Part shown: positions 1-64,000 of the stretch, piece by piece
Numbering within the stretch: the first letter of the stretch is position 1
Layout: each line of letters opens with the position of its first letter
DNA from: Rhizobiaceae bacterium
GTDB taxonomy: Bacteria; Pseudomonadota; Alphaproteobacteria; Rhizobiales; Rhizobiaceae
Length of the DNA: 64,000 nucleotides
NCBI GenBank assembly: GCA_027483885.1
Contig: JAIXTO010000124.1
Span: forward strand, 1 to 64,000
Direction of reading: 5' to 3'
Notes under the pieces: model-generated
What the model saw: the letters and a program-made list of their open reading frames with translations, nothing else
The model's database searches: none
What the model was told of the DNA's origin: nothing
Program-made: the position numbers and the translations under genes

Positions 1-162
1 GGCCAGCTCGGCCTGCCACCGATGGGCGCTCCCGGTGGCGCATCGCCGCAAATTCCGGGCCTCACCCTGCCGCCATTGGGCACCCCCGGCCAACCGCCAG
101 CAGTCCCTGCCCCGGCAGCACCGGCGCAGCCCGACCTCAGCCAGCCGCCTGTCATCAAGTAA
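1..162 (+). CDS. 3' end of a proline-rich protein (partial)
   Basis: The first 53 codons of frame 1 are open and end at TAA (160-162). The visible C-terminus is low-complexity, rich in Pro, Gly, Ala and Gln, with repeated P-P-x-G and P-A-x-P patterns, and ends in Val-Ile-Lys. Such a tail is probably disordered and could belong to a secreted or envelope protein. The gene starts outside the window, so the catalytic or structural part is not visible and I cannot name the family. A strong hairpin follows directly, which supports this as a true gene end. Function unknown. Confidence 0.55.
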   Translation, partial: GQLGLPPMGAPGGASPQIPGLTLPPLGTPGQPPAVPAPAAPAQPDLSQPPVIK

Positions 163-170
163 GCAAACAA

Positions 171-196
171 AAAGCCCCGGAGAAATCCGGGGCTTT
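171..196. terminator. Bidirectional intrinsic terminator
   Basis: A 10-bp perfect stem, AAAGCCCCGG pairing with CCGGGGCTTT around the loop AGAAAT. The A-run on one side and T-run on the other let it work in both directions. It lies between two convergent genes: the proline-rich gene ending at 162 and the TRAP binding-protein gene ending at 220. Confidence 0.85.
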
Positions 197-219
197 CCTT
201 ATTTGTCTCGGCTGAAGGC

Positions 220-1416
<1,197 letters not shown>

Positions 1417-1619
1417 TCAAGCTTTAGTCTATGAGACTTTGGCATCACGGCAGCAATGCGGCGCGACCGGCCTTTCCATCAAAATCAGCAGTTTAGCCTA
1501 TTCTTCGCGGCCGATATCGGCCACTGCCCCAATTTGGCCAGCCACTGCGCCGAGAAGTTGACTTTGAAGCCGTTCTCGGCTCTCAAATAGACATCACCAA
1601 GAGATCTTCCGGACAGACC

Positions 1620-2390
1620 ATGACCAAGCCGATCGTTGCCGTTCCCGCCGACATCCGAACTCTCGATGGCGCCGTCTGGCACGCCGCCCAGCATCAATAT
1701 GTCCGCGCCGCACTGAACGCAGCCGGGGTGATGTCGCTGATCGTTCCGGCTTTCGAGAAGGGCTATGATATCGACGCCGTGCTCGACCGTGTCGATGGCG
1801 TGCTGGTTTCCGGCTCGGCGAGCAATGTCCACCCCTCGCTCTACGGCGCCGAGGCGAAAGAAAGCGACGGCCCGTTCGACCCGGCGCGCGATGCCACCAG
1901 CCTGCCGCTGATCCGCCGCGCCATCGACCGCGGCATCCCGCTGCTGGCCATCTGCCGCGGCATCCAGGAACTGAACGTCGCGCTCGGCGGCTCTCTCGCC
2001 GGCGAGATCCAGGAACAGCCGGGCATCTGGGATCACCGCAAGCCAGACGGCGTCGACCGTGACGGCATGTATGCGATCCGCCAGAGCGTCTTCGTCAAGG
2101 AAGGCTCCTGCATCGCCGGGATCATCGGTTCCGGCGAGGTTCAGGTAAACTCGCTGCACCGCCAAGCGATCGCCAAGACGGCGCCGCGGCTGCAGGTCGA
2201 GGCATTGGCCGAAGACGGCACGGTCGAAGCCGTCTCCGTCATCGATGCCAAGGCCTTCGCCGTCGGCGTTCAATGGCATCCGGAGTATTGGGCCGAAACC
2301 GACAAGCCCTCGAACCAGATCTTCGAAGCTTTCGGCGATGCGGTGCGCGACTATGTCGCCGCGCGGACCGCCTCAAAGGCAATCGCCTAG
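1620..2390 (+). CDS. Gamma-glutamyl-GABA hydrolase-like amidotransferase (peptidase C26)
   Basis: A 256-aa class-I glutamine amidotransferase-fold hydrolase like PuuD, which releases GABA from gamma-glutamyl-GABA in putrescine breakdown. The nucleophile elbow LLAICRGIQELN places Cys at 112, and VQWHPE supplies His220 and Glu222, so the Cys-His-Glu triad is complete. Length fits the family. It stands alone on the plus strand; its TAG stop overlaps the TAG stop of the convergent dehydrogenase gene in the shared sequence CTAG. No other putrescine-pathway gene is beside it, so the exact substrate is inferred only from the family. Confidence 0.85.
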   Translation: MTKPIVAVPADIRTLDGAVWHAAQHQYVRAALNAAGVMSLIVPAFEKGYDIDAVLDRVDGVLVSGSASNVHPSLYGAEAKESDGPFDPARDATSLPLIRRAIDRGIPLLAICRGIQELNVALGGSLAGEIQEQPGIWDHRKPDGVDRDGMYAIRQSVFVKEGSCIAGIIGSGEVQVNSLHRQAIAKTAPRLQVEALAEDGTVEAVSVIDAKAFAVGVQWHPEYWAETDKPSNQIFEAFGDAVRDYVAARTASKAIA

Positions 2391-3349
2391 GATTTGACGG
2401 GCGTTTCCGGTACCGGCGTCAGCGGCGCCCCCTGCTGGAACCAACTGATCAGATTATCGGCTACCAGATCGGCCATGGCATTGCGCGTCGGCACCGAACC
2501 GGAGGCCAGATGCGGCAGCAGCACGGTGTTCGGCAGCGCGATCAGTCCGGCGGGCACATTCGGCTCGTCGTAGAAGACGTCGAGACCGGCTGCGCCGATC
2601 GTGCCGCTCTTCAGCGCCGAGAACAACGCCTCCTCATCCACACTCCAGCCGCGGCCGACATTGATGAAAATCCCGTCGGCCCCAAGCGCTGAAAGGATGT
2701 CGGCATCGATGATCTTGTGCGTCGAAGGCGTCTTCGGAACGATGGCGATCAGCGTGTCGACGGCAACCGCCAGCTCCTTCAGCGACGGGTAATAGTCGTA
2801 GGCGACATCAGGATTGCGCGTGCGTGTATGGTAGCTGATCTTGACTTTGAACGGCTCCAGCCGCGCGGCGATTTCCTGGCCGATGCGGCCAAGGCCGAAC
2901 ATGCCGACATGCCGGCCTTTCAGCGAAAAGCGCGATAGCGGATAGTTCACGCCGGGCTTCCAGTTGCCGTCGCGCAGCCAGTTTTCGGCACGCGGGAATT
3001 CGCGGGCGGTGTTGAGCAGCAGCGCCAGCGCCGTATCGGCAACTTCGTCGTTCAGCACGTCGGGCGTGTTGGTCACGACGATATTCTTCGACGCCGCGTG
3101 CTTCACATCGACGCCATCATAGCCGACACCGAAGCTCGAGATCACCTCGACCGCAGGCAGCCGGTCGATGTCTTCAGCCTTGATCAAACCCGATACCGCC
3201 ACACCGCGAATGCGCGCCGCCGTCTCCGCATCGATCGCGAGCGCGCCATGCGCATCGCGTTCGGCCGTGATCAGCTCGAAATGCTCCCGCAGCCTGGCGG
3301 GAACGCGTTCGTGTATCTTCCCGGGAACGAGAATGGCGATGCGGGACAT
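2387..3349 (-). CDS. D-isomer-specific 2-hydroxyacid dehydrogenase
   Basis: A 320-aa NAD(P)H-dependent oxidoreductase of the glyoxylate/hydroxypyruvate reductase type. The Rossmann motif GLGRIG is at residues 152-157. The catalytic set is complete: Arg233 (NVGRG), Glu262 (YDEP) and His280 (LLPHLASG). The family reduces 2-oxoacids to D-2-hydroxyacids; members with GLGRIG and this spacing often act on glyoxylate, hydroxypyruvate or 2-ketogluconate. It follows the LacI-type regulator gene by 15 bp on the same strand with an AGAGGAAAAG ribosome-binding site, so the two are likely cotranscribed, which suggests a sugar-acid substrate. Its stop overlaps the convergent C26 gene. Confidence 0.88.
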   Translation of the reverse strand: MSRIAILVPGKIHERVPARLREHFELITAERDAHGALAIDAETAARIRGVAVSGLIKAEDIDRLPAVEVISSFGVGYDGVDVKHAASKNIVVTNTPDVLNDEVADTALALLLNTAREFPRAENWLRDGNWKPGVNYPLSRFSLKGRHVGMFGLGRIGQEIAARLEPFKVKISYHTRTRNPDVAYDYYPSLKELAVAVDTLIAIVPKTPSTHKIIDADILSALGADGIFINVGRGWSVDEEALFSALKSGTIGAAGLDVFYDEPNVPAGLIALPNTVLLPHLASGSVPTRNAMADLVADNLISWFQQGAPLTPVPETPVKS

Positions 3350-3364
3350 GGCTTTTCCTCTTGA

Positions 3365-4387
3365 TTACGTGCGGGGTCTGTAGGGGCTGGTCGACTGGCG
3401 GATCCGCATCTCAGGCTTGATGAGATGGATGCCATCGGGTTCGTGACTGCCGGCAAGACGGTCAAGCAGCGCGCGCGCTGCAAGCCGTCCGACTTCGGCC
3501 TGGCCGTTCCAGACGGTGGTCAGCGCCGGCGTTGCAATTGATGCTTCCTCAAGATCGTCATAGCCGGTTACCGAGATATCGCCGCCGGGGACGAGTCCGG
3601 CGCGGGCGATACCGTTCATCAGGCCGATGGCGACGAGGTCGTTCCAGCAGACGGCAGCCGTCGGCTTCTGCGGCAGCGACAGGAAGTGAACGGCAGCTTC
3701 GAAACCGCCCTGCTTCGAACGCGGGCCCGGAATGCGAAGGTTCGGATCGACCTCGATCCCTGCCTTGCGCAGCGCATTGACATAGCCCTGGTAGCGGTCG
3801 CGGCCGGTCGAGGTCTGGTCCGTACCGCCGATCATCGCGATCGAGCGGTGGCCGAGGCCGATCAGATGGTTGGTGGCAAGCGAGATGCCGTAGCTGTCGT
3901 CGCCGCGATAGGTCGGCAGATCCATCACGTCCATCGAACGGGCGACGAGGATCGCCGGCATGCCGTTGTCCTCGGTCAGCTGCAGGTCTTCGGGTGGCGT
4001 GCCGATCGCCGGCGACATGATCACGCCATCGCCGCCGAGCTGCAGCAGCGTCTCGATGAAAGTCCGCTGCTTCTCGACCGAGTCATAGTGATTGGAGAGA
4101 ATGAAGGTGTGGCGGCTGCGGTCGAGCTCGCTCTCGATCGCCTTCAGGATTTCCCCGTAGAACGGGTTCATGATGTCGTGAACGACGACACCGATGATGC
4201 CCGATCGCGAGGTGCGAAGGCTGGCGGCGCGGCGGTTGTAGATATAGCCGAGCGCTCGCGCCTGTTCCTTGATCTTGTCCCGGGTACTGCCCGCAACGAG
4301 CGGGCTGTCGCGTAAGGCGAGAGAGACGGTTGCCGTTGAAATACCGAGTGTTTCGGCAATCGTCGAAAGCTTGATCTTCTGAGCCAC
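3365..4387 (-). CDS. LacI-family transcriptional regulator
   Basis: A 340-aa repressor with the N-terminal LacI helix-turn-helix (KLSTIAETLGISTATVSLAL, about residues 6-25), hinge helix and a periplasmic-binding-like effector domain (HDIMNPFYGEILKAIE, GVIMSPAIGTPP, GYDDLEEASIATPALTTV). The effector is probably a sugar or sugar acid. It sits 15 bp upstream of the 2-hydroxyacid dehydrogenase gene and probably controls that operon, including itself. The region upstream (4388-4506) is AT-rich and holds the 10-bp palindrome TTTAATTAAA at 4457-4466, a possible operator or promoter element. Confidence 0.88.
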   Translation of the reverse strand: MAQKIKLSTIAETLGISTATVSLALRDSPLVAGSTRDKIKEQARALGYIYNRRAASLRTSRSGIIGVVVHDIMNPFYGEILKAIESELDRSRHTFILSNHYDSVEKQRTFIETLLQLGGDGVIMSPAIGTPPEDLQLTEDNGMPAILVARSMDVMDLPTYRGDDSYGISLATNHLIGLGHRSIAMIGGTDQTSTGRDRYQGYVNALRKAGIEVDPNLRIPGPRSKQGGFEAAVHFLSLPQKPTAAVCWNDLVAIGLMNGIARAGLVPGGDISVTGYDDLEEASIATPALTTVWNGQAEVGRLAARALLDRLAGSHEPDGIHLIKPEMRIRQSTSPYRPRT

Positions 4388-4506
4388 GCATCCTCCCCAG
4401 GCAACGCGCTAGATATGGAGCGCTTGTGCGAACGGGTAAGCGCGCTCCTTAAAATATTTAATTAAAAGATTAAACGCAGGGAGGCAAACCTAAATTTCAA
4501 TAGATC

Positions 4507-5019
4507 TCAGTTTTCGTCCGGCTCTTCGAAATGCGCCGCTTCAGCCTGCAGATTGCTGTCGATCGCCTTCAGCAGCCGCACGAGATTGCGGATCTCCTTG
4601 TCGGAAAAGGCCTGCGTCGCCATCCCGTCGCAACGCGATGCGGCGGTCTCGATCGACTGCACGCTGCCGCGGCCGAGCTCCGTCAGATAGACCTTGGTCA
4701 GGCGCGCGTCCTCCGCATCCGGCTTGCGCTCGACGAAACCCTGCGCCTCCATGCGTCCGATCGTCCGCGTCATCGTCGGCGCCTTGACGCCGAGGCGCTG
4801 GGCAAGCCCGCCGGCGGTCATGCCATCCGTTTCCGAAAGCGAAAGAATGACGCCGTCCTGCCCGGCATAGAGACCGCTCTCCAGAAGATTACGGGACAGC
4901 ACTGTGCGCATCGAGCGCGCCGCCTGCGTCAGGGCGGGCGAGAGATCGGCAAGCGTATATTCGGTCTGGTCCTTCTTCTTGGACTTGTTTTTCTTACCGT
5001 CTTTGTGCTTCTTGCCCAT
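4507..5019 (-). CDS. MarR-family transcriptional regulator
   Basis: A winged-helix regulator of the MarR type, 170 aa from the chosen ATG at 5019. That start has an AAAGGGA ribosome-binding site about six bases upstream; in-frame starts at 5025, 5043 and 5082 lack a comparable one. The N-terminus is a lysine-rich stretch (GKKHKDGKKNKSKKKD), probably disordered and able to contact DNA. The core shows the MarR DNA-binding helix (AGGLAQRLGVKAPTMTRTIGRM) and wing (ERKPDAEDARLTKVYLTELG). It is divergent from the creatininase-family gene, about 70 bp away, and may regulate it. The ligand is not evident. Confidence 0.85.
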   Translation of the reverse strand: MGKKHKDGKKNKSKKKDQTEYTLADLSPALTQAARSMRTVLSRNLLESGLYAGQDGVILSLSETDGMTAGGLAQRLGVKAPTMTRTIGRMEAQGFVERKPDAEDARLTKVYLTELGRGSVQSIETAASRCDGMATQAFSDKEIRNLVRLLKAIDSNLQAEAAHFEEPDEN

Positions 5020-5091
5020 CGCCATCCCTTTGATCTTCTGCATTATGACATTGCGCAGCTTCACGTCATAAACAAGGGGCATTGAAACCGC

Positions 5092-5883
5092 ATGACAGTC
5101 CCCTCTCTAAACTTCGCGGAAAACGATCCGTCGCTCACGTCTGACGAAAGAAAGGGCTGGATTGCCGTGCTGCCGCTTGGCGCCTATGAGCAGCATGGGC
5201 CGCATCTGCCTTTCGACACCGATACCCTGATCGCCGAAGGCATTGTCGAGCGCCTCAAAGCAGCGCTGCCGCCGGGCCTTCCCGTGACCTTCCTTCCCGC
5301 CGAGCCGATCGGCTATTCGATAGAGCATATGGACGTCGAAGGCACGAAGACGCTGACCTATGGCGAGGCGATCCATCGCTGGCTGGGCATATCGGGGATG
5401 TTGCATGATCTCGGCATCCGCAAGCTGGTTCTGCTCAACGCCCATGGCGGCAACTCGCCGCTGACGGCAATCGTTTCGACCGAGGCCCGTGTCCACTTCA
5501 ACATGCTGGCGGTGGCAACCAGCTGGACACGCTTCGGCGTGCCCGATGGCGTGATTGCGCCCGAGGCGAAGGCGATCGACATTCATGGCGGCGATATCGA
5601 GACATCGGTGATGCTGGCTCTGCACCCAGGCAAGGTGAAGATGCAGAAAGCCGCCGATTTCCCGTCGCGCCAAAGCGAATTCGCCAGCCGCTTCAAGCAT
5701 CTGCGCGCCTATGGTCCGCACGCTTTCGGATGGAAGATGTCCGATCTCAGCGCGAAAGGCGTGGCGGGCAATGCTTCGGCCGCGACGGCAGAAAAAGGCG
5801 AGGCACTGGTCGCCCACGCCGTTAAAGGCCTGATCGAGCTGCTGCAGGATATCGATGCCTTCGACGCATCCGAACTTGGCTGA
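5092..5883 (+). CDS. Creatininase-family metal-dependent amidohydrolase
   Basis: A 263-aa protein of the creatinine amidohydrolase fold. Metal-ligand motifs are present: Glu33 and His35 in GAYEQHGPHLP, Asp44 in FDTDT, His118 in LLNAHGGNS, and His165/Glu170 in DIHGGDIETS. Members hydrolyse cyclic amides (creatinine, cyclic ureas, formamidopyrimidines) or act in cofactor biosynthesis, so a specific substrate cannot be assigned. It is divergent from the MarR regulator, a layout suggesting local control. No creatine- or hydantoin-pathway genes are nearby. Confidence 0.82.
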   Translation: MTVPSLNFAENDPSLTSDERKGWIAVLPLGAYEQHGPHLPFDTDTLIAEGIVERLKAALPPGLPVTFLPAEPIGYSIEHMDVEGTKTLTYGEAIHRWLGISGMLHDLGIRKLVLLNAHGGNSPLTAIVSTEARVHFNMLAVATSWTRFGVPDGVIAPEAKAIDIHGGDIETSVMLALHPGKVKMQKAADFPSRQSEFASRFKHLRAYGPHAFGWKMSDLSAKGVAGNASAATAEKGEALVAHAVKGLIELLQDIDAFDASELG

Positions 5884-5901
5884 GGCGCAGCAGCGGCAGA
5901 A

Positions 5902-5921
5902 TGTGATCTTATAACATTATA
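5902..5921. promoter_or_regulatory. Candidate Zur (zinc uptake regulator) operator
   Basis: TGTGATCTTATAACATTATA is an imperfect palindrome centred on TTATAA, with 7 of 10 positions matching between arms. It resembles alphaproteobacterial Zur boxes built around TGTTATAACA. It lies just upstream of the -35 box of the CobW-type gene, a well-known class of Zur target. The match is by eye. Confidence 0.55.
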
Positions 5922-5928
5922 AAACCCT

Positions 5929-5957
5929 TTGAACTGCCGCTCCCAACTCCTTATATG
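5929..5957 (+). promoter_or_regulatory. Predicted sigma-70 promoter of the cobW-like gene
   Basis: TTGAAC (5929-5934), a 17-base spacer, then TATATG (5952-5957). Both hexamers are close to consensus with ideal spacing. The predicted start leaves about 45 bases of leader before the ATG at 6011. The candidate Zur box ends eight bases upstream of the -35 hexamer. Confidence 0.5.
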
Positions 5958-6010
5958 AAACCGACCGTTTTTAGCCCCCGCGGCCGCACGCCCATTTCTT
6001 CGAGGTTCTC

Positions 6011-7147
6011 ATGACCGACGCAATCTCCACCCAGCAGAAGCCCATTCCCGTCACCGTGCTCACCGGTTATCTCGGTGCCGGCAAGACGACGCTGCTGAAC
6101 CGCATCCTGTCCGAAAATCACGGCAAGAAATATGCTGTCATCGTCAACGAATTCGGCGAGATCGGCATCGACAACGACCTGATCGTCGAGTCCGACGAAG
6201 AGATCTACGAGATGAACAACGGCTGTGTCTGTTGCACAGTGCGCGGTGACCTGATCCGCGTCGTCGAAGGCCTGATGCGCCGCCCCGGCCGTTTCGACGG
6301 CATCATCGTGGAAACGACCGGCCTTGCCGATCCGGTGCCGGTGGCGCAGACCTTCTTCATGGATGAGGACGTGCGCGCCAAGACCGAGCTTGATGCCGTG
6401 GTGGCGCTGGTCGATGCGAAACACCTGCCGCTGCGCCTCAAGGACAGCCGCGAAGCCGAAGACCAGATCGCCTTTGCCGATGTCGTCGTCGTCAACAAGA
6501 CCGATCTCGTGACGCCGGAAGAACTGGCTGTGATCGAGGATATCGTTCGCGCCATCAATCCGACGGCCCGCATCTACAAGACAACCCGCTCGGGCGTCGA
6601 TCTTTCCCGCGTGCTGGATCAGGGGGCGTTCAACCTGGAACGGGCGCTGGAAAACGATCCGCACTTCCTCGAACATGGCCACGAAGACCATGTCTGCGGC
6701 CCTGACTGCGATCATCATGACCATGATCACGACCACCATGGACATGACCACGATCATCATCACGATCACGACCACGGGCACGATCATGGACACGACCATC
6801 ATCATGGTCACGATCACGGCCATGCCGTTGCATCCGCCATTCATGACGTGACGGTGAAATCCATCTCGCTGCGCGGCGGCGAAATGAACCCGGATCGCTT
6901 TTTCCCCTGGATCCAGAAGATCACCCAGACGGACGGGCCGAACATCCTGCGCCTCAAGGGCATCATCGCCTTCAAGGGTGATGAGGAGCGGTATGTGGTT
7001 CAGGGCGTCCACATGATAATCGAGGGTGATCACCAGCGGGCCTGGAAGGACGGCGAAAAGCGCGAAAGCCGGTTGGTCTTCATCGGCCGTGATCTCGACC
7101 GCGCAAAGATCGAACAGAGCTTCTTTGCCTGCCAGGCGACGGCCTGA
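6011..7147 (+). CDS. CobW/ZNG1-type G3E GTPase, zinc metallochaperone
   Basis: A 378-aa GTPase of the COG0523 family. Walker A is GYLGAGKTT (19-27), the metal-binding CxCC motif is in NGCVCC (Cys72, 74, 75), followed by ETTGLADP and the guanine-specificity motif NKTD (162-165). A histidine/aspartate-rich segment covers about residues 222-271, then the C-terminal CobW_C domain. Family members load or traffic zinc, especially under starvation; the His-rich linker supports metal buffering. A candidate Zur box and good promoter lie upstream. A WD40-repeat gene follows 73 bp downstream on the same strand and is probably cotranscribed. Cobalamin synthesis genes are absent nearby, which favours a zinc role over CobW proper. 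Confidence 0.88.
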
Positions 7148-7220
7148 CCCCCTGCCGGGTGAAGCGGTCTTCGGGCCGCTTTGCCCCGGAAAGCAAGATG
7201 TCCACCAGAAAGACTGCCTG

Positions 7221-8207
7221 ATGCCCACCGTTGCCCCGCTCGATCTCGATGGCCATGTCATCGCCACGCATTTTCTCGGCGATGTCCCCTTCTTTGCAAC
7301 CGCTGCCGGCGAAATCCGTCGGCTGGACGGGGGCGAAAAGGTGACAGAGGCCCATAACGGCCTTCTGACCTGCATCCGCGATCCGTTCAGTGTCAGCCTG
7401 ATCACCGGCGGCGAGGATGGCAAGGTCATGCGCATCGCAGCCGATGGCAGCGCAACGCTTGTCGCCGAAGCGCCGCGCAAGTGGGTGACGGTTGTGGCCG
7501 GTGGCCCGCAGGGGGCTGTCGCCTATGCCTATGGCAAGGGGAGCACGGTTGTGCTGGCTGATGGCACGGTGAAGGAATTTGCCGAGGAGCGCACGGTAGA
7601 GGCGCTGGCCTTTGCACCGAAGGGCCTGCGCATTGCCGCGGCCCGCTACAATGGCGTTTCGCTGCATTGGGTGGCCACGACCTCTGCGGCTGTCGATCTG
7701 GAGTGGAAGGGCGCCCATAACGGCGTCACCTTCTCGCCGGACGGCAAGTTCGTCGTGACCCAGATGCAGGAAAACGCCCTGCATGGCTGGAAGCTGGACG
7801 GAAAGCCCGGCGAAGCCCGTCACATGCGCATGACCGGTTATCCGGTCAAGGTGAAATCGCTGTCCTGGTCGGCCAAGGGCAAGTGGCTTGCCTCCTCCGG
7901 CGCGCCGGCGGCCATCGTCTGGCCATTTTCCGGCAAGGACGGCCCGATGGGCAAGGCACCGCTGGAGCTTGGCACGCGCGCCAATATCATGGCCACCTGC
8001 GTGGCGTTTCATCCGGTGGAAGAGGTGCTGGCCATCGGTTTCATCGATGGCATGATCCTCGGTGTCCGGATCGGTGACGGCAAGGAGGCGCTGCTGCGGC
8101 GTCCCGGCAAGGGCGCCATCACCGCCATGAGCTGGAGCGGCAATGGCAAGCTGATCGCCTTCGGCTCGGAAGCCGGCGATTGCGGCATTATCGACATTTC
8201 CGCATAA
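7221..8207 (+). CDS. WD40-repeat beta-propeller protein
   Basis: A 328-aa protein with degenerate WD40-like blades along its length, for example ITGGEDGKVMRIAADGSATL, VEALAFAPKGLRIAAARYNGVSLHW, NGVTFSPDGKFVVTQMQENALHGW, VKSLSWSAKGKWLASSGA and ITAMSWSGNGKLIAFGSEAGDCGII. No signal peptide or membrane segment is visible, so it is probably a cytoplasmic scaffold. The start at 7221 is chosen because the propeller begins there; an ATG at 7198 runs into a stop at once. It follows the cobW-type GTPase, which suggests a client or partner role in zinc homeostasis, but no biochemical function is known to me. Confidence 0.85.
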   Translation: MPTVAPLDLDGHVIATHFLGDVPFFATAAGEIRRLDGGEKVTEAHNGLLTCIRDPFSVSLITGGEDGKVMRIAADGSATLVAEAPRKWVTVVAGGPQGAVAYAYGKGSTVVLADGTVKEFAEERTVEALAFAPKGLRIAAARYNGVSLHWVATTSAAVDLEWKGAHNGVTFSPDGKFVVTQMQENALHGWKLDGKPGEARHMRMTGYPVKVKSLSWSAKGKWLASSGAPAAIVWPFSGKDGPMGKAPLELGTRANIMATCVAFHPVEEVLAIGFIDGMILGVRIGDGKEALLRRPGKGAITAMSWSGNGKLIAFGSEAGDCGIIDISA

Positions 8208-8237
8208 CCGATTCGTCTGCCTCAAGGACAGGCCCTG

Positions 8238-8930
<693 letters not shown>

Positions 8931-9001
8931 GAGCAAGCAGATAGGACCGTGCCGGGGGTTCGTCCAGCCCGTCTGTCGACGCACTGGACGAAAGGAAAAA
9001 C

Positions 9002-9241
9002 TCAAAGCCAGTCGCGACCTTCTGACCCGGCCTGGCAGCCATAGGGCGGCAGCATAGTGCCGAAAGTCACGTGCAGCTTGTCGCATCCCCATTTGCGCAA
9101 AGGTCCGGGCATGCGGCTGTTGATCTCGATGCCGGTCTCGTTATAGGGGCTCTCCGTGTTGGTGACATAGCTGTACCAGCGGCTGCCGATAACGCCTGCA
9201 AAGCCGATGGCAAGGATCAGGACAAGGCGGATCAATCTCAT
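9002..9241 (-). CDS. Small membrane-anchored protein, unknown function
   Basis: A 79-aa protein with one N-terminal hydrophobic helix (LIRLVLILAIGFAGVIG) acting as signal anchor or signal peptide. The exported part contains SPYNETGIEINSRMPGPLRKWGC and ends with two more cysteine/glycine features (PPYGCQAG). The two Cys could form a disulfide in the periplasm. The pattern looks like a conserved short rhizobial protein. No function is known to me. It stands alone between the SDR and the serine hydrolase genes. Confidence 0.6.
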   Translation of the reverse strand: MRLIRLVLILAIGFAGVIGSRWYSYVTNTESPYNETGIEINSRMPGPLRKWGCDKLHVTFGTMLPPYGCQAGSEGRDWL

Positions 9242-9366
9242 ATCGATGGTCTTTCTTTATCGGACGTCTGCAGGGATGCGGTTCGCAAACCTTTGGCGTC
9301 TGCATCAGGAGCCGCCGTTAGAACGGAGAGCGCTTAACAAAACGTGTGCGGAAATCCCGCCCGCCG

Positions 9367-10410
9367 TCAGGCGGTGGCCCCGATGATCGCGGCCAGAAGA
9401 TCGTGAAGACGGTCGCGGTAACCATTGGCGGCTGATGGCGAATCGGCTTCTGACGTCATGGTGACGGTGAGCCCGCGCGACGGCACGATATACAGCATCT
9501 GCCCGCCATAACCCCAGGCGAAGCGGACATCCTCACCGCCAATGCTCTTCAAGAACCAGCAGTAGCCATAACCATCGCCGGAATACCGCGAATTTGTGCG
9601 CGGCTCGAAAGAGGTCGCCACCCAGTCTTCCGGCACCACCTGCACGCCGTCTGCCGTGCGCCCGCCGCGTCGATAGACCTCGCCAAAAGCATGAAGCGAC
9701 CGTGACGTCATGGCCATCTGGTTGCCGCCGAGATAGATGCCCTGGCGGTCGCGATCCCAGGAGCCGATGCGAAAACCGTTGATTGGCGCAAACCACGCGC
9801 GTGCAAGTGCAAGCGTCGACTGCCCGCCGACGCGGGTGAGAATGGCGGACAGAAGATGGGTGGAGGCGGTGGAATACAGCATCGGCCCGCCGGGATCCTG
9901 GACGAAATCCTGCGCAAGCGCGAAACGCACCCAGTTGCGGCTCGCAACAAACCGTCCGTAATTCGGGCCGGACAAGGGATCGAGACCCGATTGCATGGAG
10001 AGAAGATTGCCGATTGTCACGGTTGCCAGTCGCGGATCGGGATCTGCGGGAAGATCCGCCTTGAGGATTGGGGCGATAGGCTGGTCCGCTCCGTCCAGGA
10101 GGCCCTTGTCGATGGCAATGCCGACCATGGCCGACAGGATCGACTTGGAGGCGGACTTGATGTTGGTCGAGCTGTCCGGGGAATAACCATGATAGCCGCG
10201 GGCCACCAATTGCTCTCCCTGTCGCGACACCAGAACCGCCTTCAGCGGCGCCAACTCTTCGGCGCGCGCCAGCACGTCGGAGAGCGAACCGTTCGTGTGA
10301 GGACTGCCGGAAGACTGCAGCGCTTCCGGTGCGGTCTCCTCCTCGGCACGCGCGCCAGTCCCGGCAAACAGAAGAGGCAGTGCGGCAATGAAACGGCGTC
10401 TGTCCAGCAT
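9367..10410 (-). CDS. Serine hydrolase, beta-lactamase/esterase (PBP-like) fold
   Basis: A 347-aa secreted hydrolase. The start MLDRRRFIAALPLLFAGTGARA at 10410 reads as a twin-arginine-like signal with A-R-A cleavage site; the upstream in-frame extension lacks one. The S-x-x-K nucleophile motif is S86-A-S-K89, Tyr179-Ser180 (MLYSTAS) gives the Y-x-x/Y-S motif, and WGYGGQ near the C-terminus corresponds to the third motif. The fold is shared by class C beta-lactamases, D-aminopeptidases and 6-aminohexanoate-dimer hydrolases; the sequence cannot tell which. The S-A-S-K and W-G-Y-G-G-Q features are closer to the oligomer hydrolase/esterase group than to true AmpC. Confidence 0.82.
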   Translation of the reverse strand: MLDRRRFIAALPLLFAGTGARAEEETAPEALQSSGSPHTNGSLSDVLARAEELAPLKAVLVSRQGEQLVARGYHGYSPDSSTNIKSASKSILSAMVGIAIDKGLLDGADQPIAPILKADLPADPDPRLATVTIGNLLSMQSGLDPLSGPNYGRFVASRNWVRFALAQDFVQDPGGPMLYSTASTHLLSAILTRVGGQSTLALARAWFAPINGFRIGSWDRDRQGIYLGGNQMAMTSRSLHAFGEVYRRGGRTADGVQVVPEDWVATSFEPRTNSRYSGDGYGYCWFLKSIGGEDVRFAWGYGGQMLYIVPSRGLTVTMTSEADSPSAANGYRDRLHDLLAAIIGATA

Positions 10411-10512
10411 GGCCTCAAAGATAGAGCGCTTTGGGGCCGGGACCATGGCAGGGCGTGCTGTTTCACACGCTTGTGACGACGCCAGCGACAACTGCGGCCC
10501 CCATAACGGAAA

Positions 10513-10545
10513 CGGGAACCGGTGCGAAAATCGCACCAGTTCCCG
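10513..10545 (-). terminator. Long hairpin downstream of ompW, probable terminator
   Basis: A 14-bp stem with one internal mismatch: CGGGAAC and GGTGCGA pair with TCGCACC and GTTCCCG around an AAA loop. On the minus strand it is followed by GTTTCCGTT. A second, 7-bp hairpin (CCGGATG/CATCCGG, 10583-10600) lies between it and the ompW stop. Together they separate ompW from the serine hydrolase gene. Confidence 0.6.
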
Positions 10546-10633
10546 TCCCTTCCCCTCAAGGCTGAAGCTACCTGCCACGGTGCCGGATGCCCCCATCCGG
10601 ACGATGCTTCAACCCGGGTGGCTCCGCGTAAGC

Positions 10634-11320
10634 TTAGAAGCGGTAGGTCACGCCGGCGCCGATCAGCCAGGGATCAAGCTTGGCCTTGCCGGAAATCGGC
10701 GTGCCACCCATGTCGGCGCTCCAGTTGGTTTCGAGAAACAGCTTCTTGGCGTCGACGTTCAGGCCCCAGTGTTCGTTGAGCATATAGTCGAAACCGACCT
10801 GCAGGGCGGCGCCGACATGCGAATCGACCTTCAGGTTGCTGAAGCCGGGCTGCGTGCTTTCGTTATAGAAGAAGGTGTAGTTCACGCCCGCGCCGACATA
10901 AGGCTTGAAGGGACCGAAATCGGTGAAATGATACTGCAGGGTGAGTGTCGGCGGCAGGAGCCAGGTCTTGCCGACATTGACACCGGCAAGCGAACCGGCA
11001 CCGGAAATCTTCGAACTGGTCGTGCCGAGAATGAGTTCGGCCGCAATGTTGTCGGTGAAGAAATAGCTGATATCGAGTTCCGGCGTGACCGAGTTCGAGT
11101 AGTTGAGGTCAGAGCCTGCAACCCCGTTGACCGAACCCTTGTCATTCGGGATGACGCCAAGGGCGCGCACGCGAACCTGCCAGGGGCTTTTGGCCGAGAC
11201 CGCATCTGCGGCAACCGGTGCCGGGGCTTGCGGCGCCATATCGGCGGCCTGTACCGCGCCTGAAAGAACGACCGTTGCAGTTCCCAGAAGGGCTGCGATG
11301 GCGGCTGCGTTCCTGATCAT
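10634..11320 (-). CDS. ompW: OmpW-family outer membrane beta-barrel protein
   Basis: A 228-aa outer membrane protein of the OmpW family, which form eight-stranded barrels that pass small hydrophobic molecules. An N-terminal signal peptide ends near VQAAD. The mature part has WQVRVRALGVIPND at the first strand, repeated alternating hydrophobic strands, and the family signature LQYHFTDFGPFKPYVGAGVNYTFFY. The C-terminus ends in Tyr-Arg-Phe, a terminal aromatic typical of BAM substrates. An AAGGAG ribosome-binding site precedes the ATG. Two FNR/CRP-type palindromes lie 65-100 bp upstream, matching known oxygen control of OmpW in other bacteria. Confidence 0.92.
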   Translation of the reverse strand: MIRNAAAIAALLGTATVVLSGAVQAADMAPQAPAPVAADAVSAKSPWQVRVRALGVIPNDKGSVNGVAGSDLNYSNSVTPELDISYFFTDNIAAELILGTTSSKISGAGSLAGVNVGKTWLLPPTLTLQYHFTDFGPFKPYVGAGVNYTFFYNESTQPGFSNLKVDSHVGAALQVGFDYMLNEHWGLNVDAKKLFLETNWSADMGGTPISGKAKLDPWLIGAGVTYRF

Positions 11321-11384
11321 GTCATTCTCCTTGCGACATCGTCTTTTGATGTCGCATGGCTATCAACCCCGCCAGGGCAGGCCG

Positions 11385-11398
11385 TTGATCTCGATCAA
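11385..11398. promoter_or_regulatory. FNR/FixK anaerobox
   Basis: TTGATCTCGATCAA is a perfect match to the TTGAT-N4-ATCAA consensus of FNR, FnrN and FixK proteins. It is centred about 71 bp upstream of the ompW ATG. If it acts at -41.5, transcription would begin near 11350. Confidence 0.75.
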
Positions 11399-11402
11399 CC
11401 CG

Positions 11403-11420
11403 ACTTGACAGCGGTCAAGT
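11403..11420. promoter_or_regulatory. Second FNR/CRP-family-like palindrome
   Basis: ACTTGACAGCGGTCAAGT is a perfect palindrome with a 4-base spacer (TTGAC-N4-GTCAA core). It differs from the FNR consensus by one base per half-site. Its centre lies 20 bp from that of the neighbouring anaerobox, two helical turns, so bound dimers would lie on the same face. Confidence 0.5.
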
Positions 11421-11471
11421 CCGTCGCGCTTTTGCGGCAAAAAAGTGTCTTTCGAACCTGTCGTCTCAAAC

Positions 11472-11508
11472 GAAAATGCCCCTCCCCGGGTGGATCCGGG
11501 AAGGGGCA
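11472..11508 (-). terminator. Intrinsic terminator of the GNAT gene
   Basis: Stem TGCCCCT/AGGGGCA plus CCCGG/CCGGG (one mismatch between them) with loop GTGGAT, followed on the minus strand by TTTTCG. It lies 28 bp past the stop of the acetyltransferase gene. Confidence 0.7.
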
Positions 11509-11535
11509 GACTGGAGAACTTGAACTTTCAAGCGA

Positions 11536-12126
11536 TCAGGCGGCGCGACGCTCAACCTGCTGCGACAACTTGCGGCCGCTGGCGGTCAGCATGCCGGCGG
11601 CGCCATCGAGCCAGCCGGACTTCAGCTCAAGCGCCAGGAACCGGTGGCGCGCAAACGGACCCGGCATGACGAGATGCTGTGCCTTTTCGGCAAAAAAGCC
11701 GAATCGCTCATAGTAGGGCGCATCGCCAACCAGCAGGATCGCGCCATGGCCACGGGCACGCGCCTCGGCAATGGCGGCCCGCATCAGGGCGGCGCCGATT
11801 CCCTTGCCCTCATGGGCCGCATCGACGGCCAGCGGCCCCAGCAGCAGCGCATCGACAGGCCCGCCATGGTGGCCAACGCCGGCTTCGACGTTCCACAGCC
11901 GCACGGTGCCGATGACGTGACCATCGCGGTCACGCGCGACAAGGGCCAGCCCCTGCGCCGGCACCCGGCCCCGGCGCAGCTTTTCCGACGACTTCTTGCG
12001 GCGGTCGCGGCCCATGGCGCGATCGAGCAGGTTTTCGCGGGCAACCACGTCTGCGGGGTTTTCTTCCGTGATGACAAAAGCATTTGGCGCGAGGAACGCG
12101 CGCACAGCGTCAAGAACAGCGGCCAT
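11536..12126 (-). CDS. GNAT-family N-acetyltransferase
   Basis: A 196-aa acetyl-CoA-dependent acetyltransferase. Motif A is LLLGPLAVDAAHEGKGIGAALMRAAI, where the acetyl-CoA pyrophosphate loop Q/R-x-x-G-x-G/A appears as E-G-K-G-I-G-A. It is followed by YYERFGF, common in this subfamily (YhbS-like), where the Tyr and Phe line the acceptor site. Its N-terminal 55 residues form an extra segment rich in charged residues. The YhbS-like group includes tRNA- and protein-modifying members; the substrate is unknown. It is monocistronic, with its own terminator. Confidence 0.83.
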   Translation of the reverse strand: MAAVLDAVRAFLAPNAFVITEENPADVVARENLLDRAMGRDRRKKSSEKLRRGRVPAQGLALVARDRDGHVIGTVRLWNVEAGVGHHGGPVDALLLGPLAVDAAHEGKGIGAALMRAAIAEARARGHGAILLVGDAPYYERFGFFAEKAQHLVMPGPFARHRFLALELKSGWLDGAAGMLTASGRKLSQQVERRAA

Positions 12127-12183
12127 CTTGGCCTCCGAAGCTCAAAACCGGTCTAAGCGGCACAAAAATTAAAGGGTGAGTGC

Positions 12184-12207
12184 GGCTCCGGCAAAACGGC
12201 CGGAGCC
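12184..12207 (-). terminator. Hairpin downstream of ornithine decarboxylase gene
   Basis: A 9-bp perfect stem, GGCTCCGGC/GCCGGAGCC, with loop AAAACG, seven bases past the stop codon. On the minus strand a T-rich run (CCCTTTAATTTTT) follows some nine bases later, so it is probably a terminator of moderate strength. Confidence 0.6.
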
Positions 12208-12214
12208 TGCGAAA

Positions 12215-13348
12215 TCAGATCACATAGGCCTTCAGCGGATCAAAGCCATTAAAGGCAACCGCCGAATAGGTCGTGGTATAGGCACCGGTGCCCTCGATCA
12301 GAACCTCGTCGCCGATCGAAAGCGTGATCGGCAGCGGATACATGTTCTTCTCGTACATCACGTCGGCCGAATCGCAGGTCGGGCCGGCCAGAACGCAGGG
12401 CTCCATGTCGTCGCCGTCACGCTCGGTGCGGATCGGATAACGAATGGCTTCGTCCATGGTTTCAGCCAGACCACCGAACTTGCCGATGTCGAGGAAGACC
12501 CAGCGATGCGTGTCATTGTCCGACTTGCGCGAGACGAGGATGACTTCCGCCTTGATTACACCGGCATTGCCAACCATGCCGCGGCCCGGCTCGATGATGG
12601 TCTTGGGCAGGCTGTTGCCGAAATGCTTGCGCAGGGCGGCAAAGATGGCCTGGCCATAAGCTTCGGCCGAGGGCACGTCACGCAGGTACTTGGTCGGAAA
12701 ACCACCGCCCATGTTGACCATCTGCAGGACAATGCCCTGCTTGGCGAGCTGCGCGAAGACACGCTTTGCATCCGAAAGGGCTGCATCCCAGGCATCGACC
12801 TTGGTCATCTGCGAACCGACATGGAACGAAACGCCGTAGGATTCCAGACCCAGCTGATGGGCATAAACGAGCACGTCGACGGCCATCTGCGGAACGCAGC
12901 CGAACTTGCGCGACAGCGGCCATTCGGCGCCTTCGCCATCGGTCAGCACACGGCAGAACACGCGGGCGCCGGGGGCTGCACGGGCAACCTTTTCGACTTC
13001 CTCGTGGCTGTCGACGGCAAACAGGCCGACGCCCAGTTCGAAGGCGCGCGCAACATCGCGTTCCTTCTTGATGGTGTTGCCGAAGGAGATACGGTCAGCC
13101 GTTGCACCGGCGGCAAGCGCCATCTGGATTTCGGCAACCGAAGCGCAGTCGAAGCTCGAGCCCATGGAGGCGAGCAGCTTCAGGATTTCCGGTTCCGGGT
13201 TTGCCTTGACGGCGTAATAGATGGCGCTGTCCGGCAGGGCATGGCGGAAGGCTTTGAAATTGTCGCGCACGACATCGAGGTCAACGACAAGGCAAGGGCC
13301 TTCCGGACGTTCGGTGCGCAGGAAGTCGCGGATGCGAGCAGTGGTCAT
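12215..13348 (-). CDS. odc: Ornithine (lysine) decarboxylase, PLP fold-type III
   Basis: A 377-aa decarboxylase making putrescine from ornithine, and possibly cadaverine from lysine. The PLP lysine is Lys48 (YYAVKANP); other signatures are FDCAS, FHVGSQ, MGGGFPTKY, EPGRG and the active-site Cys325 of CDSADV. This is the eukaryotic-type (alanine-racemase-fold) ODC common in rhizobia, not the E. coli SpeC/SpeF type. The ATG at 13348 has an AAGGGA ribosome-binding site six bases upstream; a TTG two codons earlier is a less likely start. A structured leader of about 430 bases precedes it and probably regulates expression. Confidence 0.93.
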   Translation of the reverse strand: MTTARIRDFLRTERPEGPCLVVDLDVVRDNFKAFRHALPDSAIYYAVKANPEPEILKLLASMGSSFDCASVAEIQMALAAGATADRISFGNTIKKERDVARAFELGVGLFAVDSHEEVEKVARAAPGARVFCRVLTDGEGAEWPLSRKFGCVPQMAVDVLVYAHQLGLESYGVSFHVGSQMTKVDAWDAALSDAKRVFAQLAKQGIVLQMVNMGGGFPTKYLRDVPSAEAYGQAIFAALRKHFGNSLPKTIIEPGRGMVGNAGVIKAEVILVSRKSDNDTHRWVFLDIGKFGGLAETMDEAIRYPIRTERDGDDMEPCVLAGPTCDSADVMYEKNMYPLPITLSIGDEVLIEGTGAYTTTYSAVAFNGFDPLKAYVI

Positions 13349-13379
13349 GGTCAATCCCTTCCAGGTCTCAAGGCTCCGG

Positions 13380-13796
13380 CTTGCGAACCGGAGGACAAAG
13401 GACGAATGAACATGCGCCGGGAACCAGTCGGTGGAGACACCGATTCCCTGACACGCTCAAACGCGCGGTAAGTGGAACAACGCTCTGCCAAGAACGATGA
13501 TCCGGCTTTGTCTGCCATGGATTGGAGGGAGAACCCTACCGCACTTCCGGCAATGATGGTGTGCCTCTTCAGTAACCCCGGCTGTTGGAAAGCCGGGAGA
13601 GAACAAAAAGGCCCGCACCGTCGTTGCTTCAGATGTCCTCGCATTTCCCGGATGGCCGGAATAGCGACTGGAGGGGTTAATTCCAGGTACCTTACCGATG
13701 ACCTCACCAAATAGAGGGTCGGCGGACACCCACGGGCACGTGCGACTTTGGGCTGACCGGGAGATAAGAACATTCGCCTTCATAATCAAGAGATTT
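13380..13796 (-). ncRNA. Candidate speF leader RNA upstream of ornithine decarboxylase
   Basis: The roughly 500-bp region between odc and the divergent LysR gene shows no convincing gene, but the strand reading into odc is rich in stem-loops: a bulged hairpin at 13419-13448 (TCGGTG/CACCGA inside GGGAA/TTCCC), a 7-bp stem CCCGGCT/AGCCGGG at 13577-13597, and TTCCGG/CCGGAA-type pairing near 13647-13660. The speF RNA motif is described upstream of ornithine decarboxylase genes in Alphaproteobacteria and is unusually long, which fits the position and size here. The exact 5' end is unknown. Confidence 0.5.
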
Positions 13797-13876
13797 TTTT
13801 GGCTGCCTCGCAAATTTCACATTGCAGGACGAAAGCTCGAACTCCACCTAGAAGGTCAGGAAAAAAGGATGATGGT

Positions 13877-14770
13877 GTGGATACTCTGACGCGCATGCGC
13901 GCATTCATCGATGTGGTGGAAGCCGAAGGGTTTTCCGCCGCCGCCCGTCGCACCGGACGCTCGAAAGCGCTGCTTTCCAAATATGTGCGCGAACTGGAAG
14001 ACGATCTGGGCGCGCTGCTTTTAAACCGCACGACGCGGCAGTTTTCGCTGACGGAAGCGGGCCATACCTATTTCCGCACCGCCGCCGATATCCTGAAGGA
14101 GATCGACAACCTCGCCGACCTCGTGCGCGAGAACAATGCCGACCTGAAGGGCCGACTGCGAATCTCGGTGCCGCGCACCTTCATGGATGCCGATGTCGGC
14201 CAGTCGCTCATCGATTTTGCCACCGAACATCCGGATGTCTCGCTCGATATCGTCGCGGAAGACCGATTCGTCGACCTCATCGAGGAAAGTTTTGATCTGG
14301 CCATCCGAATCACCAAGCTTGAGGATTCGGGCATGATTGCCCGCAAGCTCTCCGATTTTCGCGTGTATGCCTGCGCGACGGCCGCTTATGTGGCGCAGTA
14401 CGGTCCCTTCGCCCACCCGCAGGATCTTGCCGGCAAACCCGTCATCATCGATACGAACCTGCGCTCGCACAACAGCATCCGCTTCCAGGCGCCTGATGGC
14501 GCCTTCTTCTCGGTTCCCGTCGCGGGCTCCATCGAGGTCAACAGCCCGCAGGGCACCGTAAGAGCCGCCCGCGCCGGGCTTGGCGTTGCCATGGTGCCGG
14601 ATTTCATTGCGCTGCCTTACCTGAAGTCGGGCGAACTGGTCTCCCTGTTTGATGACTATATCCCGACCGATCGCGGCATCTATGCGGTCTACCCGCACCG
14701 CCGTTACCTGCCGGCAAAGGTCAGAAGTTTCGTCGATTTTCTCTCCGCGTGGTTCCGTCAGCAGCAGTAA
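13877..14770 (+). CDS. LysR-family transcriptional regulator
   Basis: A 297-aa LTTR. The winged helix spans about residues 5-62 (RMRAFIDVVEAEGFSAAARR, SKALLSKYVRELEDDLGALLLNRTTRQFSLTEAG), followed by the linker helix and a two-subdomain effector domain (LRISVPRTFMDADVGQSLIDF, FDLAIRITKLEDSGMIARKL). It belongs to the CrgA-like group by these motifs. The GTG at 13877 is chosen because AAAAGGAT lies six bases upstream; a longer frame from 13799 has no ribosome-binding site. It is divergent from odc across the leader region, but no target is evident, and the gene downstream is far enough away (95 bp) to be separate. Confidence 0.85.
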   Translation: MDTLTRMRAFIDVVEAEGFSAAARRTGRSKALLSKYVRELEDDLGALLLNRTTRQFSLTEAGHTYFRTAADILKEIDNLADLVRENNADLKGRLRISVPRTFMDADVGQSLIDFATEHPDVSLDIVAEDRFVDLIEESFDLAIRITKLEDSGMIARKLSDFRVYACATAAYVAQYGPFAHPQDLAGKPVIIDTNLRSHNSIRFQAPDGAFFSVPVAGSIEVNSPQGTVRAARAGLGVAMVPDFIALPYLKSGELVSLFDDYIPTDRGIYAVYPHRRYLPAKVRSFVDFLSAWFRQQQ

Positions 14771-14864
14771 GGGCTTCGTGATCTCACCCCCCGATTGACG
14801 CTAGCCGAAATTCCGTCCCATTTGCACGACACACCGCAGCAACAACCCGCGACGGGATCTGGTC

Positions 14865-15506
14865 ATGTTTTTCAAAAAGTGGCTCTCTGCCACTCTCTTT
14901 CTTCTGGCGCCGTTTCCGGCCTTCGCGCATCCGCACATCTTTGTCGATGCGCGGCTGGAAGTGCTGGCGGCCGATGACGGCACCATTGCCGAGTTGCGCA
15001 ATGTCTGGCGCTTCGACGAATTGTTTTCCTCCAGCGTGCTTCTCGACTTCGACAAGAACACCGACCTGAAGCTCGACGAGCACGAACTGGCCGATCTCGG
15101 CGAAGTCATGCGCACCTCGCTCAAGGATTTTCACTATTTCACCACGATCACCCAGAACGGCAAGACGATCCCGATTGCCCAGCCGGATGTGATCCATGTG
15201 AGCTACAAGGACGGGCAGGTGTTGGTGTTCTTTGCCGTGAAGCCAACGGAGCCGGTCCACCTCAAGGGCCGCATGACATTCGGCATCTACGATCCGTCCC
15301 TTTATACCGCGATCGATTTTCCCTCGGATGCCGATCTGGTGCCGGAAGGCAAGGCCTTTGCGGCCTGCAAACACCAGGTCGTCAGGCCTGATCCGGACGA
15401 GGTGATCGCGCAGAACAAGACCAGCCTGACGGATGCCTTCTTCAACGACCCCACAGGCACCGACATGACCAAACTGTTTGCGACGCGCCTGGAGGTGACA
15501 TGCTGA
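14865..15506 (+). CDS. DUF1007-family periplasmic protein, partner of NicO transporter
   Basis: A 213-aa exported protein with a signal peptide (LSATLFLLAPFPAFA) and His-Pro-His right after the predicted cleavage site, a probable metal-binding N-terminus. The rest matches DUF1007 features: RLEVLAADDGTIAELRNVWRFDELFS, FTTITQNGKTIPI and LVFFAVKP. The family is nearly always found with NicO/RcnA-type transporters, either adjacent or fused, and probably hands Ni or Co ions to or from the channel. Its last seven bases overlap the next gene, so translation is coupled. Confidence 0.85.
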   Translation: MFFKKWLSATLFLLAPFPAFAHPHIFVDARLEVLAADDGTIAELRNVWRFDELFSSSVLLDFDKNTDLKLDEHELADLGEVMRTSLKDFHYFTTITQNGKTIPIAQPDVIHVSYKDGQVLVFFAVKPTEPVHLKGRMTFGIYDPSLYTAIDFPSDADLVPEGKAFAACKHQVVRPDPDEVIAQNKTSLTDAFFNDPTGTDMTKLFATRLEVTC

Positions 15507-16525
15507 GACGCAGCCTTCCCCTTGCCCTCCTGATGACACTTGGGGCCTTTGCGCTTGCCCATGCGCAATCCCCGCTCGGCGTCGGCTCGGCGGAACCTTC
15601 GTTCAGCACCGGCGGATTTCTCGGCCCCTTCTTCGGTTTCATCAATGCCTACCAGCAGAGTTTTTATCGGGCGCTGACCGGCTCGCTCAAGGCGATGCGG
15701 GAAGATCCGTGGGCGGTGAAGGGACTGGTGACCCTGTCCTTTGCCTATGGTGTCTTTCATGCCGCCGGTCCCGGTCACGGCAAGGCTGTCATCTCCTCCT
15801 ACATGATCGCCAACGAGACCGCACTGAAGCGCGGCATCGCCATTTCGCTCGTCTCGGCGCTGTTGCAGGGGATCGTTGCCATCGGGCTTGTCGCTGCGGC
15901 CTATATCGTTCTGCGCGGCACCGGCATCACCATGACGCGCGCCACGCAGGCGATGGAGGTGGTAAGTTTTGCCATGATCGCCCTGTTCGGCGGCTGGCTT
16001 CTGGCCCGCAAGCTTTATGCGCTGCGCCCGCACCGCTCATCCCTGCCGATCTTTGCCAGCGCAAGTCCAGCCTCGGGTCCGACGGGCCTTTCGTTTCGCG
16101 CAACCGAAGTGGGCCATGATCACGATCAGCTTGCAGCCGGTGACTACTGCATGGATTGCGGCCAGATGCACCTGCCCGATCCGCAGGCCATCGGCGGGCG
16201 CGATTTCAGCCTGCACGAAGCCTGGTCGGCCATCGTTGCCGTTGGCCTTCGCCCCTGTTCCGGCGCCATCCTGGTGATGAGCTTTTCCATCCTCAACGGG
16301 CTTTATCTCGGGGGTGCGCTGTCGGTGCTGTTCATGTCGCTGGGCACCGCGATCACCGTATCACTGCTGGCGTTGATGGCGGTCTCGGCCAAGGACCTGG
16401 CTGTGCGTTTTGCCGGAAAGGGATCGCGCACAGCCGGTCGTATCACCAACGGCATCGAGATCGTCGGGGCGCTGTTCATCCTGCTGATGGGGCTGTCGCT
16501 GCTGGGGGCAGCCCTTCAGGCTTAA
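15500..16525 (+). CDS. NicO/RcnA-type nickel-cobalt transporter
   Basis: A 341-aa membrane protein with about six transmembrane segments. Signature motifs are FHAAGPGHGKAVISSYM, a His/Asp-containing loop (GHDHDQ then DCGQMH) and GLRPCSGAILVM. The NicO family exports (RcnA) or imports nickel and cobalt; pairing with a DUF1007 protein and no urease or hydrogenase genes nearby leaves direction open, with export slightly favoured. A GGAGGTGAC ribosome-binding site sits inside the end of the DUF1007 gene. An N-terminal signal-like segment (LALLMTLGAFALAHAQ) precedes the first true membrane helix. Confidence 0.86.
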   Translation: MLRRSLPLALLMTLGAFALAHAQSPLGVGSAEPSFSTGGFLGPFFGFINAYQQSFYRALTGSLKAMREDPWAVKGLVTLSFAYGVFHAAGPGHGKAVISSYMIANETALKRGIAISLVSALLQGIVAIGLVAAAYIVLRGTGITMTRATQAMEVVSFAMIALFGGWLLARKLYALRPHRSSLPIFASASPASGPTGLSFRATEVGHDHDQLAAGDYCMDCGQMHLPDPQAIGGRDFSLHEAWSAIVAVGLRPCSGAILVMSFSILNGLYLGGALSVLFMSLGTAITVSLLALMAVSAKDLAVRFAGKGSRTAGRITNGIEIVGALFILLMGLSLLGAALQA

Positions 16526-16536
16526 AACTCGAAGCG

Positions 16537-16746
16537 TCAGCGATTGCCGCGGCGCTGATGGCGGGCACGCAGCCAGAAGATCAGGAAGAACGACAGGACG
16601 GCGAGAATGCCAAAGCCTGCCGCCAGCCACGGCGAAAACTGCGCCAGCCACAGGACGATGCTGGGCATGACCAGAAACAGCAGCGTGAAGCCGAAAAAGA
16701 TGATGGCGGCCGCAATGGCCGGTGAGCGTTTCTTGCCGCCGCTCAC
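16537..16746 (-). CDS. Small two-helix membrane protein, unknown function
   Basis: A 69-aa protein with two hydrophobic helices (AIAAAIIFFGFTLLFLVMPSIV and WLAAGFGILAVLSFFLIFWL) flanked by basic ends (SGGKKR and RARHQRRGNR), so both termini are predicted cytoplasmic. The GTG start overlaps the TGA stop of the acetyltransferase gene (GTGA), a hallmark of translational coupling, which supports it as a real gene. I do not recognise the family. Confidence 0.6.
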   Translation of the reverse strand: MSGGKKRSPAIAAAIIFFGFTLLFLVMPSIVLWLAQFSPWLAAGFGILAVLSFFLIFWLRARHQRRGNR

Positions 16747-17438
16747 GCTGCCACCGCCTGAAGCCCGGCGCGAATATCTTCCAGCCGTTCTTTCTGGTGG
16801 CCGTGATCGTCAAAATTCTCCGGCAGCAGCCATGTCTCAAATGCTTTGGAGATAAGCGGCCATTCACCGTCGATCATCGAAAACCAGGCTGTATCGCGGT
16901 TGGCGCCCTTGGACACCATGTGCTGGCGAAACACGCCTTCGAAGGTAAAGCCGTAGCGCGTTGCGGTTTTTTTGCTCGGCTCGTTTTCGTTGTGGCATTT
17001 CCACTCGTAACGACGGTAACCCAGATCCTCGAACACGTGGCGGGCCATCAGGTAATGCGCTTCGGTGGAGAGCGGCGAGCGCTTCATGGCAGCACCATGC
17101 GCCACCGAGCCCACCTCGATCACGCCATTGGCGGGGTCCGGCCGCATATAACTTGCCATGCCCACCACCTCGCCATCCTCCTTGTCGCGAAAGACAAGCG
17201 TGATGAGGTTGCCGGCCTTGTTCATGCCCTCCAGCCAATCGGCAAATTCTTCCGGCGCGCTGTAGAGCTTGTTGGGGAAATAATGGATGAGGTCGTTCAG
17301 CCCCTCGTCGCCACCCAGTGCCTCCCACAGCGTCTGGATATGCACCGCCCGTTCATAGGGCTCGGCAATGACATAATGGCCCTCGAGCCGCACCGGCCGA
17401 GGCGCCGGGCAACCATTGAAATTCTTGAGATCACGCAT
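16743..17438 (-). CDS. GNAT-family acetyltransferase, RimJ/RimL-like
   Basis: A 231-aa acetyltransferase of the RimJ/RimL type, which modify ribosomal protein N-termini or small molecules. Motifs: VRLEGHYVIAEPYERA at the N-terminus, VVGMASYMRPDPANGVIEVGSV, and RYEWKCHNENEPSKKTATRYGFTFEGVFRQHM, the classic substrate/CoA segment. The ATG at 17438 has GAGGGG seven bases upstream; the GTG at 17453 is less likely. The small membrane protein gene follows with overlapping start/stop. Such long (about 230 aa) members are frequent in rhizobia; the substrate is unknown. Confidence 0.84.
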   Translation of the reverse strand: MRDLKNFNGCPAPRPVRLEGHYVIAEPYERAVHIQTLWEALGGDEGLNDLIHYFPNKLYSAPEEFADWLEGMNKAGNLITLVFRDKEDGEVVGMASYMRPDPANGVIEVGSVAHGAAMKRSPLSTEAHYLMARHVFEDLGYRRYEWKCHNENEPSKKTATRYGFTFEGVFRQHMVSKGANRDTAWFSMIDGEWPLISKAFETWLLPENFDDHGHQKERLEDIRAGLQAVAA

Positions 17439-17533
17439 GAAACATCCCCTCACCTGCCAAGAGAATTAAGCGAGGGCGCGCCCAAACGCAATCGCTGCTT
17501 TGCCGCCGGACACGGCAAAACACCGACACCGGA

Positions 17534-18232
17534 TCAGAGCGAAACCTTCGCCGAGGAGACGGTCGCCTCGATATGATCGATCAGCGGATCGGGCAGTTTC
17601 AGCCGGCCGGCGAGAAGATCGAGATAGCCGCGTTCGGCGCGGGTATCGGGGTCGATGGCAAGCCTGGAGGCCGTGTAAATCTCCACCCGCTGTTCTTCGG
17701 TGCGGCCGGCGGCCACCAGCGCGTCGAGATCGATCGGATCGGCGAGTTCCTTGGCAATGAAGGCTTCGGCCTCTGCGCCGAGATCCACGGCATGCACCTT
17801 TTCCATGATGCGCTGGCGCTCGTTCGCATCGATATGGCCATCGGCCTTTGCCGCGGCAATCATCGCGCGCAGCAGGGTCAGCGCAAAATCATTGCTGAGG
17901 CTTGGCGAATCGAGGCTGAAAGGCGAATCGGCCGGCGGCTCGATGACCGGTGCATCGGGGGCGACGCCGACTGGCGCCTTGCCCGACTGATAGTTTCGGT
18001 AGGCGAGATAACCAAGGCCGGCAATCGCTGCGACGCCGCCAACGGCTGCGACATTGCCGGCAAGCTTGCGGCCGGTCTTGGTGCCGAGAAGGGCCGCCGC
18101 CAGCGCGCCGGCCTTCATCGGGTTGTTGCGCGCAAGGTCTGTGACCTGGCCTGCCTTCCCCTGCAAGGTTCCCGAAAGACCGGGAACCTTGGATCCGAGG
18201 AACTGGTCCAGAAGCTTCTTGGCGTCGAACAT
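17534..18232 (-). CDS. DUF533 / TerB-like tellurite-resistance family protein
   Basis: A 232-aa protein (YebE-like). The N-terminal part has small-residue-rich and weakly hydrophobic stretches (AGALAAALLGTKTGRKLAG, VGGVAAIAGLGYLAYRNYQSG), one likely membrane helix. The C-terminal half is a TerB-like helical domain (RAMIAAAKADGHIDANERQRIMEKV, AEAFIAKELADPIDLDALVAA) where the acidic D-G-H-I-D-x-x-E may bind a divalent metal. The role is unknown; the family is often linked to envelope stress. The ATG at 18232 is used; a TTG two codons earlier is unlikely. The ribosome-binding site is buried in a perfect hairpin (18240-18265). Confidence 0.8.
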   Translation of the reverse strand: MFDAKKLLDQFLGSKVPGLSGTLQGKAGQVTDLARNNPMKAGALAAALLGTKTGRKLAGNVAAVGGVAAIAGLGYLAYRNYQSGKAPVGVAPDAPVIEPPADSPFSLDSPSLSNDFALTLLRAMIAAAKADGHIDANERQRIMEKVHAVDLGAEAEAFIAKELADPIDLDALVAAGRTEEQRVEIYTASRLAIDPDTRAERGYLDLLAGRLKLPDPLIDHIEATVSSAKVSL

Positions 18233-18239
18233 AAACAAA

Positions 18240-18265
18240 CTCTCCCTGTTGTGTCACAGGGAGAG
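18240..18265 (-). promoter_or_regulatory. Stem-loop sequestering the ribosome-binding site of the DUF533 gene
   Basis: On the transcript, CTCTCCCTGT pairs perfectly over 10 bp with ACAGGGAGAG around the 6-base loop GACACA. The 3' arm contains the only good Shine-Dalgarno sequence (GGGAGAG) for the ATG seven bases farther on. The structure should hold translation low until opened by heat, a protein or a small RNA. Confidence 0.6.
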
Positions 18266-18306
18266 ATAGGACGCCAAAGTCATTTTACAAACGATAGAGG
18301 GGGTAA

Positions 18307-18945
18307 TCAGCCCTTGAGGGCAGAGGCTTCCGATGCCAATGCCGTGATGCCGGCCCAATCGCCGGCCGCGACCAGTTCCTTTGGCGCAACCCAGGAGCCG
18401 CCGACGCAGACAACGTTGGGCAGCGACAGGTAATCGCGGGCGTTCTTCAGCGAAATGCCGCCGGTCGGGCAGAAAACGGTGCCGGCGAGCGGCGAAGACA
18501 GCGCCTTGAGATAGGCTGCACCGCCGGCCTGTTCGGCGGGAAAGAATTTCAGGACGTCATACCCAGCTTCGCGCAGCGTCATCACTTCGCTGGCGGTGGC
18601 AGCGCCCGGTAGCAGCGGCACGTCGGAATCTTTCGCTGCCGAAAGCACGCCCGGTGCCACGCCCGGGCTGACGATGAACGTCGAGCCGGCCTTGACGGCC
18701 GCATCGAAATCCCGCGCGTTGAGGATGGTGCCGGCACCGACATGGGCGCCTTCGACTTCCGCAGCAACGGCCTTGACCGCATCAAGGGCTGCCGGCGTGC
18801 GCATGGTGATCTCGATCGCCTTCAAGCCGCCGGCGACAAGCGCGCGGGCCAGATGCACGGCAGAGGCCGCATCATCGACGATCAGAACCGGCACGACCGG
18901 TTGCAGCTTCAGGATGGCAAGCAGGGCTTGGCTCTTGGCGTTCAT
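18307..18945 (-). CDS. eda: KDPG/KHG aldolase (Entner-Doudoroff)
   Basis: A 212-aa class-I aldolase that splits 2-keto-3-deoxy-6-phosphogluconate into pyruvate and glyceraldehyde 3-phosphate, the last step of the Entner-Doudoroff route. Motifs: [19 protein letters not shown] with the catalytic Glu, GAGTIL, FIVSPG, and FFPAEQAGG with the Schiff-base Lys just before it (LKFFPAE). GGIS binds phosphate. The ATG at 18945 carries a GGGAGG ribosome-binding site; the longer frame upstream is not conserved-looking. No other ED gene is adjacent; in this group the pathway is the main glucose route. Confidence 0.92.
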
Positions 18946-19115
18946 GAGGAACCTCCCGGACAGGACGGATTGAAACGATTGAAACTCCACGCTGAGATAG
19001 CGCGGGGCAAAGGCAGTGTCGAGAAAAAACGGACCACTGCCAGGCATTCGGCTCTGGTCGCCGCCAAGCCTTTGCAATAGTTTGTATCAGGTTCGTGATG
19101 AAAACGGGAATGGGC

Positions 19116-19613
19116 ATGGCCAAGGAAATCGAACGCAAGTTTCTCGTTTCAAGCGAGGCGTGGCGCGACACTGCAAGCCCCGGCGCATCCTACATGCAGG
19201 CCTATGTGTCCGTTGGTGAAGACCGCAATGTACGGGTGCGGCTGATCGATGGTGAAAGCGCACGCCTCACCATCAAGATCGGCCACGGCATGTTGTCTCG
19301 CAACGAATATGAATACGCCATTCCGGTCGAGGATGCCGAGGAACTGGTGCGCGCCGCCATCGGCACCGTCATCGAAAAGACCCGCTATCTTGTGCCGCAC
19401 GCCGGCTTCACCTGGGAAGTGGACGTGTTCACAGGCTTCTACAGCGGCCTTGTCGTGGCCGAGGTGGAGCTGGAGAGCGAGGCGGAAAGCCCGCCGCTGC
19501 CGTCCTGGATCGGCCGCGAAGTGACCAGAGACCGCCGCTATTCCAACATGGTCCTGGCGACCGAAGACCTGGCCGGGGAGTTGGTGCATGGCATTTCGCA
19601 TTCGGCCATCTGA
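19116..19613 (+). CDS. CYTH-domain triphosphatase-like protein
   Basis: A 165-aa CYTH (triphosphate tunnel metalloenzyme) protein. The hallmark E-x-E-x-K appears as EIERK at residues 4-8, and later strands have charged tunnel residues (RVRLIDGESARLTIKIG, EYEYAIPVEDAEEL, IEKTRYLV, EVDVFTGFYSGLVVAEVELE). Bacterial members hydrolyse inorganic triphosphate. The ATG at 19116 is the family start; ATGs at 19098 and 19110 and a GTG at 19095 are alternatives. Its end overlaps the CHAD gene by 26 bp, a separated version of the E. coli YgiF layout, where the two domains are fused. Confidence 0.88.
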   Translation: MAKEIERKFLVSSEAWRDTASPGASYMQAYVSVGEDRNVRVRLIDGESARLTIKIGHGMLSRNEYEYAIPVEDAEELVRAAIGTVIEKTRYLVPHAGFTWEVDVFTGFYSGLVVAEVELESEAESPPLPSWIGREVTRDRRYSNMVLATEDLAGELVHGISHSAI

Positions 19614-20505
19614 ACCTTTTGCCGCTGAATTTTGCCGGATTGCCGAAAGCCAGTTGCGGCGTGCAATCGAGGTATTGCGCGAACGCCCAGAAGGAGATCA
19701 TCAGGCGATCCATGCGGCGCGCAAACGCTTCAAGCGGCTGCGCGCCCTCTACCGGCTGGTTGAACCGGATGCCAGGGAGTTTCGGCGCACGGAAAACGCC
19801 CGTATCCGCACCGTAGCCCAAAGCCTGTCCGGCGCGCGCGACGCAACAGCCCTTGTCGAAACCGTCGACTATCTGGCCGGCCTTGCCGTATCCGCCGAAG
19901 AGCTTACAGCGCTCGGCTTTGCTTCCAGCGCGCTGATTGAACGACGCGACCGGATCGCCTCGACACAAGGCGACCTTGCAGACACGATCGAGACAGCGAT
20001 CGCCGCCTGTGAAGATGCGGTGGACGCCCTTCACGCGCTGAACCTGCCGCGCGGCAATGCACGCACGGCACGACGTGTCATCAAGGCCTTTCGCAAACAG
20101 GGTCTGAAGGCGGCCGCAGCACTTGCCACCTGCAATGAAGACCATTCGGCCGAAGCCTTCCATGACCTGCGCAAATGCGGGCAGACCAGCTGGATGTACC
20201 TGACGCTGTTTTCCGACCTCTGGCCATCCGCCATGGCCGCCCAGAAGCGCGAGACAAAACAATTGGTCGACCTGCTCGGCCATGAGCATGATCTGAGCGT
20301 GCTGACGCAGACGATCAACGAGAGCCCGGAACTGTTTGGTGACAGCGATACACTGGCGCTTCTGATCGGCGCCATCATCACGCGCCAGCAGGCAATCCGC
20401 GCCGAAGCGCTGTCCCTTGCCGCGGTCGTCTTTCCAGACCAGCCCAAACGCGAAGCCCGCATCATTGGCAGGCTTTGGCTGGAAGCGGCGGACGCGCTGT
20501 CGTGA
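19588..20505 (+). CDS. CHAD-domain (conserved histidine alpha-helical) polyphosphate-binding protein
   Basis: A 305-aa helical protein. Conserved His/basic motifs are AIHAARKRFKRLRALYRLV near the N-terminus and AFHDLRKCGQTSWMYLTLF in the second half, with LGHEHDLSVL further on. CHAD domains bind polyphosphate granules through their basic pore. It is translationally coupled to the upstream CYTH gene by a 26-bp overlap, so the two probably act together in polyphosphate or triphosphate turnover. The start at 19588 is the only one placed before the first helix. Confidence 0.88.
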   Translation: MAFRIRPSEPFAAEFCRIAESQLRRAIEVLRERPEGDHQAIHAARKRFKRLRALYRLVEPDAREFRRTENARIRTVAQSLSGARDATALVETVDYLAGLAVSAEELTALGFASSALIERRDRIASTQGDLADTIETAIAACEDAVDALHALNLPRGNARTARRVIKAFRKQGLKAAAALATCNEDHSAEAFHDLRKCGQTSWMYLTLFSDLWPSAMAAQKRETKQLVDLLGHEHDLSVLTQTINESPELFGDSDTLALLIGAIITRQQAIRAEALSLAAVVFPDQPKREARIIGRLWLEAADALS

Positions 20506-20643
20506 GCGTCATCCGCCAGAGCCATCTCTGCCTTTGAAAGGCCGCCCTTTCGCAGCGCTGCGACTGCAAATCTTGCAGTCCAGCTTTCAGGTCTTGTTAA
20601 ACTGAAAAGCGGAGTCTCCCTCACAATCGGCAGGGGAGATTGA

Positions 20644-21516
20644 GTGGTGTTACAGCGGACATTTCTGCGCGCTCTGGTTTTGGCCACGAGCTTTCTGGCA
20701 TGCGTTGCACACAGCGCCGAACAGCGCGAGATCTACTACAATTCGGCGGGCAACAAGGAAAACACCCTGGGTTTCCAGGTTCTTCAACTCGCCATTGAAA
20801 AATCCGGAAAACCGTATGTGCTGAAGCCATCACCGGCCGGCTACAGTTCCAATGCCGGCATGGTGGACGCCATCGCCAATGGCGCGCAGATCGACATTGC
20901 CTGGGTCAATGCATCAAAGGCGGTTTCGGCAAAGCTTCTTTCGGTTCCCTTCCCCGTCGACAGGGGGCTTGGCGGCTATCGCCTGTTCCTCATCGATGCG
21001 GCCCGCCAGGATGAATTTGCCCGCGTTCAGAACCTCCAGGCGCTCAAGGCTTTCATAGCGCTGCAGGGCACCGGCTGGGCCGATGTGGACGTGCTGCGCA
21101 AGGCAGGCCTCACCGTGCGCACCGGCCCGCAGAAAAACCTCTACCGCATGACCATCGGAAAGCGCGGCGACTATTTTCCGCGCGGCGTCAACGAGGCTCT
21201 CAGCGAACAGATCAAGCAGGCACCCGATGCGCCCGGCCTTGCCGTGGAGAAAACGCTGGTTCTGCAATATCCGTCCGCTTCGATCTTTTATGTGTCGAAA
21301 TCGAAGCCTGACTTGCGCGACGATCTCATGCGCGGTCTGCAGGCGGCATGGCAGGATGGTTCCTTTGAGAAGGTCTTCCTTTCCTATCCCGATATCCGGC
21401 TTGCGCTGGACAAGGGCAACCTGAAGACACGCAAGATCATCAAGGTCGATAACCCCAACCTGCCGGACGACATCCTCGCGATGGACGCACAATACTGGTT
21501 CGACCCGCAGGAGTGA
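20644..21516 (+). CDS. Periplasmic substrate-binding protein next to a chemoreceptor
   Basis: A 290-aa exported type-II periplasmic binding protein (PBPb-like). The signal peptide is [21 protein letters not shown] is an imperfect lipobox, so cleavage after HSA is more likely. The mature part begins [20 protein letters not shown] and carries [18 protein letters not shown] and [20 protein letters not shown]. The start is GTG (20644) with an AGGGGAGA site about seven bases upstream. No ABC permease or ATPase is adjacent; instead a methyl-accepting chemotaxis gene follows 83 bp downstream. It may therefore serve as the ligand receptor for that chemoreceptor rather than for uptake. The ligand is unknown. 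Confidence 0.75.
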
Positions 21517-21599
21517 CGGGGCCGCACCGCGCGCCGACTGCCTCCCCGGATGCCATGTCCAAACATCGCCGTTCTCCCTTATTTTTAAGGAATTTGATC

Positions 21600-23336
21600 A
21601 TGTTCAAGAGCAAGTCCATTCGCATGCAGGTGATGTTGCCATCGCTTGCGCTTATTCTGTCGGGCTGCGTGGCGCTCAGCCTTTATTCCGGCTGGTCACA
21701 GGCTGAAACCGCGCGTGACATGTTCGACCGGAAGGTGAAGCTCACCGCATCCATGACGGCAGCGGGAGCCAGTCTGGCCATGTGGCAATTCGACAAGAGC
21801 CTTGCCCAGGCGACCTTCGACCCCGTGACCACCGATCCCGATTTCCGCGCCGCCCTTGTGCTCGATGCCACCGGCAAGGCGTTCTTCTCGTCCGGTGAGG
21901 CCGATGCGGTGGCAGCCGGCCTTCGCTCGACATCGGGCGAGACACGCGACAACGAGGCAGACCTGCGTTTCTCCGTCGTGCCCTTGCGCCATGCCGAAGA
22001 AGGCAAGGACATGGGTATCGGCACCATGGTTCTGGTATTTGACGCCCAGTCGATCATGCGCAACACGTGGAGTTCGCTGCTCGGGCTTGCAGCCATTGCC
22101 GGCCTGACGCTTCTGGCCTCGGCACTTGCGCTGATGGCCTTGCTGCGTTCGATCACCAGGCCGCTGATTTCGCTGGCGCAGGTGATGAACAAGCTGTCCT
22201 CCGGCGCGCTGGATACGGAGGTGCCGAACCAGAACCGCGTCGATGAAATCGGCGAAATGTCGCGTGCCGTCCAGTATTTCAAGGACAGCGTGCATCAGGC
22301 CCAGACGCTGCGGCGCGACGCAGATACCAGCCGGGACCTGCTGGAACAGCAGCGTGCCGCGCAGGAAGAGGCAGACAGCCTGCGCCTCAATGGCATGATG
22401 AAGGCAACGAACGGGCTGGCGGACGGCCTGCGGGCGCTCTCGCTCGGGGATCTGACGGTGCAGATCGAAGACCGGTTCGCACCGGACTACGAGGAACTGC
22501 GCACCAACTTCAACGATGCGGTTAGCCAGTTGCGCAAGACGCTTTCGGTTGTCGTGACGGCTGCGATGAACATCGATGCCGGAACGCGCGACATTGCCGA
22601 CAACACCAACGATCTGTCGCGCCGCACGGAGCAGCAGGCGGCATCGCTGGAGGAAACGGCCGCAGCACTGGATGAAATCACCACCAATGTCTCCTCCTCC
22701 CTGCATCTGACGGAAGAAGCACGCCGGGTGGCAACCGAGGCCAATCACAGCGCCGTCAAGTCCGGTCAGGTGGTTGCCCAGGCAGTGGAGGCCATGAGCC
22801 GGATCGAGGCAAGCGCCTCGCAGATCTCTTCGATCATCAGCGTGATCGACGAGATCGCCTTCCAGACGAACCTGCTTGCGCTGAACGCCGGCGTCGAGGC
22901 GGCGCGCGCCGGAGAAGCCGGAAAGGGCTTTGCCGTGGTGGCGCAGGAAGTGCGGGAACTGGCGCAGCGTTCGGCAAATGCCGCCCGCGAGATCAAGATG
23001 CTCATCCAGAACTCGACAAGCGAAGTGGAAGCCGGCGTCAAGCTCGTCTCCAATACCGGCTCGGCCCTCACCGGCATCGGCCAGCTGATCGTGACGATCA
23101 ACGAACATGTCGGTGCCATCGCAACCTCTGCCCGCGAACAGTCAACCGGCCTTGCCGAGATCAATACCGCCGTCAACCACATGGACCAGAGCACGCAGAA
23201 AAACGCGGCCATGGTGGAGGAAACCTCGGCGGCCTCCGCAGCGCTTGCCGCGGAATCGGCACGGCTGCGTGACCTGATGGTGCAGTTCACGCTCGAACAC
23301 CAAGCGATGCGGCCACGATCTTCGCGCGCCGCCTGA
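21600..23336 (+). CDS. Methyl-accepting chemotaxis protein
   Basis: A 578-aa transducer. TM1 is about residues 10-30, the periplasmic sensor about 31-155 (a small PAS/Cache-like region with [18 protein letters not shown]), TM2 [22 protein letters not shown], then a HAMP domain ([19 protein letters not shown]), a second HAMP-like segment ([18 protein letters not shown]) and the signalling tip [22 protein letters not shown]. The C-terminus lacks a CheR-docking pentapeptide. The ATG at 21600 has AAGGAA upstream; earlier in-frame codons lack one. It follows the periplasmic binding-protein gene and probably senses that protein's ligand-bound form. Confidence 0.9.
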
Positions 23337-23361
23337 TCTCCTGCCGTCCGATGGCACACCG

Positions 23362-23393
23362 AACGGCCCCTTGCGCCCACGGCAGGGGCCGTT
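23362..23393. terminator. Hairpin after the chemoreceptor gene
   Basis: A 10-bp perfect stem, AACGGCCCCT/AGGGGCCGTT, with a 12-base loop, 25 bp past the MCP stop. There is no clear T-run after it on the plus strand, so it may be a terminator or an RNA-stabilising structure. Confidence 0.5.
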
Positions 23394-23492
23394 GCCATGT
23401 CGAAGCGTCTGCGGATTGACAAAAGGCAAAGTGCGGCGCGGGCGCTAAAATCCATTGCGTCCGGCCGCCAGAGGCAGTATTTCGCGGACATC

Positions 23493-24437
23493 ATGACCGA
23501 TATTCAAGCCACCGCCGCCGGCAGCGTTTCCGGCTCTTTCCTTGTTGCCGCGCTCTATCATTTTGCGCGGTTCGAGCGCTGCGAGGCGCTGCGCGCACCG
23601 CTTCAGGCGCTGTGTGAGGAAAACGGCGTGAAGGGCACACTGCTTGTGGCCCATGAGGGCATCAACGGCACGATTGCCGGCACCGATGACGGCATTGCGC
23701 GCGTGCTTTCCTACCTGCGATCGTTGCCCGAGTTTGCAAACCTCGAGCACAAGGAAAGCCGGGCCTCCAAGATGCCGTTTCTGCGCATGAAGGTGCGGCT
23801 GAAAAAAGAGATCGTCACCATGGGCGTCGAGGATATCGACCCCAACAAGATCGTCGGCACCTATGTGGAGCCGAAGGACTGGAACGACCTCATCTCCGAT
23901 CCCGAGACGATCCTCATCGATACGCGCAACGATTACGAGACGGCCATCGGCATTTTCAAGGGCGCGGTCGATCCCCAGACGAAAACCTTCCGCGAGTTTC
24001 CCGACTGGGTGAAGAACAATACCGGCCTGCACAACAAGCCGAAGATCGCCATGTACTGCACCGGCGGCATCCGCTGCGAGAAGGCAACCGCCTTCATGAA
24101 GGAGCAGGGTTTTGACGAGGTCTACCACCTGAAGGGCGGCATTCTCAAATATCTCGAAACCGTGCCGGAAGAAGAAAGCCTGTGGGAAGGTGCCTGTTTC
24201 GTGTTCGACGAGCGGGTGTCGGTAACGCACGGGCTGAAGGAAGGCGACCACAAACTCTGCCACGCCTGCCGCGAGCCGATCACGCCGGATGTGCGCCTGT
24301 CGCCGAAATTCGAGGAAGGTGTCTCCTGCCCGCATTGCTACGACACGCGCAGCGAAGCCGATCGTGATCGTTATCGCCAGCGGCAATTGCAGATCGAGCT
24401 TGCCCGCAAGCGCGGCGCAAAACATCTCGGCAGCTAA
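23493..24437 (+). CDS. trhO: tRNA uridine(34) hydroxylase TrhO (rhodanese family, YceA)
   Basis: A 314-aa rhodanese-related enzyme. TrhO introduces the 5-hydroxyl of ho5U at position 34 of several tRNAs using O2. An N-terminal acylphosphatase-like domain ([14 protein letters not shown]) precedes the rhodanese domain with its active-site loop [10 protein letters not shown], then a C-terminal pair C-x-x-C (LCHACREP) and C-x-x-C (CPHCY) that probably binds zinc. The ATG at 23493 gives the normal family length; the longer frame upstream adds an Arg/Lys-rich tail without similarity. Neighbours are unrelated. Confidence 0.92.
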
Positions 24438-24461
24438 CGCTCATCCCGCAAGGTCGAGAGT

Positions 24462-26666
24462 TCAGGCGAGGCCCGAAAGCCTGAACAGCGGTTCTTCACG
24501 CTGGCGAAGCCGGGCGATCTCGGCAATCGGCATCGGCTTTCCAAACAGAAAACCCTGCAGCTGATCGCATCCGGCAATGCGCAGCGCCACGGCCTGCGCA
24601 TTGGTTTCCACCCCCTCTGCCGTCACCGGAATATCGAGCGAGCGGGCAAGCGCGACCGTTGCCTGCAGCATATCCACCGCACGCCCGCCCAGATCGGCAG
24701 CGGCCACCAGCGAGCGGTCGATCTTCATCCGGTCAAAGCCGAACTGGCGCAGATAACCGACGCTGGAGAAGCCGGCGCCAAAATCATCGAGCGCGATATG
24801 CACGCCGGTCTTCTTCAGCCGGTTGAGGGTATCGCGGGCGCGGGCCGGGTTCTGGATGAAGTAAGTTTCCGTCATTTCCAGCGTGATGCGGGCCGGATCC
24901 ATCTCGGTTTCCTGAAAAACCAGCGCCACCCGCTCGGCAAAGGCGGGATCGCGGAACTGGCCCGGTGAAACATTGACGGCAAGCGTCAGTTCCGGCCAGT
25001 CGCGCAGGGCCTCGCAGGCGGTGCGCAAGACGCAAAGGCCCAACTGGTCGATCAGCCCTGTGCTTTCGGCAATCGGAATGAACACATCCGGCGGCACCGG
25101 TCCATGACCTTGGCGTGTCCAGCGCGCCAAAGCCTCGACGCCGGAAAGGCGCATATGCTGGGCATCGACGACCGGCTGGAAGGCGACGGAAATTTCCTCG
25201 CGCTCGATGGCCTGCCGCAGATCCAGCTCCAGCCGGTTGCGCTCCTCGCGTTCGGCGTCCATCGCCGGATCGTAGGCCGACCAGCGGCCGCGCCCTTCTT
25301 CCTTGGCGCGGTACATGGCCATGTCAGCCCGCCGCAGAACTTCCTCGCCAGCCACAGCGCCAAGGGGCGAACAGGCAATGCCGATGCTGCAGCCGATAAC
25401 CGCAATGCGATCGCCCATGGTCAGCGGCTCGCCGAGAAATTCCATGACGCGCTCGGCAAGCGCTGCCGCGTCCGCCTCGGCATTCTTGCTGAGGAAACCG
25501 ATGGCAAACTCATCACCGCCAAGCCTTGCCAGCACGGCCCCCTCGCCCACCAGCACGGCAAGGCCTGCAGAGACGGCGCGGATCAACTGGTCGCCGGTGG
25601 CGTGACCATAGGCGTCGTTGACCTCCTTGAAACCGTCGAGGTCGAGATAAAGCAAGGCGACATCGAGGCCTGACCTTTGCGCTGTGCCCACCAGTTCGGA
25701 AAGATCGGCAAACAGGCCGGTGCGGTTGGGAAGGCCGCTCAGCCGGTCCGTCAGCGACAGCTTGATCGCCGCTTCCTCGTCGGCTGAAAGCCGCGCCAGC
25801 GCCTGGCTGCCGCTGACGAAAAGCAGCACGAAATAGATCGCCACCATGGCAACCGCGCACCAGACGAGCGGGCGCACCTGCGCAAGGCTGATATTGCCCG
25901 GCGAACGCGGCTCCCAGCGCAGCGATGCGATCGGCTTGCCCGCGGGCGACAGGATAAGGACCCGGTGCGACTTCTGCTCCAGCGGCTGTTCGATGCGAAG
26001 GCCCGGCAGCACATAGGCGTTGGCCAGCCGATCGACAGTCGCCTCCGTCAGATGGCGCATGAAGATCACGTAACGCCCTTCGCCCTGTGGCGCCACCAGC
26101 TGGCCGGATTTCATCCGGATGAGGGCAACGCCGAAAGCCGCCGCACCACGGGACGTGCGTGTAAAGCTGGTTTCTTCGGGAAGTACGCCTTCGCGAGCGG
26201 AGCGGATCTTGTCGAGCAGAGACCAGACTTCCGGCGTGATATAGTCTTCGAGGCTGCCGGTGACCGGCTCTCCTTCGGAATAACCGAGCACGATACGGCC
26301 GGTGTGATCGACGATGATTGCCACGTCGAACAGCTCATTGTTGTCAGTCATGGCGCCGAAATTGCGCTTTGCCCAGACAAGGCCGGAGGAGCGGTAGACG
26401 TGATCGGCCGCATCGTCCCAGGCGGCGTAATCATGCAGGGTGGCGGCAAGCTGACGCTGGAATGTCTGCAGCGCGCCGCTCACGGATTCGCGCGAGCGTT
26501 CCTCGTCCAGCTGGTTGGCGTAATGGCCGACACGGTCGAGGGCGGTAAAAACCATCCCTGTTACCGCTATCACCACCGCTGCAAAAATAAGCAGCATCGA
26601 GCGCACCGCGGAGCGGCGGTCGACCTTGGCAGCGGAGTGTTTCAACGTAATCGGCACAAACCGCAT
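24462..26666 (-). CDS. Membrane GGDEF-EAL c-di-GMP protein with CHASE4-like sensor
   Basis: A 734-aa cyclic-di-GMP protein. TM1 is about residues 23-43, then a periplasmic sensor (about 45-265; the E-R-S-R-E-S and H-D-Y-A-A-W-D-D-A features fit CHASE4), TM2 VWCAVAMVAIYFVLLFVSG, a GGDEF domain with intact RLGGDEF and no R-x-x-D inhibitory site, and an EAL domain with EALARW, NVSPGQF, EMTET, DDFGAGFSS, KIDRSL, AEGVET and QGFLFGKP all intact. Both synthesis and breakdown activities are possible; the complete EAL set argues that phosphodiesterase works. The periplasmic signal is unknown. Confidence 0.92.
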   Translation of the reverse strand: MRFVPITLKHSAAKVDRRSAVRSMLLIFAAVVIAVTGMVFTALDRVGHYANQLDEERSRESVSGALQTFQRQLAATLHDYAAWDDAADHVYRSSGLVWAKRNFGAMTDNNELFDVAIIVDHTGRIVLGYSEGEPVTGSLEDYITPEVWSLLDKIRSAREGVLPEETSFTRTSRGAAAFGVALIRMKSGQLVAPQGEGRYVIFMRHLTEATVDRLANAYVLPGLRIEQPLEQKSHRVLILSPAGKPIASLRWEPRSPGNISLAQVRPLVWCAVAMVAIYFVLLFVSGSQALARLSADEEAAIKLSLTDRLSGLPNRTGLFADLSELVGTAQRSGLDVALLYLDLDGFKEVNDAYGHATGDQLIRAVSAGLAVLVGEGAVLARLGGDEFAIGFLSKNAEADAAALAERVMEFLGEPLTMGDRIAVIGCSIGIACSPLGAVAGEEVLRRADMAMYRAKEEGRGRWSAYDPAMDAEREERNRLELDLRQAIEREEISVAFQPVVDAQHMRLSGVEALARWTRQGHGPVPPDVFIPIAESTGLIDQLGLCVLRTACEALRDWPELTLAVNVSPGQFRDPAFAERVALVFQETEMDPARITLEMTETYFIQNPARARDTLNRLKKTGVHIALDDFGAGFSSVGYLRQFGFDRMKIDRSLVAAADLGGRAVDMLQATVALARSLDIPVTAEGVETNAQAVALRIAGCDQLQGFLFGKPMPIAEIARLRQREEPLFRLSGLA

Positions 26667-26750
26667 TCGTCAGCCCTGGCACTTATGCGAACAATGCCGA
26701 TCATGTATTCGCTTTTGCTTAATACCAGATGCCGGCCGCATGCCAAATGC

Positions 26751-26785
26751 AAAATAGCTCCTTCCCGGCAAAGGGAAAGAGCTAT
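26751..26785 (-). terminator. Intrinsic terminator of metNIQ
   Basis: On the minus strand ATAGCTC/GAGCTAT and TTCCC/GGGAA pair around a 6-base loop, followed by TTTT. It lies 26 bp past the metQ stop and is a strong terminator. Confidence 0.85.
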
Positions 26786-26810
26786 CTCCCTAAACTTTGA
26801 CGTCTGTGTC

Positions 26811-27590
26811 TTACCAGGCAGCGAGGACGGCGCCCTTGAACTGGGTGGCGACGAACTGCTTCACCGGCGCGCTGTGATAGGATTCCACCAGCGTCTTCAC
26901 CCAGGCGGCATCCTTGTTCTTCGCCTGCACGGCGATGACGTTGATGTAAGGAGCCTTTTCGCCTTCGCGGGCAATAGGATCCTTGGCCGGGTCAAGCCCT
27001 GCTTCCAGCGCATAATTGGTGTTGATGACAGAGGCATCGACATCGTCGAGCGCACGCGGAAGCTGGGCGGCATCCAGCTCGGCAAAGGTGATGTTCTTCG
27101 GATTTTCGACCACATCGGCCGGCGAGACCTTGAGGCCCGCGCCATCGCGGATCTTGATCAGGCCCTTGTCGGCAAGGATCAGAAGCGCGCGGCCACCATT
27201 GGTCGGATCGTTCGGAATGGCAACCGAGGCGCCGTCCTTCAGCTCATCGAGGCTCTTCACCTTCTTGGAATAGATGCCCATCGGGAAGTTGACCGTCTGG
27301 CCGACGCTGACCAGATCAAAACCGCGATCCTTCACCTGGTTGTCGAGATAAGGCTGGTGCTGGAAGGAATTGGCCTGCAGGTCGCCATCGGCCAGTGCCT
27401 GATTGGGAACGACATAATCGGAAAACTCGAGGATCTCGAGGTCCAGCCCCTTTTCGGCAGCGACCTTCTTGACCTCTTCCATGATCTGCGCGTGCGGACC
27501 GGGGGTGACGCCGATCTTGATGGTTTCGGCGAGCGCCGAGCCGGCGGAAATGAGAGCGGCAAGGGAGGCCGCGAGAATAAGCGTCTTCAT
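26811..27590 (-). CDS. metQ: D/L-methionine ABC transporter, substrate-binding protein
   Basis: A 259-aa NlpA/MetQ-family protein that captures methionine in the periplasm. The signal peptide LILAASLAALISAGSALA ends in A-L-A and there is no lipobox Cys, so this is a soluble form rather than a lipoprotein. Family motifs: IKIGVTPGPHAQIMEEVK, SDYVVPNQALADGDLQANSFQHQPYL, GIYSKKVKSLDEL, VAIPNDPTNGGRAL. It is the last gene of metN-metI-metQ, 47 bp after metI, with an AAGGAG ribosome-binding site and its own downstream terminator. Confidence 0.92.
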   Translation of the reverse strand: MKTLILAASLAALISAGSALAETIKIGVTPGPHAQIMEEVKKVAAEKGLDLEILEFSDYVVPNQALADGDLQANSFQHQPYLDNQVKDRGFDLVSVGQTVNFPMGIYSKKVKSLDELKDGASVAIPNDPTNGGRALLILADKGLIKIRDGAGLKVSPADVVENPKNITFAELDAAQLPRALDDVDASVINTNYALEAGLDPAKDPIAREGEKAPYINVIAVQAKNKDAAWVKTLVESYHSAPVKQFVATQFKGAVLAAW

Positions 27591-27637
27591 GGTGTTCTCC
27601 TTGGGACGAGTTGAAAGTCTTGGTCTTGGTATGGAAA

Positions 27638-28306
27638 TCAGGTCTGGCGGTTGCGCTTGTCAAAACGGCGCGCCAGCGCGTCGCCAGCACTCTGCACGGC
27701 CTGGACGAGAAGGATCAGCACCACCACCACGGCTGCCATCACCTCCGGCATGAAGCGTTGATAGCCGTAGCGAATGCCGAGATCGCCCAGCCCGCCGCCA
27801 CCGACGGCGCCGACCATGGCCGAATAACCGATGAGGCTGACCAGCGTCAGGGTGAGCGCAAGCGTGATGCCGGGACGGGCTTCGGCGATCAGCACCTTGG
27901 TGACGATCTGCCAGCGGCTTGCACCCATGGCGCGCGCCGCCTCGATCAGGCCCCGGTCCACCTCACGGATCGCCGCTTCGATGAGGCGGGCAACAAAGGG
28001 AATGGTGGCAAGCGTCAGCGGCACGATGGCGGCACTGGTGCCGATCGAGGTGCCGGCAACCAGCCGGGTAAAGGGAATGATCGCCACGACCAGAATGATG
28101 AAGGGCGTCGAACGCGTCGCATTGACGATGAGGCCAACGATGCGGTTGACCATGGGGGCGGCAAATAGTTCGCCCCTGCCGCTATTGGCCAGGAAGACGC
28201 CGATCGGAAGCCCGACCAGCGTGCCGATGAGGCCAGCAACGGCAACCATGTGAACCGTCTGGACGAGCGCCTTCCAGAGAAGGGCAAGAAGCATGTCAGG
28301 CGCCAT
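27638..28306 (-). CDS. metI: Methionine ABC transporter permease
   Basis: A 222-aa inner-membrane permease with five or six helices. The EAA loop, which contacts the ATPase, reads [26 protein letters not shown]. The ATG at 28306 overlaps metN by 11 bp and has GGAGG nine bases upstream; an ATG at 28294 is an alternative. It forms the channel for MetQ-delivered methionine with MetN dimers. Confidence 0.92.
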
Positions 28307-29423
28307 AACCCAGAACCTCCGTCGACAGGCCCGTCTGGGCATAAAAGGCTTCGGCGCGCGAAAGCACGGCGGGGTCGGCGCTATAGGAGACGACGAGCGA
28401 CCCGTAAGGTTCGCCGGCAATCTCATCGATCGTGCCGGTGATGATGTTGACCTCGGCGCCAAGCTCGCTCATCAAGCGCGCGATCAGCGGCTGTTCGGCC
28501 GTTGCGCCAAAGAAGGTGAGGCGCGTGTAGATCCTGTCACCAGTGCCACCGTCCGCCTTCAGTCTGCGGGTAATGGCATCGGGAAGTTTTGTGCCGGGAA
28601 GCCCCGACAGCAGAGCCCGCGTTGTCTCGTGGCGTGGCCGAGTGAACACATCGAAGGTACGCCCGCTCTCGACGATCAGCCCCTTGTCGATGACGGCCAC
28701 TTCGGACGCGATGGATTTGACCACCTCCATCTCGTGGGTGATCAACAGAACCGTCAGGCCAAGATCGCGGTTGATGGTCTTCAGGAGATCAAGGATCGAC
28801 TGGGTGGTTTCCGGATCGAGGGCCGACGTTGCCTCATCCGACAAAAGCAGCTTCGGCTCTGTGGCCAACGCGCGTGCAATACCGACGCGCTGCTTCTGGC
28901 CGCCTGACAGTTCCGCCGGATAACGGCCCGCCTTGTCGGACAGGCCGACGAGATCGATGAGCGGCGCCACGCGCGCCTTGATCGCTGCGCGCGACAGGCC
29001 GGCGATTTCAAGCGGCAGCGCGATATTGCCATAAACGGTGCGTGACGACAGCAGGTTGAAGTGCTGAAAAATCATGCCGACCTGACGGCGAAGCCCGCGC
29101 AGCTTCGTTTCGTCAAGCCCGCCGACATCAACGCCATCGACCAGCACACTGCCGGATGTCGGGTTTTCCAACCCGTTGACCAGCCGGATCAGCGTCGATT
29201 TTCCCGCGCCCGAACGGCCGATAATGCCGGTGATGGCACCTTTCGGCACTTCAAGATCGACGCCGGCGAGAGCGATGAACTCCCCCTTGCCGCCACGATC
29301 GGCAAAACGCTTGGTGACGCCCCGGAAGGAAACCATGGGACTTGCAGCGACAGGCGGGGCCATCTCGGCGCCGGACGGTAAAACGGCGCGCCCGGGCGCC
29401 GGCGGATTTGAAACAGTGTGCAT
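28296..29423 (-). CDS. metN: Methionine ABC transporter ATP-binding protein
   Basis: A 375-aa ATPase. Walker A is GRSGAGKST, the signature [16 protein letters not shown], Walker [13 protein letters not shown], and the switch His is in LITHEME. After the ATPase domain comes the C-terminal regulatory (NIL/ACT-like) domain from about residue 290 ([34 protein letters not shown]), which in MetN binds methionine and shuts off uptake. It begins the operon. The N-terminal 29 residues are an extra, Pro/Ala-rich stretch, so translation may start at Met21 or Met30 instead. Confidence 0.93.
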
Positions 29424-29733
29424 GCAAAACTCTTGGGGAGATGAGGCTTTCCGCAGAAAGGCAAGGCGCTACGGCCCATCGGGATGGGGGCGTCAGCCGG
29501 CTCTAAAGCCTGCAACACATTCGACGCATCAGACGTCGCTCCAACATCCCTGAACCTCTTTCGAAAACGCACTATGATGGGGTGGCCTGCCTGTGGTGCA
29601 GACCGTGAGACAGCTTATGACATCCGGCGCGGGAGAATCCGAGGGATGCTTTTTCCCGAAAGGCGCAACGGAGAGAATATAAATGCGCACCTGGTGCAAT
29701 GGCGCCGCGAACTTCTCCGCGGCGCCGCCAGTT
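29424..29733. other. Intergenic region upstream of metN
   Basis: About 310 bp with no convincing gene. It should hold the metN promoter, but I cannot point to a strong pair of hexamers. A methionine-type riboswitch would be expected at such a place; I looked for SAM-II hallmarks and did not see them. Near the far end, at 29701-29726, is a 9-bp stem (GGCGCCGCG/CGCGGCGCC, loop AACTTCTC) just past the nitroreductase stop, probably part of that gene's 3' end. Confidence 0.5.
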
Positions 29734-30366
29734 TCACTTCACGTAGGAAACGAACTCGTCGGTCGGACGGCGGACCTTCTTCAGGTTGACCAGCCAGTCG
29801 CCATCGACCTGACGATAGCCGAGCGGCAGGAGGGTGACCGAGCGCAGGCCACGCGCGCGAAGGCCGAGGATTTCATCGACCTTGGCAGGTTCAAAACCTT
29901 CCATGGGCGTGGCGTCGACGCCTTCAAAGGCAGCCTGGGCCGTGGCAAGCCCGAAGGCGATATAGGCCTGACGTGCAGCGTGCTCAAAATTTACCTCCGC
30001 ATCGCGCGGCGGATAGGTGTCGAGCAGCATCTTGCGGTAGTTTTCCCAACCTTCGTTGGTGACGTTGCGCTCCTTGTTGACAAGGTCGAACATCGTGTTG
30101 ATGCGCTCGGCGGTGTAATTGTCCCAGGCGGCAAACACGAGCAGATGCGAACCATCGGTAATCTGCGCCTGGTTCCAGGCGACCGCCTGGATTTTTGCAC
30201 GCACTTCCGAATTGGTGACGACGATGACTTCGAACGGCTGCAGGCCGCTGGAGGTCGGCGCCAGACGGGCGGCTTCGACAATGCGCGCCACCTTGTCTTC
30301 GGAGACCGCCTTGGAGGGGTCCATTTTCTTTGCGGCGTAACGCCAGTTGAGCTTTTCGAGCAGCAT
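29734..30366 (-). CDS. NAD(P)H-dependent nitroreductase (NfsB-like)
   Basis: A 210-aa FMN oxidoreductase of the NfsB type. The FMN-contacting N-terminus has NWRYAAKKMDPSKAVSEDK and the segment RLAPTSSGLQPFEVIVV, followed later by HAARQAYIAFGLATAQAAFEGVDATPMEGF and the C-terminal LLPLGYRQVDGDW. The ATG at 30366 matches the family start; the longer frame is Arg-rich. Such enzymes reduce quinones and nitro compounds; the physiological electron acceptor is unknown. It stands alone, followed by a stem-loop at 29701-29726. Confidence 0.9.
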   Translation of the reverse strand: MLLEKLNWRYAAKKMDPSKAVSEDKVARIVEAARLAPTSSGLQPFEVIVVTNSEVRAKIQAVAWNQAQITDGSHLLVFAAWDNYTAERINTMFDLVNKERNVTNEGWENYRKMLLDTYPPRDAEVNFEHAARQAYIAFGLATAQAAFEGVDATPMEGFEPAKVDEILGLRARGLRSVTLLPLGYRQVDGDWLVNLKKVRRPTDEFVSYVK

Positions 30367-30519
30367 GAAGCGGGCTTTCCTTGAAATGTATCGGCCCATG
30401 CGGGAGGACATGGGGGCCAAGGCCTAGATAAAGACGCCAATGTTCCACGCAAGGGGGCCGCTTTTGAAAACCGCCCGAAGCCGGTCAAAAGGGGGGAGGC
30501 AAAAGAGGACGAGACGGCG

Positions 30520-31272
30520 TCAGACCGCCGGAACGGCTGGCATGACGAAACGTTCGAACGTGGGCTTTGCCAGAAGATAACCTTGCACGAGGCTCACGCC
30601 CATATCGCGCAGCACGGCCAGCTCGCCGACTGTTTCCACGCCTTCGCAAACAGGTTTTATGCCGAAATCACCGAGCATCGCCAGCGTGTGGCGCACCACG
30701 GTGCGCTTGGCCGGTTCCCGGTCAATGGCGCGGATCAGATCCATGTCCAGCTTGACGATATCCGGCTGGAAACGAGCCAAGAGATTGAGACCCGAATGGC
30801 CGGCGCCGAAATCATCGATTGCCGTCATGAAGCCGATCGAGCGGTAGGTGGTGAGGATGGCCAGGAGATGATCGGTATCGACGCGTTCGCTTTCGGTGAA
30901 TTCGAAGATGATCCGATCCGGCGGGAAGCCGACGCGCTCGGCCGTTTCCAGCGTCAGCCGGATGCAGGCGCGCGGCTCATAAACGGCATTCGGCATGAAA
31001 TTGATCGACAGCCTCTGCGGCGATGATGTTTGGGGCGACAGGCGGGCTGCAAGCTCCAGTGCCCGCACCCGGCATTGCTGGTCAAACGCATAACGGTTGG
31101 CATCGGTGACGGCAGACAGGATATGGCCGGCCCCTTCTCCGGCTGGGCCGCGCACAAGGGCTTCCTGCGCAAAAACCTTGCCGCTCGCCAGATCAAGGAT
31201 CGGTTGGAACGCCATGGAAAACGGCTGGCCAAACGCCTTGCCATCCCTGCATCCCACACATCCTGTCGCCAT
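30520..31272 (-). CDS. Stand-alone EAL-domain c-di-GMP phosphodiesterase
   Basis: A 250-aa protein consisting of an EAL domain. Catalytic residues are all visible: E in QEALVRG, N in INFMPNAV, E in FEFTES, DD in DDFGAGHSG, K in IVKLDMD, E in CEGVET and QGYLLAKP. The N-terminus starts M-A-T-G-C-V-G-C, a short C-x-x-C not usual for the family, which might sense redox or bind metal. No membrane segment is visible, so it is cytoplasmic. The GGGAGAG ribosome-binding site supports the start. Confidence 0.88.
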   Translation of the reverse strand: MATGCVGCRDGKAFGQPFSMAFQPILDLASGKVFAQEALVRGPAGEGAGHILSAVTDANRYAFDQQCRVRALELAARLSPQTSSPQRLSINFMPNAVYEPRACIRLTLETAERVGFPPDRIIFEFTESERVDTDHLLAILTTYRSIGFMTAIDDFGAGHSGLNLLARFQPDIVKLDMDLIRAIDREPAKRTVVRHTLAMLGDFGIKPVCEGVETVGELAVLRDMGVSLVQGYLLAKPTFERFVMPAVPAV

Positions 31273-31339
31273 ATTCGCTCTCCCTGCTGTCGCCAGCGCA
31301 ACGAGGGCCAGAGAGTGAAGTTCCAGCCACCCTCACCCG

Positions 31340-32713
31340 CTATGGCAACTTATGGTTACCTTTTGGAAACTGCGCTGCAAGGTCGCGATACCACTTGCCG
31401 CTTTTCTTCACCGTGCGCGTCTGCGTCTCGTAATCCACATGCACGAGGCCGAAGCGCATGCGATAACCTTCCGCCCATTCGAAGTTGTCCATCAGGCTCC
31501 AGGCAAAATAGCCTTTTAGCGGAAAACCGTCGCGCACGAGATCGGCAGCCGCCGACAGATGTGCCGCGTAATAATCCAGCCGCGGCTGGTCATCCACCTC
31601 GCCATCCACCACGCCCATATTATAGGCGGCGCCGTTTTCGGTGATGTACATGTCGGGCAGATCGTAGCGCCGATAGAGATCCGCCACCATATCCGTCATC
31701 GCCGAAGGGAAGATCTCCCAGCCGATATCGGTCTTTTCCTCGTTGACGAAGGGGGCAGGTACGGTTGCCGGAAATTCAGCCTCTGCCGACGGATCATCGG
31801 CAACGCGCATCGGCGTATAATAGTTGAGGCCCCACCAATCGAGCTTCTGGCTGATGACGGCCAGATCGCCCTCTTCGATGACAGGCATCTTGTCGCCGAG
31901 TGCTGCCACAAGGCTTTCGGGATAATGGCCTTTGAAGACCGGATCAAAAAAGGCGCCGTTGTGGAAATCGAAGGCGCGCGCGGCGGCGGCCGTATCGGCT
32001 TTAGCTTCTGAGCCGGCAACGACCGAATGGGCGTTGAGCACAAGGCCGACCGGCACGGTCGGGCTGACATGGCGGATCGCCTCGACGGCGAGGACATGGG
32101 CGAGATTGGTGTAATGCAGCGCGTGAAGTGCCGCTTCCATGTTCTTTTCGCCCGGCGCATGCACGCCGTAGAGGTGGCTCAGCCACACGGAGCACCAGGG
32201 TTCATTGAAGGTTGCGACCGCATCCAGCCGGTCGCCAAGGCGCGCCATCACCACCTTGGCATAACGCTGGAAGGCGTAAGATGTGGCGCGCGCCGTCCAG
32301 CCGCCATCGCCCATCAGCGCCAGCGGCAGGTCCCAGTGATAAAGCGTTGCATAGGTCTTGATGCCGCGCGCCTTGCAGCCATCAACCAGCCGGTCGTAAA
32401 AATCGAGGCCCGGCTCATTGATGCGCCCAACACCCTCGGGGATCACCCGCGGCCAGGCGATGGAAAACCGGTAGGCCTCAACACCCATCTCCTTGATGAG
32501 ATCGAGATCCTCATCCAGCCGGTTGTAATGATCGCAGGCGATATCACCGTTATCGCGGTTGAACACACGGCCCGGCATGTTGGAAAAGGCATCCCAGATG
32601 CAGGGCTTGCGGCCATCGGCCTTGGTCGCGCCTTCAATCTGGTAGGCAGCGGTTGCCACACCGAACAGGAAATCTCCGGGAAACCGGGCGGCCAGCGTTT
32701 TTGCATCGATCAT
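31340..32713 (-). CDS. Beta-glucosidase, GH1 family
   Basis: A 457-aa retaining glycosidase. The acid/base is Glu in TFNEPW and the nucleophile is Glu in YITENG; the N-terminal signature FLFGVATAAYQIEGA and the aglycone-binding W-S-L-M-D-N-F-E-W-A-E-G-Y are intact. It has no signal peptide, so it hydrolyses imported beta-glucosides in the cytoplasm, as the known Agrobacterium Abg does. It is close in kind to that enzyme. A perfect palindromic operator 107 bp upstream suggests local LacI-type control; the regulator is not adjacent. Confidence 0.93.
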   Translation of the reverse strand: MIDAKTLAARFPGDFLFGVATAAYQIEGATKADGRKPCIWDAFSNMPGRVFNRDNGDIACDHYNRLDEDLDLIKEMGVEAYRFSIAWPRVIPEGVGRINEPGLDFYDRLVDGCKARGIKTYATLYHWDLPLALMGDGGWTARATSYAFQRYAKVVMARLGDRLDAVATFNEPWCSVWLSHLYGVHAPGEKNMEAALHALHYTNLAHVLAVEAIRHVSPTVPVGLVLNAHSVVAGSEAKADTAAAARAFDFHNGAFFDPVFKGHYPESLVAALGDKMPVIEEGDLAVISQKLDWWGLNYYTPMRVADDPSAEAEFPATVPAPFVNEEKTDIGWEIFPSAMTDMVADLYRRYDLPDMYITENGAAYNMGVVDGEVDDQPRLDYYAAHLSAAADLVRDGFPLKGYFAWSLMDNFEWAEGYRMRFGLVHVDYETQTRTVKKSGKWYRDLAAQFPKGNHKLP

Positions 32714-32819
32714 GCAGATTTCCCTTCACATTTCAGGCGACAGGCGCTGGAGCGCGCCCTTGAAACTCCCGCTGAGGTTTAGACCAATCGCATTTGCGCG
32801 GGAAGACAGGGTGATATTA

Positions 32820-32841
32820 AAAACTGCAACGTTGCAGTTTT
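32820..32841. promoter_or_regulatory. Perfect 22-bp palindrome, probable LacI-family operator of the beta-glucosidase gene
   Basis: Each arm is AAAACTGCAAC and its exact complement, centred on C|G between 32830 and 32831. The core TGCAACGTTGCA matches the usual LacI/GalR operator plan with a central C-G step. It lies between the beta-glucosidase and the Gfo/Idh gene, both on the minus strand, in the promoter region of the former. Confidence 0.75.
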
Positions 32842-32967
32842 CATTCACAGTTCCCTGCCGGGAGACGGCAGCCCTCATCCTAATCCTTTACCGGTCAAGG
32901 ACAGGGCGAGGGGCTGCCTTCAACCTTCAGCCCGACGCCCCTGATTGAGATCACGCGAACACCCGCC

Positions 32968-34140
32968 TTACACCTTCACCCAGCCACCATTCTTTTTGCC
33001 GCTTTCGATGCAGGCCGTGACGAAGGCGACGCCCTTCACGCCATCATCCACCGTCGGATACACAACAGCTGGATCGACCACCGCACCGGATCGAGCCGCC
33101 TGGATGGCGACGGCGGCCTCCGAATAGATCGTTGCAAAGGCTTCGAGATACCCTTCCGGATGGCCGCTCGGGATGCGGGTGACGCGGGCGGCTGAGGAAC
33201 CGGCACCGGCACCGCCGCGGGTGATCAACTGCTTCGGCTCGCCCAGCCGCGTGAACCAGAGATAGTTCGGATCGGCCTGCGTCCACTCGATGCCGGCCTT
33301 GGTGCCGTAAATGCGAACTTTAAGGCCATTTTCATTGCCGGTTGCCACCTGGCTGCACCACAGCAGGCCTTTTGCGCCACCTTTAAAACGCAGCATCACA
33401 TGGGCGTTGTCATCCAGCCGGCGTCCCTCGACAAAGGTGTGAACGTCGGCTGCCAGTTCATCCAGTTCCAGCCCGGAGATGAAGCAGCCGAGATTATAGG
33501 CATGCGTGCCAATATCGCCGGTGGAGCCGCCGACGCCCGATTGGGCGGGATCGGTGCGCCAGACGGCCTGTTTCGCGCCGGTCTGTTCCACCGGTTCGGC
33601 CAGCCAGTCCTGCGGATATTCCATCTGCACCAGACGGATATCACCGAGTTCTCCGGCTGCCACCAATTCGCGCGCGTGGCGCACCATCGGATAACCGGTG
33701 TAATTATGAGTGAGGATGAAAAGCGCGCTTGCCTTGTGTGCCACGTCCTTCAGCGCCTTGGCGTCTTCCAGATTGGAGGTGAGCGGCTTATCGCAGATGA
33801 CGTGGATGCCGCGTTCCAGAAACGCCTTGGCGGCGGCAAAATGCACGTGGTTCGGCGTCACGATGGAGACAGCCTCGATGCCATCGGCGCGCGCCGATTC
33901 CTTCTGCGCCATCTCCTCGAACGAGCCATAGCAACGTTCCGGGTCAAGCCCGAGATCACGGCCCGAGGCGAGCGATTTTTCCGGCGTCGACGAGAGCGCA
34001 CCGGCCACCAGATCATATTGATCGTCCAGCCGCGCTGCCATGCGATGCACGGCGCCAATGAACGCCCCCTGCCCGCCACCGACCATGCCGAGACGGATTT
34101 TTGCCGCGCGTTCTCCAGATTTGCTGGCTTCGATGGTCAT
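32968..34140 (-). CDS. Gfo/Idh/MocA-family oxidoreductase
   Basis: A 390-aa NAD(P)-dependent sugar or inositol dehydrogenase. The Rossmann motif is GMVGGGQGAFIG, the catalytic Lys is in CDKPLTSN (E-K-P type), and the C-terminal domain has GGSTGDIGTHAYNLGCFISG with the active-site D and H. Substrates of this group are usually sugars such as inositols, glucose or fructose derivatives. It is divergent from the acyltransferase gene and followed on the same strand by the beta-glucosidase gene, 254 bp away, which has its own operator. Confidence 0.9.
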   Translation of the reverse strand: MTIEASKSGERAAKIRLGMVGGGQGAFIGAVHRMAARLDDQYDLVAGALSSTPEKSLASGRDLGLDPERCYGSFEEMAQKESARADGIEAVSIVTPNHVHFAAAKAFLERGIHVICDKPLTSNLEDAKALKDVAHKASALFILTHNYTGYPMVRHARELVAAGELGDIRLVQMEYPQDWLAEPVEQTGAKQAVWRTDPAQSGVGGSTGDIGTHAYNLGCFISGLELDELAADVHTFVEGRRLDDNAHVMLRFKGGAKGLLWCSQVATGNENGLKVRIYGTKAGIEWTQADPNYLWFTRLGEPKQLITRGGAGAGSSAARVTRIPSGHPEGYLEAFATIYSEAAVAIQAARSGAVVDPAVVYPTVDDGVKGVAFVTACIESGKKNGGWVKV

Positions 34141-34334
34141 GATTTTTCTCCTCCTTGAATTTTTTTAACAGCCTAAAGTAGCCTTCGGACCAGATCTCGG
34201 TTAATCTTGCAGCCTGCAGAAGGAAGAACGGCAATGAACACGAAGACCCGCCTCCGCTGAGGCTCCTGAACCGCTCCATCGCGCGCTGGCAACAGTCTGC
34301 GGCGCGCTGAAAAACTCAGGACAAAAGGTCTGTC

Positions 34335-34970
34335 ATGCCCCTTCTGAACGCGGATGCCGCGCATCCCATCACGCTTCCCGACGGAACCATCTATAAAGAT
34401 ACCGTCCACCTTAAACATGCGGTCACCCATCCCCGGATGGAGATCGGCGACTTCAGCTATTTTACCCATTCGGGGACGGTTGAGGAAACGGCGGGCGTTC
34501 TTGCGCCTTACCTCTTCCCCACCGGCCGGGAAAAGCTGGTCATCGGGCGATACGCCCAAATCGCCCGCGGCAGTTACTTTATCAGCGCCGATGCCAACCA
34601 TCCCATGGGTGGCGTCACGACCTATCCGTTTCGCATCTTCAAGCCGGAAACTTTTGGTTATGCCGACCTGCCGTACCGCGACACCATCGTCGGGCACGAT
34701 GTCTGGATCTGCCACAACGCCACGATCATGTCGGGCGTCACCATCGGCCATGGTGCGATCGTGGCGGCGGAATCGGTCGTGACGCGCGATGTAGCCCCTT
34801 ATGCCATCGTCGGCGGAAACCCGGCGCGGCTGATCCGAATGCGCTATCCGGACACGGTTATTGCCCGATTGCTCCGGATCGCCTGGTGGGATTGGCCGCT
34901 GGACAAGGTCGAGGCTCATCTGCCGCTTCTGGAACGGGGGGATATCGATGGGCTGGAGGCCGTGCTCTGA
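34335..34970 (+). CDS. CatB-like hexapeptide acetyltransferase (XAT family)
   Basis: A 211-aa left-handed beta-helix acyltransferase of the Vat/CatB type. Signs: [17 protein letters not shown], where the His is the catalytic base in CatB enzymes, [44 protein letters not shown], the hexapeptide repeats plus the family GGNPA. Members acetylate chloramphenicol or virginiamycin, but many chromosomal copies modify saccharides or other small molecules, so resistance is not implied. Confidence 0.88.
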   Translation: [211 protein letters not shown]

Positions 34971-35100
34971 CATTCGTCAGGCACCCGTAAGGCGGTAACG
35001 GCTTTTTGCTGCATGCGCGCTCGATGTGTCCGCCTTGATGGTCATGGAATGTCCTCCTGTGCCAATCATATGGAGCCCCTATCCGGCTGCGTCCTGCGGA

Positions 35101-35226
35101 CCCTTCTCCCCGTCAAGACGGGGAGAAGGGATGTGACGCACCGCCCTCTCCCTGCAACGACACGTCCTGTGTTGGCCGTGCCGATGTACCGCGTCCCCTC
35201 GCCCCGCTTGCGGGGAGAGGGTTAGG
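35101..35226. repeat. RIME-like intergenic palindromic repeat, copy 1
   Basis: Two palindromes: a 14-bp perfect stem CCCTTCTCCCCGTC/GACGGGGAGAAGGG (35101-35130) and a 12-bp stem with one mismatch around CCCCGCTTGCGGGG (35196-35221), followed by TTAGGGG. Similar G/C-rich palindromes occur at 42738-42840 and 53604-53704. They fit Rhizobium-specific intergenic mosaic elements. Confidence 0.7.
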
Positions 35227-35244
35227 GGCAACCTTCGGATCGGA

Positions 35245-36297
35245 TCAAAGCCCCAGCATGCGCCGGTTGGCGGCGTCGTCGGTGCCGCCGGCGGCGAAAT
35301 CGTCAAACGCCTTGTCGGTGACCTTGATGATGTGCGCCTTGACGAATTCGGCGCCTTCGCGGGCACCGTCCTCGGAGTTTTTCAGCGCGCATTCCCATTC
35401 GACCACGGCCCAGCCGTCGAAATCATTGGCCGTCAGCTTGGAAAACACCGCGCCGAAATCCACCTGTCCGTCGCCCAGCGAACGGAAACGGCCGGCACGG
35501 CCGACCCAGCCCTGATAACCGCCGTAGACGCCTTGGCGGCCTGTCGGGTTGAACTCGGCATCCTTGACGTGAAACATCTTGATGCGGTCTTTGTAGATGT
35601 CGATATTGTCGAGGTAATCCAGGCATTGCAGCACGTAATGCGAGGGATCGTAGAGCATGTTCGCACGCGCATGGTTGCCGACGCGCTCCAGAAACATCTC
35701 GAAGGTGACACCGTCATGCAGGTCTTCGCCGGGATGGATTTCATAGCAAACGTCGACGCCCTGCTCGTCGGCAAAATCGAGGATGGGTTTCCAGCGGCGC
35801 GCCAGTTCATCGAAGGCGGTTTCGACAAGACCTGCCGGGCGCTGCGGCCACGGATAGATGTAGGGCCAGGCGAGCGCACCGGAAAAGGTGGCGTGCGCCT
35901 TGATGCCGAGATGATGCGACGCCTTCAGCGCCATCTTCACCTGTTCCACCGCCCATGCCTGCCGTGCCCTAGGGTTGCCGCGCACTTCCGGCGCTGCAAA
36001 ACCGTCAAACGCCTCGTCATAGGCCGGATGCACGGCAACCAGCTGGCCCTGCAGATGGGTCGAAAGCTCGGTGATCTCGATGCCGTTTTCACGCGCGACA
36101 CCGGCGAACTCGTCGCAATAATCCTTGGAGTCCGATGCCTTTTTGAGGTCGATCAGCTGGCCGGCCCAGGTCGGCACCTGCACGCCGGCATAACCCTTGT
36201 CGGCGGCCCATTTGGTGATCGCATCCCAGGAATTGAACGGTGCGGCGTCGCCCGCGAACTGACCGAGAAAGATGGCGGGGCCCTTGATCGTCTTCAT
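35245..36297 (-). CDS. TIM-barrel sugar phosphate isomerase/epimerase
   Basis: A 350-aa xylose-isomerase-like TIM-barrel protein of the AP endonuclease 2 fold. Metal ligands are visible in CYEIHPGED (Glu and His), MLYDPSHYVLQ (Asp, His), MFHVKDAEF (His, Asp) and VVEWECALK (Glu). Length is a little above typical isomerases. It lies downstream of an ABC importer and in the same orientation, and probably isomerises or epimerises the imported sugar. A GGGAGGAG ribosome-binding site and a palindrome (36327-36340) lie upstream. Confidence 0.85.
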   Translation of the reverse strand: MKTIKGPAIFLGQFAGDAAPFNSWDAITKWAADKGYAGVQVPTWAGQLIDLKKASDSKDYCDEFAGVARENGIEITELSTHLQGQLVAVHPAYDEAFDGFAAPEVRGNPRARQAWAVEQVKMALKASHHLGIKAHATFSGALAWPYIYPWPQRPAGLVETAFDELARRWKPILDFADEQGVDVCYEIHPGEDLHDGVTFEMFLERVGNHARANMLYDPSHYVLQCLDYLDNIDIYKDRIKMFHVKDAEFNPTGRQGVYGGYQGWVGRAGRFRSLGDGQVDFGAVFSKLTANDFDGWAVVEWECALKNSEDGAREGAEFVKAHIIKVTDKAFDDFAAGGTDDAANRRMLGL

Positions 36298-36326
36298 GAA
36301 TTCTCCTCCCTAGAGTCTTCCTGCAA

Positions 36327-36340
36327 CGTTTCCGTAAACG
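36327..36340. promoter_or_regulatory. Candidate LacI-type operator upstream of the isomerase
   Basis: CGTTTCCGTAAACG has perfect 5-bp arms (CGTTT/AAACG) with the 4-base spacer CCGT. It lies 30 bp upstream of the isomerase start and may mean that this gene has its own regulated promoter besides any read-through from the ABC genes. Confidence 0.4.
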
Positions 36341-36438
36341 ATTACAGGAGATGGAATTTCGAAACAACCGCAATGTGAAGGCGGCAAACATCTGCCCGGG
36401 AAAACCCGGGCAGTGCAGTCAGCGGATAGGTTTGTGAA

Positions 36439-37383
36439 TCAGAACGGCGAATCCGGGAAATAGTAGTTCTTCGCGTTGTCCTTGGTGATCAGCGTCGCAT
36501 CCAGCGTATAGGTGCCGTGGACGGGAACCTGATCGTAGATGGCAGCAGCCGTCAGTTCCATGGCTGTTCCCACCATCGACGGCGGATAAAGAACGTCGAC
36601 CGGGATCATCTTGTCGCCGTCCATGACCTTCTTGATCATGTCCTTGGAGCCGGCACCGCCGACGACATATTTGATATCGGTGCGCTTGGCCTGCTCGATG
36701 GCCTGCAGCACGCCGACGGCCATATCGTCATCCTGACACCAGACCACGTCGATCTTCGGGTATTTCGTCAGGTAATCCTGCATGACCTTGAAGGCATCGT
36801 CGCGGTTCCAGTTGCCGAACTGGCGGTCGAGCACCTTGACCTTGGAGCCGGCAATGCCCTTGTCGAAACCGTCCTGGCGCTGCTGGTCGATCGGGATCGG
36901 CAGACCGCGGATGATGACGACCTGTGCTTCCGGCGTGTTGGCCTTGATATATTCGCCCGCCACCTGGCCAAGCGCCGGGTTGTTGCCGGCGACATAGAGA
37001 TCACGCACCGAGGTATCGTTGACGGAGGGAGCGCGGTCGACAATCGAGACGAACGTGCCCTTGCCCTTTACTTCCTTGATGGCGTTGACCAACGGATCGG
37101 GATCGGTCGGCAGGATGACGAGCGCATCAATGCCCTGGATTTCGAGATCCTGCAGGGCGTTTGCCTGGGTTGCCGGATCGGGCGAGGTCTTGACGACGAC
37201 CTTGAGGCCCGGATGTTCCTTCATCAGCAGTGCTGCCACGCGGTTGGCATGGTAAACGACGCCGGCTGTCCAGCCGTGGTCGGCGGCCGGAATGGAGACG
37301 CCGATGGTTTTGGTATCCGCCGCATGCGCAGCTCCGAACACCGTCGACATGGCCAAGGCCAGTCCCAAAATTCTCTTCTTCAT
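36439..37383 (-). CDS. Sugar ABC transporter substrate-binding protein, RbsB-like
   Basis: A 314-aa periplasmic sugar-binding protein. The signal peptide LGLALAMSTVFGAAHA precedes the mature start; motifs include IGVSIPAADHGWTAGVVYHANRVA, SPDPATQANALQDLEIQGIDALVILP and VVWCQDDDMAVGVLQAIEQA. These are shared with ribose, xylose and inositol binding proteins, so the ligand is not fixed. GGAGGAG lies upstream of the ATG at 37383. It is the third gene of the importer, after ATPase and permease. A hairpin (37430-37455) sits between permease and this gene. Confidence 0.88.
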   Translation of the reverse strand: MKKRILGLALAMSTVFGAAHAADTKTIGVSIPAADHGWTAGVVYHANRVAALLMKEHPGLKVVVKTSPDPATQANALQDLEIQGIDALVILPTDPDPLVNAIKEVKGKGTFVSIVDRAPSVNDTSVRDLYVAGNNPALGQVAGEYIKANTPEAQVVIIRGLPIPIDQQRQDGFDKGIAGSKVKVLDRQFGNWNRDDAFKVMQDYLTKYPKIDVVWCQDDDMAVGVLQAIEQAKRTDIKYVVGGAGSKDMIKKVMDGDKMIPVDVLYPPSMVGTAMELTAAAIYDQVPVHGTYTLDATLITKDNAKNYYFPDSPF

Positions 37384-37429
37384 TGCCTGTTCTCCTCCCA
37401 TTGTGTTCAGGATCTTTGCCGTGTTGAAA

Positions 37430-37455
37430 GACCGGGCGATCCCGAAGGCCCGGTC
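37430..37455 (-). other. Intercistronic stem-loop
   Basis: An 8-bp perfect stem GACCGGGC/GCCCGGTC with a 10-base loop, right after the permease stop and before the binding-protein gene. Such hairpins commonly protect upstream mRNA ends or adjust the ratio of binding protein to permease; no T-run follows beyond TTTC. Confidence 0.55.
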
Positions 37456-37457
37456 GT

Positions 37458-38468
37458 TTACGTCTTGCGCGCCAGCGAACGCTGCACGAGCATCGCGATG
37501 ATGATGATCGTGCCCTGGATGGCGCCGATCAGGTATTCCGAGATGAAATTCGACAAGAGCATGATGTTGCCGACAAGCTCGAGAATGAAGGCGCCGCAGA
37601 TCGTGCCCCAGACGCGGCCCGCGCCGCCCTTCAGCGCTGTGCCACCGACGACCACTGCCGTGATCGCCTGCAGCTCCCACAACATTCCCGTTGTCGCGGA
37701 CGTGGAGCCGAGGCGCGGCACGTAAAGCAGCACGGCAATGGCGACGCAGAGCCCCTGGATGATGAAGGCCATCGTGCGCACCCGGTCGACCGCGATGCCG
37801 GAATAACGCGCGACATCCCGGCTCGAACCGACAGCTGTTACATGGCGGCCATAACGGGTGCGGTACAGGATGAAGGCAGCAATTGCGGTGACGATGAGGA
37901 TGACGAGGATCGGCACCGGAAGTCCCAGCACCGAACCGAAATAGGCCGGCCGATAAAGCGCCTGCTGTTCGGCCGAGCGCAGCGTGATGGCACCGCCTTG
38001 GCTCAGCCACGTGGTCAAGCCGCGATAGATGCCCATGGTGCCAAGCGTTGCGATAAACGGTTCGATACGGCCGAGTGTGGTGATGAGGCCGTTCACCAGC
38101 CCGCAGAGCGACCCGATGACGAGCGTCAGTACCATGGCCGCCAGAAGCATCAGCCCCGGATCGGCGATCACACCGGAATTCATGAACAGGATCATGATGC
38201 TGGCGACAAACGCCACCATGGAGCCGACGGAGAGATCGAGATCGCCCGAGGAGATGACGAAGGTGGCGCCGACCGCGATGATGGCGATGAAGGCCGAGCG
38301 TGTCGCGACATTGGAGAGGTTGTTCAGCCCGATAAAATTCGGGTTGACCATGGCGCCGACGATGAGCAGCAGAAACAGCGCTGCAAACGGGGCGACAGCC
38401 CGAAGATCGATATCGCGCCAGGTTCTGGCCCGGCGAGGGCTTGCATCCGCTTGGGTGTCGCTCGTCAT
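37458..38468 (-). CDS. Sugar ABC transporter permease, RbsC-like
   Basis: A 336-aa inner-membrane permease with about ten hydrophobic segments. Signatures of the RbsC/XylH/AraH group: ATRSAFIAIIAVGATFVISSGDLDLSVGSMVAF and the loop YGRHVTAVGSSRDVARYSGI, the ATPase-contacting region. It follows the ATPase gene by 88 bp and precedes the sugar-binding protein gene. Confidence 0.9.
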   Translation of the reverse strand: MTSDTQADASPRRARTWRDIDLRAVAPFAALFLLLIVGAMVNPNFIGLNNLSNVATRSAFIAIIAVGATFVISSGDLDLSVGSMVAFVASIMILFMNSGVIADPGLMLLAAMVLTLVIGSLCGLVNGLITTLGRIEPFIATLGTMGIYRGLTTWLSQGGAITLRSAEQQALYRPAYFGSVLGLPVPILVILIVTAIAAFILYRTRYGRHVTAVGSSRDVARYSGIAVDRVRTMAFIIQGLCVAIAVLLYVPRLGSTSATTGMLWELQAITAVVVGGTALKGGAGRVWGTICGAFILELVGNIMLLSNFISEYLIGAIQGTIIIIAMLVQRSLARKT

Positions 38469-38556
38469 GTGTTCCCTGGCTCCCCGGCAGATCCCGCATC
38501 CGGCGGTCTGCCTTTCGTCGTCTTGTTTTCACTGCCCTTGAGACGGGCTTTTTGTC

Positions 38557-40083
38557 TCAGCTTGCCAACTGCCGCCGAAGGCCGGCCGCATAACGCATGA
38601 TCTGCTGCTCGGAAATTTCCTCACCCTCGAGCATGCCGACGATCCGCCCCTCGCGCATGACCGCAACGCGGGTGCAAAGGCCGATTACCTCGGGCATTTC
38701 CGAGGAGACCACGATGATCGAGCGGCCCTCGCGGGCAAGCGCTGCAATGAAATGATAGATCTGCTGCTTGGTGCCGACATCGATGCCGCGCGTCGGCTCA
38801 TCGATGATGATGATGTTGGGCTCGATTTCCATGATCTTGGCGAGCAGCAGTTTTTGCTGATTGCCGCCCGACATGCGCCCTGCCCGCACATGATCGTCGC
38901 GCACGCGGATATCAAAACGCCGCTTTGCCCGCAGCATCGCCTTCGCCTCGCTTTTCGGATCGAGATAACCGTGGCGAAGGTGCTGGTCGATGGCCTGCAG
39001 CGTGAGGTTGACCGTCATGCCCTCGCCGAGCAGCAGGCCCCGCCCCTTGCGGTCCTTCGTCATGTAGGCGAGACCTTCGGCATTTGCCGCGCGAAAATCA
39101 CCCGGCACGAGACGCTTGCCACGGATCGCCACCTCGCCGGATGCGCGCTGGCGCAGACCGGCCACCGCCTCCATCAGTTCGGTGCGCCCGGAGCCGATCA
39201 GGCCGGAAAAGCCCAGAACCTCGCCCTTGCGCAGGTCAAACGACGCGTCGCGCACGTAACCGGTGGACAAGCCCTTAACCGAGAGCACCACCTCTTCATC
39301 GACATCAGGCTCATGTTTTGCCGGATAAAGGCTCGATAGCTCGCGCCCGACCATCAGTTGGGCGATCGCCTCACCATCCAGCGCTGTGGTCGGCGCGGTT
39401 TTGACCCATTGGCCATCGCGCAGCACGGTGACGCGGTCGGTGAGTTCCATGACCTCGTCCAGCTTGTGGGAGACGAAAACGAAGCTCGTGCCCTTTTCGC
39501 GCAGCTTGCGCACCTCGCGAAACAGGATCGCCGTTTCATCGCGAGACAGAACCGCCGTCGGCTCGTCCATGAAGATGATGCGGGCATCGCGGCTGATGGC
39601 CTTGGCGATTTCCACCATCTGCTTGTCGGCAACGGCGAGCGACCCGATGAGCGCATTTTCATCGATATGCGAGCCCAGTTCATCCAGCACGCGGCGCGTT
39701 TGCCGGCGCATGAAACGACGATCCAGAATGCCGAAACGGCTGACTTCGCGGCCGAGATAAAGACTTTCCGCCACCGTCAGGTGTTCGGCGAGATTAAATT
39801 CCTGATGGATGATGACAATGCCGAGGCTTTCGGCCGCACCATTGCGCGGCAGCACCACCGGCTCGCCATCGAGAAGGATACGACCCGAGGTCGGCTGTTC
39901 GAAGCCGGAGAGGATTTTGACGAGCGTGGATTTGCCCGCACCGTTTTCGCCCATCAGCGCATGGATTTCGCCCGGCGCCACGTCGAAATCGACGCTGAAC
40001 AGCACCTGCACTTCGCCAAAAGATTTGGAGACACGCTCCCCTACGAGCACGGGTTGCCGCGCCTCGTCCCTGCCCGCTATCAT
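38557..40083 (-). CDS. Sugar ABC transporter ATP-binding protein (two ATPase domains), RbsA-like
   Basis: A 508-aa tandem ATPase. The N-terminal domain has Walker [11 protein letters not shown] and the Walker B D-E (IIFMDEPTAVLSRDE); the C-terminal domain has a degenerate first motif (FSGLIGSGRTELMEA) and Walker B IIIDEPTRGIDVG, as in RbsA/MglA/XylG. The start at 40083 has GGGGAGAG five bases upstream; the frame extends to 40119, but that would leave no space for a ribosome-binding site because an operator begins three bases beyond. It is the first gene of the importer and divergent from its likely LacI regulator. Confidence 0.92.
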   Translation of the reverse strand: MIAGRDEARQPVLVGERVSKSFGEVQVLFSVDFDVAPGEIHALMGENGAGKSTLVKILSGFEQPTSGRILLDGEPVVLPRNGAAESLGIVIIHQEFNLAEHLTVAESLYLGREVSRFGILDRRFMRRQTRRVLDELGSHIDENALIGSLAVADKQMVEIAKAISRDARIIFMDEPTAVLSRDETAILFREVRKLREKGTSFVFVSHKLDEVMELTDRVTVLRDGQWVKTAPTTALDGEAIAQLMVGRELSSLYPAKHEPDVDEEVVLSVKGLSTGYVRDASFDLRKGEVLGFSGLIGSGRTELMEAVAGLRQRASGEVAIRGKRLVPGDFRAANAEGLAYMTKDRKGRGLLLGEGMTVNLTLQAIDQHLRHGYLDPKSEAKAMLRAKRRFDIRVRDDHVRAGRMSGGNQQKLLLAKIMEIEPNIIIIDEPTRGIDVGTKQQIYHFIAALAREGRSIIVVSSEMPEVIGLCTRVAVMREGRIVGMLEGEEISEQQIMRYAAGLRRQLAS

Positions 40084-40121
40084 GCAAACTCTCCCCGGCA
40101 GCTCCTCAACCGCCGACATTT

Positions 40122-40137
40122 GTGTAAACCTTTACAC
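40122..40137. promoter_or_regulatory. LacI-type operator 1 of the sugar importer
   Basis: GTGTAAACCTTTACAC: TGTAAA and TTTACA arms around CC, extended by G/C on each side. It lies 39 bp upstream of the ATPase ATG. Its centre is 21 bp from that of operator 2, two helical turns, so both could be bound on one face. Confidence 0.7.
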
Positions 40138-40140
40138 GCC

Positions 40141-40160
40141 CAATGTAAAGGTTTACATTG
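40141..40160. promoter_or_regulatory. LacI-type operator 2 of the sugar importer
   Basis: CAATGTAAAGGTTTACATTG: 9-bp perfect arms around GG. It is the better palindrome of the pair and the same TGTAAA-N2-TTTACA core as operator 1. It lies in the intergenic region between the divergent ATPase and LacI genes, so one repressor could control both. Confidence 0.75.
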
Positions 40161-40263
40161 CGTGAAATCAGGGGATTATCAGCCGTATCAGGCTTCCTCT
40201 CGCCTGTTTGCACCGCTAACGTCTCCGGCTATCCGGGCGTCCAAGGCCGGATACCTCCAGCAG

Positions 40264-41301
40264 ATGGTCGCCCAAGCCTTGTCCAGTTCCGCGCCAGCCA
40301 CAATCGAAGATGTTGCACGCCTCGCCGAGGTGTCGATTGCAACGGTCAGCCGCGCCATCCACATGCCGGACAAGGTGGCGAAATCGACCCGCCAGCGCGT
40401 CAATCAGGCCATTGCGATCACCGGCTACACCACCAATGCCATGGCGCGTTCGCTGCGCATGGGCCGCTCCAACATGATTTTGGTGCTGGCGCCTGATATC
40501 GGTGACCCCAATTTTTCCTCGATCCTGATCGGGCTGGAAAACGAGGCGCGCGCCCATGGTTATGGCGTGCTGATCGGCCATACGCAGAACGACCCGGAGC
40601 GCGGGTTGGAATACCTGAAATTTCTAAGCTCCAGTCAGGCGGCCGGCATGGTGCTGTTTACCGGCCATCAGCCGTTCGGCCATCAGGTGATGACGGAACG
40701 GCTGCCGCCGTCCGTTGCCGTGTTCGAGCCGGTCTTCGGCAGCGCGACGCCCTATGTAGGCGTGGACGATCAGGCCGGCGGGCGAAAGGCGGCGGAACAT
40801 CTTCTCTCATCCGGCCACCGCCGCATTGCCTTTATCGGCGACAGCAAGACCCGGCTTGGCCACCAGCGCCGCCGCAAGGGATATGATCTCGCCATGGATG
40901 CCGCGCGCATCGCGCCCGATCAGCGCATGGTTCTCGATGGCGATGGCACGATCGAAAGCGGTCGCCTTGCCGTCGAACAACTCTTCATGCGCGATACGCT
41001 GCCGACGGCCTTCTGCTGCGTCAACGATGCAACAGCGCTTGGCGTTCTCAGCGGACTTTCGGCGCGCGGCTATGATCTGCCACGGGATTTTTCGGTGATC
41101 GGCTTCGATGACGTGCCACAGGCAACCTATGTGAAGCCGGCGCTCACCACCATCCGCCAGCCGCGCTCGGCCATCGGCCGCCAGGCGATGGCGCTGCTGC
41201 TCGAAAATCTTGGCCAGACGGCAGCGCCAGAGCATCGCGAGATCCTCATCCTTCCGGATCTCATCGTGCGCGGATCGGTGACTGAACCGGGAAGGCGTTA
41301 A
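40264..41301 (+). CDS. LacI-family regulator of the sugar importer
   Basis: A 345-aa LacI/GalR repressor. The helix-turn-helix is TIEDVARLAEVSIATVSRAIHMPDKV (residues about 13-38), then the hinge and a periplasmic-binding-like domain with GVDDQAGGRKAAEHLLSSGHRRIAFIGD and VIGFDDVPQATYVKPALTTIRQ. The ATG at 40264 gives the usual family start; a GTG at 40162 is in frame. It is divergent from the RbsABC-like importer, and the space between holds two palindromic operators. A mutual promoter is likely. The effector is probably the imported sugar. Confidence 0.9.
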   Translation: MVAQALSSSAPATIEDVARLAEVSIATVSRAIHMPDKVAKSTRQRVNQAIAITGYTTNAMARSLRMGRSNMILVLAPDIGDPNFSSILIGLENEARAHGYGVLIGHTQNDPERGLEYLKFLSSSQAAGMVLFTGHQPFGHQVMTERLPPSVAVFEPVFGSATPYVGVDDQAGGRKAAEHLLSSGHRRIAFIGDSKTRLGHQRRRKGYDLAMDAARIAPDQRMVLDGDGTIESGRLAVEQLFMRDTLPTAFCCVNDATALGVLSGLSARGYDLPRDFSVIGFDDVPQATYVKPALTTIRQPRSAIGRQAMALLLENLGQTAAPEHREILILPDLIVRGSVTEPGRR

Positions 41302-41321
41302 GCGGAAAGTTCGAACGAAAA

Positions 41322-41347
41322 AGCCGGGGCACCTTGGCGCCCCGGCT
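41322..41347 (-). terminator. Intrinsic terminator of xylA
   Basis: A 9-bp stem AGCCGGGGC/GCCCCGGCT with loop ACCTTGGC; on the minus strand it is followed by TTTTTCG. It lies 24 bp past the xylA stop. The opposite orientation lacks a T-run, so it mostly serves xylA. Confidence 0.85.
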
Positions 41348-41371
41348 CAACGTTAGACATGAAACGCTGGA

Positions 41372-42682
41372 TCAGACGTAGCGGTTGACGACGTTTTCCA
41401 GAAGTTCCTGCTGGCCGGATTTCGGCTGCGGGTTGATGTCCTTGGCTTCGACATGCGCTGCGATCTCATCGAGCGACAGCTCGCCGCGCAGCATCTTCTG
41501 GCTTTCGCTGGAAGCCCAGCCGGCATAACGGGAATCAAGCGGCCCCGAGAGCGCCTTGTCCTCGATCATCTTGGCTGCCGCCTTCAGGCCGCGGGCGCAG
41601 CAATCCATGCCGCCGATATGGCCGATCAGCAGGTCTGCCGGATCGATGGACTGGCGGCGCAGCTTGGCGTCGAAGTTGGTGCCACCCGTGGTGAAGCCGC
41701 CGCCGGCCAGAACCTGATAATAGGCGAGCGCCATTTCCGGGACGTTGTTGGGGAACTGGTCGGTATCCCAGCCGGACTGGTAGTCGTTGCGGTTCATGTC
41801 GATGGAACCGAAGATGCCGAGCGCATTGGCAAGCGCCAGTTCGTGCTCGAACGTGTGGCCGGCCAAGATAGCGTGGCCCTGCTCGATGTTCACCTTCACC
41901 TCGTTTTCCAGACCGTACTTTTTGAGGAAGCCGTAAACGGTGGCGACGTCATAGTCGTACTGGTGCTTGGAAGGCTCCTGCGGCTTCGGTTCGATGAGGA
42001 TGGCGCCCTTGAAACCGATCTTGTGCTTGTATTCCACAACGAGGTTGAGGAAGCGGCCCATCTGGTCCAGTTCCTTCTTGAGGTCCGTATTGAGGAGGGT
42101 TTCATAACCTTCGCGGCCGCCCCACAGCACATAGTTCTCGCCACCGAGACGCTGGGTCGCATCCATGCAGGTTTTGACCGTTGCAGCCGCAAAGGCAAAG
42201 ACTTCCGGATCCGGGTTGGTCGCAGCACCCGACATGTAGCGGCGATGCGAGAACATGTTCGCCGTGCCCCACAGAAGCTTCACGCCGGTTTCGGCCTGCT
42301 TCTTTTCGAAGTGATCGACGATTTCGTTGAGGTTCTTGGTGTTCTCGGCAAAATTGCTGCCTTCCGGGCGCACGTCGGCATCGTGGAAGCAATAATAGGG
42401 CGCGCCGAGCAGCTGGAAAAATTCAAAGGCCACATCGGCCTTGAGTTTTGCCGCATCCATCGTGTCCTTGAACCACGGACGCTCGAACGTGTTACCGCCG
42501 AAGGGATCGGTGCCCGGCCACACGAACGTGTGCCAATAGGCAACGGCAAAACGCAGATGGTCTTCCATGCGCTTGCCCAGCACGATTTCGTCCGGCTGGT
42601 AATGACGGAAGGCCAGCGGATTGGTGCTGTCTGGACCTTCATACTGAATTTTTGCGATATCGCCGAAAAAGCCTGTCGACAT
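41372..42682 (-). CDS. xylA: Xylose isomerase
   Basis: A 436-aa class-II xylose isomerase converting D-xylose to D-xylulose. Motifs: [25 protein letters not shown] with the catalytic His, [44 protein letters not shown] with metal ligands, [18 protein letters not shown] and [21 protein letters not shown]. An AAGGAGG ribosome-binding site precedes the ATG. It follows xylB by 161 bp, in which a RIME-like repeat sits, so expression may be partly independent. The LacI-type regulator lies at the head of the cluster. Confidence 0.97.
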
Positions 42683-42737
42683 GGGTGGTTCCTCCTTGGT
42701 GGTTCGTTGAATAAAATAGAGAGCATTGCGGGTGAGG

Positions 42738-42840
42738 CCCCCTCACCCTGCCCTCTCCCCGCGGGGGAGAGGGGAAATCGGCGCGTGCCGCTTGTCCCTT
42801 CTCCCCTCGGGGAGAAGGTGCCGGCAGGCGGATGAGGGGG
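42738..42840. repeat. RIME-like palindromic repeat, copy 2, between xylB and xylA
   Basis: Palindromes CCCTCTCCCCGC/GGGGGAGAGGGG (42750-42774) and CCTTCTCCCC/GGGGAGAAGG (42799-42820), flanked by CCCCCTCA and TGAGGGGG ends that are inverted copies of each other. The structure could stabilise or split the xyl transcript. Of the three copies in the window, this is the one lying within an apparent operon. Confidence 0.75.
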
Positions 42841-42843
42841 ATC

Positions 42844-44298
42844 TCAGCCGCCAAGCGACCGGATCGCCGGATAGAGCGCCCGATACCGGCCGTAGGCCGC
42901 ATCATAGGCTCCGGTTAGCGTCGAAACCGGCTCCACCGTCTCGGCCGTGACTGGCGCGGTGCAGACGGAAAGCGGATCGGCACCGGTTGCGGCAATCAGC
43001 CCGAGACGGGCGGCCCCGAAGGCTGCGCCGAAATCGCCGTCGGCTGGAATATCGACGGGAACGCCGAGTGCCGTTGCAATCGAGGCCAGCCAGTAGCGCG
43101 AGCGTGAGCCGCCGCCGATGGCCGTGACACGGTCGATGCGGGTGCCGGCGGATTTCAGCGCCTCCAGGCTGTCGCGGATGGCGAAGGTGACACCTTCCAT
43201 CACGGCCTGGGTGAGTGCTGCGCGGTCGGTCTCATGGCCAAGGCCGATGAAGGCACCGCGGATTTTTGCGTCATTGTGCGGAGTACGTTCGCCCGAGAGA
43301 TACGGCAGGAAGGTGACGCCGGTCGGGGCATGCAGGGTGTCGCCCACTTCGGCGGCCAGTTCGCCGGCGGTCTTAGCCGTCACTTTTGCATACCAGTTCA
43401 GCGCATCGGTTGCCGAGAGAATGACACCCATCTGGTGCCAGGTATTGGGCAGGGCGTGGCAGAAGGCATGCACGGCGCTTTCAGGCTTTGGCAGATAAGA
43501 GCCGTTTGCGGCAAACAGCACGCCGGATGTGCCAAGCGACACGAAGGCATGACCTTCCGCCACCGTTCCCATGCCGCAGGCAGAGGCGGCGTTATCGCCG
43601 GCACCGCCGGCAATCACGACGCTTTGTGTCATGCCCCAGGATGCGGCAAGCTCGGGGCGAAGACGACCGGCCTCGGCCGTGCCTTCCACCAGCGCCGGCA
43701 TCTGCGCCCGCGTCAGGTCCGTGGCCTCCAGAAGCTCATCGGACCAGGCGCGCTTGCCGGTATCGAGCCAGGAGGTGCCGGCCGAATCCGACATTTCGGA
43801 GATATGCTCACCCGACAGCCAGAGGCGCAGAAAATCCTTCGGCAGCAGCACCTTTGCAACCTTGGCAAAAATCTCCGGTTCGTTGTTTTTCACCCAGACG
43901 AGTTTCGGGGCGGTAAAACCGGGAAATACGATATTGCCGGTCAAGGCGCGAAAACGCGGATCGGCATCGAGGCTTGCGGCCTCCGCAAAAGAGCGGGTGT
44001 CATTCCACAGGATGCAGGGACGCAGAACCTTGTCTTCGGCATCGATCAGCGTTGCGCCATGCATGTGACCGGAAAGGCCGATGCCGCGAACGGCTGCCAG
44101 CGCTTCGCCATGGGTGGCCTTCAGGCCTGCAACGGCTTCTTCCGTTGCACGGATCCAGTCGGCCGGGTTCTGCTCCGACCAGCCGGGATGGGGCCGCGAA
44201 ACATCGATGGCGGCGGTGGCCGAGCCGATGACGCGCTGGTCCGCATCGATCAACATGGCTTTGACGCCGGACGTGCCGAGATCGAGACCGAGATACAT
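42844..44298 (-). CDS. xylB: Xylulokinase
   Basis: A 484-aa FGGY-family sugar kinase that phosphorylates D-xylulose. ATP-binding signature GLDLGTSGVKAML at the N-terminus; DADQRV and the catalytic D in SGHMHGATLIDAEDKVLRPCILWND; GAGDNAASACGMG; and the C-terminal adenosine motif TAIGGGSRSRYWLASIA. The start at 44298 has GGAGG nine bases upstream; the annotated frame reaches 44316 but that adds only MRRTDI. It follows xylR by 27 bp and precedes xylA. Confidence 0.96.
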   Translation of the reverse strand: MYLGLDLGTSGVKAMLIDADQRVIGSATAAIDVSRPHPGWSEQNPADWIRATEEAVAGLKATHGEALAAVRGIGLSGHMHGATLIDAEDKVLRPCILWNDTRSFAEAASLDADPRFRALTGNIVFPGFTAPKLVWVKNNEPEIFAKVAKVLLPKDFLRLWLSGEHISEMSDSAGTSWLDTGKRAWSDELLEATDLTRAQMPALVEGTAEAGRLRPELAASWGMTQSVVIAGGAGDNAASACGMGTVAEGHAFVSLGTSGVLFAANGSYLPKPESAVHAFCHALPNTWHQMGVILSATDALNWYAKVTAKTAGELAAEVGDTLHAPTGVTFLPYLSGERTPHNDAKIRGAFIGLGHETDRAALTQAVMEGVTFAIRDSLEALKSAGTRIDRVTAIGGGSRSRYWLASIATALGVPVDIPADGDFGAAFGAARLGLIAATGADPLSVCTAPVTAETVEPVSTLTGAYDAAYGRYRALYPAIRSLGG

Positions 44299-44325
44299 GA
44301 TGTCTGTCCTCCTCATGCCTGCCGC

Positions 44326-45351
44326 TCAGGGCAGGTTGTCTTTCAGAAAAATGTCGATGCGGATACGCTCCTGCGCCTCCACCACTTTTGAACCATCCGC
44401 TGCCGCCTTCAGAACCCGGATGGCGCTTCGCACCTCGTGGCCGGCATCCTGATTGAGCACGGCATCGATCAGATCAGCCACAAGTGCCAAACGTGTGACA
44501 TCGGTGAGTTCGTGCAGGATGACGACCGGCCGCATTTGCGTAGGCAGCCGCTCGATGGCCCGGATGAGCCCGCGATTGCCCGCGCCAAAACTGTAGATGC
44601 CGCAGAGATCGCCATGGGCGGCAAGCGCCTCCTCGACCATGCGTTCGGCGGTCGCCGGATCATCGCGCCCTTCGACGGGAGCAAGGATCGCGCGCTCGGG
44701 AAACCGCTCAGTCATGACGGCGGAAAACCCCTGCAGACGTTCGCGGTGGTCGCGCACCATCAGCGAGCCCGCAAGCGGCAGAACCGGCCCTGCCCGACCC
44801 GACAGGAACCTGCCGGTCAACATGCCGGCGGTGCGGCCAGCGGCGATATTGTCGATGCCGGCATAATGCGTGCGGGCCGTGCCGCCGAGATCGGAAACGA
44901 GCGTGACGACCGCAATGCCCGCCGCAAGCAGGTTTTCGGCGGCCGCGCGCACTTCGGCGGCATCGATCGCGACAAACGCGACGCCATCCGGCATACCCGC
45001 TTGCGCGTCTTCGAGAGCCGCCACCAGCGCGCCCGTATCGAAGGCGGGAACGTCGACAATGCGGATTGCCATACGCTCGCCCGATGCGCGCCGTGCTGCC
45101 TGCTCCACTTCGGCGCGAAGGCCGATCATGAAGGAATTGTCATTGGCCGGCAGAATGAAGGTGAACGTATAGACCCGGCCCTTGGCAAGATTGGCGGCGG
45201 CCACATCGCGCACGAAACCAAGGGCTGTGACCGCCTCTTCCACGCGCAGCCGCGTCACCTCGCGCACGCCCGCTCTTCCGTTCAACACACGGTCGACGGT
45301 GGCAAGGCTGACGCCTGCATGGGCTGCGATATCGTGAACCGTGGGCTTCAT
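44326..45351 (-). CDS. xylR: LacI-family regulator of the xyl cluster
   Basis: A 341-aa LacI-type repressor. Helix-turn-helix TVHDIAAHAGVSLATVDRVLN; effector domain with TFILPANDNSFMIGLRAEVE, HYAGIDNIAAGRTAGMLTG and SFGAGNRGLIRAI. The V-D-R-V-L-N form of the HTH end and the length place it in the group common in rhizobial sugar loci. Position upstream of xylB (27 bp) suggests a single transcript xylR-xylB-xylA and regulation by xylose; that ligand is inferred from context, not from the sequence. The symbol denotes role, not homology to the AraC-type XylR of E. coli. Confidence 0.85.
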   Translation of the reverse strand: MKPTVHDIAAHAGVSLATVDRVLNGRAGVREVTRLRVEEAVTALGFVRDVAAANLAKGRVYTFTFILPANDNSFMIGLRAEVEQAARRASGERMAIRIVDVPAFDTGALVAALEDAQAGMPDGVAFVAIDAAEVRAAAENLLAAGIAVVTLVSDLGGTARTHYAGIDNIAAGRTAGMLTGRFLSGRAGPVLPLAGSLMVRDHRERLQGFSAVMTERFPERAILAPVEGRDDPATAERMVEEALAAHGDLCGIYSFGAGNRGLIRAIERLPTQMRPVVILHELTDVTRLALVADLIDAVLNQDAGHEVRSAIRVLKAAADGSKVVEAQERIRIDIFLKDNLP

Positions 45352-45430
45352 GTTTCCTCCGCGAGAACACATAACGCCAGATCTGAGGTACGTAAATCAA
45401 AATTTCGGAAACGACCACATCCATAAACGA

Positions 45431-45453
45431 GAAAGGCCGCCGCGTGAGCGGCG
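45431..45453 (-). terminator. Intrinsic terminator of the EmrAB-like operon
   Basis: CGCCGC/GCGGCG stem with the loop TCAC, followed on the minus strand by GCCTTTC. It lies 40 bp past the MFS stop. The T-run is short, so efficiency is probably moderate. Confidence 0.55.
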
Positions 45454-45492
45454 ACCCTTCGTCGGCGGTGGATCTCTTAAAGGGATGGAGGA

Positions 45493-47070
45493 CTAGTGGC
45501 CGGCGCCGGGTGGCGGGGCAGCCTTCGGTTTGGAAATCATCATCACAAGCAGAATGAGGCTGGCAAACAACCCGGTCAGCCCCATGAACACATCGATGAA
45601 GGACATGACCGTTGCCTGCTGCGTGACGATGCCTGAGAGCTTGGAAAGTGCGGCGCTTGAGCCATCGATGCCATAAGCGTTGAAATTGGCGCCAACGTCT
45701 TCCAGCCATTGGAGGGCTGCCGGATTGCCGTAGTTCACATGCTCCGACAGCCGTGCATAATGTTCGTCCGAGCGTTGCGTCAGCATGGTGTTGATGACGG
45801 CAAGACCCACGGCACCGCCGAGGTTTCGCGTCAGGTTATAAAGACCCGAGGCGTTCTGGATGCGCTGCGGCGGCAGGGTGCCAAGCGCGACGTTGTTGAT
45901 GGGCACCATGCACAGCATCAGCGAACAACCGCGCAGGATCTGCGGCACCAGCAATTCGTAAAAATCCCAGTCGGCTGTCAGGCCGGTCATCAGATAGGTG
46001 CCGCAGGCAAAACCGAAAAAGCCGATCGCCATCATCGCACGCGGGTCCATCTTGGTGGACAGCATGCCGGCAATCGGCGCCGTCATGAACATCGCAAGGC
46101 CGGACACGAACATGGTCTCGCCGATCATCAGCGCATCGTAACCGCGGATACGCGCCAGATAGAGCGGGTAGATATAGGTCAAGCCATACAGCCCGACGCC
46201 CATGACGAAGGAAAACAGTGAACCGAAGGCGAAATTGCGGTTGGTGAAGGCCTTCAGATCCACAACCGGGAAATCCACCTTGAAGGCGCGCCAGAAAAAC
46301 ACGACCGCGCCCGTGACCATGGCAACCGTTCCAAGCACGATATGCTCGTCGCTGAACCAGTCCTTGCTGTTGCCCTCTTCCAGCACGTATTCGAGCGAGC
46401 CAAGGAAAACGGCCATGGACAGAAGTCCCCACCAGTCGAACCGTTTCATCAGGGAATGGTTGGGCTTGTCGAAATCGATAAAGGTCCAGGCCATCAGCGT
46501 GACGATGATGCCCGGCACGATATTGACGAGAAACAGCCAATGCCACGAAAACGCGTTGCTGAGATAACCGCCGACTGTCGGCCCGATGGTGGGGGCAAGC
46601 GTGGCGATGAGGCCGATGATCGGCGAGACGACCGAGCGCTTGGACGGCGGGAAAATGGTAAAGGCTGCAGCAAACACGGACGGGATCATGCCACCGCCGA
46701 TAAAACCCTGGATGGCACGGTAGATGATCATCTGGTCGATGTTGGTGGCCGTGGCGCAGAGCGCGCTCGACAGGGTGAAGCCTGCCGCACAAACGGTAAA
46801 CAACACCCGCGTCGACAGGATGCGCGCAAGCGTGCCCGACAGCGGGATCATGATGACTTCCGCAATCAGGTAGGAGGTCTGCACCCAGGCGACCTCGTCC
46901 GAGCCTGCCGACAGACCGGCCTGGATTTCCGACAGGGATGCCGAGACGATCTGGATATCGAGGATGGACATGAACATGCCGACCACCATGGCAAAGAAAG
47001 CAATCAGCTTTCTTTTATCCATGGGGGGATCGACAGGCATGGCGCCCGCAGTCGCTGTGGTGGCGGCCAT
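45493..47070 (-). CDS. DHA2-family MFS multidrug transporter, EmrB-like
   Basis: A 525-aa drug/proton antiporter with 14 predicted membrane segments. DHA2 signatures: FMSILDIQIVSASLSEIQAGL in TM1, QTSYLIAEVIMIPLSGTLARI, the motif C-like GPTVGGYLSNAFSWHWLFLVN, and RNLGGAVGLAVINT. With the HlyD-like adaptor upstream it forms a tripartite pump with an outer membrane channel that is not in the window. It follows the adaptor by 30 bp. Substrates are unknown; control is by the adjacent TetR. Confidence 0.93.
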   Translation of the reverse strand: MAATTATAGAMPVDPPMDKRKLIAFFAMVVGMFMSILDIQIVSASLSEIQAGLSAGSDEVAWVQTSYLIAEVIMIPLSGTLARILSTRVLFTVCAAGFTLSSALCATATNIDQMIIYRAIQGFIGGGMIPSVFAAAFTIFPPSKRSVVSPIIGLIATLAPTIGPTVGGYLSNAFSWHWLFLVNIVPGIIVTLMAWTFIDFDKPNHSLMKRFDWWGLLSMAVFLGSLEYVLEEGNSKDWFSDEHIVLGTVAMVTGAVVFFWRAFKVDFPVVDLKAFTNRNFAFGSLFSFVMGVGLYGLTYIYPLYLARIRGYDALMIGETMFVSGLAMFMTAPIAGMLSTKMDPRAMMAIGFFGFACGTYLMTGLTADWDFYELLVPQILRGCSLMLCMVPINNVALGTLPPQRIQNASGLYNLTRNLGGAVGLAVINTMLTQRSDEHYARLSEHVNYGNPAALQWLEDVGANFNAYGIDGSSAALSKLSGIVTQQATVMSFIDVFMGLTGLFASLILLVMMISKPKAAPPPGAGH

Positions 47071-47100
47071 GATGGTTCTCCTTTGCCCGAACCGAGGCCG

Positions 47101-48327
47101 TTACTTGGCGGCAGCGGTTGCAGACGGACCGGTGCGCGTATCGACATCGGCAACGACGCTCATGCCCGCGCGCAACCGGCGTTCGTTCAGCACATCCTGC
47201 GGTATGGCGATGCGGACCGGCACGCGCTGGACAACCTTGGTGAAATTGCCCGTGGCATTTTCCGGCGGCAGCAGCGAGAAGACGGCGCCCGAGGCAGGCG
47301 CGATGGATTCGACCGTCCCCTCAATGGTGTCCTCGTCGAATGCATCGACATGCACGCGAACCTTGGCGCCCGGCAGGATATGGCCAAGCTGCGTTTCCTT
47401 GTAGTTGGCGTCGATATAGAGCGCATCGAGCGGCACCAGCGAAGCCAGCCGTTTGCCACTGGAGACCAGGTCACCGGTCTGGACGGACAGATTGCCGATC
47501 GTGCCGTCATAAGGCGCCTTCAGCACGGTAAAATCGAGGTCGCGCTTTGCCTGCTCTACGGCCAGTTCCTGCACGCGAACGGTGTTGACGGCTTCCGTGC
47601 GCTGGGCACGCAGAAGATCGATATTGGCGCTGGCCGAGGTGACGGCGGCATCGCCTGCGGCAAGATTGGCCTGCGCCTGCTCCAGTGCAATCTGGGCATT
47701 GTCGAGATCGGCGGTGGTGCCGACGGACTTGGCGGCCAGTTCGGTCTGGCGCTTCAGGGTGATTTCAGCCCCGCGAAGAACCGCCTGAAGGGCGCCCAGC
47801 TGCGCCTGCGACTGCTTCAGGCTCGCCTCACCGACGGCGATCTGCGCGTCCATGCGGGAAACGGCCAGATTGGCGCTTTCGACGTTAGCCTGCGCCTGTT
47901 CCAGAGCAATGCGGTAGTCGCCCTGGTCGAGCGTGACAAGAGGATCGCCGGCCTTCACCGTCTGGTTCTCGACCACGTTGACCTTTTCAACATAACCGGA
48001 CACTTTTGGCGAAATGACCGCGATATCGCCGGAGATATAGGCATCATCGGTCGACACCAGGAAACGGCCGTCGGTCCACCAGTTATAGCCATACCAGCCG
48101 CCTGCACCAACAAGTGCCACCGCCAGGATCGGCAGGACAAGGCTGCGCCTCTTTTTCTTGGGCGCGTCGGCACCCGGGCTGCCATCCGGGCCTGCGGGCT
48201 TGGCCGCTGTCGCCTTTTCGCCGACAGGCGCCTCCTGGCGCAGTTCAGCCTTTTCGGCGCCCTCGGCGTCCGTGGAAACGACGCGCAGAGAGCCAGAGTT
48301 CGTGGATGCGTTCATGGGGAGCACCAT
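47101..48327 (-). CDS. HlyD/EmrA-family periplasmic adaptor protein
   Basis: A 408-aa membrane fusion protein. A cytoplasmic N-terminus of about 60 residues (rich in Ala, Glu and Lys) precedes the anchor helix LVLPILAVALVGAGGWYGYNW, then the biotinyl-lipoyl domain (YISGDIAVISPKVSGYVEKVNVVENQTVKAGDPLVTLD), a coiled-coil hairpin (about residues 135-235, heptads of A, L, Q) and the second lipoyl half (TVLKAPYDGTIGNLSVQTGDLV). The ATG at 48327 is used; 48315 is an alternative and neither has a clear ribosome-binding site. It is the first gene of the efflux operon. Confidence 0.92.
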   Translation of the reverse strand: MVLPMNASTNSGSLRVVSTDAEGAEKAELRQEAPVGEKATAAKPAGPDGSPGADAPKKKRRSLVLPILAVALVGAGGWYGYNWWTDGRFLVSTDDAYISGDIAVISPKVSGYVEKVNVVENQTVKAGDPLVTLDQGDYRIALEQAQANVESANLAVSRMDAQIAVGEASLKQSQAQLGALQAVLRGAEITLKRQTELAAKSVGTTADLDNAQIALEQAQANLAAGDAAVTSASANIDLLRAQRTEAVNTVRVQELAVEQAKRDLDFTVLKAPYDGTIGNLSVQTGDLVSSGKRLASLVPLDALYIDANYKETQLGHILPGAKVRVHVDAFDEDTIEGTVESIAPASGAVFSLLPPENATGNFTKVVQRVPVRIAIPQDVLNERRLRAGMSVVADVDTRTGPSATAAAK

Positions 48328-48350
48328 TGATCAGGGAGAACGACCGGATC

Positions 48351-48364
48351 GAACCGATCGGTTC
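48351..48364. promoter_or_regulatory. TetR-type operator 1
   Basis: GAACCGATCGGTTC, a perfect 14-bp palindrome (GAACC-N4-GGTTC), just downstream of the predicted start of the efflux operon. It shares its arms with operator 2 and so is a likely site for the adjacent TetR regulator. Confidence 0.75.
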
Positions 48365-48372
48365 AATTGAGG

Positions 48373-48403
48373 TTGACATAGACAGTTCCATCCGACATAT
48401 CAA
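48373..48403. promoter_or_regulatory. Face-to-face overlapping promoters for emrA (minus) and tetR (plus)
   Basis: Plus strand: TTGACA (48373-48378), a 17-base spacer, CATATC (48396-48401). Minus strand: TTGATA (complement of 48398-48403), a 17-base spacer, TATGTC (complement of 48375-48380). The two promoters nearly coincide in opposite directions, so polymerase on one should block the other. Confidence 0.55.
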
Positions 48404-48409
48404 GTGCAA

Positions 48410-48427
48410 TCGAACCACTCGGTTCGA
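48410..48427. promoter_or_regulatory. TetR-type operator 2
   Basis: TCGAACCACTCGGTTCGA, perfect 7-bp arms (TCGAACC/GGTTCGA) around ACTC, 24 bp upstream of the tetR ATG and just past its promoter. Its centre is 61 bp from operator 1. Confidence 0.75.
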
Positions 48428-48451
48428 AAAGGTTAAATTTTGGGATCACAA

Positions 48452-49135
48452 ATGTCTGACGAGAGATCCGCTTCCTGCGATACGGCGGCGCAAGCCGGCC
48501 GGTTTGCTGCCGGGGCAGATCCTGTCAAGCGCGAGCAGATCCTCGACGGGGCAAAGCGCGTCTTCATGTCGGTGGGCTTCGACGCGGCCAGCATGAACGA
48601 CATCACGCGCGAGGCGGGTGTCTCCAAAAGCACGATCTACGTTTACTTCGCCAACAAGGACGAACTGTTCGCCGCCATCATGGAGCGCGAACGGATGCAG
48701 CTGACGCAATCCCTGCAGGATCTCCTGTCCGGCATCGAGGATGTGGAGGAAGGGCTTTTCCGGTATGGCGTCGGCTTTGCCCTGCAGGTGACAGCCGTTG
48801 GCACCGTGTCGGCGATGCGCACGATGATCGCCGTTGCCTCGCGCATGCCGCAGCTCTCCGGGCAGTTTTTCCAGCAGGAGACGCTCAACGTGCGCACCGT
48901 GCTGGAACATTTCCTCGAACAGCAGGTCGCGCGGGGCACGCTGCGCGTCGATGACATCCCGCTTGCGGCCCGCCAGTATATCGAGTTGTGTACGGGCACC
49001 TTCTTCAAGCTCTGTCTTTTCGGCGTTGCCCGCACGCCGCCCTCGACGTCAGAGATCGAGCGCGTGGTGACAGGCGCCATGAAGCTGTTCATGGCGGGCT
49101 ACGGCGTAAAAAAATCTGACCCGTCCATGCAATAA
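48452..49135 (+). CDS. TetR-family repressor of the efflux operon
   Basis: A 227-aa TetR regulator. The helix-turn-helix is AASMNDITREAGVSKSTIYVYFANKDELFAAIM (residues about 48-80), the remaining helices form the ligand pocket (QQVARGTLRVDDIPLAARQYIELCTGTFFKL). An unusually long N-terminal arm (about 25 residues before VKREQILDGA) is Ala/Cys-containing. The ATG at 48452 is preferred to the TTG at 48440. It is divergent from the EmrAB-like genes and the two operators flank their shared promoter region, so it probably represses both. Confidence 0.9.
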   Translation: MSDERSASCDTAAQAGRFAAGADPVKREQILDGAKRVFMSVGFDAASMNDITREAGVSKSTIYVYFANKDELFAAIMERERMQLTQSLQDLLSGIEDVEEGLFRYGVGFALQVTAVGTVSAMRTMIAVASRMPQLSGQFFQQETLNVRTVLEHFLEQQVARGTLRVDDIPLAARQYIELCTGTFFKLCLFGVARTPPSTSEIERVVTGAMKLFMAGYGVKKSDPSMQ

Positions 49136-49352
49136 ATCTGGCACAGGTTGCGTATACCGTTTGCACAACGGAGGGAGTGCGTGCGTCTCGACCACAAAGA
49201 GGCGCCGTAAGCCACCAAATTCATTGATCATTTTTTTTACACCGCAGAAGCCAGATAGCTAAAATTTATCCCGCTGCTGAAGCTTGATTAGTCGGACATC
49301 CCGTCTACATTCCGAACGCCAGCACTCCTGCGGCGCCAAGGGGCACCACCAC

Positions 49353-50117
49353 ATGCAAAACCTGATGATACTCGTCCAGGATCCAGCCGCCTGGGTCGCA
49401 CTCGTCACCCTGGTGGTGATGGAGATCGTGCTCGGCATCGACAACCTGATCTTCATCTCCATCCTCACCAACAAGCTGCCGCCCGAAAATCGTGAAAAGG
49501 CCCGCAAGATCGGCATCGGTCTTGCCCTTGTGATGCGTCTCGGCCTGCTCGGCACCGTGGCCTGGATCGTCCAGCTGACCACGCCCGTCTTTGAAGTGTT
49601 CGGCCAGGGCTTTTCGTGGAAGGACATCATCCTCATCGCCGGCGGCCTGTTCCTTGTGTGGAAGGCAACCAAGGAAATCCACCACAGCGTCGATCCGGTC
49701 GATCATAAGGAAGACATGGTCGGCGGCCAGGTGGCAACCAGTTTTGCCGCAGCTATCGGTCAGATCCTGCTTCTCGACCTCGTCTTTTCCATCGACAGCA
49801 TCATCACCGCTGTCGGCATGACGCCGCATGTGCCGATCATGGTCATTGCCGTGGTCGCCGCCGTCACAGTGATGCTGGTGGCGGCCACGCCGCTTGCCAA
49901 CTTCATCGAGAAAAACCCCACCATCGTCATGCTGGCGCTGGCCTTCCTGCTGATGATCGGCACGACGCTGATTGCCGAAGGCATGGGCTTCCATGTGCCG
50001 AAGGGTTATGTCTACGCCGCGATGGCGTTTTCGGCGCTGGTCGAGGTGTTGAACATGTTCTCGCGCAATGCCCGCAAGCGCAAGCAAGGCGGCATCACGC
50101 ACGATACGGCACACTGA
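49353..50117 (+). CDS. TerC-family integral membrane protein
   Basis: A 254-aa membrane protein with about seven helices. Signature acidic residues in helices are [18 protein letters not shown] and [14 protein letters not shown], separated by a loop with HKEDMVGGQ. TerC-family proteins (Alx, YkoY, MeeF/MeeY in Bacillus) export manganese or act in metal loading of secreted enzymes. The ATG at 49353 is used; AAGGGG lies about ten bases upstream. I looked for the manganese riboswitch (yybP-ykoY) that often precedes it and did not find its core. Confidence 0.88.
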
Positions 50118-50241
50118 CGTCCAAGAACTGACGACAAGGCTCTCGCCGGGCTTGGAACTTTTATCGCGCCGCTGTATTTGAGGTGGCACCCAAAGTTCCT
50201 ATTCCGGCGGCAGCCCTTCGCCGCCCCTCCCCCGGAGCGGC

Positions 50242-52014
50242 ATGACCACGCAACAGATCCTCGCCTTCTCCGTAATCGGCGCCATGATGGCGGTGTTTAT
50301 CTGGGATCGTTTTCGCTACGACGTAGTTGCCTGCACGGCACTGGTGGTGGCGGTCATTCTCGGCGTGGTGCCGGCAAATCAGGCCTTTTCCGGTTTTTCC
50401 GATGATATCGTCATCATCGTCGGCAGCGCGCTTGTCGTCAGTGCCGGCGTGGCCCGCTCCGGCGTGGTAGAAATCGCCATCAAGAAGTTTTTCCCGAACC
50501 TCAGTTCGGTGCGCGCACAGATCGCGCTTCTGATGATCGTCGTGGCGATCCTGTCGGCCTTCATCAAGAATATCGGCGCGCTGGCGATCATGATCCCCGT
50601 CGCCTTCCAGTTTTCGCGCCGGGCCGGTGTCTCGCCGTCGCGTTACTTGATGCCGATGGCGTTTTCGGCGCTGCTGGGCGGGCTGATGACGCAGATTGGC
50701 ACCTCGCCGAACATCGTCGTGTCGCGCCTGCGCGGCGAAATGACCGGCACCCCCTTCACCATGTTCGATTTCACCCCCGTCGGCGGCCTCCTAACGCTGG
50801 TCGGCGTCACCTTCCTCTTGTTCTTCTATTGGCTAGTGCCGGAGCGCACCAAGCAGAACAGTTCTATCGAAGACGCCGTGGAAATCTCCGATTATGCTTC
50901 GGAGGCTGTCGTCACCGGCCAGTCGACGGTGATGGGCAAACCGCTGGGCGACCTGCTGAAACTCGGCGACAATGAAGTGGTGGCAACCGCCGTGCTGCGC
51001 GGCTCTGCCCGCATGTCGCCCTTCCCCGATCTCATCCTGCGCGAAGATGATTCCATCCTGCTGGAGGGCCGGTCCTCAGCGCTGGAACGGGCGATTTCCC
51101 GGGCCAAACTACAGCTTTCCGGAAAAGTGCTGCGCGAAAGCGGCCAGCCGCTGCAGGATCTCGTCTCGATCGAATGCGTGATCTCGCGGCAATCGGCGTT
51201 GGCGGGGCTTTCGGCGCGCGAGCTTGCGCTGTCTTATACGCGCGGTGTCAATCTTCTCGCCGTCAGCCGGCGTGGTGAACGGGTGCGCGACCGCCTGCGC
51301 GATCTCGTGCTGCGCGAAGGGGACGTGATCGTGCTGCAGGGCGGGCGAAAGACGCTGCCGACCGTGCTGCAGGATCTGGCGCTTCTGCCTCTGGCCCAGC
51401 AGGAAATCATGCTCGGCACGCAAAGACGCGCCCTGATCCCGCTTGCCATCCTGGCGCTGGCGATGATTACCACGGCCCTCGGTTACGCACCGGTTGCCGT
51501 TGCCTTCTTTGCCGCCGCACTCGGCATGGCCGTGTTCCGCGCCGTGCCGATCAGCGACATCTACAAAGCCGTCGATGGCCCGATCCTGGTCATGCTCGGC
51601 GCGCTGATCCCGGTGTCGGACTCTTTGCGCACCTCCGGTGGCAGCGAATTGATCGCCGGCTGGCTCGGAACGGCGGCCCACAGCCTGCCGCCCTGGGGGG
51701 CGCTCACCCTCATTCTCGTCACTGCCATGGCCGTGACGCCCTTCCTCAACAATGCCGCGACCGTGCTGGTGATGGGGCCGATTGCCGTCAGCTTTGCAAC
51801 GACGCTGCACTTTCGGCCGGAAGCCTTTCTGATGGCTGTTGCCATCGGCGCCGGTTCGGATTTCCTCACCCCCGTCGGCCATCAGTGCAACACGCTCGTC
51901 ATGGGCCCGGGCGGTTATAAATTCTCCGATTACCCGCGCCTGGGACTGCCGCTATCGCTGCTGATCGTGCTGGTCAGCGTGCCCGCGCTGATGTGGTTCT
52001 GGCCGGTGACCTGA
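50242..52014 (+). CDS. SLC13/DASS-type anion transporter with RCK_C domains
   Basis: A 590-aa membrane protein. Two halves of about five or six helices each surround a cytoplasmic central part with two TrkA_C (RCK_C) domains, about residues 220-295 (MGKPLGDLLKLGDNEVVATAVLRG, FPDLILREDDSILLEG) and 300-390 (LSARELALSYTRGVNLLAVSRRGERVRDRLRD). Helix-reentrant motifs are SALLGGLMTQIGTSPNIVVS and TAMAVTPFLNNAATVLVMGP. The family transports dicarboxylates, sulfate or similar anions; RCK domains bind nucleotides or ions and regulate. The substrate is unknown. It ends 111 bp before gltX. Confidence 0.88.
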   Translation: MTTQQILAFSVIGAMMAVFIWDRFRYDVVACTALVVAVILGVVPANQAFSGFSDDIVIIVGSALVVSAGVARSGVVEIAIKKFFPNLSSVRAQIALLMIVVAILSAFIKNIGALAIMIPVAFQFSRRAGVSPSRYLMPMAFSALLGGLMTQIGTSPNIVVSRLRGEMTGTPFTMFDFTPVGGLLTLVGVTFLLFFYWLVPERTKQNSSIEDAVEISDYASEAVVTGQSTVMGKPLGDLLKLGDNEVVATAVLRGSARMSPFPDLILREDDSILLEGRSSALERAISRAKLQLSGKVLRESGQPLQDLVSIECVISRQSALAGLSARELALSYTRGVNLLAVSRRGERVRDRLRDLVLREGDVIVLQGGRKTLPTVLQDLALLPLAQQEIMLGTQRRALIPLAILALAMITTALGYAPVAVAFFAAALGMAVFRAVPISDIYKAVDGPILVMLGALIPVSDSLRTSGGSELIAGWLGTAAHSLPPWGALTLILVTAMAVTPFLNNAATVLVMGPIAVSFATTLHFRPEAFLMAVAIGAGSDFLTPVGHQCNTLVMGPGGYKFSDYPRLGLPLSLLIVLVSVPALMWFWPVT

Positions 52015-52032
52015 CGGATTGCCGCATAAATC

Positions 52033-52061
52033 TTGACGCTTCCCGCAGAATATGCGCTAAG
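52033..52061 (+). promoter_or_regulatory. Candidate gltX promoter
   Basis: TTGACG (52033-52038), 17 bases, then GCTAAG (52056-52061). The -35 is near consensus; the -10 is weak. If used, the transcript would include the hairpin at 52088-52107. Confidence 0.4.
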
Positions 52062-52087
52062 GCCTGCCAATCCCGAAAACAAAAATC

Positions 52088-52107
52088 GCGCCCTTCCGGG
52101 CGCTTTT
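52088..52107 (+). terminator. Terminator-like hairpin in front of gltX
   Basis: GCGCCC-TTCC-GGGCGC followed by TTTT, a compact intrinsic terminator. It ends only 19 bases before the gltX ATG. It may end the upstream transporter transcript, or act as an attenuator in the gltX leader if the promoter at 52033 is used. Confidence 0.7.
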
Positions 52108-52126
52108 CCAGTTCGAGCAGGCACCC

Positions 52127-53584
52127 ATGACCACTTCCGGCGTCCGCGTCCGTATCGCACCCTCCCCGACCGGCGAGCCGCATGTCGGCACGGTCTATAT
52201 CGCGCTTTTCAACTATCTCTTCGCCAAGAAGATGGGCGGCGAGTTCATTTTGCGCATCGAGGATACCGATGCCTCGCGCTCGACGCCGGAATACGAGCAG
52301 AAAGTGCTCGACGCGTTGCGCTGGGCCGGCCTTGAGTGGAGCGAAGGCCCCGATGTCGGCGGCCCCTATGGCCCCTATCGCCAGTCCGATCGCAAGGACA
52401 TGTACTGGCCCTACGCGCAGGACCTTCTCGACAAGGGCCATGCGTTCCGCTGTTTCTGCACGCCGGAGCGGCTGGACAAGATGCGCGAAGACCAGCGCGC
52501 CGCCGGAAAGGCCCCCGGCTACGATGGCCTTTGCCTGCGTTATTCCGCTGAAGAAGTCACCGCCAAGATGGATGCCGGCGAAGCCTCCGTCGTGCGCATG
52601 AAGATCCCGACCGAAGGCGCCTGCGAATTCAACGACGGCGTTTATGGCGACGTGTCGATCCCGTGGAATTCCGTCGACATGCAGGTGCTGATCAAGGCCG
52701 ATGGCATGCCGACCTATCACATGGCAAACGTCATCGACGACCATCTGATGAAGATCACCCATGTGGCGCGCGGCGAGGAATGGCTGGCGTCTGTGCCGAA
52801 GCACATCCTGCTTTATCGCTATTTCGGCTGGGACGAGCCGAAGTTCATGCATCTTTCGCTGATGCGCAATGCCGACAAGTCGAAACTGTCGAAGCGCAAG
52901 AACCCGACCTCGATCTCGTATTATTCGGCACTCGGTTACCTGCCGGAAGCGCTGATGAATTTCCTCGGTCGGTTCTTCGTGCAGATCGCCGAAGGCGAAG
53001 AGCTGCTGACGATGGACCAGCTGGCGGAAAAGTTCGATCCGGACAATCTTTCCAAGGCCGGCGCCATCTTCGACATTCAGAAGCTCGACTGGCTGAACGG
53101 CCGCTGGCTGCGCGAAAAGCTGACGCCTGAGGAATTCATTGCCCGTACCTTCGAATGGGCGTCGGAAAACCAGCGCCTGACAGAAGGCCTCAAGCTGTCG
53201 CAGAGCCGCATTTCCAAGCTCGGCGAACTGCCGCAGCTCGCCGGCTTCCTGCTCGCAAACGACGTTGGCCTGACGCCCGTCTCGTTTGCCGGGCTGAAGA
53301 CGACGCCTGCCGATACGCTTGAGATCATCAACACCGTACAGGCCGATTTCGAAAAGATGCCGGAATGGACGGTGGAAAGCATCGACCAGGAACTGCGCAC
53401 CATTGCCGACAAGCTTGGCAAAAAGCTGCGCGTGGTGACACCGCCGCTGTTTGTTGCCATGTCCGGTTCGTCGCGCTCGCTGCCGCTGTTTGACTCGATG
53501 GCGCTGCTCGGCCGCTCGGTCGTGCGCCAGCGGCTCAAAATTGCCGCAACCGTGGTGGCATCCATGGTGGGTGTAGAGAAGTAA
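52127..53584 (+). CDS. gltX: Glutamyl-tRNA synthetase
   Basis: A 485-aa class-I aminoacyl-tRNA synthetase. The HIGH-type motif is in PSPTGEPHVGTVY (residues 13-24) and KMSKS-type KLSKR is at 253-257; RIEDTD and YRQSDR contact glutamate and ATP. The length is standard. Rhizobia often carry two GltX proteins, and this one could charge tRNA-Gln as well as tRNA-Glu in the GatCAB route; the sequence alone does not decide this. A terminator-like hairpin precedes it and a RIME-like repeat follows, separating it from lysS. Confidence 0.95.
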   Translation: MTTSGVRVRIAPSPTGEPHVGTVYIALFNYLFAKKMGGEFILRIEDTDASRSTPEYEQKVLDALRWAGLEWSEGPDVGGPYGPYRQSDRKDMYWPYAQDLLDKGHAFRCFCTPERLDKMREDQRAAGKAPGYDGLCLRYSAEEVTAKMDAGEASVVRMKIPTEGACEFNDGVYGDVSIPWNSVDMQVLIKADGMPTYHMANVIDDHLMKITHVARGEEWLASVPKHILLYRYFGWDEPKFMHLSLMRNADKSKLSKRKNPTSISYYSALGYLPEALMNFLGRFFVQIAEGEELLTMDQLAEKFDPDNLSKAGAIFDIQKLDWLNGRWLREKLTPEEFIARTFEWASENQRLTEGLKLSQSRISKLGELPQLAGFLLANDVGLTPVSFAGLKTTPADTLEIINTVQADFEKMPEWTVESIDQELRTIADKLGKKLRVVTPPLFVAMSGSSRSLPLFDSMALLGRSVVRQRLKIAATVVASMVGVEK

Positions 53585-53603
53585 TACCCAGCGGCGACGG
53601 GTT

Positions 53604-53704
53604 CCCTCCCCCTTGTGGGGAGGGTTAGGGAGGGGCCTTTTCTTTCTCAATCCGGGTTACCCCTCCCCGTCGCTACGCTCCGACCCTCCCCACAAGGGGG
53701 AGGG
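53604..53704. repeat. RIME-like palindromic repeat, copy 3, between gltX and lysS
   Basis: A perfect 22-bp inverted repeat, 53604-53625 against 53683-53704 (CCCTCCCCCTTGTGGGG at one end and its complement at the other), with a nested 8-bp inverted pair GGGAGGGG/CCCCTCCC (53628-53635, 53660-53667). It could fold into a long hairpin in the transcript or extrude as a cruciform, and it marks the gap between the two synthetase genes. Confidence 0.8.
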
Positions 53705-53761
53705 TTAGCCGAGCCCGCCGCACCGGTGAACCAGAACAACCAGCCTCGAAGGCGAAAACCG

Positions 53762-55258
53762 ATGACCGAACAGAAGACCGAAACCGCCCTCTCCTCCGAC
53801 GCCACGCAAGTGCGCCGCCAGAAACTGGCGCTGCTGCGCGAAAAGGTGGGCGACGTTTATCCGGCGCATTTCCACCGCACGCTGACCAATGCGGAACTGG
53901 CGGAAAAATACGAGAGCCTCGAGGCAGACGTCGAGACAGGCGATATCGTCACCGTTGCCGGCCGCGTTTATTCCTCGCGCAATTCCGGCATGTTCATGGA
54001 TCTGCGCGATGCCTCGGGCAAGGTGCAGATCTTTTCCCATAAAGACACCACGCCGGAAGCGGCTCGCGAGATGCTGGCCCTCATCGATATCGGCGACATC
54101 ATCGGCGTCACCGGCGTCGTGCGCCGCACCAAGCGTGGTGAGCTGACGATCAACGCGCATGAGATCACCATGCTGACGAAGTCGCTGCTGCCGATGCCGG
54201 AAAAGTGGAACGGCATTGCTGACGTCGAAATTCGCTACCGCAAGCGCCATCTCGACATCCTGAGCAATGACGAGAGCAAGCTGCGTTTCCAGCAGCGCTC
54301 GAAGATCGTGTCCGGCTTCCGCCGCTTCCTGGAGAACGAGGGCTTTCTCGAAGTCGAGACGCCGATGCTGCAGACGGTCTATGGCGGCGCGACGGCTGAT
54401 CCGTTCAAGACCTTCCACAATACGCTGAAGATGGACATGTACCTGCGCATCGCGCCGGAACTGTTCTTGAAGCGCACGCTGGTCTCCGGCCTCTCCGACA
54501 AGGTGTTCGAGATCAACCGCAACTTCCGCAACGAAGGCGTTTCCACAAGGCACAACCCCGAGTTCACCATGATGGAGTGCTACTGGGCCTATGCCGATTA
54601 CGAGGACATGATGGGCCTGGTCGAACGCCTGTTCGAAACGCTGGCACTGTCGATCCACGGCACGACGGATGTGGAATTTGCCGACAAGACGCTGTCTTTC
54701 AAGGGCCCGTTCAAGCGGGTGCCGATGCCGGAAGCAGTCAAGGAAGCAACCGGCATCGATTTCCTTGCCATGAAGACCGACGAGGAAGCCCGCACTGCTG
54801 CCAAGGCTGCCGGTTTTGCGGTTGAAAAGGATTGGACCTGGGGCGAATGCCTCGCCTTCATCTTTGAGGAAAAGGTCGAGGGCACGCTGATCCAGCCGAG
54901 CCATGTCACGCATTTCCCGAAGGACATTTCGCCCTTTGCCAAGGAAGTGCCGGGCGAGCCGCGGCTTGTCGAACGTTTCGAGACCTATTGTAACGCCTGG
55001 GAAGTGGGCAATGCGTTTTCCGAACTGAACGACCCGGAAGAACAGCGCAAGCGCATGGTCGAGCAGCTGGAACAGGCGCACGCCCGTGGCGAAAAGGACA
55101 AGCAGCTCGACGACGAGTTTCTCGATGCCATCGACCAGGGCATGCCGCCCGCCGGTGGCCTCGGCATCGGCGTCGACCGCCTGATCATGCTGCTCACCAA
55201 CTCGCCCTCGATCCGCGACATCATCCTCTTCCCGGCCCGCCGCAACAAGGCGGACTGA
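53762..55258 (+). CDS. lysS: Lysyl-tRNA synthetase, class II
   Basis: A 498-aa class-II enzyme. The N-terminal anticodon-binding OB fold includes GDIVTVAGRVYSSRNSGMFMDLRDASGKVQIF, then class-II motif 1 (RRFLENEGFLEVETPMLQ), motif 2 (FEINRNFRNEGVSTRHNPEFTMMECYWAY) and motif 3 (GIGVDRLIMLLTNSPSIRDIILFPARR). The ATG at 53762 gives the normal length; upstream in-frame sequence is RIME repeat. The family activates lysine by the class-II route. A terminator follows at 55288. Confidence 0.95.
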   Translation: MTEQKTETALSSDATQVRRQKLALLREKVGDVYPAHFHRTLTNAELAEKYESLEADVETGDIVTVAGRVYSSRNSGMFMDLRDASGKVQIFSHKDTTPEAAREMLALIDIGDIIGVTGVVRRTKRGELTINAHEITMLTKSLLPMPEKWNGIADVEIRYRKRHLDILSNDESKLRFQQRSKIVSGFRRFLENEGFLEVETPMLQTVYGGATADPFKTFHNTLKMDMYLRIAPELFLKRTLVSGLSDKVFEINRNFRNEGVSTRHNPEFTMMECYWAYADYEDMMGLVERLFETLALSIHGTTDVEFADKTLSFKGPFKRVPMPEAVKEATGIDFLAMKTDEEARTAAKAAGFAVEKDWTWGECLAFIFEEKVEGTLIQPSHVTHFPKDISPFAKEVPGEPRLVERFETYCNAWEVGNAFSELNDPEEQRKRMVEQLEQAHARGEKDKQLDDEFLDAIDQGMPPAGGLGIGVDRLIMLLTNSPSIRDIILFPARRNKAD

Positions 55259-55287
55259 GACGCCGAGAGGCAAAGACAATCAGACAG

Positions 55288-55318
55288 ACGGCCCGCTTCG
55301 CACGGGCCGTTTCTGTTT
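55288..55318 (+). terminator. Intrinsic terminator of lysS
   Basis: ACGGCCCG/CGGGCCGT stem with loop CTTCGCA, then TTCTGTTT. It lies 29 bp past the lysS stop; the hypothetical gene on the other strand ends at 55336. Confidence 0.85.
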
Positions 55319-55335
55319 GGTGCGTGTCGAAAAAA

Positions 55336-56529
55336 TCAGTGGGAGACGGTGGCGGCGTTCACCGGCGGCGGCGCTTGCGGCGCGGCAGGCTCCGATTTCG
55401 CCGCTGAACCCCTTTCGTCCGTCGGGGCGGCAACCTTCATGGGGTCAATGCCATCATGCGCCGGCGCAGCGGCATGGGATTGCGACGGCTCGCTGGCGGC
55501 CGGAGCTGGCGGCACCTGCTCGACAACAGTTTTCGGCGCATCCGCGCCAAACACCATCGCCTTCATGCGGGAAAACATGCCCGGCTCGGCGGCAACGGCG
55601 GTGTGCTCGGGGCTTGGCTGGGCGCTGGGCTCGGCATGCGCGGCGGCATCCGCCGTTTCGGCAGGCTTGTCTGCTGCGCCATGTGCATCGGCTGGCGCCT
55701 TGGCGTCAGCCGTCTCCTCGGGCTTTCCAAACACCATGTTTTTCAGCGAACTGATCAGGCCGCCGCTTTCAGGTTCTGGCGCGGCCTCCCCGCCATGGCC
55801 GTCGCCCGCGGCAGGTGGAGCGCCATGCTCATCGGTCTTTTCGCCGTGGCCGGCATCGGCGCCTGCCTCTGCACCATGCGCCGGCGGGGCTGCTTCATGG
55901 CCACCGCCATGGGCATCCTTGCCCTTGGCCGCACCGTGACCATCACCCTTGGCATCGCTTTCAGCCACCGGCGAGACGCAATCGGCGCTATCGGTGAGGC
56001 TTGCCGCCAGCTTTTCGATATCCTCCAATGGCGGATCGACGCGCAGTCCGAAATATTCGCCGTTCGGCGCCACAGCACCGTCGAAATAGAAGGCGGAATA
56101 GACGGGATCGGAAACATCCGCCTCCTGCGATGGCGTCGGGATATAGACCACCTGCGCACCGATGGCGCGCCCGCGCATGCCCGCACGTTGCGTCGGCCCG
56201 GATTTATCGAGGATGCTCACCTGTACCAGATCGGCCTTTTCCGCCGCCTGCACGGACTTTGCAACGCGAAGCGCAGTCTTCAGCCGCGCCAAGCCATCGC
56301 CCGGCTCTGCCGTCACCACATATTTGCGCACCCAGTAGCGATGATCGCGCTTGATCTTCACCAGTTGCAAGGTCGTGCATTCCAGCCCGTTGATCTCTGC
56401 ATAGGAGGGGCCAAGCAGTTTGTCGGCGCCGACATAGAGCGCCACGGCACCGCTGCCGCCGCCGAGAAGGACGACGCCGCCGAGAACCAGCACGAGGGTG
56501 CGTGACAGCCGTATCTTTACGCCCTTCAC
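55336..56529 (-). CDS. Membrane-anchored protein with Ala/His/Pro-rich tail, unknown function
   Basis: About 397 aa. A short basic start (KGVKIRLSR) precedes one hydrophobic helix (TLVLVLGGVVLLGGGSGAVALYVGADKLL), so the rest is probably periplasmic. Residues about 40-185 form a compact domain (CTTLQLVKIKRDHRYWVRKYVVTAE, ALRVAKSVQAAEKADLVQVSI, SAFYFDGAVAPNGEYFGLRVD). The remaining half is Ala-, His-, Pro- and Gly-rich and likely disordered, with two near copies of S/R-L/M-K-x-M-V-F-G. Start codons are uncertain; a GTG at 56529 with GGAG upstream is chosen over a TTG at 56562. I do not recognise the family. Confidence 0.7.
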   Translation of the reverse strand: MKGVKIRLSRTLVLVLGGVVLLGGGSGAVALYVGADKLLGPSYAEINGLECTTLQLVKIKRDHRYWVRKYVVTAEPGDGLARLKTALRVAKSVQAAEKADLVQVSILDKSGPTQRAGMRGRAIGAQVVYIPTPSQEADVSDPVYSAFYFDGAVAPNGEYFGLRVDPPLEDIEKLAASLTDSADCVSPVAESDAKGDGHGAAKGKDAHGGGHEAAPPAHGAEAGADAGHGEKTDEHGAPPAAGDGHGGEAAPEPESGGLISSLKNMVFGKPEETADAKAPADAHGAADKPAETADAAAHAEPSAQPSPEHTAVAAEPGMFSRMKAMVFGADAPKTVVEQVPPAPAASEPSQSHAAAPAHDGIDPMKVAAPTDERGSAAKSEPAAPQAPPPVNAATVSH

Positions 56530-56702
56530 GCCCGCGACTCCGGCATGCACAACTCCAATCAACGCAAAACTGAGGCCAACAGGGCCGAGCCGCCATCTTT
56601 ATCCATGAGCATTGAAGAATGCTTTAACCGCGAAGGGCGTTTGGGTGACGCCCCTGCCCCGTCCCGGCACAACGGCCAAGCGTTAAGCCAGACTTCACGA
56701 AG

Positions 56703-56719
56703 TTGCGAATGATTTGCAA
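56703..56719. promoter_or_regulatory. Candidate Mur box 1 (manganese-responsive Fur)
   Basis: TTGCGAATGATTTGCAA: arms TTGCGAA/TTTGCAA match at 6 of 7 positions around TGA. It resembles the rhizobial Mur-responsive sequence that controls sitABCD. It lies just upstream of the predicted -35 box, and is repeated 53 bp downstream. Confidence 0.6.
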
Positions 56720-56724
56720 TAGCA

Positions 56725-56752
56725 TTGACATCGGCAAAAGCGAGGCTAAGTT
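56725..56752 (+). promoter_or_regulatory. Predicted sitA promoter
   Basis: TTGACA (56725-56730, perfect -35), a 16-base spacer, TAAGTT (56747-56752). It lies between the two Mur-like boxes, and box 2 overlaps the expected transcription start, so binding there would block initiation. Confidence 0.55.
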
Positions 56753-56755
56753 AGA

Positions 56756-56772
56756 TTGCAAATGAGTTGCAT
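56756..56772. promoter_or_regulatory. Candidate Mur box 2
   Basis: TTGCAAATGAGTTGCAT, with the perfect inverted core TGCAA-N5-TTGCA at 56757-56771. It matches box 1 in 14 of 17 positions, including the central AATGA, and lies 7 bp upstream of the sitA ATG, at the predicted transcription start. Confidence 0.65.
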
Positions 56773-56778
56773 TAGAGG

Positions 56779-57678
56779 ATGAATTCCGTGCTACTGCGCA
56801 TGCTCTCTATCGGTCTTGCGACCGTTATCAGCCTTTTACCGGCAGTCTCACAGGCCGCGGAGAAGCCCAAGGTTGTCACCACCTTCACCATTATCGCCGA
56901 CATGGCGAAGAACGTGGCCGGCGACGCCGCCGATGTCGAAAGTATTACCAAACCCGGCGCGGAGATTCACAACTACCAGCCGACGCCGCGCGACATCCTG
57001 CGCGCCCGCAATGCGAACCTGGTTTTGCGCAACGGTTTGAACCTTGAACAATGGTTTGAAAAATTCCTCGTCAACCTCGGCAATGTGCCCAGTGTCACGG
57101 TGTCTGATGGCGTGGTGCCCATGGCAATTGCCGGCGGCGCTTATGAGGGGCGGCCCAACCCGCACGCCTGGATGTCGCCGGACAATGCGCTGATCTACGT
57201 GGAAAACATCCGCAAGGCGCTGGCCGAGATCGATCCCGCCCATGCCGATCTCTACGCGACCAATGCCAAGATCTATTCCGACAAGATCCGCGCCGCCGTT
57301 CAGCCCATCCGCGAAACGCTGAACGCCCTTCCGCAAAACCAGCGCGTTCTGGTGACAAGCGAAGGCGCCTTCTCTTATCTCGCCCGCGATTTCGGCCTGA
57401 AGGAGCTTTATCTCTGGCCGGTCAACTCCGATAGCCAGGGCACACCGCAGCAGGTGAAAACCGTGATCGATGCCATGCGAGCCGAGAAGGTCGGGGTGAT
57501 CTTTTCAGAAAGCACCGTCTCACCCGATCCGGCAAAACAGGTGGCGCGGGAAACGGGGGCAAAATACGGTGGAGTGCTTTATGTCGACAGTCTCAGTGAT
57601 CCGGATGGTCCCGTTCCCACCTATCTCGATCTTCTGAAGGTAACGACGGGCACGATTGCGAAGGGTCTTTCGCAATGA
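56779..57678 (+). CDS. sitA: Manganese/iron ABC transporter substrate-binding protein
   Basis: A 299-aa cluster A-I metal-binding lipoprotein-like protein of the SitA/MntA group. The signal peptide is [19 protein letters not shown]. Metal ligands are His64 (EIHNYQPTP), His129 (NPHAWMS), Glu195 (TSEGAFSYL) and Asp270 (YVDSLSD): the His-His-Glu-Asp set typical of manganese/iron binders, unlike the three-His set of zinc-specific ZnuA. No long His-rich loop is present. It starts the sitABCD operon, with two Mur-like boxes and a good promoter just upstream, so manganese should repress it. Confidence 0.92.
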
Positions 57679-58583
57679 TGATGGGAAAAGTGAAGCAGCA
57701 GCCTTTGGGCATCCGGGTCGATGACGTTACCGTCTCCTACCGCAACGGGCACACCGCGCTCCGGCACGCCAGCTTCACGGTCCCCAAGGGCACCATCACC
57801 GCTCTGGTCGGCGTCAACGGCGCCGGCAAATCCACCCTCTTCAAGGCCATCATGGGTTTCGTGCCGCTATCGGGCGGCACCGTTGAAATCCTCGGCATGA
57901 GTGCTGCCCAGGCGCTCAAGAAAAACCTCATCGCCTATGTGCCGCAGTCGGAAGAGGTGGACTGGAATTTTCCGGTTCTCGTCGAAGACGTGGTGATGAT
58001 GGGCCGCTACGGCCACATGAATTTCCTGCGCATCCCCACCCGCCGCGATCATGACATGGTGAGTGAGGCGCTTCAACGCGTCAACATGGTGGAGTTTCGC
58101 AAGCGCCAGATCGGCGAACTCTCCGGCGGCCAGCGCAAGCGGGTGTTTCTGGCCCGGGCTCTCGCCCAGGAAGGCCAGGTGATCCTGCTCGATGAGCCGT
58201 TTACCGGCGTCGATGTCGGCACCGAAGAACAGATCATCACGCTCCTCAAATCCCTGCGCGATGAAGGCCGCGTCATGCTGGTCTCCACGCACAATCTCGG
58301 CAGCGTGCCGGATTTCTGCGACCGCACCGTTTTCGTGAAGGGCACCGTGACCGCCTATGGCAAAACGGAAGACACGTTCAACGAGGAAAACCTCGAAAAG
58401 GCCTTTGGCGGCGTGCTGCGCCATTTCGTTCTCGGCGGCCGCGACCTGCATGACGACGAAGACGCCCGCCATGTGCGCGTCATAACCGACGACGAGCGAC
58501 CGTTTGTGACCTATGGCAACGGCACCCGCAAGACGGCCACCCAGAAGCCGAAGGAGGCGGTGGATGCTCCAGACGCTTCTTGA
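57675..58583 (+). CDS. sitB: Manganese/iron ABC transporter ATP-binding protein
   Basis: A 302-aa ATPase. Walker A GVNGAGKS (46-53), Q-loop, signature LSGGQ (149-153), Walker B LLDEP (171-175) and the switch His in STHNL. A C-terminal extension of about 60 residues ([30 protein letters not shown]) is typical of rhizobial SitB. It overlaps the sitA stop by 4 bp and the sitC start by 20 bp. Confidence 0.92.
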
Positions 58584-59424
58584 GCCCTTCACCTATGGCT
58601 ATATGCTGAACGCCATCTGGGTGAGCGCTCTGGTCGGCGGCGTCTGCGGTTTTCTCTCCGCCTACCTGATGCTCAAGGGCTGGTCGCTGATCGGCGATGC
58701 GTTGTCGCATGCCATCGTTCCCGGCGTTGCCGGTGCCTACATGCTGGGCCTGCCCTTTGCGCTCGGCGCCTTCCTCTCCGGCGGGCTTGCGGCGATTGCC
58801 ATGCTCTTTCTCAACCAGCGCACCAAGCTGAAGGAAGACGCGATCATCGGGCTGATCTTCACCGCTTTTTTCGGCCTTGGCCTGTTCATGGTGTCGCTGT
58901 CGCCCACTTCGGTCAACATCCAGACCATCGTGCTCGGCAATATCCTCGCCATCACGCCGGAAGATACGGTGCAGCTGGTGCTGATCGGCGGCATCAGCCT
59001 CGTCATCCTTCTGTTGAAGTGGAAGGACCTGATGGTGGCCTTCTTCGATGAAAACCATGCGCGCACCATTGGCCTGCGCCCGGACTTTTTGAAGACCCTG
59101 TTCTTTACGCTGCTGGCCGCCTCCACGGTTGCCGCCCTGCAAACCGTCGGCGCGTTCCTGGTCGTTGCGATGGTGGTGACGCCGGGTGCAACTGCTTACC
59201 TCATCACCGACCGGTTCCAGCGCCTGATCGTACTGGCGGCCGGCATCGGTGCCGTCACCAGCTTCGTCGGCGCCTATGCCAGCTATTTCCTCAACGGCGC
59301 GACCGGCGGCATCATCGTCGTGCTGCAGACGCTGATCTTCCTGACCGCCTTCGTTTTTGCCCCGAAGCACGGCCTGATCGCCGCCCGCCGCCGCCGCGCC
59401 GCGGCACTGGAGGAGCCGGCATGA
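58564..59424 (+). CDS. sitC: Manganese/iron ABC transporter permease
   Basis: A 286-aa ABC-3-family permease with about eight helices. Family sequence [30 protein letters not shown] and the ATPase-coupling segment [51 protein letters not shown] are intact. The ATG at 58564 fits the family start; the frame upstream is Arg/Pro-rich and lies in sitB. It overlaps sitD by 4 bp. Confidence 0.92.
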
Positions 59425-60263
59425 GCGAGACCCTGCAACTGGCCATACTGCCGTTCCTGCTGCCCTTCATGCAGAACGCTTTCATCGTAACCATGATGAT
59501 TGCCGTGCCGATGGCGATGCTCTCCTGCTTTCTGGTGCTGAAGGGCTGGTCGCTGATGGGCGATGCCGTCTCCCATGCGGTGCTGCCGGGCGTCGTCATC
59601 GCCTATATGCTGTCGCTACCGCTGTCGCTCGGCGCCTTCGTGGCGGGTCTGGTTTGCGCGCTGGCCACCGGTTATCTCAAGGACAATAGCCGCATCAAGG
59701 AAGATACGGTGCTCGGCATCGTGTTTTCCGGCATGTTCGGCCTTGGCCTCGTGATGTTCGTCGCCGTCCAGAGCGACGTGCATCTCGACCATATCCTGTT
59801 CGGCGACATGCTCGGCATCGCACCCTCCGATCTCATCGAGACAGGCCTGATTGCGCTCGCCTGTGTGATCTTTCTCGGCGTGCTACGCAAGGATCTGCTG
59901 GTGCATGCCTTCGATCCCCAGCATGCGCAGGCCATAGGCCTTCCGGTGAAGCTTTTGCATTACGGGTTGCTGACGGTGCTGTCACTGACCGTGGTCGGCG
60001 CGCTGACCGCCGTCGGCATCATCCTCTCCGTCGCAATCCTCGTTGCCCCCGGCGCCATCGCCTTCCTGCTGACGCGCCGTTTCCACACGATGATGCTGGT
60101 GGCTGTCGCCATCGCGCTGACCTCATCCTTCCTCGGCATCTATTTGAGCTTCTTCATCGACAGCGCCCCCGCCCCGACCATCGTGCTTCTGATGAGCGCT
60201 GCCTTTATCGCCGCCTTCATCCGCACCTCGATCCGCGCCCGACGGGTTGTGGCGACCTCCTGA
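59421..60263 (+). CDS. sitD: Manganese/iron ABC transporter permease
   Basis: A 280-aa second ABC-3 permease, homologous to SitC (LKGWSLMGDAVSHAVLPGVVIAYMLSLPLSLGAFV; FDPQHAQAIGLPVKLLHYGLLTVLSLTVVGALTAVGIILSVAILVAPGAIAFLL). The two form the heterodimeric channel. It is the last sit gene and a strong terminator follows within 10 bp. Confidence 0.92.
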   Translation: MSETLQLAILPFLLPFMQNAFIVTMMIAVPMAMLSCFLVLKGWSLMGDAVSHAVLPGVVIAYMLSLPLSLGAFVAGLVCALATGYLKDNSRIKEDTVLGIVFSGMFGLGLVMFVAVQSDVHLDHILFGDMLGIAPSDLIETGLIALACVIFLGVLRKDLLVHAFDPQHAQAIGLPVKLLHYGLLTVLSLTVVGALTAVGIILSVAILVAPGAIAFLLTRRFHTMMLVAVAIALTSSFLGIYLSFFIDSAPAPTIVLLMSAAFIAAFIRTSIRARRVVATS

Positions 60264-60271
60264 CCACAACG

Positions 60272-60301
60272 AAAAACGGCCCGCCAGAGGCGAGCCGTTT
60301 T
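60272..60301. terminator. Bidirectional terminator between sitD and tal
   Basis: AAAACGGC and CGCC pair with GGCG and GCCGTTTT around AGA, with one mismatch. Flanking A- and T-runs make it active for both convergent transcripts. Confidence 0.85.
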
Positions 60302-60323
60302 CGATTGAGTGAGGCGGGTGCGA

Positions 60324-61283
60324 TCAGGCCGCAGCCAGTTCCTTCTTCACCATGGTGCGCAGGCCGATCAGGTCCTTGGCGAACGAGCGAATGCCTTCCG
60401 ACAGCTTTTCGGTTGCCATCGCATCCTCGTTCAGCATCCAGCGGAACTTCTTCTCATCGATCGGGAAGAAGGCATCCTCGGTGATGTTGTCGGGCGAGAG
60501 CTTCCGCTCCAGCGTGCCCTCGGCCTTGTCCAGTTCATCGAGCAGCGCCGGGCTGATGGTCAGGCGGTCGCAACCGGCCAGCGCTTCGATTTCGCCGGCA
60601 TTGCGGAAGGAAGCGCCCATGACGATGGTCTCAATGCCGTTCGCCTTGTAGTAATTGTAGATCTGGCGCACGGAAACGACGCCCGGATCGGTTTCCGACG
60701 TGTAGTCTTCACCGGTGGACTTCTTGTACCAGTCAAGAATGCGCCCGACGAAGGGCGAGATGAGGAAGGCCTTTGCGTCCGCGCAGGCAATCGCCTGGGC
60801 CTTCGAGAAGAGCAGCGTCAGGTTGCAGTCGATGCCTTCCGTCTGCAGCACTTCGGCGGCCTTGATGCCTTCCCAAGTGGAGGCAAGCTTGATCAGGATG
60901 CGGTCACGCTCGATGCCGCGCTCCTTGTAGGCGGCGATGATGCCATGCGCCTTCTTGATCGAAGCTTCCGTATCGAAGGACAGGTCGGCATCGACTTCGG
61001 TCGAGACGCGGCCGGGAACGAGCTTGGAGAGCGCCGCACCAACTGAAATCGCAAGACGATCGGACACAGCGGAAATCACCGCGTCTTCGTTGCCGCCCTG
61101 CTTCTTGCCCCAGGATACGGCTTCCTTCACATCGTCGGCAAACATCGGCGTGCCGAGCGCCTTCAGCACGATGGTCGGGTTGGTGGTGCAATCCACCGGC
61201 TTCAGGCGCGCCACAGCCTCGATATCGCCGGTGTCGGCGACGACCGTGGTCATGGAACGGAGTTGTTCGAGCTTGGACGCCAT
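60324..61283 (-). CDS. tal: Transaldolase (TalB type)
   Basis: A 319-aa type-I transaldolase moving dihydroxyacetone units between sedoheptulose 7-phosphate and glyceraldehyde 3-phosphate in the pentose phosphate pathway. The Schiff-base Lys is in [16 protein letters not shown], followed by [33 protein letters not shown] and TTNPTI near the N-terminus. The ATG at 61283 gives the standard TalB length. It is divergent from the SorC-type regulator, which could control it. Confidence 0.95.
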
Positions 61284-61393
61284 CCGAAATATCCTTGAAA
61301 GTTGGATCGAAAAACGAGGGAGAAAATCCATCTCCCGTTATCCTTAGTATCTGCGGTCAGACGCCTGAAAGTCAAGACATTTGCCTAGTGTAT

Positions 61394-61422
61394 TTGACAT
61401 TTGTTTCATGCCATCCGATAGT
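61394..61422 (+). promoter_or_regulatory. Predicted promoter of the SorC-type regulator gene
   Basis: TTGACA (61394-61399, perfect -35), 17 bases, GATAGT (61417-61422). The start near 61429 lies past the ATG at 61408, so the longer protein version would not be made, which favours the GTG at 61462. Confidence 0.5.
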
Positions 61423-61461
61423 GAAATCTGCCTCAGGACAGAACAAGGATGCCGGATCGCC

Positions 61462-62442
61462 GTGGCGAAACTCAGACGCGACACGCATATTGCCTATTCG
61501 GAAGCCGCGTCGCTCCGCTTGCGCGCCGCCTGGCTCTATTACAATCAGGGACTGACGCAAAAGGATGTGGCGGAGAAGCTCGGCGTCAGCCGCTCCACCG
61601 TCATCCGGCTGCTGGATGAGGCGCTGAAACGCTCGGAAGTGCAGATCTGGATCAGCGAAGGCATAGACGATTGCGTCGACCTCGCGGTAAAACTGGAAAA
61701 GGCCTATGGGCTGGATGAGGCTGTGGTCGTGCCCTCCCCTGAGAGCACGGAGGCGGGTGCGATTGCAAAGGCCGTTGGCCTGGCGCTTGGCCAGTTTCTG
61801 ACGGAAGTCGTCACAGACAACCTCACCATCGGCGTCGGCTGGGGCCGCACCATGACGGCCTCCCTTTCCGGTTTTAGACCCCCAAGGCGGGAAAACTGCA
61901 AGGTCGTCTCGCTGCTGGGCGGCATCGTTGCCGTCCACCAGACCAACCCGATCGATTACACGTGGCGGCTGGCAAGCCAGCTCGGCGCCGAATGCTACAT
62001 GTTTCTGGCGCCGCTCCTGGTCGATTCGGTTGCCACCAAGCGGGCGCTGATCGAGGAATGCGGGCTGAAGACACTTTATGATCTCGCCGAAAACCTCGAT
62101 CTCGCCATCGTCTCCTGCGGCGATATCGGCCCGCATTCCACCTCGCTGTCGGAAGGGTTCATCAGCCACGCCGCACTTGAGGAACTGGTGGCGGCCGGCT
62201 GCGTCTGCGACACCATGTTCAACTTTCTCGATGCGGACGGCCGCACCATCGACCACCCGATCAACGAACGGGTGATGTCGGTCGATCTCGATACGCTGAA
62301 CAAGGCGAAACACATCGTGCTGTCATCGGGCGGCGCCCACCGCGCAAAAGCCATCCGCGCCACCATCCGCCGCATCGGCTGCAACACGCTGATTACGGAT
62401 GAGGCGGCGGCGCGGGAGCTTTTGAGGTTGGCGGAGGGGTGA
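61462..62442 (+). CDS. SorC/DeoR-family sugar-binding transcriptional regulator
   Basis: A 326-aa SorC-type regulator from the GTG at 61462; an ATG at 61408 (344 aa) and a TTG at 61381 are alternatives that lie upstream of or within the predicted promoter. The N-terminal helix-turn-helix is GLTQKDVAEKLGVSRSTVIRLLDEAL. The sugar-phosphate-binding domain is shared with SorC, CggR and DeoR-like proteins (NLTIGVGWGRTMTASL, VSLLGGIVAVHQTNPIDY, VSCGDIGPHSTSLSEGFIS). These respond to phosphorylated sugars or polyols; targets often include transaldolase, kinases or polyol dehydrogenases. Here transaldolase is divergent across 178 bp. Confidence 0.9.
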   Translation: MAKLRRDTHIAYSEAASLRLRAAWLYYNQGLTQKDVAEKLGVSRSTVIRLLDEALKRSEVQIWISEGIDDCVDLAVKLEKAYGLDEAVVVPSPESTEAGAIAKAVGLALGQFLTEVVTDNLTIGVGWGRTMTASLSGFRPPRRENCKVVSLLGGIVAVHQTNPIDYTWRLASQLGAECYMFLAPLLVDSVATKRALIEECGLKTLYDLAENLDLAIVSCGDIGPHSTSLSEGFISHAALEELVAAGCVCDTMFNFLDADGRTIDHPINERVMSVDLDTLNKAKHIVLSSGGAHRAKAIRATIRRIGCNTLITDEAAARELLRLAEG

Positions 62443-62443
62443 G

Positions 62444-62812
62444 CTAATCATCGCCGAATGCGCTTGGCACATGCCTGTTCAGATCCATCGCATCATGGAG
62501 CAAGCGCCCTACTCCGATGATCGTCGGTCTCACTTGACGAAAAAGGATCAGATGACGGGGCCTGCGTACAATGCCGGATGGAAGTCGCGCGCGCTCACGA
62601 CTATGGCGGAGATGATAACTTCGAACATCGGCTGCAATGTCCGGCCTAAGAAGCGTGCCGTTTCGCTGAGAATCTGCGGCCAGATCGCCAAGGGCCGTCA
62701 CGATCAGCCATTGGTAGCGCAGGCTGGCTTCGTTGCCGAAATCCTCATGGGTCTGCGCGAGGATATCGACAATATCGGCTTCCGCCGCCGCCGAAAGGCG
62801 AATGTCAGTCAT
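62444..62812 (-). CDS. parE: ParE/RelE-type toxin
   Basis: A 122-aa toxin of the ParE/RelE superfamily. Start ATG 62812 gives MTDIRLSAAAEADIVDILAQTHEDFG, the family N-terminus (the longer frame to 62839 is unsupported); the middle has VRSYHLRHSRERARL and the C-terminus HLILFRQVRPTIIGVGRLLHDAMDLNRH, matching the usual R-x-x-x-Y/R...I...V-x-R-V/L-L-H-x-x-x-D-x-x pattern. ParE toxins poison DNA gyrase; RelE types cleave mRNA; the D-I-L-A-Q-T-H...R-H-S motif favours ParE. It overlaps the antitoxin gene by 8 bp. Confidence 0.85.
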   Translation of the reverse strand: MTDIRLSAAAEADIVDILAQTHEDFGNEASLRYQWLIVTALGDLAADSQRNGTLLRPDIAADVRSYHLRHSRERARLPSGIVRRPRHLILFRQVRPTIIGVGRLLHDAMDLNRHVPSAFGDD

Positions 62813-63110
62813 GTCCCTTTGCACCTGACCGTCGGCCACGCTCTAATGCCGTCTGGCCGAGCCGTGCTACATGCTCTGCCAATCCGGCTACCGGCACGTC
62901 ACTGAAACGACCTTCATCGAGATCCGCAAAGCCGATGCTTGCGGCATCCCTCAGCGCCTGCAGCTTGGCGGCATCCATCTCCTCCCGCTGCTCCACAAGC
63001 CGCAGCCCTTCACGCAACACTTCGCTTGCGTTCTGGTAGCGGCCTGACTTGACCAGGCGTTCGATCATATCCTGATGGTGGTCTGTCAACACAACGTTGC
63101 GGGTGGGCAT
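62805..63110 (-). CDS. parD: ParD-type antitoxin (CC2985 family)
   Basis: A 101-aa antitoxin. The ribbon-helix-helix is NVVLTDHHQDMIERLVKSGRYQNASEVLREGLRLVEQRE, typical of the CopG/ParD group, followed by a C-terminal tail (ADLDEGRFSDVPVAGLAEHVARL) that neutralises the toxin. It is the first gene of the pair and overlaps the toxin by 8 bp, so the two are translationally coupled. ParD proteins autorepress their own promoter. The module lies between the SorC and Ada-like genes. Confidence 0.88.
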   Translation of the reverse strand: MPTRNVVLTDHHQDMIERLVKSGRYQNASEVLREGLRLVEQREEMDAAKLQALRDAASIGFADLDEGRFSDVPVAGLAEHVARLGQTALERGRRSGAKGHD

Positions 63111-63174
63111 GGCGACATCTCCCTGCGCTGCGTTATGCTAGCGCACCTTGGCATAAACTGCCAGCGCCTGCCCC

Positions 63175-64000
63175 TCACGCCTTGCCCGCCTCCCAGCCCA
63201 GAATAGCCCGCTTGCGGGTGAGCCCCCAGTGATAGCCGGTGAGCGCGCCGCTTTTGCCCAGCGCCCGATGACAAGGCACAACGAAGGAAATCGGATTGCG
63301 GCCGATGGCAGCGCCGACCGCACGGCTGGCGGTCGGCTGGCCGATATCGCGGGCGACGTCGGAATAGGTGACTGCCTTGCCGAAGGGGATTTTGAGCAGG
63401 CTCTGCCAGACGCGGACCTGAAAATCCGAGCCGATCAATACGACACGCAGCGGTTCTTCGGCACACCAGCGGCCGGGCTCAAAGGCACGGGCGATGTAGG
63501 GTGCGGTGGCCGCCTGATCCTCGACATAGGCGGCGTTCGGCCAGCGTTTTGCCATGTCCTCGAAACAGGCATCGCGCCCGCCCTCGTCATCGGCAAAGGC
63601 AAGGCCGGCCAGCCCCCGCTCGGTGGCCATGACCAGTGCCAGACCGAAAGGGGATGAATGGAAGCCGTAGGAGATGGTCAGCCCGCCGCCTTTCGCCTTC
63701 CATTCGCCCGGGCTCATCGCCTCATGGGTGACGAAAAGATCGTGAAGGCGGCCCGGACCGGACAGGCCAACCTCATAGGAGGTTTCCAGCAGCGGCAATT
63801 GCTCATGCCCCAGCAGCCGCTTGGCGTGATCGAGCGTCACCGCCTGAAGAAAGGCTTTGGGCGACAAGCCTGCCCAGCGGGTGAACACCTTTTGCAACTG
63901 CGTCGGCGAACGGTTGAGTTCGGCAGCGATCCTCTCCAGCGAGGGCTGGTCGCGGTAATCGAGCGTGATGAGTTCGATCACCTGCTTCACCACGGCGTAA
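63175..64000 (-). CDS. Ada-like protein: AraC HTH plus O6-methylguanine-DNA methyltransferase (5'-partial)
   Basis: The reading frame is open to the window edge (63993-64000), so the gene starts beyond it. The visible 275 or so residues hold an AraC-type helix-turn-helix (DQPSLERIAAELNRSPTQLQKVFTRWAGLSPKAFLQAV) and then the methyltransferase domain with the active-site FVVPCHRALG, preceded by DVARDIGQPTASRAVGAAIGRNP and followed by TGYHWGLTRKRAILGWE. It repairs O6-alkylguanine by suicidal transfer to the Cys and may regulate as Ada does. The metal-binding first domain of E. coli Ada is not visible, though it could lie beyond the edge. Confidence 0.9.
   Translation of the reverse strand, partial: YAVVKQVIELITLDYRDQPSLERIAAELNRSPTQLQKVFTRWAGLSPKAFLQAVTLDHAKRLLGHEQLPLLETSYEVGLSGPGRLHDLFVTHEAMSPGEWKAKGGGLTISYGFHSSPFGLALVMATERGLAGLAFADDEGGRDACFEDMAKRWPNAAYVEDQAATAPYIARAFEPGRWCAEEPLRVVLIGSDFQVRVWQSLLKIPFGKAVTYSDVARDIGQPTASRAVGAAIGRNPISFVVPCHRALGKSGALTGYHWGLTRKRAILGWEAGKA

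Follow-up and report, generated by a model that had tools for sequence, protein, structure and literature searches.

A hairpin spanning the predicted promoter and Shine-Dalgarno sequence of a rhizobial DUF533 gene as a probable insulator against read-through translation

Introduction

In RNA thermometers of the ROSE type, a stem close to the ATG takes up the Shine-Dalgarno (SD) sequence. A different arrangement occurs in the leaders of insertion-sequence transposases such as IS10, where an inverted repeat leaves read-through RNA poorly translated and the gene's own transcript starts inside the repeat. Further related systems are found in a phage and in a spore former. Long early transcripts of phage T4 bury the ribosome-binding site of gene e (lysozyme) in a helix, and late promoters just upstream yield an mRNA that lacks the 5' strand and is well translated, the effect being given as 100-fold in the available part of a review (PMC3014915). 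For sigG (spoIIIG) of Bacillus subtilis, a hairpin that cannot form from PsigG is proposed to block translation of read-through from the spoIIG operon, according to the accessible portion of the source (PMC5942855). A warning case is provided by pvuIIR, where breaking predicted hairpins over the site had no significant effect, as stated in the part of the report at hand (PMC2997769), and the available text of a further article (PMC8450116) yielded no case of read-through.

In compact bacterial genomes, promoters lie directly behind upstream genes, and insulation from neighbour RNA is usually credited to terminators. Here we analyze a window of 64,000 nucleotides from a Rhizobiaceae bacterium (GCA_027483885.1, contig JAIXTO010000124.1), in which the SD of a DUF533 gene is enclosed in a perfect hairpin just behind the neighbouring eda gene, and compare this locus to its relatives and to the systems above.

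Results

The DUF533 gene and its hairpin

The features of the locus are collected in Table 1. The DUF533 gene was detected in all 57 genomes of the genus and in 238 of the 297 sampled in the family (E up to 0.001), the closest named relative among the matches listed being Neorhizobium galegae DS1499 with 96% protein identity. We take YebE of Escherichia coli to be a DUF533 protein as well. As the accessible part of one study describes yebE as CpxR-regulated (PMC6226299), a preliminary description of the locus erred for the family in stating that DUF533/TerB-like proteins are without known expression control.

Table 1. Features of the DUF533 locus in the window; positions count from the first base of the window
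Feature	Position	Strand	Remarks
DUF533 gene, 232 aa	17534..18232	minus	PF04391, E 1.1e-55
T-rich TTTGTTT 3' of hairpin	18233..18239	minus	terminator-like in the window, weaker in L003; absent in L007-L013
SD GGGAGAG within hairpin 3' arm	18246..18240	minus	7 nt 5' of ATG
Perfect inverted repeat, 10-bp stem, 6-nt loop	5' arm 18265..18256, loop 18255..18250, 3' arm 18249..18240	minus	
Predicted transcription start zone, -1..+3	18254..18257	minus	+1 = 18256; arm/loop junction; inferred from purine step
Predicted -10 element CTATCT	18264..18269	minus	last two bases = first two of hairpin 5' arm
Predicted -35 element TTTGTA	18286..18291	minus	16 nt before CTATCT
eda (KDPG/KHG aldolase), upstream same-strand gene	18307..18945	minus	PF01081

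Read on the minus strand, 18265..18240 is CTCTCCCTGT-GACACA-ACAGGGAGAG, followed by TTTGTTT and the ATG (18232..18230), which agrees exactly with the earlier account of a perfect 10-bp stem, a 6-base loop and a GGGAGAG in the 3' arm seven bases before the ATG. The 107-nt hairpin region folds with -31.8 kcal/mol (z -3.2), a value equalled by none of 200 shuffles, and the hairpin pattern, at up to three mismatches, has a single site in the window and is present in none of 100 shuffled windows. Among crudely called genes, with starts picked by rule in a list that evidently misses DUF533 both in the window and in G008, no SD tetramer lay inside a perfect stem of at least 10 bp (0/349 SD-tetramer genes, 864 kb), and a perfect repeat of at least 10 bp touched the SD zone in 4 of 679 (window and two relatives). 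The SD-covering hairpin is hence confirmed and exceeds chance. The 107-nt fold adds an outer stem of TTGGCGTC with GACGCCAA, which is missing from the closest relative, L003, and was dropped as probably due to chance. A genome-wide repeat element was ruled out, as the 5.5-Mb draft genome contains the inner 22 bp just once at the same loop length and up to two mismatches.

Elsewhere on the minus strand of the window, at 13448-13753, an Rfam ar45 sRNA (13607-13753, 160.4 bits) adjoins a speF leader (13448-13598, 113.1 bits).

A conserved promoter-like sequence places the predicted start at the arm/loop junction

The leaders share a promoter-like sequence. In 112 of the 115 distinct leaders, a -10 element resembling CTAT[CGT]T precedes the ATG by 18-50 nt. 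The search pattern fixes positions -12 to -10 and -8 (bar rare variants), the 100% of which is no evidence, and it accepts only C or T at -13, with a preference for C at -14, so that the C's at -13 (95%) and -14 (98%) are partly a product of the search. Outside the pattern used for lining up the leaders lie the T's at -35 (96%) and -34 (100%), as well as a purine step, with purine shares of 0.27 at -1, 0.73 at +1 and 0.78 at +2. The same step is present in the 14 weak-stem clusters (0.21 at -1, 0.86 at +1), of which 12 keep a TTG near -35; thus, the hairpin is not its source. Rhizobial transcripts usually begin with a purine: the available parts of two studies give, for the first base, 47.9% A and 23.6% G for Sinorhizobium meliloti (PMC3616915) and 92.3% purine for agrobacteria (PMC10469942).

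In the window, the hairpin's 5' arm corresponds to -9..+1 of the predicted promoter. Since the arm begins within the -10 element and reaches no further than the predicted start, the gene's own mRNA should lack it. We infer from the sequence that this transcript should begin at the arm/loop junction, with the SD free.

Predicted accessibility of the SD

All folding energies are predictions for isolated RNA. On this basis, opening the SD in the window costs 2.0 kcal/mol in the own transcript versus 17.1 in read-through RNA, and opening the region from the SD through the AUG 3.0-4.1 versus 20.4 kcal/mol. Congruently, the mean unpaired probability of the SD at 37 °C is predicted as 0.56-0.63 in RNA starting at -1..+3 and as 0.001 in read-through RNA. 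Between 20 and 42 °C the SD is predicted to stay closed in read-through RNA (0.000-0.001) and to reach 0.001-0.007 in RNA starting at the first stem base, making a thermometer unlikely even with both arms in the RNA. The SD is thus predicted to be paired in upstream-initiated RNA, as in T4 gene e and sigG, and not to open in the physiological range.

These predictions bear on the idea that the hairpin is part of the own mRNA and serves as a translational switch, opened by temperature, a protein or an sRNA. The preliminary description had favoured such control, and sequestration of the SD indeed stands, by a genuine stem that shows some coordinated changes among relatives. A switch in the own mRNA fits poorly, however, as the 5' arm falls on -9..+1 of the predicted promoter, and the suggested thermometer lacks any predicted melting at 20-42 °C. 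Moreover, the SD partners vary between lineages, and an Rfam search of 16500-20500 at E up to 1 returned no match and hence no known RNA family. Taken together, we regard a switch in the own mRNA as unlikely.

SD burial across the family

Next, 162 loci (L002-L163) were considered. The gene start was not found in two (L151, L159), and the remaining 160 gave the 115 distinct leaders, which fall into 39 clusters at 75% identity, each represented by one leader; L152-L154, with the -10 further upstream, were excluded and checked apart, the read-through cost exceeding the own cost by about 3 kcal/mol in each. Across the 39 clusters, the predicted cost of freeing the SD hexamer is 2.50 kcal/mol for the own transcript, as against 8.63 kcal/mol for read-through RNA. 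The latter compares with 4.31 upon shuffling of the upstream 73 bases and with 6.47 when only the seven discriminator bases are shuffled (Wilcoxon p 1e-10 and 3e-6, respectively, both optimistic as the clusters are related). The read-through cost exceeds the own cost in 38 of 39 clusters, and in 26 of 39 the native sequence is matched by no more than 5% of its 40 shuffles (22 of 35 once L002, L004, L007 and L009, the window clade, are set aside). In the other 13 of the 39, more than 5% are as strong, with little or no effect (20-62%) in L155, L095, L097, L021, L029, L044, L130, L136 and L158; in L155 the read-through cost (4.1) is even below the own cost (4.9). Furthermore, pairing of the 5' segments is stronger to the native SD than to SDs taken from other clusters (-11.06 versus -9.03, sd 0.33, 0/200).

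For a rough comparison, 200 of 253 eligible background genes were run, cut at -24 by rule and not at real starts: the read-through cost is 4.17 versus 4.09 kcal/mol for shuffled sequence, the native sequence adding 0.08, and none of the 200 reaches 15. The gain over the short form is at least 10 kcal/mol in 2 of 200 and at least 5 in 4.5%. Aggregated, the computations show that read-through RNA buries the SD in excess throughout the family.

Could the excess be neutral, with the promoter's TATCTCC a chance complement of the GGAGATA that surrounds the SD, and such repeats lengthened now and then by template-switch mutation? An ATCTCC/GGAGAT match of 6-8 bp is indeed widespread, and a two-base insertion in both arms, which sets L009-L012 apart from L008, could be a single templated event. 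The excess nevertheless persists with the -10 held fixed, as shuffling of the discriminator shows, clusters relying on other segments also close the SD, and the 200 other genes lack such a trend, leaving a neutral origin quite improbable.

Pairing partners and stem changes among relatives

In read-through RNA, about 5.1 of 5.2 paired bases of the SD hexamer have their partner upstream of the predicted start, chiefly in -36..-1. The mean number of partners per cluster is 2.28 in -7..-1, 1.78 in -13..-8, 0.79 in -36..-14 and 0.29 above, compared to 0.05 in the transcribed part of the leader and a further 0.05 in the coding sequence; the largest shares within the own transcript are those of L136 (1.0, leader) and L155 (0.8, coding). 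The partner is the -10/discriminator in most clusters and mainly -36..-14 in L056, L128, L149 and L158. It lies mainly above -36 in L163, L105 uses both of the latter regions, and L130 and L048 reach partly further up.

Such turnover of partners with the SD still closed accords with selection to keep the SD shut in upstream-initiated RNA and sits poorly with a fixed operator. A palindrome that serves as DNA operator for a repressor over the -10 and start region would account for the perfect symmetry from -9 to the SD and for a core, TCTCC..GGAGA, common to several lineages. Half-site distance and arm sequence differ between species, however, so that spacing is not constant, the stretches that bury the SD in L105, L149 and L163 are quite different, and the genome holds one site at this spacing. 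We consider an operator highly improbable.

Compensatory change and loss of the hairpin in close relatives had been put forward as comparisons. The stem persists in the near clade, with a T-A pair at the tip in L007 where L008 has G-C, besides the coordinated insertion in L009-L012, and pairing exceeds chance. In the sister clade L004-L006 the perfect form is lost despite a short gap to eda (27 nt in L004), and in L004 the SD is predicted to be still closed, by other pairing. Covariation was assessed on 26 Agrobacterium leaders (19 distinct; 29 were extracted, and L132, L212 and L224 omitted). Paired cells amount to 79.7% versus 74.7% upon shuffling, with a score of 0.150 versus 0.068 (0/500), the structure being taken from row L204, itself one of the aligned leaders, which favours it. 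Pairs changed on both sides number 4 versus 3.5 (237/500) and further pair types 10 versus 8.9 (159/500). The covariation support from Agrobacterium is only moderate. A MAFFT alignment of 14 near-clade or similar leaders assigned the various stems to separate columns and was left out of account.

Separately, a 14-bp perfect palindrome, CTATCTCCTGCTGA...TCAGCAGGAGATAG, covers the whole -10 element and the SD in Neorhizobium xiangyangii (L071:1465-1498).

The eda neighbour and termination

The eda stop codon lies 37 nt 5' of the DUF533 -10 element, and eda is the likely source of the putative read-through RNA into DUF533. A same-strand upstream eda was found for 32 of the 39 leader clusters, one via a cluster mate. 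It was not found upstream in L045, L048 and L121 (781, 750 and 175 upstream bases searched), nor within 1,500 bases upstream in the Brucella/Ochrobactrum-type clusters L095, L097, L125 and L144. As L125 and L144 show SD burial with no eda upstream, eda cannot be the general reason, and insulation, if at work, would in some cases be directed against another neighbour.

The proximity of eda raises the prospect that the hairpin is mainly its intrinsic terminator, placed in the only gap available. With 10 pairs (6 G-C) followed by TTTGTTTATG, the window indeed has a GC-rich stem with a T-run behind a short eda gap, and TTTTG follows the stem in some Agrobacterium leaders. On the other hand, L007 and L009 keep 11-bp stems and the stems of L007-L013 lack the T-run, L022 has only TTT, a pattern scan of 3 kb gave 2 terminator-like sites versus 3.0 expected by chance, and termination needs no SD within the stem. 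A role mainly in eda termination is accordingly fairly unlikely.

The mean stem energy is -16.1 in the 7 clusters with eda less than 45 nt before the -10 and -10.0 in 25 clusters (p 0.003, for a cut-off picked after the data were seen and among related species), and across all gaps stem strength shows no correlation with the upstream gap (Spearman 0.21, p 0.24). A tie between stem strength and the absence of an upstream terminator-like hairpin was also considered and rejected, for want of correlation (0.17, p 0.35); many Agrobacterium leaders carry an upstream hairpin and the SD stem together. In L024, L027, L028 and L034, a strong GCGGGAAAA-TTG-TTTTCCCGC hairpin followed by T's is found 5' of the -10, overlapping the DUF533 -35 region, and is likely the eda terminator.

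Similar pairing at other genes

At L184:10173 (upstream 110 nt), the SD of another gene also pairs strongly with upstream sequence, at 0.1 kcal/mol in the own and 13.7 in the read-through form; this gene, acyl-CoA synthetase-like by protein reading, is a candidate for the same design. At L195:19821 and L198:8858, the SD becomes closed on adding RNA beyond -24 (3.3 to 14.6 and 3.1 to 12.2 kcal/mol), the genes being, again by protein reading, short-chain dehydrogenase-like and ABC substrate-binding-like, respectively.

Discussion

Our analysis suggests that the hairpin probably is an RNA insulator, similar to those of phage T4 gene e and B. subtilis sigG, with the own mRNA translated and read-through mRNA silent. 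The inverted repeat would span both the promoter of DUF533 and its SD. Transcription from the own promoter would begin at the tip of the 5' arm, yielding an mRNA with a leader of about 24 nt and an open SD. Putative read-through transcripts from eda would instead hold both arms and form the hairpin, hiding the SD and leaving DUF533 untranslated, and in the window species the T-rich tail may also terminate some of them. The net benefit would be a DUF533 output that tracks its own promoter and not eda transcription.

More tentatively, the comparison across Rhizobiaceae and neighbours raises the possibility, to which we give somewhat less than even weight, of long-term selection for DUF533 being untranslatable from read-through RNA, with closing of the SD conserved and the pairing segment replaced several times (discriminator/-10, spacer, -35 or above).

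On this reading, promoter DNA would double as an anti-SD carried only by foreign transcripts, possibly a general design for genes starting just downstream of a same-strand neighbour. Because only RNA from further up contains the promoter sequence, the promoter may itself be the silencer. If so, any genome could be searched by a simple rule, namely an SD able to pair with that portion of its promoter which is not transcribed. It would also warn that an SD-covering hairpin alone does not denote a riboswitch or a thermometer; the transcription start decides.

How does the locus then compare to known systems? Unlike the ROSE type, the DUF533 stem is perfect and stable, with no predicted opening by 42 °C, and its 5' arm is probably absent from the own mRNA. 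IS10-type leaders protect a mobile element, whereas DUF533 is an ordinary gene. By analogy, the DUF533 leader anatomy would, with moderate confidence, work like those of T4 gene e and sigG, as far as the available parts of the sources on these describe them. In gene e, as predicted for DUF533, upstream-initiated RNA hides the SD; a proximal promoter frees it in gene e, as the promoter-like sequence of DUF533 may do. Gene e, however, serves the early/late timing of a phage, while DUF533 lies on a bacterial chromosome and its predicted promoter is of the housekeeping type. With sigG, DUF533 shares a hairpin that is present, here by prediction, only in read-through RNA. The sigG hairpin has 20+ bp and belongs to a sporulation sigma-factor gene, as opposed to 10 bp at a DUF533 gene with eda upstream, and a second small hairpin damps translation of the own sigG mRNA, whereas the own transcript of DUF533 is predicted to be mostly open, with the SD unpaired at about 0.6.
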